Origin: Planctomycetota bacterium
GTDB taxonomy: Bacteria > Planctomycetota > Planctomycetia > Gemmatales > Gemmataceae
NCBI GenBank assembly: GCA_021781415.1
Contig: JAJXWW010000034.1
Coordinates: forward strand, 1 to 64,000
Reading direction: 5' to 3'
Length of the DNA: 64,000 nucleotides
In this document: piece by piece, positions 1-64,000 of the stretch
How the letters are laid out: every line of letters begins with the position of its first letter
Position numbering within the stretch: the stretch's first letter is position 1
Made by a program: the position numbers and the translations under genes
Notes under the pieces: model-generated
Seen by the model: the letters and a program-made list of their open reading frames with translations, nothing else
Databases searched by the model: none
Told to the model about the DNA's origin: nothing

Positions 1-1
1 G

Positions 2-199
2 CTGATGCCGCTGGGTCCGTATGCGCAACTCGCCGTCACCGCCGATGGCCATTTTCGCGGCAATGCCCGCGTCGAGCGCGCCATCCGTATGGTGGTGCAG
101 AAGAAGGATGGAACCACCGAGACGCTGCCGCCGCGCGAGTTCGAGCGGAGATACGGCTTCAAAAACGAACCGGACAAGGTGCGGCTGATCGAGAAATAG
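2..199 (+). CDS. C-terminal end of a truncated gene (planctomycete WD40/kinase-tail type)
   Basis: The frame is open from the window edge to a TAG at 197-199, so only the last 65 or so residues are visible. The tail has a GHFRGN motif, then a run about expressing 'VVQKKDGTTETL', then EFERRYGFKN and a charged end. As I recall, planctomycete proteins that end in WD40 or beta-helix regions often close with a similar GHYRG...VVQ...L.P.EF...YGWKND tail. That is family memory, not a search. The ATG at position 5 is internal and should not be taken as the start. The function of the whole protein cannot be judged from this piece. Confidence 0.6.
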   Translation: MMPLGPYAQLAVTADGHFRGNARVERAIRMVVQKKDGTTETLPPREFERRYGFKNEPDKVRLIEK

Positions 200-388
200 G
201 AGATCGGTTGTGGGGATGAGGCCGATCTACGATGCGAGCCGACGAGTGAAATTGTTGCGGAGTAAGAATCTATATTTATCTGTTTAAGGGGGGGTACTTC
301 CGATTTCTTGGTTCGTCTCGTTGTAATCGTTGCCACCACAAGTACAATCAGACTCGGATTGGCAAGCAATCTAACTGAGGGACTCGCC

Positions 389-2032
389 ATGCGTTGCTCC
401 ATGTTCTTCTGGCCTTTGCTCTGCCTGTTCGCCGTTACGCCGGTGCGTGCCGAAACGCCCGACCTTCCCCACTATCTGGTCCAAGTTCAGCCGGTAGGAC
501 GACTGCTGAAGACCGTGAAGGAATTTGCCCGCAAGTATGCGGCCCCGCAACTCGGCGAACAAGCTGGGGAGAAGACCGGTGCGGAGATCGAGGAGCAACT
601 CGTCGCCGTCCTCGGCATGGGATGGCGCGAGGCCATCGATGAGTCCAAACCGATCTTCCTCTATGGCCGGATCGCCGAGGCGGTCGAGAAGAACTCCGTT
701 GTCCTGATGTTGCCGGTGAAGAGCGAGCGCGCGGCCCGCGAACATCTGAAGCACATGAACGCTCGACTCGCAGACAGTGTTAAAGGATGTCAAAAGTGCC
801 TGTTGCCGGGCATGAACCAGCCGATTTATCTCCGCTTTGCCGAAGGCTATCTTTACACCTCGTTTTTGGATGACAAGTCGCTCGCCGAGGACCGTCTGCC
901 CGCTGCCGCTAAGCTGCTCGATCCCAAGGAAAAGGCCGCTGTCGCCTTACGCCTCCATTTCGATCGCGTGCCCAAGGAGGTCAAGGATAAGACGGTGGCC
1001 GCGCTCGATGAAATAGCCAGGAAAGGTTTGCAGAGCGCCGAGGAACTACTGCCCAACGCGGTGAAGTTGGCCGACCATCGCGGATGGAAAGCGGCCGTCC
1101 AGAACGGTAAAGAGTTGGCTTTGCAACTGGATCTCGTCCCAGCAACCGGCGAAGTGAAAGCATTTCTGCAACTGACGCCGCAAGAAGGCTCGGAGTTGGC
1201 GATCCTGCTGGCTGGCCTCGTCCGTGGACCGAGTTTGGGAGCGGCTCTGGTCGGCGGCGAACCTCTGGGCGCGGTTCACGCTCGTCTCTCCCTTTCGGAG
1301 GAGATCGGCGGCTTCTTCCTGACCCAGGGTCGCCAGATTCTGAAAGAGTCGGAAGAAAAGATCGAGGACGAGAAAGTGCGGCAAGCCTTTTCGAGTGTGG
1401 CCAAAGCACTCGAGCCGACGATTAAGGAAGGGGTTCTCGACACCGCTCTCGTACTGCACGGTCCAGGTCCGAAGCAACGCTACGCAGCCGTGCTGGCACT
1501 ACAGCTCAAGGACAGTTTGGCCGTGGAGAAAGCGGGGAAGAAACTGATCGGCTTCTTGCCCGCCAACCATCCGCTCCGGCTTTTGGCCATCGATTCGGAC
1601 ACCGTCGCAGGCATGAAGGTCCATCGTTATCCCTTGGGCGAGATGGTGCCGGAGCCGATTCAAACCCTCTTTGGCAAGACTCCGGCCGCGATCGCCTTTC
1701 GCAAAGACGGTATCGTGGCGGCCTACGGCGAAGACGCTGAGGAGCATTTGGGCCGCGCTCTCGCCGTGGACTTGGCCAAGGCTGCGCCGTTGGCCATCCG
1801 CGCCGACGGCGATGCCAAACGTCTCGCCGACCTCATCGCGCGGGGCGATCCTAAAGCGAGTGCGGCGGAAAGAGAGCGCATCAAGAAATTCGCCGATCTC
1901 TTCGAGGGACGGCTGCGTTTGTTTGAACTGTCGCTGTCCGGTGGTCAAACGCTTCAGATGCGTGCCAGCATTAACCTACTTGTGCTGCCGCGACGCTCCG
2001 CTACTCCCAATGATAATCGAACCAAGAGTTGA
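389..2032 (+). CDS. Secreted hypothetical protein
   Basis: The protein is 547 residues long and I do not recognise a family. The start at 389 is preferred over the upstream in-frame ATG at 308 because it begins a clean signal peptide (MRCSMFF, then a hydrophobic stretch, then VRA before ETPDLP) and follows a weak GAGGGA. The mature part is soluble, rich in Lys, Glu and Ala, with a few Cys around residues 130-136 (GCQKCLL). No membrane anchor is visible after the signal. It stands alone: the next genes are on the opposite strand. It is probably an exported protein typical of planctomycetes, role unknown. Confidence 0.7.
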   Translation: MRCSMFFWPLLCLFAVTPVRAETPDLPHYLVQVQPVGRLLKTVKEFARKYAAPQLGEQAGEKTGAEIEEQLVAVLGMGWREAIDESKPIFLYGRIAEAVEKNSVVLMLPVKSERAAREHLKHMNARLADSVKGCQKCLLPGMNQPIYLRFAEGYLYTSFLDDKSLAEDRLPAAAKLLDPKEKAAVALRLHFDRVPKEVKDKTVAALDEIARKGLQSAEELLPNAVKLADHRGWKAAVQNGKELALQLDLVPATGEVKAFLQLTPQEGSELAILLAGLVRGPSLGAALVGGEPLGAVHARLSLSEEIGGFFLTQGRQILKESEEKIEDEKVRQAFSSVAKALEPTIKEGVLDTALVLHGPGPKQRYAAVLALQLKDSLAVEKAGKKLIGFLPANHPLRLLAIDSDTVAGMKVHRYPLGEMVPEPIQTLFGKTPAAIAFRKDGIVAAYGEDAEEHLGRALAVDLAKAAPLAIRADGDAKRLADLIARGDPKASAAERERIKKFADLFEGRLRLFELSLSGGQTLQMRASINLLVLPRRSATPNDNRTKS

Positions 2033-2091
2033 TTCTCGGCGCGAATCCGCAGCGTAAACGCGGTTCCGTCTGCGCCTCTTATGCAAGCGGC

Positions 2092-2334
2092 TCAGGCGGC
2101 TCCCTTGCGCTCGTTGCGAATCGTGACGATTGGCTCCGGATTGCGCGGAGGCACGGGGAGTTTTTGCTCGGCCAGCATTTCGAGGTGTTCTTGCATCCCC
2201 CATCTTGCTTGGTAAAGGCAATCCTCAACGGAATGACCTACCCCACTAAACCCTTCCAACTCTTCGGAGTAGAAGCCGAAAAAGTCGGGTTCTTGGGTAG
2301 CCTCAATAACCAGCGAATAGGGCAGATCAATCAT
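2092..2334 (-). CDS. hicB: HicB-like antitoxin
   Basis: This 80-residue protein has the compact HicB fold signature: an N-terminal strand (YSLVIEA), then FFGFYSEELEGFSGVGHSVE in place of the usual 'GxxAxxPDLPGCxxxGxTxEEA', then a helix (CLYQARWGMQEHLEML) and a PVPPRNPEP tail. It lacks any C-terminal DNA-binding domain, so autoregulation, if present, would need a partner. Its start overlaps the stop of the upstream hicA-like gene by 4 bp (ATGA), which implies coupled translation. HicB proteins neutralise the HicA mRNA interferase. Order (toxin first) is normal for the family. Confidence 0.8.
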   Translation of the reverse strand: MIDLPYSLVIEATQEPDFFGFYSEELEGFSGVGHSVEDCLYQARWGMQEHLEMLAEQKLPVPPRNPEPIVTIRNERKGAA

Positions 2335-2567
2335 GGCTGCTGTTCCTCCGATGGTGAAGTGTCGGCTGCGGGGCGTCCCGGTCTGCCGATGCCCGCCGCT
2401 TTCAGGATCGCGTGACAGGTGCCGCTTGGGACTTCCTTGGGTCCGTGGTAATCAACCCGAATGAGGTGGGGTGCCCCTGCCTTACCGTAGTAACGGATCG
2501 CCCCCTTCTGCCGCACGATACGGAAGCCGTTACTCTCCAACAAACGAACCAACTCGCTGAACCTCAC
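2331..2567 (-). CDS. hicA: HicA-like mRNA interferase toxin, catalytic His position altered
   Basis: The 78-residue product matches the HicA double-stranded-RNA-binding-like fold: an N-terminal helix (FSELVRLLESNGF), then RQKG, then a beta stretch ending HLIRVDYHGPKEVPSGT, then the helix CHAILKAAGI. In canonical HicA the segment after RQKG is S-H-H or S-H-R, and that His is the catalytic residue. Here the codons read A-I-R-Y-Y (residues 23-27). The rest of the family pattern is intact, so this is either a divergent subfamily or an inactive toxin. It is translationally coupled to the downstream hicB-like gene. Confidence 0.75.
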   Translation of the reverse strand: MRFSELVRLLESNGFRIVRQKGAIRYYGKAGAPHLIRVDYHGPKEVPSGTCHAILKAAGIGRPGRPAADTSPSEEQQP

Positions 2568-2781
2568 CGTCCGCTCCTTGAGTGCATCGCGGGAAGGTGT
2601 CGCATAGTATTCTCTCTAAAATCCTACCGCTGCCAAGAAGTGCGGGCAAGAGCATTGCCCCGACGGCACGCAGTCGGACATTCTCGATTGCAACCGGACT
2701 ACGGACATCGCTCTTGCGTCCCGACCGCATCGGGAGCGCCCTCTTGTACGGACGAGGGAAGCCTGTTAGAAAACACTCTCT

Positions 2782-2853
2782 GGGCCTATAGCTCAACGGC
2801 AGAGCAGGGGACTCATAATCCCTTGGTTGCAGGTTCGAATCCTGCTGGGCCCA
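2782..2853 (+). tRNA. tRNA with CAT anticodon, probably tRNA-Ile2 (lysidine type)
   Basis: A full 72-nt cloverleaf can be drawn. The acceptor stem GGGCCTA pairs with TGGGCCC (one G-T pair). The D stem is GCTC/GAGC, the anticodon stem GGGGA/TCCCT with loop CTCATAA, and the T stem GCAGG/CCTGC with loop TTCGAAT. The anticodon is CAT at 2814-2816. The discriminator is A and CCA is not encoded. The TTGGT variable region and the regular G1-C72 acceptor look more like Ile2, where C34 is modified to lysidine, than like elongator Met, but both share the CAT loop. It is not the initiator, which lies at 25923-25994. Confidence 0.9.
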
Positions 2854-3104
2854 CTGGTATTCTTCGACCCAGGCTATCTAACATTTAGCCCCTCGCCGCC
2901 TTCCTACACAGGTGAGGAGATGTTGCGCACAGGCTCGGAAGACTCGCTGCTCGCCAGAAGCGAGACGTATCCCCTTTCGCTGAAAAAAGTGACAAACTGC
3001 TTGTGTCCCACCTCGTTCGCGCTTAGAATCCCGTCATTCCCATCGCGTTCACGCGATTTCCGAAAGGTCTTACGGTTCGCCAACCAAAGGGAGGGTTCCG
3101 ACCG

Positions 3105-3764
3105 ATGAGCGACACCCAAGGACGTACACCACGCGAAGCCGGTCTATCGCGGCGCGACTTTCTGCGCACAACCGGCGCGGCCGCGGCCGCTACCACCGCT
3201 CTCGCCGAAGCGCCTGCGGCATTCGCCGAAGCGGCTGCCGCAAACCCGAGTGTGAAGGGAATCGGGCCGCAGCCGATCAAACTCACGCTCGATGTCAACG
3301 ATGCCGCACTGACCACCTCCGTCGAGCCGCGGGTCACGCTGCTCGACGCACTCCGCAATTATCTCGATGTCACCGGCTGCAAGCGCGTGTGCGATCGCGG
3401 CACTTGCGGCGCTTGCACCGTGATGGTGGACGGCAAGCCGATTTACTCCTGCACCATGCTCGCCGTCGAGGCCGAGGGCAAGAAGATCAAGACGGCGGAA
3501 AGCCTCATCGACGGCGACAAACTCGATGCCGTTCCCGCCGCTTTCGTCAAGCACGATGCCCAGCAGTGCGGTTTCTGCACGCCGGGTTTCGTCGTGGCGA
3601 TGTATGCCGCCTTTCATGCGAATCCGAAGGCCATCGACAAGAAGCCGCTGACACCCGCTCAGATCGAAGAAGCGCTGTCTGGCAATATCTGTCGCTGTGG
3701 AACCTATCAACAGATGCGCGAAGCCATCGTCGAATTGTGCGACAAACAGAAGAAGGGAGGCTAA
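3105..3764 (+). CDS. paoA: Aldehyde/xanthine oxidoreductase 2Fe-2S subunit with Tat signal
   Basis: The 219-residue protein is the iron-sulfur subunit of a molybdenum hydroxylase. A twin-arginine motif SRRDFL (residues 15-20) precedes an alanine-rich hydrophobic stretch, so it is likely exported folded by Tat. A plant-type [2Fe-2S] ferredoxin domain follows with Cys96, Cys101, Cys104 and Cys116. The helical second [2Fe-2S] domain carries Cys155, Cys158, Cys196 and Cys198 (QCGFC, CRCGT). It sits 3 bp before the molybdenum subunit and 2.2 kb before the FAD subunit, the same three-part set as periplasmic PaoABC/YagTSR, though the order here is FeS, Mo, FAD. The substrate is probably an aldehyde. 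Confidence 0.9.
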   Translation: MSDTQGRTPREAGLSRRDFLRTTGAAAAATTALAEAPAAFAEAAAANPSVKGIGPQPIKLTLDVNDAALTTSVEPRVTLLDALRNYLDVTGCKRVCDRGTCGACTVMVDGKPIYSCTMLAVEAEGKKIKTAESLIDGDKLDAVPAAFVKHDAQQCGFCTPGFVVAMYAAFHANPKAIDKKPLTPAQIEEALSGNICRCGTYQQMREAIVELCDKQKKGG

Positions 3765-3767
3765 GTC

Positions 3768-6002
3768 ATGGCAACCTCTTGGCCGAAGAAAAGACGACTC
3801 ATCGGGTCGAAATTGCAGCGTCTCGACGGGCCGGTCAAAGCGACCGGCAAGGCGAAATACAGCTACGACATCAATCGACCGGGGATGCTCCACGCAGTCT
3901 TATTGCGCTGTCCCCATGCGCATGCCAAGATCAAAAGCCTCGACAGCGGCGAGGCCGAGAAGATGCCCGGCGTCAAGGCGATCCATGCGATAAAAAAGAT
4001 CGGCGACGAGTTGTATTGGGCCGGCGAAGAGATTCTCGGACTCGCCGCCGACACCGAGGAACATGCCCTCGACGCCGTGCGCGCCGTCAAGATCGAGTAC
4101 GACGTTTTGCCTCACATTGTCAAGGAGGAAGATGCGCTGAAGGAAGACGGCAAGACGGTTTCTCCGTTCGGCGGCAAACGCAACAATGTCTTGGCGGCAA
4201 AGGATGCAGCCGACGATGCTTTCGAGAAAGGCAGGACCGACGCCGCCGTCACGGTCGAAGGCAGCTACGGCGTGCCGGTCGTTTGTCATCAGTGTCTCGA
4301 ATCGCACGGACTCGTCGCCGAGTGGGGCGAGGACGGCGGATTGACAGTGTGGGCTTCGACGCAAGCCGTGTGGGGAACCGCCGACGAGTTGGCGCGCGAA
4401 TTCTCCGGCAAGTACAAGATCGATCTGCCGGCAAGCAAAGTAAAGTGCATCACGCACTACATGGGTGGCGGCTTCGGCAGCAAGTTCGGCCCCGACATTC
4501 AAGGAATCGTCGCCGCCGAGCTGGCTCGCGCGGCCAAAGCCCCAGTGAAGCTGATGCTGGATCGCGCCAGTGAGATCGTCGCCGGTGGCAATCGACCGTC
4601 GGCCTACGGCAAGGTGAAGATCGGCGCGACCAAGGACGGCAAACTGACGAGCTACGAGGTCGATTGTTACGGCACGCCCGGCGTGGGCGTCACCGATACC
4701 GTGACCTTCAACGCCTTGCCCTACGTTTATCCGATTCCGTACAAGCGCAAGCACGTTCGTATCCGCACCAATGCCGCGATGCAGCGCGCCATGCGCGCGC
4801 CCAATCATCCGCAGAATTGCACGCTCACCGAGTTTATCCTCGACGATTTGGCCGCCAAGCTCGGAATGGACCCCTTGCAGTTGCGGCTCAAGAATCTACC
4901 CCAAAACAATCCGGAAAAGGTGAAAACCGCGCCGCATTCACTCGATGCGCTCAAGAACACCATCTACCAGCGCGAAATCGAGATCGCCGCAGCTCTGGCA
5001 AAGTGGAAGGAGAAATGGCATCCGCCGGGCAAGACGGACGGCGTCGTCAAGCACGGCATCGGCATGGCCCTGCACACCTGGGGCGGACAGGCCAGCCCGC
5101 AGCGTAACGAATGCACCGTCACCATCCACGCCGACGGCTCGGTCGTCGCCCGCACTTCGACGCAGGATCTCGGCACCGGCCAACGCACCGTGACGGCTCT
5201 GATCACCGCCGAGATTTTGGGCTTGGAGCCGGGGCAAATCACCCTGCAATTCGGCGAAAGTACCTTCGGCGCATCCACGGGTTCCGGCGGCAGTACGACG
5301 ATACCCTCGCAAGCACCGGCCACACTCCGAGCGGCCACGGCGGCGCGCGACGATCTTCTCGCCAAGATCGCGCCGCGTCTCCATTCCGAGCCGAAAGAAT
5401 TGATCGTCGAACGCGGCAAGATTCGCAACACGGCTCAGAATAAAACGTGGGATTGGAAAGCGGCCTGCGCCGAACTCGCAAAACAAGAAGCGACAGGCGC
5501 AGGCTTCTGGACCTACGACGAATCCACTAAGCCCGACAACAAAGACGTATCGAGTTCCGGCGTCGGTGGCGTGCAGATCGCCGAGGTGTTGGTCGATACC
5601 GAAACCGGAGTCGTTCGCTGCACGCGCATCGTGGCCGTGCAGGATTGCGGCATGGTCGTCAATCGTCTGACCTGCGAATCGCAGGTGGCCGGCGGCGTCA
5701 TTATGGGTCTCAATTATGCGCTATTTGAGGAGCGCATCATGGACCGCGCGACCGGCCGCATGGTCAACCCAGACATGGAGTTTTACAAGCTCGGCGGCAT
5801 CGAAGACATGCCGCAGATCGTGGTGCATTTGCACGACATGCCGGAGCGCGGCGTCATCGGCGTCGGCGAACCGCCGGTGATCTCGACCCACGCCGCCATC
5901 GGCAACGCCATCTTCAACGCCATCGGCGCACGGGTGTCGCATACGCCGTTCACGCCGGAGCGCGTCCTCGCCGCTTTGGCCGCCAAAGGAGGTGCAAAAT
6001 GA
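3768..6002 (+). CDS. paoC: Aldehyde/xanthine oxidoreductase molybdenum-binding subunit
   Basis: The 744-residue large subunit binds the molybdenum cofactor and catalyses hydroxylation. Landmarks include the N-terminal 'a/b hammerhead' region (RLDGPVKATGKAKYSYD), the cofactor loop GGGFGSKFG near residue 237, the RAMRAPNHPQ arginine segment near 340, and the C-terminal GVGEPP, whose Glu701 is the expected catalytic base. It has no signal peptide of its own, so export would be by riding with the Tat-tagged small subunit, as in PaoABC. Its ATG follows the small-subunit stop by 3 bp and its end overlaps the FAD-subunit start (ATGA). No PaoD/XdhC-type maturation chaperone is visible nearby. Confidence 0.92.
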   Translation: MATSWPKKRRLIGSKLQRLDGPVKATGKAKYSYDINRPGMLHAVLLRCPHAHAKIKSLDSGEAEKMPGVKAIHAIKKIGDELYWAGEEILGLAADTEEHALDAVRAVKIEYDVLPHIVKEEDALKEDGKTVSPFGGKRNNVLAAKDAADDAFEKGRTDAAVTVEGSYGVPVVCHQCLESHGLVAEWGEDGGLTVWASTQAVWGTADELAREFSGKYKIDLPASKVKCITHYMGGGFGSKFGPDIQGIVAAELARAAKAPVKLMLDRASEIVAGGNRPSAYGKVKIGATKDGKLTSYEVDCYGTPGVGVTDTVTFNALPYVYPIPYKRKHVRIRTNAAMQRAMRAPNHPQNCTLTEFILDDLAAKLGMDPLQLRLKNLPQNNPEKVKTAPHSLDALKNTIYQREIEIAAALAKWKEKWHPPGKTDGVVKHGIGMALHTWGGQASPQRNECTVTIHADGSVVARTSTQDLGTGQRTVTALITAEILGLEPGQITLQFGESTFGASTGSGGSTTIPSQAPATLRAATAARDDLLAKIAPRLHSEPKELIVERGKIRNTAQNKTWDWKAACAELAKQEATGAGFWTYDESTKPDNKDVSSSGVGGVQIAEVLVDTETGVVRCTRIVAVQDCGMVVNRLTCESQVAGGVIMGLNYALFEERIMDRATGRMVNPDMEFYKLGGIEDMPQIVVHLHDMPERGVIGVGEPPVISTHAAIGNAIFNAIGARVSHTPFTPERVLAALAAKGGAK

Positions 6003-7006
6003 AGAATTTTTCGTACTATCGTCCGAAAACCGCCGAGCAGGCCGTGGCCCTGCTCGACGACAAATGGGGCACGACGGAACTGCTGGCCGGAGGAACGGAT
6101 TTACTCGATCTGCAAAAGGAGTATATCGCGCAGCCGGATAAAGTTATCACTCTGCGCGATGTCGGGATCAACCAATTGCGCCTTGATGGCTTGGATAAAA
6201 AACCGGATGATTTTATCCTCGGTGCGGGTATGACCCTGGCTGAGATCGCCGCTCATAGAGGCCTGAAAGATGCCTTCCCGGCCCTGACTACTGCTGCGGG
6301 CGACATCGGCGGCCCGCAGATTCGCAATATGGGAACCCTCGGCGGCAACCTATGCCAACGCAATCGCTGTTGGTATTTCCGCGACGAACACACGCCATGC
6401 TTGCTCAAAGGGGGCGACAAGTGCTTCGCCATCGACGGTGAAAATCGCTATCACGCCATTTTCACGCAGGGGCACAAGTGCGTCATGGTCAACCCCTCGA
6501 CGCTGGCTCCGGTGCTGATTGCCCTGGGAGCAAGCGCCGAAGTCATGGGACCGAAGGGTAAACGCACCGTCAAACTGGCCGACTTCTTCCATGCCCCCAG
6601 TTCGGCGAGCGAACGCGAGCACGTCTTGAAGCCGAACGAGTTGGTGTTGTCGGTTACGATCCCTTATCACCATCTGAAAAACGCCAGCTACGAAGTACGG
6701 CACAAACAGTCCTACGATTGGCCGCTAGTGCAGGCCGCCGTCGCCTTCAAGTACGAGGATAACAAAGCCACGGACGTTCGCATCGTGCTGGGCCACGTCG
6801 CCCCGACACCGCATGTCGCCGAGGCGGCGGCGAAAGCGCTCGAAGGCAAGGAAGTGACCGAGGCGACCGCCAGCGCCGCCGGTGAAGCGGCGGCACAAGG
6901 GGCGATGCCGCTCAGTCAGAACGCCTACAAAGTCAAACTCGTGGCCGTGGCCGTCAAGCGCGCCCTGCTGACGGCGGCGGGACACAAGAAGTATTGGGAG
7001 GTGTAA
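5999..7006 (+). CDS. paoB: Aldehyde oxidoreductase FAD subunit with Cys-rich insertion
   Basis: This 335-residue protein is the FAD-binding subunit of the molybdenum hydroxylase encoded just upstream. The FAD pyrophosphate loop LLAGGTDLLDLQK lies at residues 28-40, and IRNMGTLGGNLCQ at 109-120 is the second FAD-contacting motif. Between about 119 and 161 there are five cysteines (119, 124, 134, 142, 161) in a CQRNRCWYFRD context. In E. coli PaoB the equivalent insertion holds a [4Fe-4S] cluster not found in ordinary xanthine dehydrogenases, so the same is inferred here. The start overlaps the previous stop, giving a tight three-gene operon. Confidence 0.9.
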   Translation: MKNFSYYRPKTAEQAVALLDDKWGTTELLAGGTDLLDLQKEYIAQPDKVITLRDVGINQLRLDGLDKKPDDFILGAGMTLAEIAAHRGLKDAFPALTTAAGDIGGPQIRNMGTLGGNLCQRNRCWYFRDEHTPCLLKGGDKCFAIDGENRYHAIFTQGHKCVMVNPSTLAPVLIALGASAEVMGPKGKRTVKLADFFHAPSSASEREHVLKPNELVLSVTIPYHHLKNASYEVRHKQSYDWPLVQAAVAFKYEDNKATDVRIVLGHVAPTPHVAEAAAKALEGKEVTEATASAAGEAAAQGAMPLSQNAYKVKLVAVAVKRALLTAAGHKKYWEV

Positions 7007-7036
7007 TCCTTTCGTCGTACAGCGCTGCTCTCGAGT

Positions 7037-7071
7037 CCTCCCCTCTCCCCTGAGTACAGGGGAGGGGGCTT
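7037..7071. repeat. Half copy of a CCCCTCTCCC...GAGTACAGGGG palindromic repeat
   Basis: A palindrome of CCCCTCTCCCC, TGAGTAC, AGGGGAGGGGG closes the aldehyde oxidoreductase operon. The same arms and the same TGAGTACAGGGG centre occur twice each at 22076-22195 and 59468-59587. It may also act as a transcription end, but no T-run follows. Confidence 0.7.
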
Positions 7072-7130
7072 CTCGGATCGTTTCCAACCTGCGATGGATT
7101 CTTGGAAGCGTCTTGCAACGGTGACGCGCT

Positions 7131-7940
7131 TCATTCACCCAGAAGGCGTTGCAACGAAGCCAAGCCTAGCTCGGCGACTTGTGCGGGCTTCAGCTGCCAC
7201 AGCGTCGGATTATACAACTCCAACGATACCCAGCCTTCATAGCCGTTCGCCCGCAGCTGCCGAACGATCGGTTCGAGATGAAAATCGCCCTCTCCGGGTA
7301 GGATGCGATCCGCGTCGGATGCCAACTCGCGCGGCACGCCCAAGACATCGGATAGCTGTACGAAGGCGAGATTGTCCGGCGTTATCAAGGCGAGATCGTC
7401 GAACTTGCTCGGTCCCGTGTAGTAATGGAACACATCGAGATTGACGCCGACGTTGGCCTCGCCGCACGAGGCAATCAATGCCAAGGCGGTATCGAGGCTC
7501 GAGCAGAACGCGTTCGAGCCTCGAAACTCCAAAGCCAAGCGGACCCCAAAAGCCGATGCCCACTGCGCGGCTTGGGTTAAGGAAACGACGGCTCGTTGCA
7601 GGTCCGTTGGGGTGACATTCTGCTCGAAATCCGCCGCGATCAGCAGCGTATGGATACCGAACGTCTGGCAGAGATCGAGGCGGCGTTTGAAGTGGTCGTA
7701 ATGGGCTTTGCGTTGTTCTCCCTGCGACAAAAGCAGTCCGCCCTGATAGGCGGCGGCGGCGAGGGTCACGTTCCGATCTTCGAGCAACTTGCGCGTGTCG
7801 GCGACAGAGTGCTTCTCCAAATGGTTTTCCAGCTTCGTCAACCAAACTTCGAGGGCGAAACACCCCCCGTCGGCATAGCCGTTCACATCGTCGGCGAACG
7901 AGGAAGACAGCGTGGTCACTTCGCTGATGCAGAGTTTCAT
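7131..7940 (-). CDS. Sugar phosphate isomerase/epimerase (xylose-isomerase-like TIM barrel)
   Basis: The 269-residue product fits the AP_endonuc_2/xylose-isomerase-like family. It starts MKLCISEVTT at 7940; the open frame extends 42 codons upstream but that part has no protein character. Recognisable barrel strands are GCFALEVWL, ALEFRGSN (metal-binding Glu expected here), VGVNLDVFHYY (Asp and His), FVQLSDVLG, and the closing RILPGEGDF and YEGWVSLELYN, where the final Glu is a usual ligand. Such enzymes interconvert sugars or inositols. It has no signal peptide, unlike the paralogue at 16568-17455, and stands alone, so the substrate is unknown. Confidence 0.8.
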   Translation of the reverse strand: MKLCISEVTTLSSSFADDVNGYADGGCFALEVWLTKLENHLEKHSVADTRKLLEDRNVTLAAAAYQGGLLLSQGEQRKAHYDHFKRRLDLCQTFGIHTLLIAADFEQNVTPTDLQRAVVSLTQAAQWASAFGVRLALEFRGSNAFCSSLDTALALIASCGEANVGVNLDVFHYYTGPSKFDDLALITPDNLAFVQLSDVLGVPRELASDADRILPGEGDFHLEPIVRQLRANGYEGWVSLELYNPTLWQLKPAQVAELGLASLQRLLGE

Positions 7941-8279
7941 ACGATTATGGTAACGAATCGACAGAGAGTGGGAAGCGGAGCGAGCAACCGACGCGGTCTC
8001 GGGCTTCGGGATCGACCTGAAAAAAAATAGCTCCAGCCCCTTGCAAGACGCGGATTCGCCTGTCACACTTTTGACTGAGAGGTTTCATTACCCGGCGGCT
8101 GACGCCGCCGGTTCGCCAAGCCTTGGCGTCTTCGGACGCCGATTGAGGCAGGGAAGGAAAAGTTTCTCTTCTTCCTGTCTCGAACTATAGTTGCTAAGAT
8201 AGGTTTGTGGCCTTTCGGTCATTGCCCGTCTGATATTGTTGCGGCGCAAGGCAGATTCGCGTCAGCAGAAGGGTAGCCG
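7941..8279. other. Intergenic region between divergent genes, with two hairpins
   Basis: This 339-bp gap must hold the promoters of the isomerase (minus) and the kinase (plus). Two hairpins are visible: CCGGCGGC-TGAC-GCCGCCGG at 8092-8111, which is a reverse-oriented member of the GAACCGGC repeat family seen at 12696, 33432 and 38645, and GGCGTC-TTCG-GACGCC at 8125-8140. I could not pick a convincing -35/-10 pair. Confidence 0.5.
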
Positions 8280-10628
8280 ATGCCGTCGCCGACTACGACC
8301 GACGAATTCCTGGAATTGGTACGCAAGAGCGAGGTCGTCGAGGACAAGAAACTCACGACGTATCTCGACAAGGTCCGTGCCGCGCAGCCGTTGCCGAACA
8401 ATCCCGCCGTCATGGCCGGTCTATTGGTGCGCGATGGCTTACTGACGAATTTCCAAGCCGAGCAGTTTCTCCAAGGCCGTTGGCGTCGCTTCAGCTTGGG
8501 CAAGTATAAGGTTCTGGAAAAACTCGGCGCGGGCGGCATGGGTACGGTCTACCTATGCGAACATAAGTTGATGCGCCGTCGCGTGGCGGTCAAGGTTTTG
8601 CCCTCCGCCAAGGCCGACGACGCCTCCTCCCTCGAACGCTTCTATCGAGAGGCGCGCGCCGTCGCCGCCCTCGATCATCCCAATATCGTTCGCGCCTACG
8701 ACATCGATCAGGACGATAAGCTGCATTTCTTGGTCATGGAGCATGTCGATGGTTCTAGTTTTCAGGAGATCGTGAAAAAAGCCGGGCCGATGGACGTACT
8801 GCGCGCCTGCCACTATATTCGCCAAGCAGCCCTCGGGCTACAGCACGCCCACGAGACGGCCGGCATCGTTCACCGCGACATTAAACCGGGGAACATTCTC
8901 GTCGATCGCAATGGCATCGTCAAAATCCTCGACATGGGATTGGCCCGTTTTTTCCACGACGAAGAAGACGTCCTTACCAAAAAGTACGACGAAAACGTTC
9001 TGGGCACGGCGGACTATCTTGCCCCAGAGCAGGCGCTCGACAGCCATTCGGTGGACATACGCGCCGATATTTACAGCCTCGGCGCGACGTTCTATTTCTG
9101 TCTGACCGGACGCACGCCGTTCGCCGAAGGCTCGGTGGCGCAGAAGTTGATCTGGCATCAGACGCGGCAGCCGAAGTCGATTCGCCAACTGCGCCCGGAG
9201 ACGCCGGAAAGTATCGCCGCCCTGGTCGAACGGATGATGGCCAAAGATCCGGCTCAACGTCCGCAATCGCCGATGGAGGTAGCCGATGCGATTGCGCCGT
9301 GGACGCAAACGCCCATCCCACCGCCGCCGGAACACGAAATGCCTCAGCTGAGTCCAGCGGCGATGGGCGGGGCATCCAGCGACAACATGCTTTCGGGCGG
9401 CGCGAAGCCTCCGCCCAGCGGCGGCGACCTCTCGCCGACCCCGCGCAAGGTCTGGCAAGTCTCGCAATCGAACACGCCGTCTCCCGTGGCCGGTCCACCG
9501 CCCAAGGCCGTTCCCCCCGCGCCTCCCAACGATTTGCGGAAGACCAATCCGCCCCCGCCGGGTCCGCTCAATCTGGAACTATCGCCGCCGGCCGCCGGTC
9601 GCGCGCCGGCCGCCGCTCCACAAGTTCGCGCCGTCCCAAGCCCAGCAGCCGTCGTCGCGCCTCATGTCGCCAACGGAGTCGCACAACCGGCCACTGCTCC
9701 GACTCCCGCGGCAACTCCTTCGGATCAAGAGCCGTCCTGGAAAGATTTAACCTCCGAAGTCGAGACGAGCGAGGAACTCGACCAAGCCGCGCCGCGTGCC
9801 GGACGGCGCGGCCCGATTTCGAATGCGCGGCGCGTGGGCGGGCTTCCGCCGAACGCTACTCCTCGTCGCGTCGGATGGATTGTCGCCCTCGCTTCCGGAT
9901 CCGTATTGGGCGTCTTGATTCTCGGCGGCATTCTTACATGGATCTTCGGTGGACGGACGAATGGACCGACTCCAGGAAGCAGCGAAGCGGTCGTTTACCG
10001 CGTCAATCCGCGCGGTGGTGCCAATGTTTCGACATCCATTGCCGAAGTGTTGCATCGCCTGCGCGGCAAACCCAAGCAGGCCGCGCGCATCGTCGTCGAG
10101 GACGACATCGCCGAAAACGACGTGGTAATTGATGTCGCCAACGTCAGTATCGAGGCCGAAGAGGGCAAAACCGTCCGCTGGCATCCCTCTTCCAAAGCAA
10201 ACCCTTCCAAGCTGTTCATGGTGTCCAAGGCCGAAGGTGTGTGCGTCAAGGGGTTCACGCTCGACGGCGAAAATCGCGTGAATCTGCTCGTCAATCTCTA
10301 CCATCGTTGTCCGGGCGCGCGCTTGGAGGACTTGAAATTGCAGGGCTTTAAACAATACGGAATCTGGGTGACGAACTGCGAAGGCGGCCAGGCACCCGAA
10401 CAACACATCCAACTGAATCGGCTGGAGTTTACCACCACGGCAGCCAAACAAGCCGCCTTGCATTTCAGCATTGAACCCGGCGTGAGGAAGGACATTCCCA
10501 ATAATCGCTACTTCGCTTTTCACGAATGCACGTTCGCCGGTCCTGGCGCGAAGGTCACGGTGCGCGATCCCTCAGCCGTTGCCGACATCGAATGGCCGGC
10601 CGGCATCGAGCCGAAAACGTCTCCGTGA
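8280..10628 (+). CDS. Membrane Ser/Thr protein kinase with extracytoplasmic C-terminal domain
   Basis: The 782-residue protein begins with a short helical domain (1-75) ending in LLVRDGLLTNFQAEQFL, often found before the kinase in planctomycete kinases. The Hanks-type kinase domain covers about 76-340: glycine loop GAGGMGTVY, VAVK with Lys105, HRDIKPGNI with Asp200, DMG in place of DFG at 218-220, and an APEQ segment. A Pro/Ala-rich linker runs to about 530, then one membrane helix (about 532-556, WIVALASGSVLGV...), then about 200 residues resembling a parallel beta-helix (YRVNPRGGANVST..., IAENDVVID). The kinase would face the cytoplasm with the tail outside, so it could act as a sensor. No obvious target lies beside it. 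Confidence 0.88.
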   Translation: MPSPTTTDEFLELVRKSEVVEDKKLTTYLDKVRAAQPLPNNPAVMAGLLVRDGLLTNFQAEQFLQGRWRRFSLGKYKVLEKLGAGGMGTVYLCEHKLMRRRVAVKVLPSAKADDASSLERFYREARAVAALDHPNIVRAYDIDQDDKLHFLVMEHVDGSSFQEIVKKAGPMDVLRACHYIRQAALGLQHAHETAGIVHRDIKPGNILVDRNGIVKILDMGLARFFHDEEDVLTKKYDENVLGTADYLAPEQALDSHSVDIRADIYSLGATFYFCLTGRTPFAEGSVAQKLIWHQTRQPKSIRQLRPETPESIAALVERMMAKDPAQRPQSPMEVADAIAPWTQTPIPPPPEHEMPQLSPAAMGGASSDNMLSGGAKPPPSGGDLSPTPRKVWQVSQSNTPSPVAGPPPKAVPPAPPNDLRKTNPPPPGPLNLELSPPAAGRAPAAAPQVRAVPSPAAVVAPHVANGVAQPATAPTPAATPSDQEPSWKDLTSEVETSEELDQAAPRAGRRGPISNARRVGGLPPNATPRRVGWIVALASGSVLGVLILGGILTWIFGGRTNGPTPGSSEAVVYRVNPRGGANVSTSIAEVLHRLRGKPKQAARIVVEDDIAENDVVIDVANVSIEAEEGKTVRWHPSSKANPSKLFMVSKAEGVCVKGFTLDGENRVNLLVNLYHRCPGARLEDLKLQGFKQYGIWVTNCEGGQAPEQHIQLNRLEFTTTAAKQAALHFSIEPGVRKDIPNNRYFAFHECTFAGPGAKVTVRDPSAVADIEWPAGIEPKTSP

Positions 10629-10671
10629 CTCCCAATCCATCGACGCCTCGCCTCTCTCATGGAATAACACC

Positions 10672-11646
10672 ATGCCGTATCCGTTATTTGATCGTTCGCG
10701 CCTGCGGATTCAACCGCTGAGCGAGCGTCATCACGATCTCGATTTATCCGTCCTGCTGCCGCTCGATGCGCCGCTGCCGGATTTCACCCACGAATCGCTG
10801 CCCATTCTCGGTCGGCGACTCGTCGAAGCGCGGAGGCAAGGCAACGCTCGGATGCTGGTCATGGGAGCGCATGTGCTTCGCGCCGGCGTGTCGCGCTATC
10901 TCATCGACTTGATGGAACGCGGCCTGATCGACCACATTGCCATGAACGGCGCGGGGCCGATTCACGATTGGGAGTTTGCCCTCATCGGTGCCAGCACGGA
11001 GAGTGTGGCCCGCTATATCCGCACTGGCGAATTCGGCTTGTGGCGCGAGACGGGCCGTATGAACGACATCATCCGAGCCGGCGCGGAGCAGGGGCTAGGA
11101 TTGGGTGAGTCCATCGGTCGAGCGATCCTAGAAGAGAGGTTCCCCCACGCCGACATCAGCGTCTTGGCTGCCGGGGTTCGTCTCGGCGTTCCGATTACGG
11201 TGCATCCCGGCATCGGCTACGACATTTTACACGAGCATCCCAACTGCGACGGCGCGGCGCTCGGCGAGACCGGCTACCGCGATTTCCTCGCCTTCGCCCA
11301 GACCGTGACGCGCTTGGAGAACGGTGTGATGCTCAACTTCGGTTCCGCCGTGATGGGGCCTGAGGTCTACCTCAAGGCGCTGGCGATGGCGCGCAACGTC
11401 GCCCATCAAGAGGGTCGTGTCATCCGAAATTTCACCACCGCTGTATTCGATCTCATTCCTTTGGATGGCGATACCCGACAGCAAGCGCCCAAAAGCGATC
11501 CGCGCTACTACTATCGACCGTGGAAGACGATCTTGGTGCGAACCGTGGCCGACGGCGGCGAATCGTTTTATGTGCAAGGCGATCATCGCGTCACCGTCCC
11601 GCACGTTCATCGCGCCGCCCTGAACGCCGAGGGAGGCGCGGAATGA
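10672..11646 (+). CDS. Deoxyhypusine-synthase-like NAD-binding protein
   Basis: The 324-residue protein starts at the ATG at 10672 (MPYPLFDRS); an upstream in-frame ATG overlaps the kinase end. The stretch MGAHVLRAGVSRYLIDLMER followed by DHIAMNGAGPIHDWEFALIG is strikingly like the deoxyhypusine synthase core (family form: GAHVIK.GLS..LIDLMERG...HIA.NGAG.IHD.E.AL.G). The typical C-terminal SWGK segment with the catalytic lysine is not recognisable; the end instead reads YYYRPWKTILVRTVADGGE. Bacteria lack the eukaryotic target eIF5A, and bacterial relatives are known or suspected to act in polyamine or other NAD-dependent chemistry. It overlaps the downstream PfkB kinase gene by 4 bp, so the two probably share a pathway. 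Confidence 0.65.
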   Translation: MPYPLFDRSRLRIQPLSERHHDLDLSVLLPLDAPLPDFTHESLPILGRRLVEARRQGNARMLVMGAHVLRAGVSRYLIDLMERGLIDHIAMNGAGPIHDWEFALIGASTESVARYIRTGEFGLWRETGRMNDIIRAGAEQGLGLGESIGRAILEERFPHADISVLAAGVRLGVPITVHPGIGYDILHEHPNCDGAALGETGYRDFLAFAQTVTRLENGVMLNFGSAVMGPEVYLKALAMARNVAHQEGRVIRNFTTAVFDLIPLDGDTRQQAPKSDPRYYYRPWKTILVRTVADGGESFYVQGDHRVTVPHVHRAALNAEGGAE

Positions 11647-12710
11647 GCGCGACGTCTCCGTTGGACGCAGATCGCCTGGAAGCGATATTAACGGCTATTC
11701 CTCGTTTAACCATCGCCGTTGTCGGCGATCTGTTTCTCGACCGCTATCTCGATCTCGACGCCGAGCTTACGGAGCCGTCGCTGGAAACAGGGTTGGATGC
11801 CTATCAAGTAGTCGCGGTTCGGTCGTATCCCGGAGCGGCGGGAACCGTCGTCAATAACCTGGCGGCGCTGGGCGTGGGACGCATCTGTCCGTTGGCCGTG
11901 GTCGGCGACGATGGCGAGGGCTACGAGCTACGACAAGCCTTGGGGCGAATGCCCGCCGTCGATCCGCGCGGACTGATCGTCTCCGCCGACCGCCGCACGC
12001 CGACCTACACCAAGCCCATGCTGTGCGAGCAGGGCCGAGCGCCGCGCGAATTGAATCGTCTGGACATAAAAAACCGACGTCCCGTGCCGGAGCATTTGGA
12101 AGGTCAAATCGTCCGAGAATTGGGCGGATTGTGGCCCGAAGTCGATGCGCTGGTGGTGTTGGATCAGGTGAGCGAGAACGATTGCGGCGTGGTTACGGGG
12201 AAGGTGCGCGAGGCGCTGTCGAAGCTGGCGATGGGGGAACCGAGCAAGTTCGTCTTGGCCGATAGTCGGGAGCGCGTCGGCCTATTTCGCAATGTCTGCT
12301 TGAAACCGAATCGCCATGAAACGCTGCGTGCCGTAGGGCGAGACGATGGCGCGGGAGACGATGCGCTGACGCGCGCCGCCCATCAACTCGCGACAGCCGC
12401 CGGTCGATGGGTATTTTGCACGGATGGAGCGCGCGGAATTTTGTTGGCATCGCCCCAAGACAAGGAAAACGAGAATCGTCCTCGTATTTCCGCCTATCCG
12501 GTAAATGGTCCCATCGACATTGTGGGTGCGGGCGACAGCACCAGTGCGGCCATCGTTTGCGCGATGGCCGCGGGCGTCGGCGTGGAAGCGGCCGCGTCGT
12601 TCGGCAATCTCGTGGCCTCGATCACCATCCAGCAACTGGGAACCACCGGCACCGCCTCACCCGCGCAACTCCGCCAGCGTTTTCACTCCACCGGCGAACC
12701 GGCAGCGTAA
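11643..12710 (+). CDS. PfkB-family carbohydrate kinase (RfaE/HldE domain-1-like)
   Basis: The 355-residue ribokinase-fold protein starts with ATGA coupling to the upstream gene. N-terminal features are IAVVGDLFLDRY and SYPGAAGTVVNNLAALGV, the form seen in heptose-phosphate kinases of the RfaE/HldE type. The C-terminal signature PIDIVGAGDSTSAAIV contains the expected catalytic Asp in GAGD. It has no cytidylyltransferase domain. The last codons and the TAA stop lie inside a palindromic repeat unit that begins at 12696, so the C-terminus GEPAA is repeat-derived. The substrate is likely a sugar or sugar phosphate, unassigned. Confidence 0.82.
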   Translation: MSATSPLDADRLEAILTAIPRLTIAVVGDLFLDRYLDLDAELTEPSLETGLDAYQVVAVRSYPGAAGTVVNNLAALGVGRICPLAVVGDDGEGYELRQALGRMPAVDPRGLIVSADRRTPTYTKPMLCEQGRAPRELNRLDIKNRRPVPEHLEGQIVRELGGLWPEVDALVVLDQVSENDCGVVTGKVREALSKLAMGEPSKFVLADSRERVGLFRNVCLKPNRHETLRAVGRDDGAGDDALTRAAHQLATAAGRWVFCTDGARGILLASPQDKENENRPRISAYPVNGPIDIVGAGDSTSAAIVCAMAAGVGVEAAASFGNLVASITIQQLGTTGTASPAQLRQRFHSTGEPAA

Positions 12711-12823
12711 GCTGCCGGGTGGAGCAAATACCCCAGCAGCGCAGGCTGCCGGGTGGAGCAAATACCCCGGTAGCTCAGGCTGCCGGGTGGAGCAAAGAAC
12801 CCGGCAGCTTACGCTGCCGGTTC
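12696..12823. repeat. Palindromic repeat block, four hairpin units with outer inverted copies
   Basis: Four related units, each built on CCGGCAGC-GTAA-GCTGCCGG or a variant, are joined by GGAGCAAATACC or GGAGCAAAGA linkers. The first 25-bp unit (12696-12720) and the last (12799-12823) are exact reverse complements, so the whole block can fold on itself as well as into single hairpins. It lies between convergent genes (PfkB kinase and the C26-like protein) and could end transcription from both sides. The same 25-bp unit occurs six times at 33432-33646. Confidence 0.85.
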
Positions 12824-12829
12824 ACCTAA

Positions 12830-13540
12830 TTAGGCCGCGTGACATGCAACCGGCTCCTTGGCCCAGCGTTCGTGGCAGGCGTTGACCAACCCGCGGAACA
12901 ATTGAATGTCTAACCCCGACGCCGTGGCCGAAGCGGGATGCCACTGTACGCCCAAAGCAAACCAGTCGCCGTCCGCTTCGATGGCTTCGACCACGCCGTC
13001 CAAGGCTTGGGCGCACACCCGAAAGCCGCGCGCCACGCGCTGCACGGCCCGACGATGTTCGCTGTTGACAACAACCTCGCCCTCGCCGTATAAGTCCGCC
13101 AAAATCGTGCCCGAAAGGACATTGATGGCGTGACGCAGACCGCGCTCCGGGGGGTGGCGATGCTGCAACGCCTCCGGAAGATCGCGCGGCAGATCGAGGT
13201 AGACGGTCCCGCCGTGCGCAGTGTTCATCAGATGTAGGCCGCGATCGATTCCCAGAATGGGAAACTGATGATTGTTGCACCACAGACACAGTTCTTCGGC
13301 TTCGGCGGTGGGACGTTTGCCGTCGGCGTCGTGGCCGGACAGAACGACGCCGTGCAAACCGTCAAAAACCTCGTCCCACGAACGGTCGCCGACCTCGCCG
13401 ATAGCGACAGGCTCGGCATCGGCGGCGGTCAAGCAGGATGCGATGCCCGCCGGCCACAACCCGCAGCCGTGCCGCTCGTTGGCATAGACGTTATCGTGAC
13501 CAAAGATGCCCACGCGAATGGGCGGAACGCTACTCGACAT
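12830..13540 (-). CDS. Class I glutamine amidotransferase-like (peptidase C26) protein without catalytic Cys
   Basis: The 236-residue protein starts at 13540 behind an AGGAG site; upstream in-frame ATGs are not supported. The order of motifs follows PuuD-type gamma-glutamyl hydrolases: VGIFGHDNVYA, VVLSGHDAD, then ILGIDRGLHLMNTAHGGTVY, VNSEHRRAV, and GVQWHPA. In active members the nucleophile elbow reads GICRG; here codon 99 is GAT, giving Asp instead of Cys. The triad Glu that normally follows WHP is Ala. Two of three catalytic residues are therefore missing, so it is probably a non-hydrolytic homologue with a binding or regulatory role. Confidence 0.75.
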   Translation of the reverse strand: MSSSVPPIRVGIFGHDNVYANERHGCGLWPAGIASCLTAADAEPVAIGEVGDRSWDEVFDGLHGVVLSGHDADGKRPTAEAEELCLWCNNHQFPILGIDRGLHLMNTAHGGTVYLDLPRDLPEALQHRHPPERGLRHAINVLSGTILADLYGEGEVVVNSEHRRAVQRVARGFRVCAQALDGVVEAIEADGDWFALGVQWHPASATASGLDIQLFRGLVNACHERWAKEPVACHAA

Positions 13541-13949
13541 GGAGGACTCCTTTCCTCGGTAATGAAGTAGATCGATGAGCCAGTCATCCCTTCCCGGTTC
13601 AACCGACATTGTACTTATTTCCGACGTGGGAGCCAGCGCAAAATGCGCGAAAACGGGGCACAGCGATGGACGACGGCTATCGTCGGCGTTCTCCCATCGG
13701 GCTTCCAAGCAAGGAAAAGTCTCACTACGTATTCTGTTCTTGTCAGATATCTGGGAGCGAGAATCTTGGCAGACGGCCTCGATTCCATCCCGTCCTCGAC
13801 GAACGATCCACTTCCACCAGTGCTACGACAAAGACGGGACTGCGGCTAATTCGTACCATCAAAGATAGCTCGACCAGTTCCGTTCGCGGTCGTCGTAGAG
13901 CTTTTCCAACGAGCAGTGTACAAGGTCGGCAGTAAGGTGAGCGACACCC
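13541..13949. other. Intergenic region, no gene recognised
   Basis: This 409-bp gap lies between divergently transcribed genes. Short open frames occur on both strands but none shows protein-like composition, a good ribosome site and a plausible start together. It presumably carries the promoters of the C26-like gene and of the membrane protein at 13950. Confidence 0.5.
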
Positions 13950-14642
13950 ATGAGTAACACGAGGCAGCTCGCGGCTCGGTTGCAAGACGCCGCCGATCGG
14001 CACAATCGAGAGGTGAAACTTGAGGTGTGGGGCAAAGTCCTTCTCGGAGTCGGCTTCTCTTTCTTAGTCTTTGGATTCGTCTTCTGGTTTGGCTGGGTCG
14101 CCGCATGGATCCTCGGCCATCCGCTGGATCTCGAAGCCTGGCAATTCGGAGCGCTCGTGACGGGATTGTTTTTCATCGTGGCGACATGGTCGGCTTGGCA
14201 GCGCGTCGATCCCTTGTCCGGGTTGCAACCGCTCAGCGACGGACAAAGGTTGCTGACCCTCATCTCCCAGGCCACGCCCGGTTTGATCTATTTTAGCCCT
14301 CGCCATGCTTCCGCGGGTGCTGCCGTCGTCCTCCTTGGCGGGCCGCTCAACGTACTGGAAGGCCTGGGGATTTGGGTCTGTCGTCTTCGAGCCGATCCCG
14401 TTTTGATTGAAGAAGCGGCGCGGCTGCTCGCCGCTTGTCGCGAACCTTATCCCGTCGAGGAAGTCCGCGAACCGGCCGCGGCTCTGCTGCTTCTTCGCCT
14501 CAAGTTGATCAAAGCCGCTCCAAGCGGCGAGTCCGCCGTGGTTCTACTCACCGAGAAAGGCGAGAAAATGCTCCCGAGAAAGAAGGCGCATCGACGCAAA
14601 GAACCGAACGATCCGCGCGAGTTCCACGAGAACGAGGAATGA
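13950..14642 (+). CDS. Two-helix membrane protein of unknown function
   Basis: The 230-residue protein has a short polar start, then two hydrophobic segments at about residues 28-52 (VLLGVGFSFLVFGFVFWFGWV) and 64-83 (WQFGALVTGLFFIVATWSAW). The rest is soluble, with an Ala/Leu-rich helical section and a basic, charged tail (PRKKAHRRKEP). The C-terminal half looks like a winged-helix-type or all-alpha domain (LLLLRLKLIKAAPSGESAVVLLTEKG), with 'LTEKG' recalling wHTH wings, but this is weak. No neighbour suggests a function. Confidence 0.65.
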   Translation: MSNTRQLAARLQDAADRHNREVKLEVWGKVLLGVGFSFLVFGFVFWFGWVAAWILGHPLDLEAWQFGALVTGLFFIVATWSAWQRVDPLSGLQPLSDGQRLLTLISQATPGLIYFSPRHASAGAAVVLLGGPLNVLEGLGIWVCRLRADPVLIEEAARLLAACREPYPVEEVREPAAALLLLRLKLIKAAPSGESAVVLLTEKGEKMLPRKKAHRRKEPNDPREFHENEE

Positions 14643-14722
14643 CCGCTCAACCCCGCGCGATAGCGCTATTGCTCCCTCAGGGACGATCGGCCGTCCCTCG
14701 TTCAATCGTTGGAGTCGTCAAA

Positions 14723-15412
14723 TCATTTCCATTCCTTGATGCGAAGAGCGCGGAAACGAACCTCTCGAGCTTCCTCGTCTTTGCCGACGCCGTGGACCTG
14801 TAGCGCGATGAATCCGGCCGGCGTGAGATCGTCCTTCAAATCGGCGGCGGGCACACCGTTGAGCCAAGTTTTGATCGAACTGCCCCGGCATTCGATGCGG
14901 AACTTGTTCCACTCGTTTTGCTTGAACGCCTTGCGCGCCGGCTCGTTCTTCTTCAGATCGTTCAGCCAACCGCGTCGTCCCTCGTCGTAGATTCCGCCCG
15001 ACCAAGCGCGTTCGGACGGATCGATCTCCACCTGATAGCCGTGAACGCGGCCCGGCGGTATCGTCATCTTTTTGCCGTTGGCCTCAATCGTCGTCTTCTT
15101 GTCGAAGCAATGACTGCGAATCTGAACGCCGGAATTGAGTTTCGGATTCACCTTAAATTCGAGTTCGAGAACGAAGTCGGCATAATCGCGCGCCGTGCAG
15201 AGGAACGAGTTACCCGTGTTGGGCACGCAGGTACCAACGATCTGCCCGTCCTCGACGCGATACTTCGCCTTGCCTCCGCGCTGTACCCAGCCTTCGAGAT
15301 TTTTGCCGTTAAACAGCGGCGTCCACCCATCGTCGGCCTCTGCCGCGAGTAGCGAACCGAAAGTACTCAGAAGAACGATCCCCGAAACCGATCGAAGCAC
15401 AGACGAAAACAT
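14723..15412 (-). CDS. Secreted DUF1080 protein (3-keto-disaccharide hydrolase / concanavalin-like fold)
   Basis: The 229-residue protein has a signal peptide ending LLAAEA and the family landmarks WTPLFNGKNLEGW, YADFVLELEFKVNPKLNSG, VQIRSH, GYQVEIDPS, GGIYDEGRRGW, WNKFRIECRG and IKTWLNGVPA. These match DUF1080 (PF06439), a jelly-roll family abundant in planctomycetes, some members of which act on 3-keto-glycosides. GAAGGGAC precedes the ATG. A second, distinct DUF1080 protein is at 44653-45384. Confidence 0.9.
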   Translation of the reverse strand: MFSSVLRSVSGIVLLSTFGSLLAAEADDGWTPLFNGKNLEGWVQRGGKAKYRVEDGQIVGTCVPNTGNSFLCTARDYADFVLELEFKVNPKLNSGVQIRSHCFDKKTTIEANGKKMTIPPGRVHGYQVEIDPSERAWSGGIYDEGRRGWLNDLKKNEPARKAFKQNEWNKFRIECRGSSIKTWLNGVPAADLKDDLTPAGFIALQVHGVGKDEEAREVRFRALRIKEWK

Positions 15413-15695
15413 AGTACGTCCCTTCTCGTTAAACGATGCGATTCATCCCATGCCAATTTACGCCGCGACGCGGGATAATCCATCCGATCGGCGAGCAAAC
15501 GAGACGCCTCTCGGCGATCGGAACATTCATCGAGAAGTCGATGCGATCCAACTCGCTCCGACGGAAATTTCTTGGCCGATCTTTCTTGGTGCTTAAAGCG
15601 CTCGGAAGACAGCGAACCCTTGCCCGTCGTCTCGTTCCTCTTTATCTCGATAAGAGAGAGTTCGTCCCCGAACATTTTTTTAAGGAGCATCCATC

Positions 15696-16487
15696 GTGCG
15701 ATACAAAGGACTATTGCTGTTGGCGGCGATTCTGATCTCTGGCGCGTCGGTTCGCGCGGAGGTGAAAACGAAGGCCGTATCTTACGAGTACGACGGCGTG
15801 AAGCTAAAGGGGCATCTCGCCTGGGATGACGCCGTCAAAGGCAAGCGCCCCGGCGTGTTGCTCGTCCACGAGTGGTGGGGACTAAACGACTACGCCCGTA
15901 CTCGCGCCGACCAATTGGCGAAACTCGGCTACGTCGCCTTTGCTTGCGATATGTACGGCGACGGCAAGCATACCGAACATCCGCAAGAAGCTGCTCAGTT
16001 TGCGGGCGAAGTACGCAAGAACGTCGGAATCTGGCGCGGCCGCGCCCAAGCCGGGCTAAAGGTGCTGAAGGATCAAGAGCGAGTAGACGCCAACAGGCTG
16101 GCGGCCATCGGTTATTGTTTCGGCGGCTCGACGGCGTTGCAACTCGCCTATACCGGGGCCGATCTAAAGGCCGTCGTCACCTTCCATGCCGCCCTGCCCG
16201 TCGCCGACGCCGAGCAAGCCAAGACCATCAAGGCCAAGATCCTCGTCTGCCACGGCGCGGCGGACAAGTTCATTCCCGAAGAGGCCGCCCTCAAATTCCG
16301 CGCCGCCTTGGAAAACGCCAAGGTCGATTATGCGATGGTGTATCTCGGCAATGCCAAGCACAGCTTCAGCGTCAAGGGCATCGACGACAAGAAAGTCCCA
16401 GGGCTCTCGTACAACGCCGAGGCGGATCATCGTTCTTGGAAGTACATGCGCGAATTGTTTGACGAAGTGTTTGAAGCGAAAAAATGA
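15696..16487 (+). CDS. Secreted dienelactone hydrolase family protein
   Basis: The 263-residue alpha/beta hydrolase starts at a GTG behind TAAGGAG with 9-bp spacing. A signal peptide covers residues 1-21 (ending VRA). The fold follows dienelactone hydrolase: VHEWWG with Glu59, the nucleophile elbow GYCFGG with Cys141, Asp190 in HGAADKF and His222 in AKHSF. Family members cleave dienelactones or other esters; many planctomycete copies are exported and of unknown substrate. It stands alone on the plus strand. Confidence 0.9.
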   Translation: MRYKGLLLLAAILISGASVRAEVKTKAVSYEYDGVKLKGHLAWDDAVKGKRPGVLLVHEWWGLNDYARTRADQLAKLGYVAFACDMYGDGKHTEHPQEAAQFAGEVRKNVGIWRGRAQAGLKVLKDQERVDANRLAAIGYCFGGSTALQLAYTGADLKAVVTFHAALPVADAEQAKTIKAKILVCHGAADKFIPEEAALKFRAALENAKVDYAMVYLGNAKHSFSVKGIDDKKVPGLSYNAEADHRSWKYMRELFDEVFEAKK

Positions 16488-16567
16488 GTCTCCCGAAAGT
16501 GCCGCGGCGCGAGCGAGGCGAGGACTACCCTTGCTCGCGCTCCGGGCCGACGATGATTCGCTTTCGA

Positions 16568-17455
16568 TCATTGTTCCAACACGCGCTTCATGCGCGCGTA
16601 AACATCTTGCAGTTCCTTTCGTCCGCCGCCGGCGACTTCGGATGTAGCCCAGCCGTTGTAGCCGACCTCGGACAACGCCTGGAGAACGTCCGGCCAATCC
16701 TCGTCGCCTTCACCGATGGCCACCCACGGGTTTTCCTTCTTCTTGAACTTCATCATGCTAAAGCCCTTGAAATCGAACTTGAGCATTCGCTTGCCGAGCT
16801 TGCGAATCCAATCGCCGGACTTGACGCCGTACTTGACCATGTTGCTGCAATCGAAATAGGCACCGACGAACGGAGTCTTAAACTGGTCGATGTATTCGAT
16901 GAGTTGTTCCGGCTTGGTGAGGAAATTATTCCACACAACTTCGATGGCGATTTTAACGCCGAGTTTGTCGGCCGTGGGGATGGCCTTCCGCACCTCGGCG
17001 GAGGAACGCTCCCAGCATTGTTCGTAGGTCGCGTCTTTGTTGACGACGCCTGGCACGAGCAATGCGGTATCGGCTCCGTAGAGCTTTGCATCTTCGAGAG
17101 CGCCCTTCAACGCGGCGAGTCCTTTGGCCCGCACTTTCTCATCGGGGTGCGACAGGGTGTCGCGCCAATGAACCGAGTCGATGACGCCGTGGATGGCGAC
17201 TCCGGTTTTGTCGCGGGCGGCCACCGCTTCCTTCCTGTCGATATTGCTGGGGCTGTTCATCTCGACGCCGACAAAGCCGAGCGACTTGACCAGCTCGAGC
17301 TTTTTCTCAATGGAACCATCGAGTCGAATCATGTCGTACTTGACGGCCAATTTGAGTTTGGGTTTCTTCTCTTCGGCAGCTGCGCCGACCGCGAGAGCCG
17401 CCGTGGTTGCCAGGGTGGAGTGCAGGAACACTCGTCGGTCGATGGGTAAGGTCAT
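16568..17455 (-). CDS. Exported sugar phosphate isomerase/epimerase-like TIM barrel protein
   Basis: The 295-residue protein begins MTLPIDRRVFLHSTLATTAA, a Tat-like signal (DRRVFL) with an alanine-rich segment. The barrel shows LVKSLGFVGVEMNSPS, GVAIHGVIDSVHW, KIAIEVVWNNF with the metal-binding Glu, VGAYFDCSNMV with Asp, and WATSEVAGG near the end with the last Glu. This is the periplasmic type of xylose-isomerase-like protein common in planctomycetes. GGAGTCCTCC precedes the ATG. It may act on sugars released by neighbouring exported enzymes, which is inference. Confidence 0.83.
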   Translation of the reverse strand: MTLPIDRRVFLHSTLATTAALAVGAAAEEKKPKLKLAVKYDMIRLDGSIEKKLELVKSLGFVGVEMNSPSNIDRKEAVAARDKTGVAIHGVIDSVHWRDTLSHPDEKVRAKGLAALKGALEDAKLYGADTALLVPGVVNKDATYEQCWERSSAEVRKAIPTADKLGVKIAIEVVWNNFLTKPEQLIEYIDQFKTPFVGAYFDCSNMVKYGVKSGDWIRKLGKRMLKFDFKGFSMMKFKKKENPWVAIGEGDEDWPDVLQALSEVGYNGWATSEVAGGGRKELQDVYARMKRVLEQ

Positions 17456-17483
17456 GGAGGACTCCTTGAGTAGCTTTGTCTGA

Positions 17484-17604
17484 CCGGGGGACGCACCCCC
17501 TGAGTGTAATTCTTCTTCTGAGCGGGGGACGTCAGCCCTCTGAGCGGGGGGCGTTAGCCCCCTGAGGAATTACACTCAGGGGGCTGACGCCCCCCGCTCA
17601 GGGG
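17484..17604. repeat. GGGGGC-GTNA-GCCCCC palindrome cluster
   Basis: Several G-rich/C-rich hairpins lie here. The main pair is a 27-bp arm at 17540-17566 and its near-perfect inverted copy at 17575-17601 (one mismatch), each itself a hairpin with core GGGGGC-GTTA-GCCCCC or GTCA. Degenerate copies precede it at about 17484-17510 and 17518-17544. It separates two minus-strand genes. Confidence 0.8.
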
Positions 17605-17609
17605 GAGAC

Positions 17610-19052
17610 TTATGCCAGTATTTCGTGTCGTATCGTCGCTTCGCCTTCGGGACCGATGAGCCGATTTTGCAAGCCCTGATAGGGGAAAGTATGCTTCCAG
17701 GCATCGATTCCCATCAGGTGCAGGACGGTGGCTTGCAAGTCGTGAATGCTCGTTTTGCCCTCGGTGATGAAATAGCCCAGTTCGTCGGTGCTGCCAAGGG
17801 TGACGCCCTTTTTTATGCCCGCGCCGGCCAACCAGATGGTGAAGCAATGGGGATGATGATCGCGCCCCAGAAACTTGGAGCCGCCGCGCGCTTCGTTCAT
17901 GGAAGTGCGACCAAACTCGCCGCCCCAGATCACCAGCGTCTCGTCGAGCAGGCCGCGCGCCTTCAGGTCGGCGAGCAAAGCCGCAATGGGACGGTCGATC
18001 TCCTTGCACTTTTGGGGCAGGTGATATACGATGTCGTCGCCCTTGCCGGTGCCGTGGCAATCCCAACCCCAATCGTATAGTTGGACGTAGCGAACGCCGC
18101 GTTCGACCAATCGCCGGGCCAACAGACAATTGTTGGCGAACGACGCCGCTCCGGGTTGCGCACCGTAAAACTCTTGCATTTTCTTCGGCTCGCGGCCAAT
18201 GTCCATGACTTCGGGAACCGCCATCTGCATGCGAAAGGCCAATTCGTACTGATTGATGCGCGTCAGCGTTTCGGGATCGCCAAAGTCCTTTAATTCGCTC
18301 TCGTTCAGCTTGCGCAGCGCGTCGAGACTACGGCGGCGCGAATCGCGGTCCATCCCCTTGGGATTGTTGACGTAGAGGATCGGTTCGCCGCTAGTCCGGC
18401 ACTGCACGCCCTGATAAACCGAGGGTAAATATCCGGTACTCCACAACGCTTTGCCTCCGGTGGGATCGGTGCCGCCGCTGATGAGGACCACGAAGCCCGG
18501 TAGATTCTGGCTCTCGGAGCCGAGGCCATACAACAGCCACGATCCCATCGCCGCGCCTCCGTTGCGCGATGAGCCGGTGTAGAGAAACAGCTCTGCCGGC
18601 GCGTGATTGAACTGATCCGTCCACATCGACTTGACGAAGGCGACCTCATCCACCTGCTTGCTGAAATGCGGCAACAATTCGCTCACCCACGCGCCGCTCT
18701 TGCCGTGGCGGGCGAATTGATACGGCGTTCCGAGTAGCTTCGGATGCCCCTTGATGAAGGCGAAGCGCTGATTCTTCAGCAGATCGTCGGGACACGGCTT
18801 CATGTTCAGTTCGACGAGTTTGGGCTTATAGTCGAACAGCTCGTGCTGCGGCGGCGCACCGGACATATGCAAATAAATGATGCTCTTGGCCTTGGCCGGA
18901 AACTGCGGAGATCGCGGGGTCAAAGGATTGTCCTCGACCGTCGCGCCTGCATCGCGCTGGAGCATCGCCGCAAAAGCGATAGCACCGATGCCGGTGTTCT
19001 TGAGGAATTGGCGGCGCGTTTGAGAGCGGGCGCGAACGAGTCTCTGGTGCAT
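17610..19052 (-). CDS. DUF1501 family protein (exported, sulfatase-fold-like)
   Basis: The 480-residue protein starts at MHQRLVRARSQTRRQFLKNT, chosen over an ATG eight codons upstream because AGAGAGG sits 8 bp ahead of it. The TRRQFL motif is a Tat signal. DUF1501 landmarks follow: KSIIYLHMSGAPPQHELFDYKP, FNHAPAELFLYTG, GSWLLYGLGSE, YDWGWDCHG, LVIWGGEFGRTSMNE and GRDHHPHCFTIWLAGAGIK. These proteins are nearly always encoded beside a DUF1549/DUF1553 cytochrome-like protein in planctomycetes, as here (19545-21944). The pair is thought to act outside the cytoplasm, exact role unknown. Confidence 0.93.
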   Translation of the reverse strand: MHQRLVRARSQTRRQFLKNTGIGAIAFAAMLQRDAGATVEDNPLTPRSPQFPAKAKSIIYLHMSGAPPQHELFDYKPKLVELNMKPCPDDLLKNQRFAFIKGHPKLLGTPYQFARHGKSGAWVSELLPHFSKQVDEVAFVKSMWTDQFNHAPAELFLYTGSSRNGGAAMGSWLLYGLGSESQNLPGFVVLISGGTDPTGGKALWSTGYLPSVYQGVQCRTSGEPILYVNNPKGMDRDSRRRSLDALRKLNESELKDFGDPETLTRINQYELAFRMQMAVPEVMDIGREPKKMQEFYGAQPGAASFANNCLLARRLVERGVRYVQLYDWGWDCHGTGKGDDIVYHLPQKCKEIDRPIAALLADLKARGLLDETLVIWGGEFGRTSMNEARGGSKFLGRDHHPHCFTIWLAGAGIKKGVTLGSTDELGYFITEGKTSIHDLQATVLHLMGIDAWKHTFPYQGLQNRLIGPEGEATIRHEILA

Positions 19053-19057
19053 GGAAA

Positions 19058-19249
19058 TCAACCTCTCTGATTGCATTCATGATTCGCCGGGATAATCGCA
19101 CTCGCCCAGTTCACGAAGCTTTTCTGCGCGGCAAAGGCGCGTTGCAGACCCGTAGCGAGTTCTCGGAGTATAGCGGGGTCCAGCTTGAAGCGGATTTCTA
19201 TTTCATCGACTCCGCCTATTATGGTTGCGGTGAGGTCGTCGAGTTTCAT
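19058..19249 (-). CDS. Possible small protein, or 3' part of a gene broken by TAA
   Basis: The 63-residue frame from MKLDDLTATIIGG has protein-like composition (EIEIRFKLDPAILRELATGLQ). The same frame stays open for another 20 codons upstream (EWSAYGGILGFELRDDRAY) without any usual start codon, up to a TAA at 19310-19312 that closes the preceding small frame. It may therefore be the remainder of a longer gene interrupted by one stop. No family is recognised. It lies just upstream of the DUF1501 start. Confidence 0.35.
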   Translation of the reverse strand: MKLDDLTATIIGGVDEIEIRFKLDPAILRELATGLQRAFAAQKSFVNWASAIIPANHECNQRG

Positions 19250-19309
19250 GTACGCTCGGTCATCCCGTAGTTCAAAGCCGAGGATCCCGCCATAAGCAGA
19301 CCATTCCGT

Positions 19310-19399
19310 TTAGGCGTTGTAACCGTCCATCTCCGAGTCATCCCATCCCTCATGTCGAGCTACCGCATCCATGAGAGAATAAGCCTCGCGGATGTCCAC
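19310..19399 (-). CDS. Very small ORF, doubtful
   Basis: A GTG at 19397-19399 follows TAGAGGAAAACGAT, a fair ribosome site, and would give a 29-residue peptide (start DIREAYSLMDAVARHEGWDD). It ends in TAA at 19310 and shares its frame with the small ORF downstream. It follows the 35-codon ORF at 19434-19541. The acidic GWDDSEMDGYNA ending looks like the tails of some small antitoxin-like proteins, but this is only a resemblance. Confidence 0.3.
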   Translation of the reverse strand: MDIREAYSLMDAVARHEGWDDSEMDGYNA

Positions 19400-19433
19400 A
19401 TCGTTTTCCTCTACCGGCAAGACTGCCGTTGGC

Positions 19434-19541
19434 TCATTCTTCGTGGAGCCTGGCATATTTATCATCCTGGGGATTGTCCCATACTTCTGCCAAGGAAACT
19501 TCGCTGGCACGCAGCCAGAACTCGGCTTCTTCAGGCAGCAT
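19434..19541 (-). CDS. Small antitoxin-like protein (35 aa)
   Basis: The ATG lies 4 bp after the stop of the DUF1553 gene, and the AAAGGG at the end of that gene serves as ribosome site. The peptide runs MLPEEAEFWLRASEVSL then AEVWDNPQDDKYARLHEE. The ending SLAEVWDNPQDDKYARL strongly resembles the C-termini of small bacterial antitoxin-like proteins of the form S.AEIWDNPEDD.Y..L. No toxin partner with a PIN or MazF fold is visible downstream, so it is either an orphan or the remains of a degraded pair. Confidence 0.5.
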   Translation of the reverse strand: MLPEEAEFWLRASEVSLAEVWDNPQDDKYARLHEE

Positions 19542-19544
19542 AAG

Positions 19545-21944
19545 CTACCCTTTCATCAACACCGCATCCAGATTCAGCAATACATTCGCCACCACGGTCC
19601 ACGCCGCCAGTTCCACTGCGTCCATACCCGCCGGCAATGGTCCCAGCGGATCGGTTGCCAGCGCCATCGCCGCCTTCGTATCCTTTCGATAATGCTCGCG
19701 CTCCTTCTGGAACAGCTCCATCACTTGCTGGATCTGCTCCGTTCGGGGCGGACGGCATAGACACAATCGTAAGCCAAAACGCACCCGATCCTCGTCCGTC
19801 TTGCCGCCTTCCCGCACGATGCGCCGCGCCAAGGCTTGGGCACACTCGACATATACCGGATCGTTCAAGGTGACAAATGCCTGCAACGGCGTGTTGGTGC
19901 GGATGCGGCGCACGGTGCAGGTTTCGCGGCTGGTGGCGTCGAACGCGGCCATCGACGGATAGGGAACGGTTCGCCGCCAAAAGGTGTACAATCCGCGGCG
20001 ATGGCGATCTTCGCCCTGGCTCGTCGTCCAGTTGCGTTGTCCGTTGAATGCCGCTTGCCACAGACCCGGCGGCTGCGGCGGATAGACCGAGGGGCCGTGC
20101 ATCTTGCGGCTCAACAGTCCGCTCAGGGCGAGTGCCTGATCGCGCACCATCTCCGCTTCGAGGCGGAAGCGGGGTCCGCGCGACGAGAGGCGATTGCGCG
20201 GATCTTTTGCCAAAGCCTCCGGCGTCACCTTCGACGATTGGCGATAGGCCGCGGAAGTAACGAGGAGTTTCAAGAGTGCTTTTGTGTCCCAGCCGAGCCG
20301 GACGTACTCCGTGGCCAACCAATCGAGCAGTTCGGGGTTGCTAGGCATCTCGCCTTGCGTGCCAAAATCTTCCTCGGTTTCCACGAGTCCGACGTCGAAC
20401 AGGGCAGCCCAGTAGCGATTGACGGCCACGCGCGCCGTCAGCGGGTTGTCGGGATGCACCAGCCACTCGGCCACGGCGAGGCGATTGTTGGGGGCATCCT
20501 TCGGCAGCGGGAGAAAGGCCGACGGCGTGCCCGGCTCGACTTTCTCTCCAGGATTCAGAAAGTTGCCCTTTATCATCAAATGCGTTTGCCGTCTCCTCTT
20601 CGCGGGCAGTTCGGCCATCACCGGAACCTGCGGCAGGGCGGGCCGAGTCTTCTCGAGTTGGCCGATCCGTCCCAGAATCGCAAGCGATTCAAAGGGGATC
20701 GGTATCCGCCGAACGACGCTCACTTCAACGGTAAACGGAGAAGACAACTCCTTTTTTAACGCGCCGATCCGTTCGTCGATGTGCCGCGTCCGTTCGCGCT
20801 GCTCCCTCGTCGGGGCGGCCAGGGTCGGGCTTTCGTCGGGGCGATCGTTGTCCTCCGTCTGATTGAAGAAGGCATAGAAGCGATAATACTCTTGCTGAGT
20901 TATCGGATCGTATTTGTGGCTATGACACTTGGCGCAGCCCATCGTCAGCCCCATCCACACCTGCAGCGTGGTATCGACCCGATCTTTAACGGCGGCAACC
21001 CGGAATTCTTCGTCGTCGGTACCGCCCTCGGTGTTGGTCATCGTGTTGCGATGAAACGCCGTGGCAATGCGCTGCTCGACCGTCGGATTGGGCAGCAGGT
21101 CGCCGGCCAATTGCTCCATCGTGAATCGGTTGTAGGGTAAATTGCGATTAAACGCATCCACAACCCAATCGCGGTAGCGCCAGATGTGAGGCCGCAACGG
21201 ATCGGAACCGTAGCCCGCCGAGTCGGCATAGCGCGCCAGATCGAGCCACATTCGCGCCCAGCGTTCGCCGTAGGCCGGATCGTTCAGAAATCGCTCGACT
21301 GCTTTCTCGTAAGCGTTCGGCGAACGGTCGTCGAGGAAGTCCGCCAGTTCGCGCGGAGTAGGGGGCAAGCCGCGGAGATCGAGACTGAGGCGGCGCAATA
21401 AAATCGGACGTTCCGCCTCCGGCATCGGCTTCAATCCACGTTTATCCAAGAGATGGAGTACGAACGAATCGATGTCGTTGCGCACCCACCTCTCGTTCCC
21501 ATCCTCCGTGTGGGAACGCACAGCCGGCAGCGGTGGACGTTTGGGTTTAACGAATGCCCAATGCTCGGCGTACGGCGCGCCTTGGGCAATCCAGCGTTTG
21601 AGCAAGGCGACTTGCGAGACGGTCAGCGGTTGCCCATTCTCTTTCGGCGGCATGCGCTCGTCTTCGGCGTCCGTGGCAACACGGTCAATCAGAAGGCTCT
21701 TTTCCGGCGCGCTTGGCACAATGGCCGCGCCGCGCTTGCGCGGCGAGAGCGCCGTTTCGCGTCGATCCAAGCGCAATTTAGCAGCGCGATGGCCGTCGTC
21801 TTGACCGTGACAGGCAAAGCAATTCTTGGCCAAAATCGGTCGAATCTCGCGGTTGTAATCGACCGGCATCTCGCTTGCTCGCCCCAGCGGAGAGAGGACG
21901 AACAGGCCGGCAACGATCGAAGCAGAAAGCACTATCGGTTTCAT
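19545..21944 (-). CDS. DUF1549/DUF1553 protein with planctomycete cytochrome C domain
   Basis: The 799-residue protein starts at MKPIVLSASIVAG behind GCGAGG, with a signal peptide ending GRASE. The N-terminal PSCyt1 domain has a single haem-type CxxCH in NCFACHGQ and the usual RLDRRE and RMPPKENGQPL segments. DUF1549 follows (LLRRLSLDLRGLPPTP, WARMWLDLARYADSAGYG) with a second CxxCH in GCAKCHSHKYDP, then DUF1553 (RVAVNRYWAALFDVGLVET, WDTKALLKLLVTSAAYRQSS, LQAFVTLNDP). This architecture is a hallmark of planctomycetes and pairs with DUF1501. An extracytoplasmic redox or saccharide role is suspected but unproven. Confidence 0.94.
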   Translation of the reverse strand: MKPIVLSASIVAGLFVLSPLGRASEMPVDYNREIRPILAKNCFACHGQDDGHRAAKLRLDRRETALSPRKRGAAIVPSAPEKSLLIDRVATDAEDERMPPKENGQPLTVSQVALLKRWIAQGAPYAEHWAFVKPKRPPLPAVRSHTEDGNERWVRNDIDSFVLHLLDKRGLKPMPEAERPILLRRLSLDLRGLPPTPRELADFLDDRSPNAYEKAVERFLNDPAYGERWARMWLDLARYADSAGYGSDPLRPHIWRYRDWVVDAFNRNLPYNRFTMEQLAGDLLPNPTVEQRIATAFHRNTMTNTEGGTDDEEFRVAAVKDRVDTTLQVWMGLTMGCAKCHSHKYDPITQQEYYRFYAFFNQTEDNDRPDESPTLAAPTREQRERTRHIDERIGALKKELSSPFTVEVSVVRRIPIPFESLAILGRIGQLEKTRPALPQVPVMAELPAKRRRQTHLMIKGNFLNPGEKVEPGTPSAFLPLPKDAPNNRLAVAEWLVHPDNPLTARVAVNRYWAALFDVGLVETEEDFGTQGEMPSNPELLDWLATEYVRLGWDTKALLKLLVTSAAYRQSSKVTPEALAKDPRNRLSSRGPRFRLEAEMVRDQALALSGLLSRKMHGPSVYPPQPPGLWQAAFNGQRNWTTSQGEDRHRRGLYTFWRRTVPYPSMAAFDATSRETCTVRRIRTNTPLQAFVTLNDPVYVECAQALARRIVREGGKTDEDRVRFGLRLCLCRPPRTEQIQQVMELFQKEREHYRKDTKAAMALATDPLGPLPAGMDAVELAAWTVVANVLLNLDAVLMKG

Positions 21945-22075
21945 CGAAACCTCGCGGCGGTAGGGAAGGCAGGGAGGAATAATTATTTTACAACACGCGG
22001 CGCATGAGAACAACTTCGCCGTTGAGCCTGCGCCGGGACGCCAAAGGATCGTCCGCCGGTTAGAGACTATCCGCG

Positions 22076-22195
22076 AAGCCCCCCTCTCCCCTGTACTCAG
22101 GGGAGAGGGATCGGGGGTGAGGGGCCAGAATACTTGGAGGATATAACCCCCTCACCCCAATCCCTCTCCCCCTGAGTACAGGGGGAGAGAGGCTT
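22076..22195. repeat. About 120-bp palindromic element, copy A
   Basis: The element is bounded by AAGCC and GGCTT and built from two CCCCTCTCCC...GTACTC/GAGTAC...GGGGAGAGG hairpins around a central CCAGAATACTTGG stretch flanked by GGGGTGAGGGG and CCCCCTCACCCC. The homologous copy at 59468-59587 lies in the opposite orientation, as its CGAGTATTCTGG centre shows. No coding capacity is visible. It fills part of the 446-bp gap between the DUF1553 gene and the MarR gene. Confidence 0.8.
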
Positions 22196-22357
22196 TTTGG
22201 GACGGTTGGCTAGCACTTTCCGCCTCTTCCGCAATCCTGAAGGACGCAGCAAGGTGCCGTGGGGATCGAACTGCTACGGCACACCCATCGAACCATTCTC
22301 ATACGCTTTTCATTTGACGGCGGTGTGGGCAGTCGTTAAACTGACGGGCGCATTTAC

Positions 22358-22369
22358 TATGTATACATA
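22358..22369. promoter_or_regulatory. Candidate MarR operator, perfect 12-bp palindrome
   Basis: TATGTATACATA is an exact palindrome 21 bp before the ATG of the MarR-family gene. MarR proteins bind short inverted repeats and commonly repress their own genes, so this is the likely operator. The AT-rich site stands out from the GC-rich surroundings and could also overlap the -10 region. Confidence 0.5.
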
Positions 22370-22390
22370 AGAAATTTCGCTGGAGACCCC

Positions 22391-22846
22391 ATGACAACGG
22401 GGCGCGAGGTGGCCAGGGCGCTGCGAGCCGCCTACTTGGCCCTCCATCGCCAAACCAACGACTGTTTCGCCGAGGACGGAGTGACGGCCGACCAGTTCGC
22501 CCTGCTATCGGCCCTGGCGGACGGAGACGCGATCACGCAACAAGAGTTGGTGCGGCGCATCGGATCGGACCCCAACACGGTGCGCGCGATGCTCCTGCTG
22601 TTGGAAGGTCGGGGACTGGTCGTCCGCGAGCGCCATCCGTCCGATGGCCGAGCTCGCTCCGTGACGTTAACGGCAAAAGGACGACGGGTCTTCAAGAAAC
22701 TTTGGCGAAAGAGCGAGCAGCTGCGTGCGCGGCTACTTTCCGCGTTTCATCCGGACGAAGTAAGCGTGTTGGTGAGGCTTTTGGGCCACGTTGTCGAAGT
22801 CATGCGCGAGGGACACCGACGACAGACCGCATCCCAAAACGGATAG
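22391..22846 (+). CDS. MarR family transcriptional regulator
   Basis: The 151-residue protein has the MarR winged-helix layout: an N-terminal dimerisation helix (ALRAAYLALHRQTNDCF), ADQFALLSALADGDAITQQE, recognition helix region LVRRIGSDPNTVRAML, the wing VVRERHPSDGRARSVTLTAKG with the conserved DGR, and a C-terminal helix. It lies 54 bp before the large esterase gene on the same strand, so it may control that gene as well as itself. The inducer is unknown. Confidence 0.9.
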   Translation: MTTGREVARALRAAYLALHRQTNDCFAEDGVTADQFALLSALADGDAITQQELVRRIGSDPNTVRAMLLLLEGRGLVVRERHPSDGRARSVTLTAKGRRVFKKLWRKSEQLRARLLSAFHPDEVSVLVRLLGHVVEVMREGHRRQTASQNG

Positions 22847-25777
<2,931 letters not shown>

Positions 25778-25922
25778 GGGATGGTGGGAGAAGCGAAAGC
25801 AACGGGCGGCTCTCTGTCTCCCCTCTTCCTCGCGCTATCGGGGGAGAGGGGAGCTTACGAGATGGACCGTCCGATGGGTTATTCGCTCGTCGAAAGAGAA
25901 CCTTTCTCGATGTCGAATGGAT

Positions 25923-25994
25923 TTGCGGCGAGTGGATTTGAACCACTGACCTCCAGGTTATGAGCCTGGCGAGCTGCCACTGCTCCACGCCGCG
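25923..25994 (-). tRNA. Initiator tRNA-fMet (CAT)
   Basis: The 72-nt cloverleaf has the unpaired C1-A72 end typical of bacterial initiator tRNA, with G2-C71 onwards fully paired (GCGGCG/CGCCGC). The D stem GAGC/GCTC contains the initiator-type A11-U24 pair. The anticodon stem is CCAGG/CCTGG with loop CTCATAA. Only two of the three usual consecutive G-C pairs next to the loop are present, the third being A29-U41. T stem AGTGG/CCACT, discriminator A, no encoded CCA. Confidence 0.9.
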
Positions 25995-26171
25995 CCTTGT
26001 GAGAGCCGCTCCGCGATGCTGAGAAAATCCAGCAGCGTGGAGCGGCTCTTCATCTTTATTCTACCGCACGAGTCAAGTGGAGGAGAACAAATCGACCAAA
26101 ATGGCCTTGCGAGCTTACGCGCGTGTGGCAAAATAGAACGTCCACGACATGGGATACCGAGAAGACGGATT

Positions 26172-27302
26172 ATGACCACCGCCAAAGATGCCTCCACCTC
26201 TTCGCCATCGCGCGAATGGATGCCGCATGTGTGGGAGGGATGCGATTTTTTCGCCTGGCTGCGCCTCATCCTCCGCAACCGCCTGCGTATCGCGCCGAGG
26301 TGTTGGTACGTCGCCTTCATCGTAACCTTCGTCAGCATCGGCCATACGCTGCTGCGCTGGGTGCAAAACGCTTGGTACGGCAGCCGACTCGACCGCGCCC
26401 CCATCCCGCACGCGCCTCTGTTCATCGTCGGTCACTGGCGCACCGGCACCACGCTGTTGCACGAACTCCTGATTCTCGATCCGCGCCATACCTATCCGAA
26501 CACCTATCAATGCCTGGAACCGAACCACTTTCTGTTGACCGAAGAAATCTTCAAGAGGTGGTTCCGATTCTTGATGCCGTCGCATCGGCCCATGGACAAC
26601 ATGCCCGCCGGATGGGATCGGCCTCAAGAGGATGAGTTCGCCCTGTGCATGATGGGCCAGCCGTCGCCGTATCTGACCGTGGCGTTTCCCAATCATCCGC
26701 CGCAAGATCCCGAATCGCTCGACCTCGACGGCTTGCCCCCTCGCACCCGCCAGGCATGGAAGGACGCGTTTCTGCGTTTTCTCCGCCATCTCGCCTTCAA
26801 AGATCCCCGACGTCTCGTTCTCAAATCGCCGACGCATACTTGCCGTATTCCCACGCTCTTGGAACTATTCCCCGACGCGCGCTTTTTGCACATCGTCCGC
26901 GATCCGCGCGTCGTCTTCCGTTCGACCATCAATCTGTGGAAATCCCTGTACCGCGCACACGGTCTGCAAAATCCAACCTTCGCCGGACTGGAAGAGCAAG
27001 TCTTCGACACCTTCGCACACTTTTACGAACGTCTCGATCAAACCAAGCCACTTCTCGCCGCCAATCGCTTTCACGAATTGCGCTACGAAGAATTGATCGC
27101 CGATCCGGTGGGGCAAATGCGTTTGCTGTACGAGCGTCTGGAACTGGGCGGATTCGACGATTTTTTGCCGCGCCTGAAGACCTACCTCGACGCCAATGCC
27201 GGGTACAAGACGAATCGCTACCCCGAACTCGATCCCGCCTTGCGACAAGAGATCGAGAAGCGTTGGGGCGGCGTCATCCGCCAATACGGTTACGAGAAAT
27301 GA
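26172..27302 (+). CDS. PAPS-dependent sulfotransferase family protein
   Basis: The 376-residue protein starts at MTTAKDAST (26172); the open frame continues upstream but runs against the tRNA gene. It has the 5'-phosphosulfate loop GHWRTGTTLLHELL, the segment KSPTHTCRIPTLLELFPDARFLHIVRDPR, where Arg and Ser contact the 3'-phosphate (RDPRVVFRSTINLW), and LRYEELIADP. An N-terminal hydrophobic stretch (WYVAFIVTFVSIGHTLL) may anchor it to a membrane. Such enzymes transfer sulfate from PAPS to sugars, lipids or small molecules; the acceptor is unknown. Confidence 0.88.
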   Translation: MTTAKDASTSSPSREWMPHVWEGCDFFAWLRLILRNRLRIAPRCWYVAFIVTFVSIGHTLLRWVQNAWYGSRLDRAPIPHAPLFIVGHWRTGTTLLHELLILDPRHTYPNTYQCLEPNHFLLTEEIFKRWFRFLMPSHRPMDNMPAGWDRPQEDEFALCMMGQPSPYLTVAFPNHPPQDPESLDLDGLPPRTRQAWKDAFLRFLRHLAFKDPRRLVLKSPTHTCRIPTLLELFPDARFLHIVRDPRVVFRSTINLWKSLYRAHGLQNPTFAGLEEQVFDTFAHFYERLDQTKPLLAANRFHELRYEELIADPVGQMRLLYERLELGGFDDFLPRLKTYLDANAGYKTNRYPELDPALRQEIEKRWGGVIRQYGYEK

Positions 27303-27306
27303 ATCC

Positions 27307-27367
27307 GTCTGAGCCGGAAGCGTAAGCGACGGTTGCTAGTTCCGTCGCTTACGCTTCCGGCTCAGAC
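27307..27367. terminator. Perfect 26-bp inverted repeat between convergent genes
   Basis: Arms at 27307-27332 and 27342-27367 are exact reverse complements around a 9-nt loop (TTGCTAGTT). Each arm contains AGCCGGAAGCGTAAGCGACG, itself with a GC-GTAA-GC core. It sits between the sulfotransferase stop (27302) and the sialidase-like stop (27382), so a bidirectional terminator is likely, although no T-run follows. Confidence 0.75.
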
Positions 27368-27381
27368 AGTGATTATTGCGC

Positions 27382-28320
27382 TCATTTCTCCGCGCGGAGC
27401 TTGGCCGGATCGAACGTCTCGTATTTGATGTGCCGTCGATTCCAGGTGTAGGCGACGTGCAAACGTCCGTCGCCGCTTTGAATGATGGCCGGGTACGAGA
27501 ATTCGCCGGGGCCGTCTTCGAGCAGCGCGACGCGCTGCCAGGTCTTGCCGTCGTCTTGGGACCGAGCGAGATTCAACGGCGTTCGTCCCGTTTTCGTGTG
27601 GTTGTAGATGAGGAAGAAGTCGCCGTTGGCCGCGCGCACCGCGTCGATACCGCTGTTGGGATTGGGCAACTCCAATGGCTTGGCCGCCGACCAGGTTTCG
27701 CCCTCGTCCTTCGATTCGGCCTGGCAAATGAAACCGATGCCGCGCGAACGGCACAGCGCCAGGAGGCGGTTGTCGCTCGTTCGCAGCAGGGTCGGCTGAA
27801 TGAGGCCGTGCGGCTTCTCCGGCACGGCGATGGGACCGCAACGCTGCCAAGTCTTACCGTCGTCGCAAGAGCGCTCCACCCAAGAACACCAGGCGCGATG
27901 GCTTTCGACCGAGGTTCCGGCCACAATGCAGCCCGAGGCGAGTTGGATCGGTTTGTTTTTGATCGGGCCGAGCAACCCCGCCGGCAATTGTTCCACATGG
28001 CCCCAGGTTTTGCCGTCGTCGTTGGAACGCCGCAAGTAGCCGCTCCAACTCATCGGGCTGGGACCGGCTTTGTAAAAGAGGAACAGCGTCTTGCTTTGGC
28101 TTTTGAAAAGTACGGGATTCCAGCATGGAAAGCCCGGCTCCTCGGCGGCGACGGCGGGGGCGCTCCATCGTTTGCCGTCGAAGGTAGACTGCCAGATCTT
28201 AACGTCCGTCGCCCCCTCGGCCTTGCCGCCGAACCACGCGGCCAACAAACGACCGTCGCCAAGTTCGACCAGCGTCGCGGCATGACAGGATGGAAACGGG
28301 GCTTTATCGAAGATTAACAT
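27382..28320 (-). CDS. Exo-alpha-sialidase-like BNR-repeat protein
   Basis: The 312-residue six-bladed propeller has four Asp boxes of the S-x-D-x-G-x-T-W type (SNDDGKTW, SCDDGKTW, SKDEGETW, SQDDGKTW). The start APFPSCHAATLVELGDGRLLAAWFGG is the normal beginning of the BNR_2 sialidase family. No signal peptide is visible at the ATG, which follows GAGGAGC, so either it stays in the cytoplasm or its export route is unusual. Family members cleave terminal sialic acids or are inactive sugar-binding homologues. Confidence 0.85.
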   Translation of the reverse strand: MLIFDKAPFPSCHAATLVELGDGRLLAAWFGGKAEGATDVKIWQSTFDGKRWSAPAVAAEEPGFPCWNPVLFKSQSKTLFLFYKAGPSPMSWSGYLRRSNDDGKTWGHVEQLPAGLLGPIKNKPIQLASGCIVAGTSVESHRAWCSWVERSCDDGKTWQRCGPIAVPEKPHGLIQPTLLRTSDNRLLALCRSRGIGFICQAESKDEGETWSAAKPLELPNPNSGIDAVRAANGDFFLIYNHTKTGRTPLNLARSQDDGKTWQRVALLEDGPGEFSYPAIIQSGDGRLHVAYTWNRRHIKYETFDPAKLRAEK

Positions 28321-28391
28321 CGAATGCTCCTCAACATATCAGCCCGCAGCGCCAGCAAGGGCGTTCCATTCTGGTGTTGTCACGCGGGAAC

Positions 28392-29549
28392 TCACATCGC
28401 TTCGTAAATCGTGGCGATACCCTGTCCCGCTCCGATACACATGGTTGCCAGGCCCAAGCGCGCCTTGCGCGCTTCCATCGCATGAATCAGCGTCGTCGTG
28501 ATGCGCGCCCCGCTGGCACCGAGCGGATGGCCAATGGCGATGGCTCCGCCGCGCACATTCACCTTTTCCGGATCGGCTTTTAGCAGTTTTATCACCGCCA
28601 ACGTCTGAGCCGCGAATGCCTCGTTGATCTCGATGAGATCGATATCTTCCAGCTTTAATCCCGCACGTTGCAAGGCCTTGTGCGTCGCTGGTACGGGGCC
28701 GATGCCCATGACCGAGGGATCGACGCCGGCCACGGCCATGGCGCGGACGCGCACTTTCGGCGTCAAGCCCAGTTCCTTGGCCTTCTCTTCGGACATCATC
28801 AGCACCGCCGCCGCGCCGACGTTGATGGGACTGGCATTGCCAGCCGTCACGCTGCCGCCGTCGGGCATGAACGCGGGTTTGAGCGCTCCCAATGCCTCAA
28901 GGCTGGTGTCGCGGCGGATGCACTGATCCGTAGTCATCACCTTGCGCCGCCCCTCTTCATCGCGTCCCCAGGTGGGCACGATCTCTTTGGCGAACGCGCC
29001 GGAGTCGGTCGCCTCGCCGGCGCGTTGGTGGCTGCGCAGCGCCCATTCGTCCTGAGCCTTGCGGCTTATCTTGTAGCGCAGCGCCAGATTCTCGGCGGTC
29101 AGACCCATCTGCATCGTCGCGGGACTGTGGCGATACCACAAGCGCGGGCTGGCATCGAAGCCTTGCTCCATCGGGATGTGGTGCATGTGTTCGACGCCGC
29201 CGGCAATCTGTACGTCCTCGGCGTTGGCGGCGATACTCTGCGCGGCACTGTTGATTGCCTGCAAACTGGAGCCGCAGTTGCGATTGACGGTGACGCCGCC
29301 GATCTCAATCGGCAATCCGGCGATGAGAGCCGCCATCCGCGCTACATCGTAGCCCTGCTCGCCTTGTTGTTTGACGCAACCCCATTGAATGTCTTCAATC
29401 GCCGAGGCCGGTACGCCGACGCGTTCCACCAGCGCGCGCATGAGATCCGCCGACAGATCGTCGGCGCGGACATCGCGGTAAATGCCTTTTTCGGCATGAG
29501 CGCGGCCAATCGGCGTGCGAATGGCATCGATCAATACGGCGTGACGCAT
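28392..29549 (-). CDS. fadA: Acetyl-CoA C-acyltransferase (thiolase)
   Basis: The 385-residue protein starts at [15 protein letters not shown]. The nucleophile Cys92 lies in [13 protein letters not shown], the conserved NEAFAAQ near 313, [17 protein letters not shown] with the catalytic His near 343, and CIGAGQG with the second Cys near 373. All residues for thiolytic cleavage or condensation of acyl-CoA are present. No beta-oxidation partners lie beside it; the neighbours are unrelated. Assignment as the degradative type rather than acetoacetyl-CoA synthesis is tentative. Confidence 0.92.
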
Positions 29550-29660
29550 ACGGGAACCTCCATGAAGAATGGGACGCAACTCCTTTTATTGTACGAACCG
29601 AAAGCGTCCGCGTAGAAAGCAGGATGCACCGTTCCGCTCCGATTGGATCGTACCAAACGG

Positions 29661-29975
29661 TTAGCGGCGATAGCTGTAGTGGTAGGCAGATTTCCCCGTG
29701 TACGGGTTATAAGCGCGCTGGACCTCACCGGACTTGCCCGTGTAGGGGTTATAGTAACTTCGGCTCTGATCGCGGGTTCCCGTATACGGGTTGTAAGAAT
29801 TCTGTCCGCCGCGACTGGCACCCGTGTATGGATTATAGCCCGTCGCGCCTCGGCTGGCGTAGCCCGTGTACGGATTGTACGCCGCCCCGCGGGCGTACTG
29901 AGCCTGCGCTTTTCCGGCGTAGTTCCATGCCAGCATGACCGCAAGGATGCCGGCTGTCCTGAGAATTGGGTTCAT
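29661..29975 (-). CDS. Small secreted protein with five YNPYTG repeats
   Basis: The 104-residue protein starts MNPILRTAGILAVMLAWNYAG with a signal peptide ending AQA. The mature part is made of five YNPYTG motifs spaced 13-15 residues apart, linked by Gly, Ser and Arg-rich segments. It has high Tyr and Asn and no Cys. Such low-complexity aromatic repeats suggest an unfolded or self-associating surface protein. The next gene upstream on the same strand (30051-30395) is also a small exported protein. Confidence 0.75.
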   Translation of the reverse strand: MNPILRTAGILAVMLAWNYAGKAQAQYARGAAYNPYTGYASRGATGYNPYTGASRGGQNSYNPYTGTRDQSRSYYNPYTGKSGEVQRAYNPYTGKSAYHYSYRR

Positions 29976-30050
29976 GGGAGTACCTTTCCGTGATGCGGGT
30001 GAAAGCGAGGCGCTCGGTTCGCTCAACTCAGCGCCTCGCATCCGGTATCG

Positions 30051-30395
30051 TTATTCCTTCTTCTCGTCCTTCTTGCGCATGTTTTCCAGATTGTGCGTCT
30101 TGATGGTGAGTTCCTCTCGGCCGATCTTGCTCAAATCCAACGACGCGCGGAGCTTGAGCGGCGAGCCGACGGGTACATCCTTGTCGGTGGCATAGAAGTA
30201 CAGCTTGTTAGTCGCATTGTCTGCGACCAACAAGTTGAACCCCTGGGTTTCGATCACCGAATAGCGCGGCGCGGGACCGGCGACGGCGTCGCGCTGCGCC
30301 TGCACCGGCTGCGAGCGCGCCACGACAATCAGGGCAGCCACCAACAATGCGGCTCCAACGACCATCGGCATCCGATTCTTCCAATTCGCGGACAT
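30051..30395 (-). CDS. Small membrane-anchored or exported hypothetical protein
   Basis: The 114-residue protein starts MSANWKNRMP and has one hydrophobic segment (MVVGAALLVAALIVVARS) that is either an uncleaved anchor or a signal ending VQAQ. The outer domain has a strand-rich core (YSVIETQGFNLLVADNATNKLYFYAT) and a charged C-terminus (ENMRKKDEKKE). I do not recognise a family. It lies 75 bp upstream of the YNPYTG gene on the same strand and may be co-transcribed. Confidence 0.65.
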   Translation of the reverse strand: MSANWKNRMPMVVGAALLVAALIVVARSQPVQAQRDAVAGPAPRYSVIETQGFNLLVADNATNKLYFYATDKDVPVGSPLKLRASLDLSKIGREELTIKTHNLENMRKKDEKKE

Positions 30396-30608
30396 AAGTT
30401 TTCTCCAATGGAAATAGGTTGTGGCGGGGTCACCGCACACAACGGTTTGCCGAAATGCGGACGTTCGCACCCCAGCCTTACTCTCACGTTTGAATCGATC
30501 GACTCGTTCCGACCGGGCTTACCTCACTCGCGTCTGCTGCTCTTTGTTTGCAAGCTCTCCCCAGCTCGGATGCTCGGTTCGATCGTGCGCGCCGGTCTTC
30601 ACCGCGCC

Positions 30609-31643
30609 TCATCTCTTTTGGGGCGTCCTCACACAACGAAAACCGACGTGTGACATGCCCGTGTCTGGGCTGCACCCGTGACGGGCGCTCGGCCGATATC
30701 GAGAACAGTAGCTGTCACTGCACAGAAAGGAACCGCCGCGCTGCACGCGCTGCGGCATGAACGGCCGCGCCGGGTCCACGCTTTGTTGTGGTCCGGTCGG
30801 ATTGACAACGACCCCTTTGCCAACGCGCCGCCGGTACAGGTCGCGCTGATACCAGTCGGCGCACCACTCCCAGACGTTCCCGGCCATGTCGTAGAGTCCG
30901 TAGCCGTTGGGTCGATACGTCTTGACCGGCGCGGTTCGTTCGTAGCCGTCCGTTGCGGTGTTCTTGTGGGGAAACTCGCCTTGCCAGAGGTTGGCGAAAA
31001 TGGCCTCGTCGGACGGTTTTTCGTCGCCCCAGACATAGGGCTTGCCCTTCAACCCGCCTCGTGCGGCAAACTCCCACTCGGCTTCGGTCGGCAGCCGCTT
31101 GCCAGCCCATTGCGCATAAGCGACGGCATCGTCCCAGGAAACGTGAACGACGGGATGTTCGTCCTTGCCGTCGAGATTGCTTTCAGGGCCTTCGGGATGT
31201 CGCCAGTCGGCTGCGGGCGTCCACTTCCACCACTGCGAGAAATCCCCCAAGAAAACAGGCCCCTTGGTTGGTGTGAACACCAAAGAGCCAGCGACAAGTT
31301 TCTCCTTGATTGGGGCGGGCGTAGTGGGCGGCAATTGCCGCAAGATTTCGTCCGCGTCGGGTGGTTTCTCGGCGGTGGTCACATATCCCGTCGCCTCGAC
31401 AAAAGCTCGGAACTGAGCATTCGTGACCTCGGTCTCGTCCATCCAGAAAGCGCCTACCCGCACGAGATGAGCCGGTTTTTCGTCCGGCCAACCGAGTTCT
31501 GAATCGGTGCCCATTGTGAACTCGCCGCCCGGTACCCAAACCATGCCGGAAGGCGTCGCATCGTGCTGGATGAGCTTGACCAGTCCGAAAGTGGCTGTAA
31601 ACGCGCCAACCGCGAGACCAACGAGCAGTAGGATTCGGGGCAT
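30609..31643 (-). CDS. Formylglycine-generating enzyme (SUMF1 family) with N-terminal anchor
   Basis: The 344-residue protein has an N-terminal hydrophobic anchor (ILLLVGLAVGAFTATFGLV) and then the FGE fold: MVWVPGGEFTMGTD, FWMDETEVTNAQFRAFVEATGY, PVVHVSWDDAVAYAQWAGKRLPTEAEWEFAARGG, NGYGLYDMAGNVWEWCADWY and RVQRGGSFLC. Cys308 and Cys313 (SFLCSDSYC) match the two redox cysteines of true FGE, which many bacterial SUMF1 homologues lack. It therefore probably oxidises Cys to formylglycine in sulfatases, facing the outside. No sulfatase is in the window, though planctomycetes usually carry many. GGAG precedes the ATG. Confidence 0.88.
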   Translation of the reverse strand: MPRILLLVGLAVGAFTATFGLVKLIQHDATPSGMVWVPGGEFTMGTDSELGWPDEKPAHLVRVGAFWMDETEVTNAQFRAFVEATGYVTTAEKPPDADEILRQLPPTTPAPIKEKLVAGSLVFTPTKGPVFLGDFSQWWKWTPAADWRHPEGPESNLDGKDEHPVVHVSWDDAVAYAQWAGKRLPTEAEWEFAARGGLKGKPYVWGDEKPSDEAIFANLWQGEFPHKNTATDGYERTAPVKTYRPNGYGLYDMAGNVWEWCADWYQRDLYRRRVGKGVVVNPTGPQQSVDPARPFMPQRVQRGGSFLCSDSYCSRYRPSARHGCSPDTGMSHVGFRCVRTPQKR

Positions 31644-31908
31644 GTCGGACTCCGATTTTTGGGCCTGCGCCCCCCGGTTGAATCGACGCTACCAAGTTCT
31701 GTGCGACCGCTGCATTCTGTTCGCTTGCGGCGATAGCCCCCAATACACTCTTGGAAGCGTACAATGCCTGCTTTTGAGAAAATCGAGATAGGACAAGGAT
31801 GTTGATACGAAGTGCGCCCCGATCCGTCCAGGGCACGAGGTATCGCTCGATCGTGATCCGGAGTCAACGTAGGGGCGAACCTTTTCGCGTACCAAGAGTC
31901 TGACGCAT

Positions 31909-32124
31909 ATGGATCAGGACAAACGCAAATATCGGCAACTCAAACGCGATCTGAAGCAGGCGGGAAATCGCAAAAGGAGACGGCATCTCCAGCGCGAACT
32001 GAAGGATCATCCCGAAGACGCCGCTCAGACCGAGTTCGACTTTGGCCGACGCTCCACTGCGAGTCTCAACGGCAATGACCGCGATGCCACCCGGCGCGAA
32101 CGCGAGGAAAGGAATGAAGAATGA
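31909..32124 (+). CDS. Small basic conserved protein of planctomycetes
   Basis: The 71-residue protein is rich in Lys and Arg at the start (DKRKYRQLKRDLKQAGNRKRRRHLQRELKD), then acidic (HPEDAAQTEFDFGR), then STASLNGNDRDATRR. The pattern is one I associate with a short conserved planctomycete protein of unknown role; the charge suggests nucleic-acid binding. It ends 4 bp before the stop of the convergent MFS gene. An opposite-strand frame over it is a shadow. Confidence 0.65.
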   Translation: MDQDKRKYRQLKRDLKQAGNRKRRRHLQRELKDHPEDAAQTEFDFGRRSTASLNGNDRDATRREREERNEE

Positions 32125-32128
32125 CGCC

Positions 32129-33337
32129 TTATCCCGCCAAGCGGCGCGGCATCGCCTCGGCGTGCGGCTCCGGTTGAGGGCGTGCGATTGGGGCGCGGCG
32201 TGAGACGGCGCTCGCTCCCAAAACGACGACCACGGCGAGCGAACCCGCGACAAATGGTGCCGATGGACCAAAACCGTCGATGGCCAAGCCGAACAAGACG
32301 GGACCACTGAGACTACCGGCGCAGTTGCTCGCCAAGTATAAGGCGTTGGCGCGGGCCAATCCGTTGGACGGCACGCGGTCTCCCAGCAACGCCAAACCCA
32401 GGGGATACAGCGCTCCGCAACACGTCCCCAACACAAACAAGGCAACGGACAGCGTGGCCGTGCCGGGATACCATCCCACTACCATCAGCGCGAGGATCAT
32501 CAGCAGATGACAAGCAAGTAAGATCGGCAACCTTCCCAAACGATCCGCCAGCCAAGCCAACGGAACCTGACAGAGGATCACTCCGGCAAACAGCCCGCCC
32601 ACCAGCAAGCTAACCTGTCCTTCCGTGTAGTCGCGTCCCAAGAGATACAGCGAGAGAAACGTGATGAGTCCGCCTTCGAGAAATCCCTGAACCCATGCCG
32701 TGCCGTAGCTGAGAAAGTTGGCCCGATAGGTCGGGCTTGTCGGCTCGGATTCGGATTCTTCTTCCGGTTGAATGAGCTGACCGGCAGGCAAAGCGAACCA
32801 TGCGACCAGCGCCGAAGCCAGCGTGACAATTCCGGCCAAAGCAAAGGCCAAGCGCGGCTCGAGTGGATACATAGGCAGGCCAACCAGGGAACCCAGCGCC
32901 ACGCCGAGAGCCACGCTGAAGGCGTAGTAGCCGAAGTCGCGGGCTCGGCGTTCCTTCGGAGCATTGTGGTTGACCAGCGTTTCCATCGGGATCAGACTCA
33001 GAGCCGTACCGACCCCGCCGAACAAACGTAGGACAAACCATAAGGGTAAGGCATCGGTCCAGGGGAAGAGCGCGGTGACCACGGCATCGGTGACGATCCC
33101 GGCGACAACGCACCATCGGCCGGCGTGGCGCATCAGGTACGGCACGGCAAATGAAGCCAAGACGACGCCGAGATAATAGAGACTGGTGTTGAGTCCGATG
33201 ACGCGAGGTCCGCGTCCGGCATCGCGCAACCATAGCGACGCCAAGGGCGCGCCGAGTCCAAAGCTAAAGGCCCAGCCGCAGCTGGCCAGGCACAGCATCC
33301 AGAGAGTGCGGCGAGAATCCGGTCGGCTGGCTGACAT
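32129..33337 (-). CDS. MFS transporter
   Basis: The 402-residue protein starts at MSASRPDSRR, chosen because TTGAGGATACGG precedes it; further in-frame codons upstream read through the palindromic array and are not real. It has about 12 hydrophobic helices. The loop after helix 2 is short, and the loop after helix 8 reads LAWLADRLGRLPILLAC, matching the MFS motif G-x-L-(A/D)-D-R-x-G-R. A charged central loop (PEEESESEPTSPT) separates the two halves. The transported compound cannot be told from sequence. Confidence 0.88.
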   Translation of the reverse strand: MSASRPDSRRTLWMLCLASCGWAFSFGLGAPLASLWLRDAGRGPRVIGLNTSLYYLGVVLASFAVPYLMRHAGRWCVVAGIVTDAVVTALFPWTDALPLWFVLRLFGGVGTALSLIPMETLVNHNAPKERRARDFGYYAFSVALGVALGSLVGLPMYPLEPRLAFALAGIVTLASALVAWFALPAGQLIQPEEESESEPTSPTYRANFLSYGTAWVQGFLEGGLITFLSLYLLGRDYTEGQVSLLVGGLFAGVILCQVPLAWLADRLGRLPILLACHLLMILALMVVGWYPGTATLSVALFVLGTCCGALYPLGLALLGDRVPSNGLARANALYLASNCAGSLSGPVLFGLAIDGFGPSAPFVAGSLAVVVVLGASAVSRRAPIARPQPEPHAEAMPRRLAG

Positions 33338-33431
33338 CCGTATCCTCAAAGGTGCGAACATCCGTGCGCGTCCAAACCATCGCTCTCCGTTCCTATCGGC
33401 AAAGGTGAGACGACCCGTGCAGGAAAAAGGC

Positions 33432-33646
33432 GAACCGGCAGCGTAAGCTGCCGGGTTGTGCATCGAGTCGAACCGGCAGCGAAAGCTGCCGGGTTGTGCA
33501 TCGAGTCGAACCGGCAGCGAAAGCTGCCGGGTTGTGCATCGAGTCGAACCGGCAGCGAAAGCTGCCGGGTTGTGCATCGAGTCGAACCGGCAGCGTAAGC
33601 TGCCGGGTTGTGCATCGAGTCGAACCGGCAGCGTAAGCTGCCGGGT
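33432..33646. repeat. Six-unit tandem array of a 38-bp palindromic repeat
   Basis: Units begin at 33432, 33470, 33508, 33546, 33584 and 33622, an exact 38-bp period. Each has a 25-bp palindrome with arms CCGGCAGC and GCTGCCGG around a 4-nt loop, and units 1-5 are followed by the same 13-bp linker TGTGCATCGAGTC. The loop is GTAA in units 1, 5 and 6 and GAAA in units 2-4; otherwise the copies are identical. The array fills most of the gap between two minus-strand genes. Confidence 0.95.
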
Positions 33647-33663
33647 GGAGTACATGGCGCGAC

Positions 33664-34683
33664 TCAAATCATCGAACGCCCCAGTCGGCCACCACGCGGC
33701 AATTTGAGAAGGGGTGGAAAAAGCTGTCCTCCGAACCAGCCTCCGACCATGCTGAGGGTCATCGCGGCGACGGAGGTGAGTCCGGCTATTTGCAGCCAAC
33801 GCTCGAAGTAATGCAGCTCGATGCCGGAAAGGACGACGGCGACGGCCAGACCAACGCACAGACCTTGCTTGACGCCGTTGCGCGTGGTGGCACCGGCCAG
33901 CGCGCCGCCAAGCATCAGCGCCAAGGCCTGAATCTCCATCGTGATAATGTTGTCCTGCACCTCATCCGTCGTGCCCAAAGTACCGTGACCGAGGTCGAGG
34001 ATCTTCTCGAAGAGCAGGGTTGCCATCAACGTGCCGCACACTGCTAAGGCCGCCCCCAGTCCGACGCGCACCCAAGCCACCGGGCCGGTGAATAGACTCA
34101 TGTTGTCGCGCAGGAAGTTGCGCTTACGAGGCAGAGGCGTTTTGGTGCCGATCGAGTCGGATAAGGGCTTCCAGATCGACGCGCCAAGCCAGCCACCGAA
34201 CACGCCGAATCCCGCCTGCAACAGAGGTTGCCCCAAGACGGCGACCGGTGTCAGAGCTTGGGCCGGTCCAGAAAGCAACAACACCGAGAAGACACCGTTC
34301 CACGCTCCGACCATTGTGCCGAGGAATGCCCCCTGCGATTGCCCGGCCCCAGCGAACACCGCGCCCACGGAGAGAGAGAGAATACACACGGCTTGAAGCA
34401 AGAGAACGCCGGACGTGGAGGTACCGAGTTGCTCGACCGCCTCGCTTCCCCAAAAGCCCAACAATACGGCGGTGAGGAGATGGCGCGTTCCATAGAACAA
34501 GCCCTGGGCGAGAACGAGTCCCAGAAAGATGCGACCCCACGGTTGTTGCTGCCAACGTGCGGGCCGCGCCGGCAATCGATCCCCGATGCGCCGGGTGTCG
34601 TGGTAGAGCAAACGCACTCCACACAACGGACATTGAAGGCGCTGCTCGTAGGTTGCGTTACACTGAGGACAAATCATCGACAT
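33664..34683 (-). CDS. Zinc-ribbon multi-pass membrane protein
   Basis: The 339-residue protein starts MSMICPQCNATYEQRLQCPLCG, a short CxxC...CxxC zinc ribbon, then a basic linker, then about eight hydrophobic helices (for example IFLGLVLAQGLFYG, LLLQAVCILSLSVGAVFAGA, VWVRVGLGAALAVCGTLMATL). Zinc-ribbon plus polytopic membrane proteins of this kind are common in planctomycetes and are not functionally assigned. It is divergent from glpK with 165 bp between them. Confidence 0.7.
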   Translation of the reverse strand: MSMICPQCNATYEQRLQCPLCGVRLLYHDTRRIGDRLPARPARWQQQPWGRIFLGLVLAQGLFYGTRHLLTAVLLGFWGSEAVEQLGTSTSGVLLLQAVCILSLSVGAVFAGAGQSQGAFLGTMVGAWNGVFSVLLLSGPAQALTPVAVLGQPLLQAGFGVFGGWLGASIWKPLSDSIGTKTPLPRKRNFLRDNMSLFTGPVAWVRVGLGAALAVCGTLMATLLFEKILDLGHGTLGTTDEVQDNIITMEIQALALMLGGALAGATTRNGVKQGLCVGLAVAVVLSGIELHYFERWLQIAGLTSVAAMTLSMVGGWFGGQLFPPLLKLPRGGRLGRSMI

Positions 34684-34848
34684 GGGTCGATCACCTGTTC
34701 GATTGGGCACGCCCAATTCATTGGGTAGCAATACGGTATCCGATCAACTATAGGTCAGGTTCGCCTCAATGCAATCGGGACGACGCGTTCTCGCTCCGCG
34801 CCGACGTTTTCGACGCGACAACGAATGGATGCTCTGGAGGCACTCCCC

Positions 34849-36348
34849 ATGACGGCTCCCTATCTGTTGGCACTCGATCAGGGTACAACCAGCACGCGCG
34901 CCGTGGTTTACGACGCCTCGGGCCGCGATTGCGGACGCGCCGGCCGCGAATTGACGCAACACTACCCACGTCCCGGATGGGTCGAACACGACGCCGAGGA
35001 AATTTGGAACTCGGTGGCCGAAGTCGTGCCTCGCGCGCTGACGGACGCCAAGATCGAGGCGCGCCAGCTAACGGCGATTGGCTTGACCAATCAGCGCGAG
35101 ACGGTCGTACTCTGGGAGCGCGACACCGGCCGCCCCGTCGCACCGGCGATTGTGTGGCAGGATCGCCGGACCAGCGAATTTTGCCGCCAACGGCAATCGG
35201 AGGAAGAGTGGTTGCGCGGGCGCACGGGACTGGTACTCGATCCCTATTTCTCGGCCACAAAATTACACTGGCTGCTGAAACACGATGCCACCTTGCGAAG
35301 TCGAGCCGAAGCGGGGCAGCTGGCATGTGGAACCATCGACAGTTACCTTCTGTGGCGGTTGACGGCCGGCCGCGTCCATGCCACCGATCGCACCAACGCC
35401 TCGCGGACACTGCTGTTCAACCTTCATTCCATCGAGTGGGACGACGAGTTGTGCCGCTTCTTCGAGGTTCCTCGCTGCCTGTTGCCCCATGTGAAAGCCA
35501 GCCGCGACGACTTCGGCACAACGGCGGGCTTGGGATTCCTACCGGATGGACTGCCGATCGCGGGCGTGGCTGGCGACCAACAAGCGGCGCTGTTCGGTCA
35601 GTGTGCCTTTCGCGCCGGCGAGGCCAAGTGTACTTACGGAACCGGGGCTTTCTTTCTACAGCATCTCGGCCCGCGTCCGATCTTGTCGCGCCATCGTTTG
35701 TTGACGACATTGGCGGCGGGCGGAGCGGACGAACGACCATATGCGTTGGAGGGCAGCGTGTTTATCGCCGGGGCCGCCGTGCAATGGCTGCGCGATGGCC
35801 TGCGACTGTTGGAGAACGCACCGGAGATTGAGGCGTTGGCGGCGCGATCCGACGTCGAGCAGCCGGTCGTCTTCGTGCCGGGTTTCGTGGGTTTGGGCGC
35901 ACCACATTGGGTACCGAACGCGCGCGGCGTTCTCTTCGGTCTGACGCGCGGCACTTCGGCGGCGGATCTGGGCCGAGCGACGCTGGAAGGGGTGGCGTAT
36001 CAAGTCGCCGACCTCATCGACGCCGCCGGACGCGATGCCGGCGAACGGCTGCACAGCCTGCGCGTGGATGGAGGCATGGCGAGCAACGCTTGGTTTTTGC
36101 AGTGCCAGGCCGATGTACTCGGCTTACCGGTTCTGCAAGCCGAGGCGTCCGAGGCGACGGCGCGCGGAGCGGCCTTTCTCGCCGGGTTACAGTGCGGCGT
36201 GTGGTCGAGCGAAGAGCAGCTACGCGGATTATCCTCGCCCGCGCGGCGTTTCGAACCGCGCCTGCCGGAGGCCGAACGCGAACGGCGCTTGCGCCTCTGG
36301 CATCGCGCCGTCCGAGCGGTAATCGCCTTCTATTCCGAAGAAGAGTAG
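34849..36348 (+). CDS. glpK: Glycerol kinase
   Basis: The 499-residue FGGY-family kinase starts at MTAPYLLALDQGTTSTRAVV behind GGAGG. Further landmarks are GLTNQRETVVLWE, IVWQDRRT (glycerol-binding), FSATKLHWLL, GTIDSYLLWRLT, TNASRTLLFN, GDQQAALFGQ, CTYGTGAFFL, and LRVDGGMASNAWFLQCQADVLG. It phosphorylates glycerol to glycerol 3-phosphate. No glpF or glpD lies beside it, so uptake and oxidation are encoded elsewhere. The length agrees with GlpK. Confidence 0.93.
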   Translation: MTAPYLLALDQGTTSTRAVVYDASGRDCGRAGRELTQHYPRPGWVEHDAEEIWNSVAEVVPRALTDAKIEARQLTAIGLTNQRETVVLWERDTGRPVAPAIVWQDRRTSEFCRQRQSEEEWLRGRTGLVLDPYFSATKLHWLLKHDATLRSRAEAGQLACGTIDSYLLWRLTAGRVHATDRTNASRTLLFNLHSIEWDDELCRFFEVPRCLLPHVKASRDDFGTTAGLGFLPDGLPIAGVAGDQQAALFGQCAFRAGEAKCTYGTGAFFLQHLGPRPILSRHRLLTTLAAGGADERPYALEGSVFIAGAAVQWLRDGLRLLENAPEIEALAARSDVEQPVVFVPGFVGLGAPHWVPNARGVLFGLTRGTSAADLGRATLEGVAYQVADLIDAAGRDAGERLHSLRVDGGMASNAWFLQCQADVLGLPVLQAEASEATARGAAFLAGLQCGVWSSEEQLRGLSSPARRFEPRLPEAERERRLRLWHRAVRAVIAFYSEEE

Positions 36349-36370
36349 CGAGTGAACTTCCAGCCATCGT

Positions 36371-37072
36371 TCAGCGATCGGGTTGCAGAACCCAGCCGTC
36401 GAGAGCGCGGCGCGCCTTGGCGGAGGGTTTAGGCTTGAGTTGCTTCCTTGGTTTGGGCTTGGCCTTGGCTTCGACGCTGGGTTGTTCCGTTGGAGATTTT
36501 TCTTCTTTAGGCATCCAGGATGGGCGATATTGCTCCATGAAGCCGAGAATGTCCAATTCGTCGTCGAGATTGTCGTAGCCGCACTTCTTCATCTCGGCGA
36601 TGGCTTCGGCGTTGGTCCAATGCTCGAACTCCATGCGATAAATCGCACTGTACGATCCGGCCCGATGGATGCCGGCATAGCAATGGACGAGAACCGGATA
36701 GTTGTTGGGATCGGCCAGCACGTCGCGGAAGCGGCGAACGCCGGCTTCGACCGGCACCGAACCGCCGTCGTCGCCCCAACGGCTGGGCATGATGCGCACG
36801 AAGCGAACGTCTTCGCTCTTGCAAAACTCCTCCTCGTCTCGGTCGACGGCCTTTTGCCCGTCGCGGAGATTGATGACCGTTTTTATCTGATAATCGTGGA
36901 GGACACGCTGCAAGCCTTCGCGCGTCATCTGTCCGCTGCGATAGAGAACGCCGGGACGGACGGCGCGGAAATTGCGCGTCCGCGCTTGCTGGCGTAGGGC
37001 GTAGACGCTCGGCGTCACGATCAGGGCGACAACGACGAGACATCCGGTCGCCAATCCACTGGCACGCAACAT
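36371..37072 (-). CDS. Membrane-anchored dual-specificity/tyrosine phosphatase-like protein
   Basis: The 233-residue protein starts at MLRASGLATGCLVVV, chosen because AAGGAGG lies 6 bp upstream of this ATG rather than the ATG nine codons before. One N-terminal helix anchors it. The phosphatase P-loop is HCYAGIHRAGS (HCx5R, Cys131 and Arg137), with RPGVLYRSGQM and TVINLRDGQKA as the usual start of the domain. The tail is Lys/Pro-rich (KAKPKPRKQLKPKPSAKARR). The general acid Asp may be among DDGGS. The substrate could be phosphoprotein, phosphoinositide or polyphosphate. Confidence 0.85.
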   Translation of the reverse strand: MLRASGLATGCLVVVALIVTPSVYALRQQARTRNFRAVRPGVLYRSGQMTREGLQRVLHDYQIKTVINLRDGQKAVDRDEEEFCKSEDVRFVRIMPSRWGDDGGSVPVEAGVRRFRDVLADPNNYPVLVHCYAGIHRAGSYSAIYRMEFEHWTNAEAIAEMKKCGYDNLDDELDILGFMEQYRPSWMPKEEKSPTEQPSVEAKAKPKPRKQLKPKPSAKARRALDGWVLQPDR

Positions 37073-37168
37073 GAAAGACCTCCTTGGGCGTTCATCCATC
37101 CCCCTATCGGCTGAGGGGGGAGACGATCTTAACGCGCGAGTCGATGTGTGAGAAGGCGGCTTTGGCTT

Positions 37169-38551
37169 TCAGGAGACGGGTCTGGAAATGGGGCGGGATG
37201 GGCGGACGGGGCGCAGGAGGCGAACGAGGCGGCGCGCGAGGAGCAGCGAACGGCGACCGAGGCGCGACAACCAATCCGGAACGGGCGGTTGCGGTTGACA
37301 CGCCGAGAGATTGGGGCGAAAAACCAACAGAAGCAACAGAGGCAAGTACCATAAGATGTACAATCCGCCACGGTCGGCGTACCAGAACTGAATGCCGATC
37401 AACAGGGCGGCAGTCAGGGCGAGGACGTGGCCGAGATTCTTGGGCGAGGGCCAAAATACCGTCGTGCCGGCGAAGGCGACATAGGCGAGGAAGATCGGCA
37501 GCCGATAGGCCCAATGCGACGTTTCGCCCGTCCACAAGCCTTGCATGTCTTTGCCCGGAGGCAGCCAGGGCATCCAAGCCGACAGCTTCCAACTCGACGC
37601 CAACGGTTGCGGCAAGGCGTCGTTGAGCCACAAAACGAGTCCGATAATCGCCAAACACGACCCCGCCGAACCCACGAACGACAAGCCGAATCGCAGCGCG
37701 CCCCGGCCTCGATAAAAGCTGAGCCACAGCGGAAAGACGAGTACCGGAAAGAACACCGTCCCCGCCGCCAGGCCCAGAAAGCCTCCGGCCAACGTCGGGC
37801 GGCGAAAGGTTAGCACCGTCCACACGATGGCAGCCATCGGCCAGGCGTGATCCCAGCGGCCCAAATTCATCGGCGTTCGCGGCATCAAGAGATAGGTGTA
37901 GGGCAAAAGAAGATAGAATGTCGCCGCCGCCATCCCAGCGTGCAAGTCCTCGAAGTGACGCCAGCCAATCAGGATCAATCCGACCGCCACCGACAAGTGG
38001 CACAATACCGTAAACCCACGCTCCAACCATAGACCCACCGATTCCTCCAGCAATTTGCGATCGACTTGCGGCGGTGCCTGGTCCACGATGACCTTCTCGC
38101 CGAGTCGTTTCACCGGCTCGAGAGTCACGGGGGCCGAGTCGCGGTGTTTGGAAGTGTCGTTGTCGCTCTTGTCTTGTGAGTTGGGATGCCTTGCAGCCAC
38201 GGCAATGAGACTGACGAACAGCGCGCCGGCCAACCACACGAGACCGCTGAAGTTGAGGTTCGGACTCAACGCCGGCCGACGCACCAACGTCAGATCGAAC
38301 AGGCAGCGCAGCAGATAGAAGATCGACGAGCCCAAAAGCCAGAGGTAGCCCCACAACGGACTGCTCTCGTGCGGATCGAGCAACAAAAAACCCGGCATGG
38401 GTAAGAAGAGCGCGAACACATCGGCGTTGCGGATGCTGAGTAATCGGGTGAACTTAAAAAACAACGCGACCGCCAACAACGCCGAGAAGTAGAACCACGT
38501 CGTGGCGTTGGGCAGCTCGATCTCGAAGAAGATGGAACCCGTCGCGATCAT
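37169..38551 (-). CDS. Polytopic membrane protein, possible GT87/mannosyltransferase type
   Basis: The 460-residue protein starts MIATGSIFFEIELPNATTW and has about ten hydrophobic segments. Between the early and later helices there is a polar stretch (about 105-150) rich in Ser, Asp and Lys. An Arg-rich tail (SRLGRRSLLLARRLVRLLRP) ends it. The arrangement resembles DUF2029/GT87 lipid-linked mannosyltransferases, but I see no decisive catalytic motif, so that is a guess. It lies 96 bp after the phosphatase start on the same strand. Confidence 0.6.
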   Translation of the reverse strand: MIATGSIFFEIELPNATTWFYFSALLAVALFFKFTRLLSIRNADVFALFLPMPGFLLLDPHESSPLWGYLWLLGSSIFYLLRCLFDLTLVRRPALSPNLNFSGLVWLAGALFVSLIAVAARHPNSQDKSDNDTSKHRDSAPVTLEPVKRLGEKVIVDQAPPQVDRKLLEESVGLWLERGFTVLCHLSVAVGLILIGWRHFEDLHAGMAAATFYLLLPYTYLLMPRTPMNLGRWDHAWPMAAIVWTVLTFRRPTLAGGFLGLAAGTVFFPVLVFPLWLSFYRGRGALRFGLSFVGSAGSCLAIIGLVLWLNDALPQPLASSWKLSAWMPWLPPGKDMQGLWTGETSHWAYRLPIFLAYVAFAGTTVFWPSPKNLGHVLALTAALLIGIQFWYADRGGLYILWYLPLLLLLVFRPNLSACQPQPPVPDWLSRLGRRSLLLARRLVRLLRPVRPSRPISRPVS

Positions 38552-38644
38552 TCTGAGGCCCGAGTCGAATCGAAAGGCTTTTCTGAATATGCAATTATAG
38601 CAAAGTCTCGCCCACCGTCCAGCCTTGGCCCGCGAAGGTCGGGC

Positions 38645-38669
38645 GAACCGGCGGCGTGAGCCGCTGGGG
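38645..38669 (+). repeat. Single GAACCGGC-type hairpin
   Basis: GAACCGGCGGC, then GTGA, then GCCGCTGGGG is a lone, slightly degenerate member of the palindromic family found at 12696 and 33432. It lies directly beside the T-run of the terminator at 38679-38716. Confidence 0.7.
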
Positions 38670-38678
38670 CTCCGCCCT

Positions 38679-38716
38679 AAAAAAAATCGGCCGGCTCCCC
38701 GAAAGAAGCCGACCGA
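38679..38716 (-). terminator. Rho-independent terminator on the minus strand
   Basis: Read on the minus strand, a 12-bp stem (TCGGTCGGCTTC paired with GGAGCCGGCCGA, allowing two G-T pairs) and a 6-nt loop are followed by eight Ts. This is the clearest intrinsic terminator in the window. The gene 3' of it on this strand starts 128 bp further on, and no gene is visible on the minus strand upstream, so what it terminates is unclear. Confidence 0.8.
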
Positions 38717-38852
38717 CATCACGCTGTCGCCCAATCAACGTGATGGTTGTAAGTTAATCCGGCCCGCCCTCGATAGCAAGAACAATTGCATTACATCTTC
38801 GTAAGGTTGCAAAGATGCAAACACGCGTCGATTCACACGGGGAGATTTGCCC

Positions 38853-39749
38853 ATGAACACCGCATCCATCGACGGATTGCTCGTTGTCGATAAGCCGTCC
38901 GGAATGACCTCGCGGACGGCAGTAGACGCCGCCCTACGATGGTTCCCGCGCGGTACGCGCCTCGGCCATACCGGCACGCTCGATCCGTTGGCCACCGGCT
39001 TGCTCGTTCTCTGCCTGGGCAACGCCACGCGCCTGGTCGAATACGTCCAGAAGATGGGGAAGACCTATCGCGCGCGTTTCCTCCTCGGCGCGCGCAGCGA
39101 CACCGACGACGCCGACGGCAATGTCGCCTCCGTCCCCGGCGCGACCGCTCCAGAAGCCGCCGAAGTGTCCGCGTGCTTGGCATCGTTTCTCGGCACGATC
39201 GAACAGGTGCCTCCGGCTTACTCGGCGGCCAAGGTCGGCGGCCGCCGCGCCTACGATCTGGCGCGGCGCGGCGACGAGGTAGCGCTCCGCCCGCGCGCAG
39301 TGACGATTTATTCCATCGAACTCCTGGATTACCACTATCCTCATCTGGATTTACAAGTGCATTGCGGCAAGGGAACCTACATCCGCTCGTTGGCCCGCGA
39401 TGCCGGCGAGCGCCTCGGCTGCGGCGCGCTGGTAGAGACGTTGCGACGCACTCGCCTCGGACCTTTCTCGGTCGAGGAAGCCGTACCCTTGGATGCCGAT
39501 GACGAGACGGCCCGCGCCGCCTTGTTGCCGATGGAGCGGGCCGTCGTCGAGCTGCCTCGCCTTTCGCTGAGCGAGACAGAGCTGGGGCGATTGCGTCGTG
39601 GACAGAGCGTTCCGTTGGCCGAAGCGTTGGCTCGCCTTGAAAATGAAGGTCAGGTGGCCGTCTTCGATGCCGAGGGGCGTTTGGTTGCCATCGGCTGCAT
39701 CGACTCGTCGTTTAAGTTACTCTTGCCCTCGAAGGTATTGCGTTCGTGA
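38853..39749 (+). CDS. truB: tRNA pseudouridine(55) synthase
   Basis: The 298-residue protein starts at the ATG at 38853 behind GGGGAG. The TruB signature GHTGTLDPLATGLLVLC carries the catalytic Asp44. Upstream is LLVVDKPSGMTS; downstream are YVQKMGKTYRA, VPPAYSAAKVGGRRAYDLAR and VHCGKGTYIRSLARDAG. A C-terminal part from about 225 resembles a PUA-like tail. It makes pseudouridine 55 in tRNA. It is not flanked by rbfA, infB or rpsO, its common partners. Confidence 0.95.
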   Translation: MNTASIDGLLVVDKPSGMTSRTAVDAALRWFPRGTRLGHTGTLDPLATGLLVLCLGNATRLVEYVQKMGKTYRARFLLGARSDTDDADGNVASVPGATAPEAAEVSACLASFLGTIEQVPPAYSAAKVGGRRAYDLARRGDEVALRPRAVTIYSIELLDYHYPHLDLQVHCGKGTYIRSLARDAGERLGCGALVETLRRTRLGPFSVEEAVPLDADDETARAALLPMERAVVELPRLSLSETELGRLRRGQSVPLAEALARLENEGQVAVFDAEGRLVAIGCIDSSFKLLLPSKVLRS

Positions 39750-39927
39750 GGGGGCGGGTTTTCTCATCGCATTCTCATGGGCTTGTGGCGAGAGAAAGTA
39801 AATTTAATTGGATTTGAGCGGCGAGGAAGCTATTCTCAATCAAGACCCATTCCTGAAATCCGGAAGCGCTAACGGCGCTGTCGGCGAGCGGGACGAGGGC
39901 GTTGGCGAACTACTTGAGGGTACATCC

Positions 39928-42900
39928 ATGTTCTCACGCATCAAGGCGTCCTTTTGGTTGCCGCGCGCGATTCCAGCGATCTTGTTCGTTTTCTTTCTCG
40001 GCGTTTCGGGACCGAGCGCGGAGGAGAATGCTCCGCGCGCCCAACAGATCGCCGACCTCGAACGGCAGATTCAAGAGCTATCCAAAAAGCTCGAAGAGCT
40101 GCGGCGCATGGCGGCGACTCCCACCGCGCCGCAAACCACGCTTGCGCCGGAGTGGACGCGCGCGTTGAACTGGCGCTGCATCGGCCCGGCGTCGATGGGC
40201 GGGCGGATCGTCGCGCTGTCGGTGTATGAGGCCGACCCCACCGTCTATTGGGTGGCCACCGCTTCGGGCGGCTTGCTTAAAACCGTCAACAACGGCGTCA
40301 CCTTCGTCCATCAATTCGACCGCGAAGCGACCGTTTCCATCGGCGATGTGTGCGTCGCACCCTCGAACAAGGAGATCGTCTGGGTCGGCACCGGCGAAAA
40401 CAATCCGCGCAACTCGGTGTCCTACGGCGACGGCGTGTATAAATCGACAGACGGCGGCAAGACGTGGCAAAACATGGGTTTGAAGAAATCGTTTCAGATT
40501 GGCCGCGTGATCGTCCATCCGAAAAACCCCGACATCGTTTATATCGGCGCGCTGGGCCGACTCTATGGTCCCAACGAGGAACGCGGATTGTATAAGACCA
40601 GCGACGGCGGCAAGAAATGGGATAAAATCCTCAGCGTCGATGAGAAGACCGGCGTCATCGACATGCGCATGCACCCCACCGAGCCGGACACCCTGTTGGT
40701 TGCGACGTGGGAACGGGCGCGCGACGGTTTCGACAGTCATCGTGGCGAACCGGCTTTGCAAGACGGCTACGATGCCTACGATCCCATCAAGAAATGGGGG
40801 CCTGGCGGCGCGATCCATAAGACGACCGACGGCGGCAAGACGTTTCGCAAGTTGACCAAGGGGTTGCCCAGCTGCTCCCTCGGACGGATTGGCTTGGATT
40901 ATTCGCGGAAGAATCCCAATGTGGTATTCGCCATCATCGACTGCGAGAAGATCGGCATGGGTACGCCGCCGAGCCAGGTGTATCTGGGCATTGCCGGAGA
41001 GAATGTCGCCGGCGGGGCCAAGCTGACGCAGATCACTGCCGACAGTCCCGCCGCCGCGGCGGGACTGAAAGTCGGCGACACCATCAAAGCGGTGGACAAG
41101 AAGTCCATCGCCAAGTACGAGGATTTGGCCGAGCAGATCCGCGCGCACAAGGCCGGCGACAAGTTGATCTTGAGCGTGGTGCGCGGCAAGGAATTGCTGG
41201 AGGTTACTGTGACATTGGGCAAGCGGCCTCAGCAACCCGGCGGCGGACGACAGGGCTTGCCCGTCGATTTTCGGGGCGAGGATGCGACCAACGGCGTGCG
41301 CGTCGAACGCATCGCGCCGGGAGGGATGTCCGAGAAAGCCGGTCTCAAAGTTGGCGACGTGGTGCAAAAAATCGACAAAACGGATGTCAAATCGTTCCAG
41401 AAAATCGTCGAATTGATCCGCGCCCACAACCCCGGCGATAAGGTGACGGTCAAGGTGCTGCGCGGCAAGGAGAGCAAGGATCTGACGCTGACTATCGAAC
41501 GCCGTGGACCGCAGGGACAAGCCAACGCCACTCGGCCTTATAGTTTCTGGTATGGCGGACAGCGCGAGAACGTGCAAGATCAACAGGGGCCGAACAGTTT
41601 CGAGTATGGCGGACTCTATAAGTCCAGCGATGGAGGCGAATCGTGGACGCGCATCAACAGCGTCAATCCACGGCCAATGTATTTCAGTCAGGTCCGCGTC
41701 GATCCCAGCGATGAAAAATATATCTATGTTCTCGGCATCGGCTTATACCGATCCGAGGACGGAGGCAAAACTTTTAAGACCGACGGCGGCGAATATCATC
41801 CCGATCAGCACGCTTTATGGATCGACCCGCGCGATGGCCGACACATGCTGCTCGGCACCGACGGCGGCTATTATGTCACTTACGACCGCATGACGCATTG
41901 GGAATATCTCAATCACATGGCCATCGGTCAGTTTTATCACGTCGATGTCGATTCGCGGCTGCCGTATCGAGTCTACGGCGGTTTGCAAGATAACGGCAGC
42001 TGGGGCGGGCCTAGCCATGCCCTGGACGGTCGGGGGCCGATCAACGAAGATTGGGTCATGGTCGGCGGCGGCGACGGTTTTGTCTGCCGCGTCGACCCCC
42101 ACGATCCAGATCTGGTCTACTTCGAGTCGCAGGATGGCCGCATCACGCGCCGCAATCTTCGCACCGGCGAAACCGCCGGCATTCGCCCGCGCGATCCGCG
42201 CGGCCTGCCTCCCTATCGCTTCAACTGGAATACGCCGTTTATCTTGTCGAGCCACAATTCGCAGATCTTGTATTGCGGCGGCAATTACGTCTTTCGCTCC
42301 ATCAAACAGGGCGACGATCTGCAAGCGATTTCGCCGGAGATTAGCCGCACCAAACGCGGCACGGCCTCGGCCATCGCCGAGTCGCCGCGCAATCCCAACG
42401 TGCTGTACGCCGGCACCGACGACGGCAATCTGTGGGTGACGCAAGACGGCGGAGCGAAATGGAGTAACGTCGCCGACAAAGTGGGTCTTCCGGGTCCGCG
42501 TTGGGTGGCCAGTATCGAACCGTCGCGCTTCGTCGAGGGGCGCGCTTATGTCGTCTTCGACGCCCATCGTTCCAACGACGACGACCCCTACGTCTTTGTC
42601 ACCGAAGATTTCGGGCAATCGTGGAAATCGTTGCGCGGCAATCTGCCGGCGGGTTCGACCCGCGTGCTGCGCGAAGATCTTGAGAATCCCAACGTGCTGT
42701 ATCTGGGTACCGAGTTCGGCGTGTGGCTGTCGATCGATCGCGGCGTCTCGTGGACGCGGATTAACAACAATTTACCCACCGTTGCCATTCATGAATTGGC
42801 CCAGCATCCGAGCGGCGAGATTGTGGCGGCGACGCACGGGCGCAGTCTGTGGGTATTGGACGCCACGCCGCTGCGGCAGATGAAGCCGGAGACACTCAAG

Positions 42901-43413
42901 GCCGAGGCGACCCTGTATCGACCGGCGACGGCGATGCGTTGGCGGCGCGAGCCGACGCGCGGTTCGCCCTATGGAATCGGCAATCATCTCTTCGTGGGCC
43001 AAAATCCTCCCGGCGGAGCGCAAATCTATTACTCGCTGACCAAGCAGGCACAGAAGGCACAGCTCAAGATCGTCGATTACACGGGCAAGGCGGTGCGCGA
43101 ACTGCCGCTTAAAAAGGAGGACCTGACGCCGGGGCTTCATCGCGCATCCTGGGATCTGGTGCGCGGCGGCGGGGCCGGACCTGGGCAGGGGATGCGGCGG
43201 CGTCTGCTCAATCCCACGACGCCCGGCATGTACCGCGTCGTCTTGACCTTGGATGGCAAAGAGTACGAACAAGGCTTGCGCGTCGAAAACGATCCGCAGT
43301 TAAAGTCGGCCAACATCCTTGCCGACGAGGGTGAGGACGAGGACGACGGCGACGATGAGGATGAAGAAGAGCGCGAAATGCGCGAGATGCAAGGCAGCCG
43401 AATCGACGATTGA
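39928..43413 (+). CDS. VPS10/sortilin-like beta-propeller protein with two PDZ domains
   Basis: The 1161-residue protein starts MFSRIKASFWLPRA with a signal peptide ending PSAEE, then a coiled coil (about 34-62, QIADLERQIQELSKKLEELRR). The propeller begins WRCIGPASMGGRIVALSVY and has Asp boxes such as STDGGKTW, TSDGGKKW, TTDGGKTF, SSDGGESW and SEDGGKTF. Two PDZ domains are inserted at about 349-434 and 443-528, each with a carboxylate loop-like YLGI or GVRVERIAPGG and AGLKVGD. The C-terminus is very acidic (DEGEDEDDGDDEDEEE). It is probably exported; PDZ insertion suggests peptide binding. Function unknown. Confidence 0.88.
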   Translation: MFSRIKASFWLPRAIPAILFVFFLGVSGPSAEENAPRAQQIADLERQIQELSKKLEELRRMAATPTAPQTTLAPEWTRALNWRCIGPASMGGRIVALSVYEADPTVYWVATASGGLLKTVNNGVTFVHQFDREATVSIGDVCVAPSNKEIVWVGTGENNPRNSVSYGDGVYKSTDGGKTWQNMGLKKSFQIGRVIVHPKNPDIVYIGALGRLYGPNEERGLYKTSDGGKKWDKILSVDEKTGVIDMRMHPTEPDTLLVATWERARDGFDSHRGEPALQDGYDAYDPIKKWGPGGAIHKTTDGGKTFRKLTKGLPSCSLGRIGLDYSRKNPNVVFAIIDCEKIGMGTPPSQVYLGIAGENVAGGAKLTQITADSPAAAAGLKVGDTIKAVDKKSIAKYEDLAEQIRAHKAGDKLILSVVRGKELLEVTVTLGKRPQQPGGGRQGLPVDFRGEDATNGVRVERIAPGGMSEKAGLKVGDVVQKIDKTDVKSFQKIVELIRAHNPGDKVTVKVLRGKESKDLTLTIERRGPQGQANATRPYSFWYGGQRENVQDQQGPNSFEYGGLYKSSDGGESWTRINSVNPRPMYFSQVRVDPSDEKYIYVLGIGLYRSEDGGKTFKTDGGEYHPDQHALWIDPRDGRHMLLGTDGGYYVTYDRMTHWEYLNHMAIGQFYHVDVDSRLPYRVYGGLQDNGSWGGPSHALDGRGPINEDWVMVGGGDGFVCRVDPHDPDLVYFESQDGRITRRNLRTGETAGIRPRDPRGLPPYRFNWNTPFILSSHNSQILYCGGNYVFRSIKQGDDLQAISPEISRTKRGTASAIAESPRNPNVLYAGTDDGNLWVTQDGGAKWSNVADKVGLPGPRWVASIEPSRFVEGRAYVVFDAHRSNDDDPYVFVTEDFGQSWKSLRGNLPAGSTRVLREDLENPNVLYLGTEFGVWLSIDRGVSWTRINNNLPTVAIHELAQHPSGEIVAATHGRSLWVLDATPLRQMKPETLKAEATLYRPATAMRWRREPTRGSPYGIGNHLFVGQNPPGGAQIYYSLTKQAQKAQLKIVDYTGKAVRELPLKKEDLTPGLHRASWDLVRGGGAGPGQGMRRRLLNPTTPGMYRVVLTLDGKEYEQGLRVENDPQLKSANILADEGEDEDDGDDEDEEEREMREMQGSRIDD

Positions 43414-43456
43414 CACCTCGGAGCGTAAGAGAGGGGATCTCTATCAAGGAGAGAAC

Positions 43457-44476
43457 ATGGGTTTGCGGGTGACGTTAATTCAAGGCGGCGGCGCGGGTCT
43501 CGATCAAGTTCCGGCGACAAAGGCCATCTTGAGCGCCGCCGGGGCGGTCATCGACTGGGACGAACACCTGGCCGGCTGGGCGTCGATGGAGCAAGGTGGC
43601 GAACCTCTCCCACGAACACTACTCGATTCGGTGCGCCATTCGGGCCTGGCACTGAAAACAAAGTTGCTGCCGCCGCCGGGACCGGTCGAGGGGCCACGGC
43701 CGGAGAAGATCAATTTCAACGTGCAACTTCGCCGCGAACTGGGTCTGTTCGCTTCGGTGCGCCCGTTGAAGAATCTGGCGGGGCTTCCGGCTCGCTTTCG
43801 CGGCGTGGACATGCTCGTCGTTCGTGAATTGACCGAGGATCTGTACGCCGCCATCGAGCATGAGATCGTGCCGGGGGTGGTGCAGAGCATCAAGGTCGTC
43901 ACCGCCGCGGCCAGCAATCGCTTCTTTCGCTTCGCCTTCGAGTGGGCGCGAACGATGGGGCGCAAGTCCGTCACTTGCGTCCACAAAGCGAACATCCTCA
44001 AATTGGCCGACGGACTGTTTCTCGAATCGTTCCGAACCGCGGCGCGCGATTTCCCGGAGTTTCAGACGCGGGAAATCATCGTCGATAACTGCTGCATGCA
44101 AATGGTGTCGCGCCCGCAGCAGTTCGACGTGTTGGTCATGGGCAACCTGTACGGCGACCTGGTGAGCGACCTGGGCGCGGGCGTGGTCGGCGGCATCAGC
44201 GCCGCGGCCGGCATCAACGTCGGCGAGGGCGTCCACGTTTACGAATCGTTCCACGGCGGTTCGCGCGAGGACATCGGCGTCAATCGCGCCAATCCCCTGC
44301 CGCTGTTGCTCCCAGCCATCGACCTGCTCGACGCCGAGGGCCAAAAACCAATCGCCCAGCGCATCCTCTCCGCCGTCGAGCAAGTCCTCACCGAACGCCG
44401 CAGCCTCACCCCCGACCTGGGCGGCCAGGCCACCACCACGGAAATGAGCCAAGCCATCATCGCTGCCCTGGGGTGA
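43457..44476 (+). CDS. Isocitrate/isopropylmalate dehydrogenase family protein (IDH3-like)
   Basis: The 339-residue beta-decarboxylating dehydrogenase starts behind AAGGAGAG. Landmarks are VTLIQGGGAGLDQVPATKAIL, KINFNVQLRRELGLFASVRPLKNL (substrate arginines), VVRELTEDLYAAIEHEIVPGV, SVTCVHKANILKLADGLF, the metal Asp region VDNCCMQMV and MGNLYGDLVSDLGAG. It most resembles NAD-type isocitrate dehydrogenase. The nucleotide loop reads HGGSREDIGVNRANP where most relatives have HGSAPDIAGK..ANP, which may alter cofactor binding. It follows the sortilin-like gene by 43 bp. Confidence 0.85.
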   Translation: MGLRVTLIQGGGAGLDQVPATKAILSAAGAVIDWDEHLAGWASMEQGGEPLPRTLLDSVRHSGLALKTKLLPPPGPVEGPRPEKINFNVQLRRELGLFASVRPLKNLAGLPARFRGVDMLVVRELTEDLYAAIEHEIVPGVVQSIKVVTAAASNRFFRFAFEWARTMGRKSVTCVHKANILKLADGLFLESFRTAARDFPEFQTREIIVDNCCMQMVSRPQQFDVLVMGNLYGDLVSDLGAGVVGGISAAAGINVGEGVHVYESFHGGSREDIGVNRANPLPLLLPAIDLLDAEGQKPIAQRILSAVEQVLTERRSLTPDLGGQATTTEMSQAIIAALG

Positions 44477-44652
44477 CGGGCCAAATATTTGCCGCCCCGT
44501 GAAGGCCGCAACAGCGCGTTTTCAACCAGTCGATCTGGCGCGCACCGACGTTGAAAACCTGCCGGCAAAATCCTTGAAGGAGAGACGCACATTCGATTTG
44601 CCTATCACTCCAGTCTTACACAATTCTCTGCGAAGAGGATAAACCGAGCCGC

Positions 44653-45384
44653 TCACGGCAACTCGCGGAGGCGGAGGTTCTTGAAGTCGATGGGCGATCC
44701 CTCGGCTTCGAGACACAGATAGCCCGTTTTCGGTTCGATGTGGTTGCCGCCGGAGACTTCCTCGCCGTTGACCCACAGGCGAATCTCGCCGTTGATCGCC
44801 CGCACATAATAGTGGTTCCATTGCCCCACCCCTTTGCTCAAGTTCTTGCGCGGGAAGCTGCGGCTGCCGTCCGGCGAAGTCGGTGAAAACGGCTTCATCT
44901 TCGATTTGCCGACGGGGAATACGTCGCCGTTGGTGGTGAACCAATCCGGTTTCTTCTTCGTCTGCTTCTGATACTGCTCGGCGTAGCCGTGATCGAGAAT
45001 CTGCACCTCAATGCCGGCGGAAGGCAATCGACCCGGCTTGAGATCCTTGAGAACGTCGTCGGGAACCCATACGAATATGCCGGAGTTGCCCGCGCTTTTG
45101 TTGTGTCGCCATTGGGCCGTCAGCTCGAAGTTGGCGACGCGCTTCTTGGTCCGGCAGACGCCGACCGGCTTGCCGGTACAGTGAATGTCGCCGTCCTTCC
45201 CGGACCAGGTGTCTTTGTCGCCGTTGACGTTGACGAAATCGTCGAAAGTCAGAGGCTTCCAATCGGGGCCGCTATCGTCGATCCAGGCCCTCGGCTGATC
45301 CGCCGACTTGTCCGCCGCAACGTCCATCGAAAAACCTGCGATCGTTAAGGCCACGACCAACATTCCCACGCGCATCGCTTGCAT
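44653..45384 (-). CDS. Secreted DUF1080 protein
   Basis: The 243-residue protein has a signal peptide (MQAMRVGMLVVALTIAGFSM to VAADK) and the DUF1080 pattern: WKPLTFDDFVNVNGDKDTW, GDIHCTGKPVG, NFELTAQWRHNKSAGNSGIFVW, LPSAGIEVQILDHGY, QWNHYYVRAINGEIRLWVNGEEV and GYLCLEAEGSPIDFKNLRLREL. It differs enough from the copy at 14723-15412 to be an old paralogue. It probably acts on or binds glycosides outside the cytoplasm. Confidence 0.9.
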   Translation of the reverse strand: MQAMRVGMLVVALTIAGFSMDVAADKSADQPRAWIDDSGPDWKPLTFDDFVNVNGDKDTWSGKDGDIHCTGKPVGVCRTKKRVANFELTAQWRHNKSAGNSGIFVWVPDDVLKDLKPGRLPSAGIEVQILDHGYAEQYQKQTKKKPDWFTTNGDVFPVGKSKMKPFSPTSPDGSRSFPRKNLSKGVGQWNHYYVRAINGEIRLWVNGEEVSGGNHIEPKTGYLCLEAEGSPIDFKNLRLRELP

Positions 45385-45585
45385 GAACCGTCTCCTTTGA
45401 AATTTCGGTTATCGTCGCTGCTGGATTTGTATGGAGCCGATGGACTATCGCCGAACCGGCGACCGTTGCCTTGTGAATCGAGGCGACCCGACATGCGGTC
45501 GGATCGGGACGTGAAAATGAAAGTTATTTCGGTATAATAAGTCCATCAACGCACCCTACCTTTGGCTCTCGCAAGAGGTCTACCG

Positions 45586-46761
45586 ATGATGTCTCCAATC
45601 CGTCCACTGGTTTGTTTCATCCTCATTTTGACCGGACTGGCCTGGTTCGGTTTGTCCGCGTCGGCGGACAGCGCCGCCAAGTCGTCGCGCTTCTGGGTGT
45701 TCGTCGGCACCTACACCGGCGGTAAGAGCAAAGGCATTTATCGCTGCGCCTTCGATGCCAACACCGGCAAGTTGGGCGCGGCGGAACTCGTGGCCGAAAC
45801 GGCCAACCCCTCGTTTGTAGCGCTCGATCCGAAGCAGCGTTTCCTCTATGCTGTCGGCGAATTGGACAAGTTCGAGGGAAAGCGAAGCGGCTGCGTCACG
45901 GCGTTCGCCATCGACCGGGCCAGCGGGGCGTTGAAGCAACTCAATCAGAAGCCGTCGCGCGGCGCGGCGGCCTGTCATCTGGTGGTCGATAAGGCGGGCA
46001 AGCACGTTTTGGTGGCCAACTACAGCGGAGGCAACGCGACGGTGCTGGCCATTGAGGACGACGGACGACTCGGCGAGGAAACCGCGTTCGTGCAACACAT
46101 CGGCAAGGGCGAGGATCCCGCTCGGCAGGAAGCGCCGCACGCCCACTCCATCAATCTCGATGCCAAGAATCGCCACGCTTTCGTCGCCGATCTCGGACTC
46201 GATAAGGTGCTTATCTATCGCTTTGACGCCGCCACGGGGAAACTGGAAAAGAACGACCCGCCCGCCGTCCGAGTCGCGGCTAAGTCTGGCCCGCGCCATT
46301 TCGCCTTTCACCCCAATGGCCGCTATGCGTATGTCATCAACGAGATGGCCAACACCGTCACGGCCATGAAGTACGATGCCGACAAGGGAACCTTGACGCC
46401 GATTCAAACCATGACCACCCTGCCCGAAGGATACGACAAACCGACGTGGACCGCCGAGGTGCAAGTGCATCCGTCCGGCAAATTTCTCTACGGCTCCAAT
46501 CGCGGCCACAATAGCATTGCCGTCTTCACCATCGACGAGAAGACCGGCCAATTGACCGCCTCCGGGCGTCAGGCGGCAGGCATCAAGACCCCGCGAAACT
46601 TCGGCATCGATCCGACCGGCAAGTTTCTGCTCGTCGCCAATCAAGACGGCGACAGCATCCTGGTCTTCCGGATCGATCCCAAAACCGGCGCGCTAAAACC
46701 GACGGGCGAGAAGGCCGAAGTCGGCAAGCCGGTGTGCGTCAAATTCATGTCCCGCGAGTGA
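45586..46761 (+). CDS. Secreted 6-phosphogluconolactonase-like seven-bladed propeller (lactonase family)
   Basis: The 391-residue protein starts at ATGATG behind AGAGG and has a signal peptide ending SASADS. The family landmarks are FVGTYTGGKSKGIYRCAFD, ANPSFVALDPKQRFLYAVGE, ACHLVVDKAGKHVLVANYSGG, APHAHSINLD, FVADLGLDKVLIYRFD, GPRHFAFHPNGRYAYVINE and SNRGHNSIAVF. This is the YbhE/Pgl lactonase family (PF10282). A signal peptide argues against a pentose-phosphate role; it may hydrolyse sugar lactones outside. Confidence 0.87.
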   Translation: MMSPIRPLVCFILILTGLAWFGLSASADSAAKSSRFWVFVGTYTGGKSKGIYRCAFDANTGKLGAAELVAETANPSFVALDPKQRFLYAVGELDKFEGKRSGCVTAFAIDRASGALKQLNQKPSRGAAACHLVVDKAGKHVLVANYSGGNATVLAIEDDGRLGEETAFVQHIGKGEDPARQEAPHAHSINLDAKNRHAFVADLGLDKVLIYRFDAATGKLEKNDPPAVRVAAKSGPRHFAFHPNGRYAYVINEMANTVTAMKYDADKGTLTPIQTMTTLPEGYDKPTWTAEVQVHPSGKFLYGSNRGHNSIAVFTIDEKTGQLTASGRQAAGIKTPRNFGIDPTGKFLLVANQDGDSILVFRIDPKTGALKPTGEKAEVGKPVCVKFMSRE

Positions 46762-46816
46762 TGCTCGTCGTCGTTCCACCGCTCCGGCGTGGTAACGAGG
46801 AGGGAGATTGAGGAAA

Positions 46817-46877
46817 TTGGTTGGCCGCGACGCGCAGCGCGAGACAACTCGCTCCGCTGCGCGTCGCGGCCAACCAA
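46817..46877. terminator. Perfect 23-bp inverted repeat after the lactonase gene
   Basis: Arms 46817-46839 (starting TTGGTTGGCCGCGACGCG) and 46855-46877 are exact reverse complements around a 15-nt loop. It lies 55 bp past the lactonase stop and is a likely terminator for that gene, although no T-run follows. It may belong to a dispersed palindrome family, of which this is the only copy in the window. Confidence 0.7.
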
Positions 46878-47040
46878 GGTGTGCGCGATCCGCTGCCGCT
46901 CGCGATGAAGCGTTTTCATTTTCCAAGTCCGACCGAATCCTAACGCCGCGACTTTGCTCTTTCGCTCTGCATGGTTCATGTGGTTTGATAAGCGACGACT
47001 GCTCGGAGTTTTGTTTCATCGCGGAGTCGGATGAGAGTAC

Positions 47041-48957
47041 ATGCTGCTATTGAGTTGTGCCGGTCTTTCGCGCGGGTTCGACGAGGGGCCGCTGTTTCAG
47101 GACATTGGGTTTGAATTGCAGAGCGGCGAAAGGGTCGGCTTGGTCGGGCCTAACGGGGCCGGCAAGACGACGCTGTTGCGCATCCTGGCGGGGTTGGACC
47201 GACCCGATGAGGGGGCGGTGCGCTTACACGCCGGGGCGCGGGTGAACCTGTTGCGACAGCAACCGGTGTTCGAGCCGGAGCGCACCCTGTTCGTCGAAGC
47301 GCGGTCGGCACTCGATGAACTGCTCGCCGCCCACGACGACATGATCCGCACCGCCGAGGCTTTGGCGACGGCCACCGAGGAGAGCGAACGCAAGACGTTG
47401 GCCGCGCGCTACGACCGGCTCAACGAGTTGCTGCGCCATCACGACGCCTACAATGTCGATCATCACGTCGAACAGGTTCTCGATGGACTTGGCTTTCGCC
47501 GCGACGAGTACGAACGGCCAGTTGAGACGTTTAGCGGCGGGCAGCAGAGCCGAGTCATGCTCGCCAAGCTGCTGCTCGCCTCGCCCGATGTGATGCTTCT
47601 CGATGAACCGAGCAATCATCTCGACATCGATACCACGCGCTGGCTCGAAGACTACCTCATCAAGCAGCCGGAGGCCATGCTGATCGTCAGCCACGATCGC
47701 TATTTTCTCGATCGCGTGGTGAACAAGGTATTCGAGTTGCACGGCAAACGCATCGACTCGTACCCCGGCAATTTCAAGCAGTATTGGCGATTGCGACAAG
47801 AACGCTATGAAATGGAGCTTAAAGCCTGGGAGGCCCAACGCGAGTACATCGGCAAACAAGAGGAGTACATTCGCCGAGTTCATTACGGGCAATTGCACAA
47901 GCAGGCGGCATCGCGGCAGAAGGCAATCGACAAGATCGAACGGCTCGAGCGCCCGACCATGATCGAGACACCGTTCATGCACTTCGGCGGCGTGCGTCGC
48001 AGCGGCGATGTGGTGCTGCACGTCGAAGATTTAGTGAAGTCCTACGACCGCCCCCTGTTCAAGGATCTGAATTTCACGCTGCATCGCGGCAAGCGATTGG
48101 GCATCATGGGCCCGAACGGTAGCGGCAAGACGACGCTGCTGCGGGTGCTGTTGGGCGAAGAAGAAGCGGATGGTGGCAAGGTGCAGCGCGGCCATCTCGT
48201 CGAGTTCGGCTATTACGATCAGCATTTGAATTCGCTGCCACCGGATAAGACCGTCATTCGTGCCGTGTGGCCGGAAGCCGACCCCGATGTCGTGGAGCAG
48301 GGTATGCGCGATCTGCTCGGTCGCTTCGGGCTGACGGGCGATCAGGTGTATCAGCGGGTGGGCAATCTCTCGGGAGGCGAGAAGAGCCGAGCCGCCCTGG
48401 CCAAGCTCGTCGCTCAGGGGGTCAACGTCCTGATTCTGGACGAGCCGACGAATCATCTCGATTTGTGGGCGTGCGACGCGCTCGAGCAAGCGCTCCTGGA
48501 GTTCGAGGGCACGGCCATCGTGGTCAGCCACGACCGCTATTTCCTCAATCGCGTCGTCGATGTGCTGCTGGTTCTCGACGGTTCCGGCAACGTGCAGGTG
48601 ATTCACGGCAACTACGATACCTACGAGCTGATGCGCGCACAATCGGCGCGAGCGGAAAGCGTCAGCTCCGCGACGAAAGAGACCCAGAGGCCGACGATCC
48701 CCACGCGCCAGCCGAGCGCGACGCCATCGGCGAAAGTGAAGCGTAAGCGACAATTTCCCTATCGCAAGGTCGAAGAATTAGAAACGGATATTGCGGCTCT
48801 GGAAACGGAGATTCAAGAGTTGGAACAAACGCTCGCCTCGCCGGATCTGTATCGCGACGGCGAGCGCGTCAAGCAAACGACCAAGGCGTTCGAGGAAGCC
48901 AAGGCGCGGTTGCAATATCTGTACGAACACTGGGAAGAGGCAGTCGAGTTGAATTAG
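47041..48957 (+). CDS. uup: ABC-F family ATPase (Uup type)
   Basis: The 638-residue protein has two ABC ATPase domains and no membrane part. First domain: GPNGAGKTT (36-44), FSGGQQSR, MLLDEPSNHLD. Second domain: GPNGSGKTT (about 356), LSGGEKSR, LILDEPTNHLD. Between them is the arm/linker (about 240-325) rich in basic helices. A C-terminal coiled coil (KVEELETDIAALETEIQELE) with a preceding basic segment is the Uup-type DNA/ribosome-binding tail. ABC-F proteins act on ribosomes or translation; the Uup branch also affects transposon excision. It starts GAGAGTACATG. Confidence 0.9.
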   Translation: MLLLSCAGLSRGFDEGPLFQDIGFELQSGERVGLVGPNGAGKTTLLRILAGLDRPDEGAVRLHAGARVNLLRQQPVFEPERTLFVEARSALDELLAAHDDMIRTAEALATATEESERKTLAARYDRLNELLRHHDAYNVDHHVEQVLDGLGFRRDEYERPVETFSGGQQSRVMLAKLLLASPDVMLLDEPSNHLDIDTTRWLEDYLIKQPEAMLIVSHDRYFLDRVVNKVFELHGKRIDSYPGNFKQYWRLRQERYEMELKAWEAQREYIGKQEEYIRRVHYGQLHKQAASRQKAIDKIERLERPTMIETPFMHFGGVRRSGDVVLHVEDLVKSYDRPLFKDLNFTLHRGKRLGIMGPNGSGKTTLLRVLLGEEEADGGKVQRGHLVEFGYYDQHLNSLPPDKTVIRAVWPEADPDVVEQGMRDLLGRFGLTGDQVYQRVGNLSGGEKSRAALAKLVAQGVNVLILDEPTNHLDLWACDALEQALLEFEGTAIVVSHDRYFLNRVVDVLLVLDGSGNVQVIHGNYDTYELMRAQSARAESVSSATKETQRPTIPTRQPSATPSAKVKRKRQFPYRKVEELETDIAALETEIQELEQTLASPDLYRDGERVKQTTKAFEEAKARLQYLYEHWEEAVELN

Positions 48958-49076
48958 CCTTATCTCGGCTTGTGATGGGAGCGGTGCTAAAGTAAGGTAC
49001 TTATAAGTCGAACGATCGATAACCGGCGCATTTTGAAGCTCCCTTCGTTGCCGGACGACTTATCGAAGAGAACTAT

Positions 49077-49808
49077 ATGCCATTGCTGGACCACTTTAAT
49101 CCGCCACTGAGCCGAACGCACCCTTGGCGCGGTTTTCACGGTGCTTGGGCGACGGGAATCGCTCGTTTGCTCAACCTGGGCGTGTTGCCCCAAGGTTATT
49201 ATGCCGTGCCTCTCGTCGATCGCGACGGGCCAATTGAAATCGATGTCGCCGCTTTGCGCGACCCGGATACAACTCCGTACTCAGAAGGCGCGCCTGCGCC
49301 CCAGACGTGGACGCCTCCCGCGCCAGGGCTTGCTGTCGCTGTCGAGTTGCCCGCGGCCGAGTGTGTCGAGGTTCAGGTATTCGCCGACGATGGCGACCCA
49401 CGTTTAGCCGCCGCAATTGAGCTAATAAGCCCGCGCAATAAGGATCGTCCGACGGCGCGTCAGGCATTCGCGGTCAAATGCGTACACTATCTCCATCAGG
49501 GTAGCAGCGTCGTGGTCGTCGATACCGTGACGACGAGACGGGCCGACTTGAATGCCGCGATATTGGCTCTCCTCGGAGTCGATTCGAGCGCAGCCATGCC
49601 GTCGCCCGGCTTATCCGCAGTGGCCTACCGAGCCATCGACCGCGAATCGGAAACGCAACAACTTCAAGTCTGGCCGGCACCCCTCTTTTTGGGACAGTCT
49701 CTACCGACCCTCCCCCTCTGGATCGCATCGGAGTTCTCGATACCCCTCGACTTGGAAGCCAGCTACCAAGCAACCTGTCGAGATCTTCGCATTCGGCAAG
49801 CGGGATAA
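49077..49808 (+). CDS. DUF4058 family protein
   Basis: The 243-residue protein matches the DUF4058 layout: a histidine- and tryptophan-containing N-terminus (HPWRGFHGAWATGIARLLN), a strand with VEVQVFADDGDPRLAAAIELISPRNKDRP, where the 'ELISP.NK' run is the family signature, and a C-terminal segment with PLWIASEFSIPLDLEASYQ. The family belongs to a nuclease-like fold by repute, but the activity is unknown to me. A second DUF4058 gene is at 52586-53401. Confidence 0.75.
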   Translation: MPLLDHFNPPLSRTHPWRGFHGAWATGIARLLNLGVLPQGYYAVPLVDRDGPIEIDVAALRDPDTTPYSEGAPAPQTWTPPAPGLAVAVELPAAECVEVQVFADDGDPRLAAAIELISPRNKDRPTARQAFAVKCVHYLHQGSSVVVVDTVTTRRADLNAAILALLGVDSSAAMPSPGLSAVAYRAIDRESETQQLQVWPAPLFLGQSLPTLPLWIASEFSIPLDLEASYQATCRDLRIRQAG

Positions 49809-49901
49809 AGTAGATTGTAGGGCATTTGACGATTGTGACGGATCGGCATATTTTAACCGAGTCGTCAACGTGCCAATTCACCTTCGTCGAGAGGAACTCC
49901 C

Positions 49902-50423
49902 ATGCAGAAACGTCCCAATGCTGTCACCTTCAAAGGCAACCCGCTCACCCTCGTGGGGCCACAACTGAAGGCCGGCGATAAAGCGCCAGGCTTCGCCTGC
50001 CTGAGCGGACTCGATGTCGTCGGACTCGACAAAACGCCCGCTAAAGCCCGGCTGTTCAGCGTCGTCCCGTCGTTGGACACGCCCGTGTGCAACCAACAAA
50101 CGCACAAATTCGACGAGGCTCTCGGCGCTTACAAGGACAAACTCGCCTGCTACACCATCAGCCTCGATCTCCCGTTCGCGCAGAAGCGATTCTGCACGGC
50201 GGAGAACATCACCAACATGCAGACGCTGTCGGACGTTCACAATCACTCGTTCGGGCAAAATTACGGTGTTCTCATCGAAGGACTACCGTTGGCCCTGCTG
50301 AGCCGAGCCGTGTTCGTGGTCGATAGAGACGGCGTAATCACCCATGCCGAGTATGTGCCGGAGGTCGGTTCTCATCCCAACTACGAATCCGCCTTGGCAG
50401 CCATCCAAGCCATCGCGGGCTAA
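49902..50423 (+). CDS. tpx: Thiol peroxidase (atypical 2-Cys peroxiredoxin)
   Basis: The 173-residue protein follows GAGAGGAACTCCC and matches Tpx: VTFKGNPLTLVG, KAPGFAC, PSLDTPVCNQQT with the peroxidatic Cys63, and QKRFCTAENI with the resolving Cys98, 35 residues later as usual. It reduces hydroperoxides using thioredoxin. Its stop is followed by a clear intrinsic hairpin at 50487-50515. It ordinarily uses Cys, in contrast to the TGA-containing peroxiredoxin 1.5 kb away. Confidence 0.94.
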   Translation: MQKRPNAVTFKGNPLTLVGPQLKAGDKAPGFACLSGLDVVGLDKTPAKARLFSVVPSLDTPVCNQQTHKFDEALGAYKDKLACYTISLDLPFAQKRFCTAENITNMQTLSDVHNHSFGQNYGVLIEGLPLALLSRAVFVVDRDGVITHAEYVPEVGSHPNYESALAAIQAIAG

Positions 50424-50486
50424 GTGCAGCTGCAAGTCAAGGAACGGGGGAGTTTCCTATACTTCCCATCTCTCCAAGACGCACCT

Positions 50487-50515
50487 CAACCCTCACGGTG
50501 AAACCGTGAGGGTTG
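50487..50515 (+). terminator. Intrinsic terminator after tpx
   Basis: A 13-bp perfect stem (CAACCCTCACGGT / ACCGTGAGGGTTG) with a 3-nt loop GAA is followed by TTAACTTT. It lies about 64 bp past the tpx stop in a 318-bp gap that otherwise shows nothing clear. Confidence 0.75.
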
Positions 50516-50741
50516 TTAACTTTAGCGAATCCGACAGTTGTATCAGCCGCGTTAGGATTTTCCCATTGGGAATGCGCTCTCCTCTCTTGATCGACGATTT
50601 CAGGTAATTAAGGATAAAGAAGGGTCGGCGTGAGCCACGGGTGCGCCGATTCGTTCGAGAGGTTTCGTGGTGCGACTCCAGTGTGTGCTGGAGCAGTCGA
50701 GAGGCACCGAGAAGCAAACCCGCTGGGAAGGAGAATGTGCC

Positions 50742-51815
50742 ATGAGACCCTTCCGGGTTTCGTTGTGGTGCGGCGCGCTGGCGGTCTTGGCCGTGGGGAA
50801 CGGCTCCGCCGAAGCCGCCTGGAATAACGTCTTCCAGGTCTGTTGCCATAGTTGCCGGAGCAGTTCGAGCTACGCGGCTCCGGTCGCCCCTGTCGCCGTG
50901 GCCGCCCCGAGTGGCGGATGCCAGCAATGCACGACGAATTATGTGCAGCGCAGCTACTATCAGCCGGTTGTCACCTATCGGCAGAGCTGCTATGCGGAGC
51001 CGGTGACCACCTATCGCACCAGTTATTACTACGAACCTTGCACGAGCTATCGCTATAGCTGCTACTACGATCCGTGTTCGTGCAGTTACCAGCAAGTCGC
51101 TCAGCCGGTGACGACCTATCGGTTGCGCTCGCAATCTTGCCCGGTAACGAGCTATCTCCAGCGCTGCTGCTTGCAGCCGGTAACGACCTATCAACAGGTG
51201 AATTATTACGAACCGCAAACAACGTGCTGTACGACCACCGTCGGCGCTCCCGTGGCCGCGCCGCCACCCGGATCGACGGGGGTAGCCGTGCCGCAACAGC
51301 AACCGGCTGTCTCCGGCGGCCCGATCGGCGCGCCTCCCGCCGTCGGCGGTCAGCCGATCGGCCCGTCTTCCGGTGGCAACGGGACAATCGAGCCGCCGGG
51401 CCAGGGCAATCAAACCTCGAACCGCATTCCATTCATGCCACCGGCGAAGAACGGCACCTCGTACCGTCCACCGCAACTTCAATCGCCGTTGCCGGTACAA
51501 CCTGCCGCTCCCGCGACTACGCCGCGCGTGCGCTACGACCGCATCACCTCGACGCCCAGCTACAACGCCGAGGGACGCTTGCTGCGAGCCGACCGCACTC
51601 CGTTGGCCCGTGCCAAGATCGTCTTCGTTTGTGCCGACGATAAGGGCGGACGGCAGACGACGATTGCGGATGAATCGGGCAGGTTTCGCGCGAAGTTGCC
51701 GACGGGAAGTTGGTTGATGTACACGCAAGACGTGGAGGGACGTTGGACGTTTCAACAGAAAATGCAGATTGAAAAGGACAAGCCGACGGCTCCCCTCACG
51801 CTCGTCAGCAGGTAA
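50742..51815 (+). CDS. Secreted Cys- and Tyr-rich YTV-type protein
   Basis: The 357-residue protein starts at MRPFRVSLWCGALAVL behind AAGGAG and has a signal peptide ending AEAA. Residues about 30-170 are full of Cys and Tyr with repeats of P-V-(V/T)-T-Y-(R/Q) (QPVVTYR, EPVTTYR, QPVTTYR, QPVTTYQ), the pattern of the planctomycete YTV domain (PF07639 as I recall). A Pro/Gly-rich linker and a small C-terminal beta domain (LLRADRTPLARAKIVFVC) follow, the latter like a carboxypeptidase-regulatory fold. It may be part of the disulfide-linked proteinaceous cell envelope known in planctomycetes. Confidence 0.83.
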   Translation: MRPFRVSLWCGALAVLAVGNGSAEAAWNNVFQVCCHSCRSSSSYAAPVAPVAVAAPSGGCQQCTTNYVQRSYYQPVVTYRQSCYAEPVTTYRTSYYYEPCTSYRYSCYYDPCSCSYQQVAQPVTTYRLRSQSCPVTSYLQRCCLQPVTTYQQVNYYEPQTTCCTTTVGAPVAAPPPGSTGVAVPQQQPAVSGGPIGAPPAVGGQPIGPSSGGNGTIEPPGQGNQTSNRIPFMPPAKNGTSYRPPQLQSPLPVQPAAPATTPRVRYDRITSTPSYNAEGRLLRADRTPLARAKIVFVCADDKGGRQTTIADESGRFRAKLPTGSWLMYTQDVEGRWTFQQKMQIEKDKPTAPLTLVSR

Positions 51816-51824
51816 CTGCTTCAG

Positions 51825-51858
51825 TCCGCTTGCGGTTTCGATGGGAACCGCAAGCGGA
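51825..51858. terminator. Inverted repeat between convergent genes
   Basis: Arms TCCGCTTGCGGTT (51825-51837) and AACCGCAAGCGGA (51846-51858) are perfect, with an 8-nt loop. It lies 10 bp past the YTV gene stop and 22 bp before the stop of the convergent peroxiredoxin gene, so it can serve both. Confidence 0.75.
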
Positions 51859-51879
51859 TTGCATTTCGACCTTCCCTCT

Positions 51880-52449
51880 CTACTTATCCTTAAGGTTGGT
51901 CTTGATCCAGTCGAGGACTTCGCCGGCATTCTCGGGGGGGTTGACTTTGCGATAGATCTTGCGGACGACGCCGTCCTTGTCGATGATAAACGTCACGCGA
52001 TTGGAGAGGCCGCGTTCGGAGAGGACGCCGTAAGCCTTGGCCGTCTTTTTCTCGGCATCGGCTAATAAAGGATATGTCAGCCTTTCTTTGTCCGAAAATC
52101 GCTTTTGTGCTTCCAGTTTATCGACGCTGATGCCCAAGAGGACTGTGTTGGTTCGAGCAAACTGCTCGGCGTGGTCGCGATAGCCGCAGACCTCGATGGT
52201 TCAGCCCCCGGTCAATGCTTTGGGATAGAAGAACAAGACGACATTCTTTCCCTTGAGATCCTTTAGACTCAGTGTTTTGGCATCTTTCTTGTCCGGAAAA
52301 ACTCTGTCGATGTTGACGGCCGGTAGATTGAAGGACGGCGCGGGTTTCCCCTCTTCCACCTTTGCCGACTTCTCTTCGGCGAAACCGGGGACGGCCAAGC
52401 CGACTAGGCCGGCCAATCCGAGAATGCGGAGCAATCGCATGGCAAGCAT
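51880..52449 (-). CDS. Candidate selenocysteine peroxiredoxin (PrxQ/BCP-like) with in-frame TGA, exported
   Basis: The frame is continuous from ATG at 52449 to the stop at 51880 except for one TGA at 52201-52203. Read through, it is a 189-residue AhpC/TSA protein. A signal peptide (MLAMRLLRILGLAGL to GFAEE) leads, then GKPAPSFNLPAV, NVVLFFYPKALTGG, position 83 = TGA, TIEVCGYRDHAEQF, GISVDKLEAQKRFSD, YPLLADAEKKTAKAYGVL and RVTFIIDKDGVVRKIY. PrxQ/BCP enzymes have YPK...TPGC with the peroxidatic Cys at exactly this place and a resolving Cys five residues later, here Cys88. A SECIS-like hairpin follows the TGA. Insertion of Sec is inferred; a pseudogene is the alternative. Confidence 0.75.
52173..52192 (-). 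promoter_or_regulatory. SECIS-like hairpin just after the in-frame TGA
   Basis: On the transcript, GGUC, a bulged U, GCG, loop GCUAU, CGC and GACC form a 7-bp stem. The loop begins with G and lies 16 nt after the UGA. Bacterial SECIS elements, as described for E. coli fdhF and later surveys, have a stem with a bulged U on the 5' side, a G in the first positions of the apical loop, and a loop roughly 16-37 nt from the UGA. All three hold here. Confidence 0.6.
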
Positions 52450-52585
52450 CTCCTCGTGCGAAGGAATGGGGCGAGACTGTCGCTATTGTCAGCGCGGCGA
52501 GGGTAGAGGGCAAGAGGGACCTGCCCATCTCGTTCCCATCGACCCATTGAAGTTCGACGAAACAAGGACATCGAGTGGACGAGCT

Positions 52586-53401
52586 TTATCGACTTGTTTG
52601 CACTTCACGAAGTCGTTTTTCGAACCACTTCTGTTCCTCGGCGTTGAGCGGCGGTTTCAACGGTTTGCGGTAGTCGATGCTCCTTCCGTAGCGCGACAAT
52701 TCGTATACCGTGTCGATCAACGGTTGCAGATCGAGCGTGAGATCCGCATCCGGCGCTGCCAACGGAACGGGAACGCTCGGCAAGGGACGGTCGAAATAGG
52801 CGCGCCAAACCTGACAGCGAAGTCGTTGATCGGCCCGACCGACCAGAAGGGTGTACGGACTATTCGGCCACGGATCGCGCATCAACGGACGACGACCGCC
52901 GCGTAACAAATCGATCTCCACGAGATGCACGCCGCCCAACAGGGCGCTGTAACGTTTACTGTGATAGAGGTGCCAGCCCTCCGAGTTAAACGTCTTGTTC
53001 GACGGCGACAACACTTCGATGGTCGTCACCAATCGTTGCTCCGGACTGTCCTCGTAGATCTCAACGAAGCCTTCGCGGTGTTCCTCGGAGACGACGGCGT
53101 GAAGCGTCAGCGGTTCGCTTTCGGTCGGAGCCTCGATGACGGCCACGCCACCGGGCTTCTTCCTCGGTTTCTTGCCGCGATCCGAAGTCGTGATCTTCAC
53201 GTCCGGAACGAAGGGACGGTCGGACTTCTCGTTCGCTTCGACGAGGACGTGATAGGATCGCTCTCCGGCCCGAACGAAATAACGCTCTGGAGCCAACCGC
53301 GCCAGAGCGTGTTTGATCTCGATGATCAGATCGTTGTGGAAATCTTCCCACAGTCCGCAGGCTTCGATGTACGGGTCCATGCCGGGAAACGGTGATTTCA
53401 C
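52586..53401 (-). CDS. DUF4058 family protein
   Basis: The 271-residue protein starts at a GTG (KSPFPGMDPYIEACGLWEDF follows), because GGAGG lies 8 bp before it and SPFPGMDPY is the normal family beginning. The core has FHNDLIIEIKHALARLAPERYFVRAGER, the acidic strand VEIYEDSPEQRLVTTIEVLSPSNK, YHSKRYSALLGGVHLVEIDLLRGG, and a C-terminal LIDTVYELSRYGRSIDYRKPLKPPL. This is a fuller DUF4058 than the copy at 49077-49808. It is divergent from the DNA methyltransferase with 181 bp between them. Confidence 0.88.
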   Translation of the reverse strand: MKSPFPGMDPYIEACGLWEDFHNDLIIEIKHALARLAPERYFVRAGERSYHVLVEANEKSDRPFVPDVKITTSDRGKKPRKKPGGVAVIEAPTESEPLTLHAVVSEEHREGFVEIYEDSPEQRLVTTIEVLSPSNKTFNSEGWHLYHSKRYSALLGGVHLVEIDLLRGGRRPLMRDPWPNSPYTLLVGRADQRLRCQVWRAYFDRPLPSVPVPLAAPDADLTLDLQPLIDTVYELSRYGRSIDYRKPLKPPLNAEEQKWFEKRLREVQTSR

Positions 53402-53582
53402 GATGCGATCCTCCGAGCGGCGTAACTCTCGATGAGACGAAAACCCATTGTACCCTGCGCATTCAGTCCAGTCATGGCAACTTCGTCTTCGCGCCGGCGC
53501 AATCTCCGGTAACAATGTCTGTGCCGGTTTGGGATACGCGCGGAGAGCGTCCGTCGTTGAGACGAGATCAAGGAGGATCGAC

Positions 53583-54473
53583 GTGATCGATACGGGTATT
53601 GAGCCGAGTTATCGCACCACCTGGGGACAATGTTACGAGGGCGACTCCCTCGAACTGCTTCGCCAGATACCGAGCAATTCGGTGTCGCTGGTTCTGACAT
53701 CGCCGCCGTTCGCCCTGCGGAGGCGCAAGGCCTACGGCAATGTCGAGGCCTCGGAATACGTCGAATGGTTTTGGCCTTTCGCCGTCGAAATCCATCGCGT
53801 ACTGACCGACGAAGGGAGTTTCGTCTTTGAATTGGGCGGAGCCTGGAATCGCGGAAGCGGCACGCGCTCGCTGTATCAGTACGAGCTGATATTACGGCTC
53901 TGCAAAATGTTTCATCTGGCGCAAGAGTTTTACTGGTACAATCCCAGCAAGATGCCGACGCCAGCGGAGTGGGTGACGATCCGCCGCACGCGGGTCAAGG
54001 ACGCCGTGACTCCGCTCTGGTGGCTCTCGAAGTCGGATACGCCCAACGCCGACAATCGCCGCGTTTTGCGCCCCTACAGCCGTTCGATGCGCCGCCTGTT
54101 GCGCGACGGCTATCAGACGGCGAAGCGACCCTCTCAGCACGACATCGGACCTCATTTCCGCAGAGATAACGGCGGCGCGATTCCTCCCAACATCTTGCAA
54201 GTTCCGAACACGCGCTCCAGCGACGAATACTTTCGTCGCTGTCGCGCCGCCGGACTGCCGATCCATCCGGCTCGCTTTCCCGCTCCGGTTCCAGAGTTTT
54301 TCGTGCGATTTCTCACCGAGCCGGGCGATCTGGTGGTCGATCCGTTCGCCGGCAGCAACACGACGGGCCAGGTCGCCGAGCAGCTGGAGCGGCACTGGTT
54401 GAGCATCGAGATCAATGCCGAGTATGTGGCCGGCTCGCAGCTGCGTTTTGGCGATTCGCTCATGGCCGCATGA
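53583..54473 (+). CDS. PvuII-like N4-cytosine DNA methyltransferase (beta class)
   Basis: The 296-residue protein starts at GTG (IDTGIEPSYRTTWGQ follows), 5 bp after a strong AAGGAGG. Motif IV is LTSPPFALRRRKAYGN, typical of N4-cytosine enzymes, and motif I, VVDPFAGSNTTGQVAEQL, comes last, so the order is that of the beta class. Between them, FYWYNPSKMPTPAEWV, VKDAVTPLWWLSKSD, RPSQHDIGPHFRRDNGG and IHPARFPAPVPEFFVRFLT closely follow my memory of M.PvuII, whose target is CAGCTG. Specificity is therefore a testable guess. No PvuII-like endonuclease is adjacent, so it may be an orphan enzyme with an epigenetic role. Confidence 0.87.
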   Translation: MIDTGIEPSYRTTWGQCYEGDSLELLRQIPSNSVSLVLTSPPFALRRRKAYGNVEASEYVEWFWPFAVEIHRVLTDEGSFVFELGGAWNRGSGTRSLYQYELILRLCKMFHLAQEFYWYNPSKMPTPAEWVTIRRTRVKDAVTPLWWLSKSDTPNADNRRVLRPYSRSMRRLLRDGYQTAKRPSQHDIGPHFRRDNGGAIPPNILQVPNTRSSDEYFRRCRAAGLPIHPARFPAPVPEFFVRFLTEPGDLVVDPFAGSNTTGQVAEQLERHWLSIEINAEYVAGSQLRFGDSLMAA

Positions 54474-55143
54474 TGCGGTTGCGCAGCAGGTTGAGATGCC
54501 GACCAAAGCGCTGCGTCAGCTGCGTGTGGATCTGGCACATCTGAGCCACGTCGTCGGAGCCGATGTTGTGCCCATCGCTGAGGTTGGCACTGCTCATTCC
54601 CACGATGCGTTCGATGTCGGCCAACGCCGCGCGCACATGATCGAGCCGCGCGTCGAGAACGTCGCCGGATTGATTCTCCGTGATGCCCCAAAATCGGCAG
54701 GCATCGGCGAAGGTCAACTCCTGATGGCGACCTTCGCGGCATTTTTCGTAAGCCGAGGTTTCAAACAGCCCTTGCATCAGCTTATCCTGATCTTTGGATA
54801 GCTTCATGGGGCGTTCGCGCTTGACGGTTTCCGGCGCTTCTTCGCCTTGCAGCAGCCGACGCACCGCCCGTCGTCCGTCGTTGCTAAGCGAATATAATTT
54901 CTGTCCCATCTTGTTCAGCCAGCCGCGCCGCGCCAACCCTTTTTCCCCCATGATGCTGGCCAACACTTTATTGGAATCGGGATACTGATCGTCGTATCCT
55001 TTGAGTCCGAACGTGCGCGGATACTTTTGCCAGGCGACGACGATGAGCGCCTCGGCGGAGAACGGCGATTGCCCCTGTTCTTCGAGTTGAAAGCCGGCCA
55101 AAAGTATCTTTTCCGGCACGGTGCATTCGGCGATGCTGTTCAC
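54460..55143 (-). CDS. Hypothetical protein with winged-helix-like N-terminal part, tail-to-tail with the methyltransferase
   Basis: The 227-residue protein starts at GTG (NSIAECTVPEKILLAGFQLE follows) behind AGGGGG. The first 95 residues alternate helices and a short wing (SPFSAEALIVVAWQKYPRTFG, KGLARRGWLNKMGQKLYSLS), as in winged-helix DNA-binding proteins. The rest is helical and charged (MKLSKDQDKLMQGLFETSAYEKC). Its 3' end overlaps that of the methyltransferase by 14 bp. I see no PD-(D/E)xK or HNH motif, so a restriction endonuclease is not supported. It may work with the methyltransferase. Confidence 0.65.
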   Translation of the reverse strand: MNSIAECTVPEKILLAGFQLEEQGQSPFSAEALIVVAWQKYPRTFGLKGYDDQYPDSNKVLASIMGEKGLARRGWLNKMGQKLYSLSNDGRRAVRRLLQGEEAPETVKRERPMKLSKDQDKLMQGLFETSAYEKCREGRHQELTFADACRFWGITENQSGDVLDARLDHVRAALADIERIVGMSSANLSDGHNIGSDDVAQMCQIHTQLTQRFGRHLNLLRNRIMRP

Positions 55144-55334
55144 GCTAATCCCCCTGCGATGTCTCTTGTATGCCGGCGCTGGAACTATACGATTTTGGCT
55201 TTTTTTGAACCTTCTTCGCAATGGGATTTGTCTCGTTGCGCGAGGAGATCAGCTGAAAGGGAACGGCGTACTCGCTACAATCGGATCTTTCCGAGCCTGA
55301 AGTGTAAGCGAAGCATAAGATTCCTCATCCTCGT

Positions 55335-56201
55335 CTACAGTTCAGGTCCGGAAAGAATCGCCTCAAGCAAAAGCGGGTGTGAGGCGATCGGTCGGTGGTT
55401 GTTGTCGACGACGATCATGCGCGCGTAATCGCGAGCCATCAGCTTTCGTGTGTCGGCATGGTAAATCTCATGCGTCCAAGCGGCTCCCTCGGGCGACGTT
55501 TCACACAGCCAGCTGAGAATCTCAATCGGTTCTCGATCGACTGCCGCCGCGAAGTATTGAATCTCATGCCCCGATTGCACGACTCTCCCGCTTCCGTGCA
55601 AAAGAGGCTCCAGTGCCTCGGCGCGGGTATCGAGCGCATCTCGGAATGCCTGGGCGATCCACTGAAGGTACACGGCATGATTGACGTGCCCGACGGCATC
55701 GAGTTCGTTAAACTGAACGCGGCGGAAAGAAGTATAACGCAGCGCTCCGACGGTGGCATGAGCCGCGGTTAATCGAATGCCGAGTTCTTCCGGTTTCTCC
55801 TTCAGATCGAAGGCATCGGCCCAGGCGTCGGGAATGCGCGTCGGCTCGCCGGTCTGAAAGTCCATGTAGACCCACTCCGCTCGACCGCGCGCCACTCGGG
55901 CTCCATCGCGCGTTCGAGTCAAGTCGTATTCGCGGATGGAACGCACGCCGCGCAGTCCCGATAGCCAAGTGGCCGCCACGATCTCGTCGCCGTAAACCGC
56001 TGGAGTATCGTGTCGCACCGCTAACCGCCGTACCACCCAGCCGACGCCGTGGGCGTTGTACCAATCGAGACTGAATCCCAGATCGGTCGAGGCTTCGATG
56101 GCTGCCTCTTGCATGTAGCGGACGAGATTGATGTCGTTCACGTATCCGAGTGCGTCCAACTCATAATGGCGGACTTTGAAGAGTCGATTAAAGCGCTGCA
56201 T
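55335..56201 (-). CDS. Double hot-dog acyl-CoA/acyl-ACP thioesterase family protein
   Basis: The 288-residue protein has two hot-dog domains. The first carries HYELDALGYVNDINLVRYMQEAAIEAS, the second FNELDAVGHVNHAVYLQWIAQAFRDAL. The D-x-x-G-x-V-N pattern in each is the YbgC/4-hydroxybenzoyl-CoA type, and the two-domain length matches the bacterial acyl-ACP thioesterase family. It begins behind GGGAG. It would release free fatty or aromatic acids from carrier thioesters. A lipoprotein gene lies 75 bp upstream on the same strand. Confidence 0.87.
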   Translation of the reverse strand: MQRFNRLFKVRHYELDALGYVNDINLVRYMQEAAIEASTDLGFSLDWYNAHGVGWVVRRLAVRHDTPAVYGDEIVAATWLSGLRGVRSIREYDLTRTRDGARVARGRAEWVYMDFQTGEPTRIPDAWADAFDLKEKPEELGIRLTAAHATVGALRYTSFRRVQFNELDAVGHVNHAVYLQWIAQAFRDALDTRAEALEPLLHGSGRVVQSGHEIQYFAAAVDREPIEILSWLCETSPEGAAWTHEIYHADTRKLMARDYARMIVVDNNHRPIASHPLLLEAILSGPEL

Positions 56202-56276
56202 CGAGCCTTCTCCCTGGCGCGGACGAACCTCGTCTTTAGAGCGCGAACGGTAGATCTCCGCCGCGACGAGGACATT

Positions 56277-56666
56277 TTAGGGAGAGACACGGCGAACGAC
56301 GCTTTTCTCGCCGAGTTGAACGTCGTATTCGACTTCTTGATCCCACATCCTTCCCTTTCCATTGCGGAGGGATAGGGCGACTCGGCAACGGAAGCGGTCG
56401 AGCGCGTCGGGAGATTGCTTCGCTCCGGCACTTAAGAAACTCATCAGTTGATTCCCCGCCTTCCAATCGGGATCGGAGCCTTGAAGGGGGCGAGAGGGAT
56501 CGGCAAATTGATCCACGGATTCGCCTCGGTTCCAAGCTTCAAGGAATTGGTCCACGATGTCCATGGCCTTGTCCGCCGGCTGCTTGGAGGAGTTCTTGCC
56601 GCAGCCGATGGTTACGAAGATCGCGAGAATTGTTGCGATCGAAAGAGAGAAGCGAGAGCGATTCAT
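56277..56666 (-). CDS. Small lipoprotein, unknown function
   Basis: The 129-residue protein starts MNRSRFSLSIATILAIFVTIGC with a lipobox-like TIGC followed by GKNSSK, so it is likely lipidated. The remainder includes VDQFLEAWNRGESVDQF, which resembles the first helix of NTF2-like or SnoaL-like domains, and WDQEVEYDVQLGEKSVVRRVSP. It follows the DUF1559 gene by 71 bp on the same strand. In planctomycetes DUF1559 genes are often followed by such small lipoproteins, so the two are probably an operon. Confidence 0.75.
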   Translation of the reverse strand: MNRSRFSLSIATILAIFVTIGCGKNSSKQPADKAMDIVDQFLEAWNRGESVDQFADPSRPLQGSDPDWKAGNQLMSFLSAGAKQSPDALDRFRCRVALSLRNGKGRMWDQEVEYDVQLGEKSVVRRVSP

Positions 56667-56737
56667 GCGTGCGATCCATTTCGTTGAGGTTCGGAGACGG
56701 GGGAGCGCACGGACGCTCCCGTCCGTCGAACCGATGG

Positions 56738-57691
56738 TTAATAGTCGGGAGCTACCAGACCGTCGTTGCGAACCGCCAAGATCTGGAGGGTCGGAATACT
56801 GGTCGAGTTGGCCAAGGCGACGACATGGCCATCGGCAAAAACGAACTGGCAGATGCCGGGATGCCAACTGCCGAACTTACAGTGAAACGGCCCAGTCGCA
56901 TCGTTGGGGCCTTGTCCCAGATTCCATAACGTGGGGCCCGCGATGCGCGCGAAGTTACGAGGATAATCGCCGTTCCAGATGGAACCTTCTCCCCACATCC
57001 CGCTCTGCCCCCATCGGGCGAGAACCGAATGTTTTTCGCCGAGAAGGAAGGTATTGCTCGTGCCGTCCGTGATGTCGTTCAGTCGAGTTTGCGACGTAGT
57101 GAAAGTTACCTGGTCGGAGTTGTTGACTTGGGAATTGGCGCTGCACATCGCGCCTCGGCACAGCGGATTATCGACGATGGGACTATTCGCGTATTGTCCG
57201 CCGTTGCAGGCGTAATCGCCCTGCGTTCCTGGGTGCAATTGCGTATCGGGAATGCCGGTACTCGAAATCTCGTACTGCGTACTTGGCATCGCGGAATTCC
57301 GCCGCGTCGGACAAAGGTACTGCTTGACCAGGGCATTTTGCACCGCGGGCGATTGCTCGTAATAGTTGTTGGCGAGGTTCCATTGTGCGTACAGATTGTT
57401 CTGTTCCATATAGGGGAGAATCACCACGAACCATGTGGCGTGCTGCGGCCCCACGCGGCTAGGCGGCAACGAATTGTAGACGCCGTTGTAGTTGTGAATC
57501 GCCAACCCCATCTGTTTGAGATTGTTCGCGCACTGAGCGCGAGCGGCGGCCTCGCGCACCTTTTGCACCGCTGGCAGAAGCAGACCAATCAACACGGCGA
57601 TGATGGCGATGACCACCAATAGCTCAATCAGCGTGAAACCCATGCGAGAAGAAGACGATCTCCCGCCGATCGTTCGTCGTAGTCGAATCAT
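56738..57691 (-). CDS. DUF1559 protein with prepilin-type N-terminal signal
   Basis: The 317-residue protein has a type IV prepilin-like leader, MGFTLIELLVVIAIIAVLIG, so it is processed like a pseudopilin. The DUF1559 domain follows: LLPAVQKVREAAARAQCANN, LKQMGLAIHNYNGVYNSLPPS, LPYMEQNNLY and the tail motif HPGICQFVFADG (H-x9-DG type) with VVALANSTS. These are hugely expanded in planctomycetes and presumed extracytoplasmic. It is upstream of the lipoprotein gene. The 398-bp region before it should hold the promoter. Confidence 0.95.
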   Translation of the reverse strand: MIRLRRTIGGRSSSSRMGFTLIELLVVIAIIAVLIGLLLPAVQKVREAAARAQCANNLKQMGLAIHNYNGVYNSLPPSRVGPQHATWFVVILPYMEQNNLYAQWNLANNYYEQSPAVQNALVKQYLCPTRRNSAMPSTQYEISSTGIPDTQLHPGTQGDYACNGGQYANSPIVDNPLCRGAMCSANSQVNNSDQVTFTTSQTRLNDITDGTSNTFLLGEKHSVLARWGQSGMWGEGSIWNGDYPRNFARIAGPTLWNLGQGPNDATGPFHCKFGSWHPGICQFVFADGHVVALANSTSIPTLQILAVRNDGLVAPDY

Positions 57692-58089
57692 GGCGACTTC
57701 CTTTCTGGCTGAGACAAAGATGAATCGAAGTAACTGCGACAGCTACGAGCATCCTCCCGTTCTGCGGTGACGGCGAAAGATGCCACACGGCGAACGCGAA
57801 CCAACGTCGGGAACTCCGGCGCAAACCGAGAGGGACGGAACAGTACCGAGGACTCTTGAGAGATTGAAGCAGCTAAGCGCGGTCACGCCGTTAGCGAGGA
57901 GATGAGAGTCAGGTGAAACCGGGACGCCAGGCAACTGGCACCGGTTCGACTTCTGGGAAATGGAAAGAGACACACATCGTCGAACATCCCACTTGGAAGA
58001 CAACATTCGATGCTAATGATATATCCGGCATGGAGCCGTTCCGTCAAGTAGACGAACCGACGCTTTGTTTCATTCACCTCGGCGCGGAT
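57692..58089. other. Intergenic region, no gene recognised
   Basis: The 398-bp gap upstream of the DUF1559 gene has short frames only, with no supporting ribosome site. An AT-rich run around 58013-58026 (GCTAATGATATATCC) could belong to a promoter. I see no repeats here. Confidence 0.45.
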
Positions 58090-58896
58090 TCAGCGCGTCA
58101 GCAATCCGGCATCGACAACGAATTGCGAGCCGGTGATGAAGCGCGCCTTATCGGAAGCGAGGAAGACGACGGCGGCGGCCACATCCTCGGCTTCGATCCA
58201 CGGCACGGGCAAGAGATTGCCCGCCGAACGCTCGGCAATCTCTTGCGGCGTCGCCCCCTCCAGAGCGGCAAGCCCATCGTTCATCGGCGTGTTCACCCCC
58301 GTCGGATGCAGGGATACGACACGTATGTTATAAGGAGCTAATTCCAAGGCCCACGATTTCGTCAGACCGACGAGGCCCCACTTCGACGCCGCATAATGGC
58401 TCAACCGAGCCATGCCGCGCAAGCCCGCGATCGACGAATTATTGAGAATGACACCGGCCTTGCGAGCCATCATGTGCGGCATCACGCGCCGCGCGACCAT
58501 CCATGCGCCTTTGAGATTGATGTCGAGCATCGCGTCCCAGGCTTCTTCCGTTAGTTCGTGAGCCAATCCGTAGGCGCAGATGCCGGCGTTGTTGAACAGG
58601 ATGTCGATGCGTCCGAAGCGTGCCACCGTCGCATTTACCGTCGCGGAGACGGCCGCGTCGTCGCGCACGTCGGCGGCGAAGGGAAGACATTCGACGCCCA
58701 GCCGTCGGCACTCGTCGGCCAATGTTTCGAGAGCCTGGGGCGAACCGAGATTGTACCCGGGATAGGAGAGCGTTTTCGCCACGTCCAAGGCCGCAATGCG
58801 ACATCCTTCGCGCGCCAACGCCAAGGCCGAAGCACGACCCTGACCTTGGGCCGCCCCTGTGATGAGAGCGACGCGCCCCTCCCATTCGTTCGCCAT
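58090..58896 (-). CDS. Short-chain dehydrogenase/reductase, possibly of mycofactocin-coupled type
   Basis: The 268-residue Rossmann protein has the cofactor loop TGAAQGQGRASALALA, NNAG at 104-107 (ILFNNAGICAYG), the Ser of NNSSIAGLRG and the YAASK pair Tyr and Lys. After the second beta strand there is an extra stretch (ALDVAKTLSYPGYNLGSPQALETLADEC), which is like the insertion in mycofactocin-associated SDRs that hold NAD tightly. No mycofactocin genes are in the window. Its start is 3 bp after the stop of the AhpD-like gene, so the two form an operon. Confidence 0.85.
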   Translation of the reverse strand: MANEWEGRVALITGAAQGQGRASALALAREGCRIAALDVAKTLSYPGYNLGSPQALETLADECRRLGVECLPFAADVRDDAAVSATVNATVARFGRIDILFNNAGICAYGLAHELTEEAWDAMLDINLKGAWMVARRVMPHMMARKAGVILNNSSIAGLRGMARLSHYAASKWGLVGLTKSWALELAPYNIRVVSLHPTGVNTPMNDGLAALEGATPQEIAERSAGNLLPVPWIEAEDVAAAVVFLASDKARFITGSQFVVDAGLLTR

Positions 58897-58899
58897 CGC

Positions 58900-59436
58900 T
58901 TACCGTCCTTCGTCCGCTTTGCGATACGGTTGCAAGTAGTCGTCGAGGTCTACCTTCAGCGCGTTGTTGAACAGATTGGTGGCGATCATCAAGCCGCCAA
59001 ACGCCGTCAGCGTCACAATCTGCGCCGGTTGTAAAAAGCTTGCCAGTCGCCGATAAAGCTCGTCGGATACCCCGTTGGCATCGCGCGCCAATTGCCGACC
59101 ATAATCGACAACCGTTTGCTCGCGTTCGTCCAGCGTCAACTCGTCCGGCTTCTCTCCGGCGTCGAGGAGAATACGGCGAAAGAACGTCGAACAGATCAGA
59201 CAATCGGTCTGAGTGGACACGGCAAATGCAAAAAGCACCGTCAAGCGCTGACCGAGGATCGGCAACACCTCATCGCGCAGCGGATACCACTGCATGAGAG
59301 CATGCAGAGCCGTCGGCGAATGCGCGAGCGTGCGCTTCATATTGGTCACGCGCCCGCCGGAGGCAAGCTGCGCGTCCAACTCCGCGCGCGCGGCGGGTTC
59401 GACTCGTTCGATTTCCAACGGTTGAATTCGAGCCAT
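58900..59436 (-). CDS. Carboxymuconolactone decarboxylase/AhpD-like protein
   Basis: The 178-residue all-helical protein starts at MARIQPLEIERVEPAARAEL behind GGGAGACATCC. The core TNMKRTLAHSPTALHALMQWY is typical of the CMD family, and TDCLICSTFFRRIL carries the CxxC expected for AhpD-like activity. The His that normally follows the second Cys by three residues is Phe or Arg here, so peroxidase activity may be weak or absent. It is co-transcribed with the SDR. Confidence 0.82.
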   Translation of the reverse strand: MARIQPLEIERVEPAARAELDAQLASGGRVTNMKRTLAHSPTALHALMQWYPLRDEVLPILGQRLTVLFAFAVSTQTDCLICSTFFRRILLDAGEKPDELTLDEREQTVVDYGRQLARDANGVSDELYRRLASFLQPAQIVTLTAFGGLMIATNLFNNALKVDLDDYLQPYRKADEGR

Positions 59437-59467
59437 GCGGATGTCTCCCATTTAGAGGCCGTCCCAT

Positions 59468-59587
59468 AAGCCCCTCTCCCCCTGTACTCAGGGGGAGAGG
59501 GGTTGGGGTGAGGGGGTCATTCATTCCGAGTATTCTGGCCCCTCACCCCCGACCCCTCGCCTCTGAGTACAGGGGCGAGGGGGGCTT
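59468..59587. repeat. About 120-bp palindromic element, copy B
   Basis: Same structure as the element at 22076-22195: AAGCC...GGCTT ends, two CCCCTCTCCC/GTACTC/GGGGGAGAGG hairpins and a centre CGAGTATTCTGG flanked by GGGGTGAGGGGG and CCCCTCACCCC. Compared with copy A the centre is inverted, so the element lies in the opposite direction. It separates the AhpD-like gene start from the convergent-side hydrolase region. Confidence 0.8.
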
Positions 59588-59656
59588 TGCGGATCGTCTC
59601 TACGCGTAGTGTCATTTCCTCGATTGCGCCGCGAGCTACAACGGCATCCATTTCAG

Positions 59657-61171
59657 TCAACGATGCCGCTCAAACTCCACGCCCATCGCTCCCAATACTT
59701 TCATGCGTGCCACGACTCCCTTGGCATCCAGTGCGAATACCACGCGCGGTTCGCCCATGATCTCGATGGGCAGCGCAAAAGTATCGTAGTAGCAATGGAC
59801 CAGCGCGGCGCTGTAGCGATGCCACTGCCAGATTAATCGTCCGGATTCCAGCGACACGCGAACAGCGCCATAGGCCGGATGTTCGTAGACGCCAGCATAG
59901 CCGTTCAGTTCGCGCGTGGGTCGCGTGGGAAGGAGGCGACGCTTCCGGTCTTCGAGTTCCTCCCGATCCGCCTCGGCTCGATCTCTCCGCGCGGCCTCGG
60001 CCACCGTTCGGTTCCAATCTCGATGCGGCAGCTTCAGCAGGATTTCCAGTAGACTGTTGCTCAGCGCGATGTTCATGCGCGAGTGATGGAGATTACACAA
60101 GAGAACGATCCCTAATCGAGATCGAGGAACCATCGTGAAATGACAGCGGAAGCCGTCGATCGCGCCGGCGTGTTGCAGCAGACGATGCCCGAAATGGTCT
60201 TGGATCACCCAGCCCATGCCGTAGCTCATGCGATTCGTTTCGGGAAACAAAGCGCGATCGATCGCGTCCATGTGCATCATAATCTGCGACGTATGCGTTT
60301 CGTCGAGGTTGCGGGGTGAGACCAGCGGTTTGCCGTCAATCGTCTTGTTGTTGAGGTGAAAGAGCAGCCATTTACTCAGATCGCGGACATTGGACTGAAT
60401 CGAACCGGCAGGTTCGGGCACTTCCATTGGATACGGCGCGATGGTATACGGTCTGTTGTCGCCATTGAGGCGATGCGGACTCGCTTTGTCGGCCACTTTT
60501 TCGATGGCTTTTGTGGTGAATCGCGTCGCCTTCATGTCGAGCGGATCGAGCAAACGCTTTTGCACCAGGTCTTCCCAGGGCATCCCCGAAGCCTTGGCCG
60601 CCGCGAACCCGGCTACAGTGAACATGGTACTCTGATATTGAAACGCCGAGCGGAACGGCTTGTCCAACGGCAGGCGTCCGACGCGGCGGATGATCTCTTC
60701 CTGCGTCCACGGCGACCGACGCCAGAGCATGTAATGATCGCGCAGCCCGGTACGATGCGTCACCAAGTCGCGCAATGTTACTTCTCGATCGACGAGCGGA
60801 TCGGAGAGTCGAAAATAGGGGACGAACTTGCGCGGCGGATCGTCCCAACGCAGTTTGCCTTCATCGACCAGCATCGCCAGCGCGGTGGTGGTGAACGATT
60901 TGGTGCAAGAGGCGATGGGAAATAGGGTATCCGGTGTGACCGCGGCGCGGTCTTCGACGGATCGGACCCCATGCCCCTTCAGATAGATAATCTCTTCGCC
61001 GCGAACGATGGCGACGGCGACGCCGGGAACGTGCCACGATTGAAGCGCGTCGTCCACAGCCGTCTTAATGGCATCGGCTTCGGGCGCATCGGCGCGACAG
61101 CTCGTGAGTTGGGTCAAAAGGACCAGGACCACCCAGAGCGCGCGGATCGAAAAGGACATACGACTTGTCAT
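59657..61171 (-). CDS. Serine beta-lactamase-fold hydrolase (class C-like), exported
   Basis: The 504-residue protein has a signal ending LTQLTSC, compatible with a lipobox at Cys25. The penicillin-binding fold shows SCTK with Ser88 and Lys91, YQS in place of the class C Tyr-x-Asn (FQYQSTMF), and HAGAIDG as the third motif. Domain is followed by an extra C-terminal region (ELNGYAGVYEHPAYGAVRV) typical of serine hydrolases of the DUF3471 type. It is more likely an esterase or peptidase than an antibiotic resistance enzyme. Confidence 0.87.
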   Translation of the reverse strand: MTSRMSFSIRALWVVLVLLTQLTSCRADAPEADAIKTAVDDALQSWHVPGVAVAIVRGEEIIYLKGHGVRSVEDRAAVTPDTLFPIASCTKSFTTTALAMLVDEGKLRWDDPPRKFVPYFRLSDPLVDREVTLRDLVTHRTGLRDHYMLWRRSPWTQEEIIRRVGRLPLDKPFRSAFQYQSTMFTVAGFAAAKASGMPWEDLVQKRLLDPLDMKATRFTTKAIEKVADKASPHRLNGDNRPYTIAPYPMEVPEPAGSIQSNVRDLSKWLLFHLNNKTIDGKPLVSPRNLDETHTSQIMMHMDAIDRALFPETNRMSYGMGWVIQDHFGHRLLQHAGAIDGFRCHFTMVPRSRLGIVLLCNLHHSRMNIALSNSLLEILLKLPHRDWNRTVAEAARRDRAEADREELEDRKRRLLPTRPTRELNGYAGVYEHPAYGAVRVSLESGRLIWQWHRYSAALVHCYYDTFALPIEIMGEPRVVFALDAKGVVARMKVLGAMGVEFERHR

Positions 61172-61222
61172 TATGATTTTCCCATCCGCGCCAGCACTCG
61201 ATACAGAAGACGGAACCCCGTT

Positions 61223-62254
61223 TCAATCCTTCGTCCAATCGAGGATCACCTTGCCGGATTGCCCGGACATCATAACGTCGAATCCCTTTTGATATTCACT
61301 ATAAGGGAAACGATGCGTTATAATCGGTCGAATATCGAGGCCGCTCTGCAACATAACGGTCATCTTATACCACGTCTCGTACATTTCGCGGCCATAGATG
61401 CCTTTGATGGTCAGCATGTTGAAGACGACGAGGTTCCAATCGATGGCCATTTCTTTTTCGGGGATGCCGAGCATGGCGACTTTCGCGCCGTGGCAAAGGT
61501 TGCTCAGCATGTCGCGGAAAGCGGAGGGATTGCCGGACATTTCGAGTCCGACATCGAAACCCTCTTTCATGCCCAGTTGTTTCTGGGCTTCGGCGAGACT
61601 GGATTCCCGAATGTTCAACGCCAAGGTGACGCCCATCTTGCGCGCCAGTTCCAGTCGATACGGATTGACGTCGGTGATGACGACATAGCGTGCGCCGGCA
61701 TGGCGCGCCACCGCCGCAGCCATGATGCCGATGGGGCCAGCGCCGGTGACGAGCACATCTTCGCCGAGAACCGGAAACGACAGCGCGGTATGAACGGCAT
61801 TCCCGAACGGATCGAAAATGGCGGCCACATCGAGATCGATGGCCGGATCGTGATGCCAAACATTGGTCATCGGCAGCGAGATATACTCGGCGAACGCTCC
61901 GGGACGATTGACGCCGACGCCGCGCGTGTCTTTGCATAAATGACGGCGTCCCGCCAGACAATTGCGACAGCGACCGCAAACGACATGGCCCTCCCCGCTG
62001 ACGATCTCGCCGGGGTGAAAATCGGCGACATTGGAGCCGGCCTCGACAACCTCGCCGACAAACTCATGGCCGACCACCATCGGCACGGGGATCGTTTTCC
62101 GCGCCCAGTCGTCCCACTTCCAGATATGCACGTCGGTGCCACAAATGCCGGTACGATACACGCGGATGAGTACGTCGTTGACACCGACCTCGGGACGCGG
62201 CACATCTTCAAGCCACAGTCCCGCCTCCGCCTTGCGTTTCACGAGAGCCTTCAT
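61223..62254 (-). CDS. tdh: L-threonine 3-dehydrogenase
   Basis: The 343-residue zinc-dependent dehydrogenase has catalytic zinc ligands Cys38 (GICGTD), His63 and Glu64 (GHEFVGEV). Structural zinc cysteines are in [14 protein letters not shown]. The cofactor loop is [21 protein letters not shown]. The substrate region [24 protein letters not shown] is typical of Tdh. It oxidises threonine to 2-amino-3-ketobutyrate. The usual partner kbl is not in the window. It is divergent from nagA. Confidence 0.93.
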
Positions 62255-62428
62255 GCACGATTCCTACTTCTTTTGGGTGAGTTGCATCCCTCGATTCACT
62301 CTACGATATGCTTTTCCGTCCAAGTGTCCGTTTCCGGTCCCAGGGTTCGTCTCGCGCCACCCTGCCGCTCGCCTCGACAAATTCTAACACAAGGGTATCG
62401 AACTTCAAAAGGAGGAACCGCGCATCCC

Positions 62429-63628
62429 ATGAAGAACACCGTGCTGCGCGTGCGGGCGCGCCATTATGCCAGCGGCGAACGACTCGATGTCCTCTGTCGC
62501 GACGGCTCCATCGCCGCGATTACGCCGAGCGGAGAGGATGTCGCGAACCTTGAAGCGGAATGGATCGCTCCGGCACTCTTCGATCTGCAGATTAACGGCT
62601 GTGGAGGCGTCAGTTTCAACGCGCCGAGTTTATGCGACGCCGACATACGCCGCGTCGTCGCCGTCTGTCGCGGCCACGGCATCGGCTCGTTCTGTCCCAC
62701 GCTTATTACCAATTCGCGCGAGGCATTGCTGCACGGCTTCGCCACGCTCCGCCGTTTGTGTGAGAGCGACAACGAAATGGGCCGATCCATGCCGTGCTTT
62801 CATCTCGAAGGACCGTACATCAGTCCGGAAGATGGCCCGCGTGGGGCGCATCCGCAATGCCACGTTCGACCACCGGATTGGGACGAGTTTCGCCGTTTCC
62901 AAGACGCCGCCGGCGGACGGATTCGTTTGCTCACGCTGGCTCCCGAACACGAGGGCGCGTTGCCGTTCATCGAAAAGGCCTCGGCGTCCGGGGTCGTGGT
63001 TGCGTTGGGGCACACGGCGGCAAACCGAGAGTGTATCCGCGCGGCCATCGCTGCCGGAGCGCGGCTTTCCACGCACCTGGGCAACGGCTCGCACGCGCTG
63101 CTGCCCCGGCACGACAACTACTTGTGGGAGCAACTTGCCGCCGACGAACTATGGGCCAGCGTCATTGCCGACGGTCATCATCTCCCACCCGCCGTCTTAC
63201 GCTGCGTTCTGCGCGTCAAAACGCCGGCGCGGACGATTCTGACCTGCGATGCCAGCAGTCTCGCCGGTCTGCCACCGGGTCGATACCGCGAATGGGGGCA
63301 AGAGTTCGAGGTGCGGGCGGACGGTCGCATTGTCGTGCCCGGCACGGTGTTCCTTGCCGGTTCGGGCTGCTTTACGGATTCCTGTATCGCTCACCTGCTC
63401 GCTCTCGGCGAAGTCTCGTTGGCCGACGCGCTGGACATGGCAAGCGCGCGTCCGCGTCAACTGTTGGGACTTCCACCGCAGAACTTGGTTGTTGGCGAGC
63501 CTTCCAATCTGCTCCTCTTCGATTGGCAGCCGAAACATGCCTTCGTCCTTCGCGCGCTGCTTCTTGGCGACCGCATCGTTGACGTGTCACCGGAAGGCGA
63601 AGCCAGGACGACGAAATCCTATTCGTGA
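62429..63628 (+). CDS. nagA: N-acetylglucosamine-6-phosphate deacetylase-like amidohydrolase
   Basis: The 399-residue protein starts at ATG 62429, behind AGGAGG with long spacing. Its metal-site strand reads FDLQINGCGGVSFN; the Q and N replace the HxH of most amidohydrolases, exactly as in E. coli NagA. HLEGPYISPEDGPRGAHPQ gives the Glu ligand, GHTAANRE and STHLGNGSHALL the His residues, and TCDASSLAG the catalytic Asp. THLGNG replaces the usual THLFNAM, so substrate preference could differ. It fits the sialic acid and amino sugar handling suggested by the sialidase-like gene, though they are far apart. Confidence 0.88.
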   Translation: MKNTVLRVRARHYASGERLDVLCRDGSIAAITPSGEDVANLEAEWIAPALFDLQINGCGGVSFNAPSLCDADIRRVVAVCRGHGIGSFCPTLITNSREALLHGFATLRRLCESDNEMGRSMPCFHLEGPYISPEDGPRGAHPQCHVRPPDWDEFRRFQDAAGGRIRLLTLAPEHEGALPFIEKASASGVVVALGHTAANRECIRAAIAAGARLSTHLGNGSHALLPRHDNYLWEQLAADELWASVIADGHHLPPAVLRCVLRVKTPARTILTCDASSLAGLPPGRYREWGQEFEVRADGRIVVPGTVFLAGSGCFTDSCIAHLLALGEVSLADALDMASARPRQLLGLPPQNLVVGEPSNLLLFDWQPKHAFVLRALLLGDRIVDVSPEGEARTTKSYS

Positions 63629-64000
63629 CGTTTGAACCCCATCCATGCGCCGATGAATGTAACGAAGGCTCCGAGCAACGCCCCGATGCCGAAGATCACG
63701 GCCTCGCGTCGGCTCAAACGCCAGAGCTTCGTCGGCTGATGGACGGTGGAGGTAACCTGTTCCAACGGGACCAACTCCACGTTCACCGATTCCCCGGCAT
63801 CCGCATGGGGAACGGGAGGCGGGGCGGCTCCCGGAGAATGCGACGGTCGGTGCTTCTTCTTGTGTCGTTTTTGTTTATGGTGGCTCTCGTGAGGAGCAAC
63901 GGTCGGAGCTTGTGCGATCGGTATCTGTGGCCTCGTCGGCTTGGCAGCGGGGATCGTGCCGGAAGGGGGCTTCGGCGCGGGGGGCAGCGTGCCGGAGGGT
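63619..64000 (-). CDS. Partial protein: Pro/His/Lys-rich region and C-terminal membrane helix
   Basis: The minus-strand frame is open from the window edge to TAG at 63619-63621; the N-terminus is outside. The visible 126 residues are a Pro/Thr-rich stretch, then a histidine- and lysine-rich patch (HESHHKQKRHKKKHRPSHS), a short acidic part, and one hydrophobic helix near the end (AVIFGIGALLGAFVTFIGAW) before a basic end GFKRHE. It is probably a membrane protein with the tail inside. Its 3' end overlaps the nagA stop by 10 bp. Confidence 0.7.
   Translation of the reverse strand, partial: PSGTLPPAPKPPSGTIPAAKPTRPQIPIAQAPTVAPHESHHKQKRHKKKHRPSHSPGAAPPPVPHADAGESVNVELVPLEQVTSTVHQPTKLWRLSRREAVIFGIGALLGAFVTFIGAWMGFKRHE

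What the first reader, a model, noticed from the sequence alone, without database searches (positions are those of the whole stretch)
51880..52449. Peroxiredoxin gene with a single in-frame TGA at the peroxidatic Cys position: likely selenoprotein
Two co-frame pieces (52204-52449 and 51880-52200) join into one complete PrxQ/BCP-like protein of 189 residues. The only interruption is a TGA exactly where YPK...GGC has its peroxidatic Cys, with a resolving Cys five residues later. Random nonsense mutation would rarely hit precisely the residue that selenium replaces in known selenoperoxiredoxins. The flanking sequence shows no decay.
Basis: partly seen in the sequence, partly recalled or inferred. 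Interest (0 to 1): 0.88.

Follow-up and report, generated by a model that had tools for sequence, protein, structure and literature searches.

The report
Selenium-containing peroxiredoxin from a planctomycete
A bacterial antioxidant gene that looks broken by a stop codon most likely uses that codon to place the rare selenium amino acid selenocysteine at its catalytic site; this is a convincing new example of a known kind of protein rather than a new system.

Summary
Window 52449-51880 (-) encodes one complete AhpC/TSA protein (PF00578, E=5e-37) interrupted only by TGA at 52203-52201. That TGA lies exactly at the peroxidatic-Cys position of a PrxQ/Bcp-like peroxiredoxin (P76-xxx-T80-xx-U83, Arg151), with Cys88 five residues on.

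The same genome has tRNA-Sec (UCA anticodon), selA, selB and selD. A same-genus genome has a 92%-identical gene with the identical TGA. Of 70 related loci, 26 have TGA and 44 have Cys at this one codon; nothing else occurs there. Downstream of the TGA the gene evolves as protein (pN 0.06, pS 0.33). In another family member the TGA-bearing gene sits directly upstream of selB-selA. Right after the TGA lie RNA hairpins, enriched in TGA genes against synonymous-codon controls (19/24 versus 5/39), that fit a SECIS.

So it is very probably a genuine selenoprotein. The family is known: Sec-containing Bcp-type peroxiredoxins (COG1225, TxxU). What is added is the Gemmatales lineage, its patchy Sec/Cys exchange, and a SECIS-like hairpin with unusually long spacing. 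Selenium incorporation itself was not shown.

The parts
51880..52440 (-). Coding sequence of the Sec-containing peroxiredoxin, probable start ATG 52440 (alternative ATG 52449), stop TAG 51882-51880
   Evidence: Read-through translation; Pfam AhpC-TSA 127 bits; downstream half under purifying selection against the same-genus orthologue
52201..52203 (-). In-frame TGA read as selenocysteine (residue 83 of the 189-aa numbering), peroxidatic position
   Evidence: the same codon is TGA in 26 and TGC/TGT in 44 of 70 homologous loci; invariant U/C column in a 41-sequence alignment
52186..52188 (-). Cys88 codon, probable resolving Cys (U-x4-C)
   Evidence: Cys at +5 in 16 of 24 Sec forms and 41 of 44 Cys forms, at +4 in 7 and 3
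52154..52168 (-). Hairpin CGAGCA-GUU-UGCUCG, nt 36-50 counted from the T of TGA; candidate SECIS apical stem-loop
   Evidence: -7.6 kcal/mol, 0 of 200 shuffles as stable; its 13-nt core is identical in 9 TGA-bearing homologues, its outer pair is C-G, U-A or A-U in 8 of 9
52173..52192 (-). Hairpin GGUC-(bulged U)-GCG-GCUAU-CGC-GACC, nt 12-31; candidate part of, or alternative, SECIS
   Evidence: z -1.6; upper stem largely kept in the TGA homologues, lower stem not; a similar small stem also occurs in some Cys forms
52378..52440 (-). N-terminal signal-peptide-like segment MRLLRILGLAGLVGLAVPGFA|EE, suggesting export
   Evidence: Read by eye from the translation; low model confidence for residues 1-30 fits a cleaved segment; not tested further
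52450..52455 (-). GAGGAG, Shine-Dalgarno-like, 9 nt upstream of ATG 52440
   Evidence: Read directly from the sequence; kept in the same-genus orthologue

Best explanation
The gene encodes a selenoprotein: an exported (inferred) thioredoxin-fold peroxiredoxin of the PrxQ/Bcp type. The genome's tRNA-Sec, charged by SelA with selenium supplied by SelD, is delivered by SelB to the UGA at codon 83, guided by a stem-loop just 3' of that UGA. In the mature enzyme Sec83, activated by the PxxxTxxU loop and Arg151, would attack H2O2 or alkyl hydroperoxides. The resulting selenenic acid would be resolved by Cys88 as a selenenylsulfide and recycled by a thioredoxin-like reductant. Shown here: frame, family, active-site residues, Sec machinery, Sec/Cys exchange and selection past the TGA. 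Inferred: actual Sec insertion, which hairpin SelB binds, export, and peroxidase activity.
For: Single-domain protein across the TGA; AlphaFold model with mean pLDDT 89 and confident core, matching solved peroxiredoxins including Bcp structures. P76, T80, C/U83 and R151 are invariant in 41 homologues. Own genome: tRNA-Sec 74 bits (cut-off 47) with anticodon TCA, selB 398 bits and selA 582 bits on one contig, selD 356 bits with its own in-frame TGA in CAGUAGK. Same-genus orthologue with the same TGA, 92% identical. Site codon TGA in 26, TGC in 34, TGT in 10 loci. At least 13 Sec/Cys switches on the tree, 7 of them forced by well-supported branches. Downstream pN 0.063, pS 0.333; zero synonymous changes in the first 17 codons after TGA. 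In genome G006 the TGA-bearing gene is directly followed by selB and selA on the same strand. Hairpin beyond synonymous-codon expectation in 19 of 24 Sec but 5 of 39 Cys forms.
Against: No direct evidence of Sec in the protein. The strongest hairpin has its loop about 38-40 nt past the UGA, longer than the 16-37 nt that I recall (from memory, not checked) for the standard bacterial SECIS model. No Rfam family matches the region. The Sec-versus-Cys contrast in hairpins is not significant when only independent pairs on supported branches count (median p 0.25). The same-genus genome G002 shows no tRNA-Sec over the cut-off and no selA, although it has selB whose contig ends where selA would begin.
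Confidence: 0.95

Rival explanations
1. Nonsense-mutated pseudogene: the TGA is a true stop and the gene is decaying.
For: A stop codon interrupts the frame.
Against: The TGA is shared with a 92%-identical orthologue in another genome and with many others at the same codon. The 106 codons after it show pN 0.063 against pS 0.333. There is no other stop or frameshift.
Confidence: 0.02
2. Sequencing or assembly error turning TGC/TGT into TGA.
For: The source is a draft metagenome assembly of 230 contigs.
Against: The same TGA occurs in an independent assembly (ZJ7.bin48, L103) that differs by about 9% at DNA level around it, and in 24 further loci, most from other genera.
Confidence: 0.01
3. UGA is read through with another amino acid (near-cognate tRNA), or the two halves are made separately by termination and restart (TTG at 52137), without selenium.
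For: A restart codon exists downstream.
Against: Either would replace or bypass the catalytic residue itself. The codon exchanges only with Cys. A dedicated Sec machinery is present and adjoins the gene in G006.
Confidence: 0.02

Closest known systems
Sec-containing peroxiredoxin, COG1225 (Bcp), TxxU motif (PMC9312934, PMC13188914; 43 sequences in the Sargasso Sea set, PMC1088965)
   Same: Bcp/PrxQ-type AhpC-TSA domain, Sec at the peroxidatic position, PxxxTxxU motif, many Cys homologues
   Different: Planctomycete (Gemmatales) branch with a signal-peptide-like N-terminus; below the NCBIfam cut-off for thiol peroxidase Bcp (107.6 of 140 bits)
PrxU of Eubacterium acidaminophilum (Sohling et al. 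2001, cited in PMC9312934 and PMC13188914; NCBIfam peroxi_PrxU NF040737)
   Same: Experimentally known Sec-peroxiredoxin of the same superfamily
   Different: Only 61.7 bits against a cut-off of 270, so not that subfamily
Cys-type PrxQ/Bcp, for example Sulfolobus Bcp1 (PDB 3drn)
   Same: Fold and peroxidatic loop; best PDB match by sequence
   Different: Cys instead of Sec at the catalytic site
Planctomycete selenoproteins reported in PMC4807772 (strains P1 and P2; full Sec genes also in Gemmata obscuriglobus and Isosphaera pallida)
   Same: Same phylum, Sec machinery present
   Different: The main text names fdhA and fmdB, not a peroxiredoxin; its list S9 could not be read here and might include one

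Membership tests
Bacterial selenoprotein gene | In-frame UGA aligned with a conserved redox Cys of homologues | tested here: met
   26 TGA, 44 TGC/TGT at the codon in 70 loci
Bacterial selenoprotein gene | Sec-decoding machinery (tRNA-Sec, SelA, SelB, SelD) in the genome | tested here: met
Bacterial selenoprotein gene | Bacterial SECIS stem-loop immediately 3' of the UGA with G in a small apical loop | tested here: inconclusive
   Conserved hairpins with GU loop found and enriched over synonymous controls, but spacing of the best one is long, two candidates compete, and no SelB binding was tested
Bacterial selenoprotein gene | Selenium present in the protein | not testable with these tools
   Needs mass spectrometry or 75Se labelling
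Peroxiredoxin (PF00578), PrxQ/Bcp type | AhpC/TSA domain with PxxxT(S)xxC/U and catalytic Arg | tested here: met
   127 bits; P76, T80, C/U83, R151 invariant; fold match
Peroxiredoxin (PF00578), PrxQ/Bcp type | Resolving Cys five residues after the peroxidatic residue | tested here: met
   Cys88
NCBIfam equivalog thioredoxin-dependent thiol peroxidase Bcp (NF006960) | Score over the curated cut-off of 140 bits | tested here: not met
   107.6 bits: best family, but below the cut-off, so Bcp-like and not filed as that equivalog

The most novel reading that the evidence does not exclude
In Gemmatales this peroxiredoxin was ancestrally selenium-containing and has repeatedly reverted to Cys, leaving decayed SECIS stems (for example L027, Cys, keeps the EQFA peptide but breaks two pairs that its same-genus Sec sister L028 keeps). 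Many of the genes share a SECIS class whose loop lies about 40 nt past the UGA. Earlier work listed 5 Cys-to-Sec and no Sec-to-Cys conversions for peroxiredoxin (PMC1794560, Table 1).
Probability: 0.4. Interest if true: 0.5.

Novelty: new member of a known kind. Interest (0 to 1): 0.38.

Why it matters
Standard annotation would split or truncate this gene, so an antioxidant enzyme would be missed in a large group of environmental planctomycetes. The group also offers close Sec/Cys sister pairs (same genus, for example L027/L028, L093/L043, L064/L066) in which gain or loss of selenocysteine and of its RNA signal can be studied almost codon by codon.

Tried and rejected
Rfam found no SECIS family in the region. 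A simple Fisher test on hairpins of 5 bp or more was weak (p 0.02) and was replaced by synonymous-codon randomisation, with a hairpin score chosen after seeing the first results; the sharper contrast is not phylogenetically independent. G002's apparent lack of selA and tRNA-Sec was considered as evidence against decoding, but its selB contig ends where selA would follow, so an assembly gap is the simpler reading. Other TGA-joined frame pairs in the window (59 mechanical, 26 after an overlap filter) were read by eye; apart from this gene they looked like noise or two separate genes; they were not scanned with Pfam. Papers: no text naming a planctomycete Sec-peroxiredoxin was found in the held library.

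Full report
Observation. The minus strand from 52449 to 51880 holds one reading frame interrupted only by TGA at 52203-52201. Read through, it is a 189-residue AhpC/TSA protein (PF00578, E=5e-37; Redoxin E=2e-25). The better-placed start is ATG 52440, 9 nt after GAGGAG.

Family and active site. The best solved relative by sequence is Bcp1 of Sulfolobus (3drn). The AlphaFold model (41 sequences, mean pLDDT 89, pTM 0.82) matches peroxiredoxins throughout the PDB, including Bcp structures. In 41 homologues P76, T80, C/U83 and R151 are invariant: the peroxiredoxin catalytic set. Cys88 is in the resolving position of PrxQ. Among curated NCBIfam models the best is thiol peroxidase Bcp, but below its cut-off (107.6 of 140 bits), while PrxU scores 61.7 of 270. 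So it is Bcp/PrxQ-like, on its own branch.

Machinery. The genome in which the window lies (6.47 Mb, 230 contigs) has a tRNA-Sec at 74.1 bits against a cut-off of 47, confirmed by ARAGORN with anticodon TCA. It has selB (398 bits with both parts), selA (582 bits, same contig) and selD (356 bits). selD itself carries an in-frame TGA in a CAGUAGK motif.

Relatives. In 59 related genomes and 102 genomes of the order I collected 70 loci and read the codon at the site: TGC 34, TGT 10, TGA 26 (two of the 26, L101 and L102, belong to other peroxiredoxin lineages). A same-genus genome (G002; the identical gene is in MAG ZJ7.bin48, L103) has a 92%-identical protein with the same TGA, in largely conserved gene order. 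Between the two, upstream codons have pS 0.23 and pN 0.01, downstream codons pS 0.33 and pN 0.06, so the part after the TGA is maintained as protein. On a maximum-likelihood tree made without the site, Sec and Cys interchange at least 13 times, 7 of them required by well-supported branches.

Genomic linkage. In G006 the TGA-bearing orthologue (C81:10738-11235) is followed on the same strand by selB (11316-13193) and selA (13254-14609). All TGA-bearing relatives tested for SelB have it over the cut-off. G002 is the one TGA-bearing genome without a selA match; it has no tRNA-Sec over the cut-off, and G006 has only one weak tRNA match (51.7 bits) there. In G002 only 884 nt remain on the contig beyond the end of selB, while in the window's genome selA lies about 920 nt beyond selB, so a contig break explains the missing selA.

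RNA signal. Directly after the TGA the transcript folds into two hairpins: nt 12-31 (a bulged U, loop GCUAU) and nt 36-50 (CGAGCA-GUU-UGCUCG, 0 of 200 shuffles as stable). In nine TGA homologues from several genera the 13 nt GAGCAGTTTGCTC are identical, while the peptide EQFA could be coded many ways; codon usage in those genes would give this choice in about 0.9% of cases each. The outer pair is C-G, U-A or A-U in eight of nine. The Cys gene L027 encodes the same EQFA but with two pairs broken, whereas its same-genus Sec sister L028 keeps all. Other TGA groups have different hairpins with GU in the loop: UUUCAGCG-GUCU-UGCUGAAA and (C)UCAGCC-AGUU-GGCUGA(G). Against randomised synonymous codons, 19 of 24 Sec genes but 5 of 39 Cys genes have a hairpin beyond the 5% level (Mann-Whitney p 4e-6). 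This is not corrected for relatedness; on independent supported pairs the hairpin goes with Sec in about 3 of 6, never the other way, and does not differ in the rest, too few to be significant. In the two same-genus sequences the first 17 codons after the TGA have no synonymous change (11.7 sites; about 4 would be expected at the downstream rate). Rfam has no match. I treat the SECIS as likely but not mapped.

Mechanism. Most likely Sec is inserted at codon 83 and acts as the peroxidatic residue, resolved by Cys88 and recycled by a thioredoxin-type reductant. The N-terminus looks like a signal peptide, which would place the enzyme outside the cytoplasm; this is by eye only. These steps follow from established peroxiredoxin and selenoprotein biochemistry and were not tested.

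Known context. Sec-containing peroxiredoxin of COG1225 (Bcp) with TxxU is a listed selenoprotein family (PMC9312934; PMC13188914; 43 genes in PMC1088965; 91 under the name peroxiredoxin in PMC5029168). Planctomycetes with Sec machinery and selenoproteins have been reported (PMC4807772), including complete Sec genes in Gemmata obscuriglobus; no peroxiredoxin is named in its main text, and its supplement could not be read. The finding is therefore a new, well-supported member of a known kind. The less ordinary parts are the density of Sec/Cys exchange within one order, with apparent SECIS relics in Cys genes, and the long spacing of the candidate SECIS loop.

Noticed in passing
L100:664-2178 (own genome contig C90, selD): selD of the same genome has one in-frame TGA in CAGUAGK, so SelD is probably a selenoprotein too.
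   Followed up: partly
L097 (G006 C81:8000-16500): The TGA-bearing peroxiredoxin gene lies directly upstream of selB and selA on the same strand, an apparent selenium operon.
   Followed up: partly
L101 (G026 C1) and L102 (G048 C87): Two peroxiredoxins of other lineages (FPKAFTGG-TGA-TKEC and FPLAFTPV-TGA-SREL) also have TGA at the catalytic Cys, the second AhpE-like.
   Followed up: no
L044 (G048 C65): A TGA-bearing homologue with no Cys at +4 or +5 (U-TIEAIGF), possibly a one-Sec peroxiredoxin without the usual resolving Cys.
   Followed up: no
window 52518-53425: A DUF4058 gene (52586-53515) just upstream is largely missing from the otherwise collinear same-genus contig L103 (about 158 nt in place of 908): recent gain or loss.
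   Followed up: partly
window 49902-50423: A Cys-type thiol peroxidase (Tpx, NF001808 178 bits) is encoded about 1.5 kb away on the other strand.
   Followed up: partly
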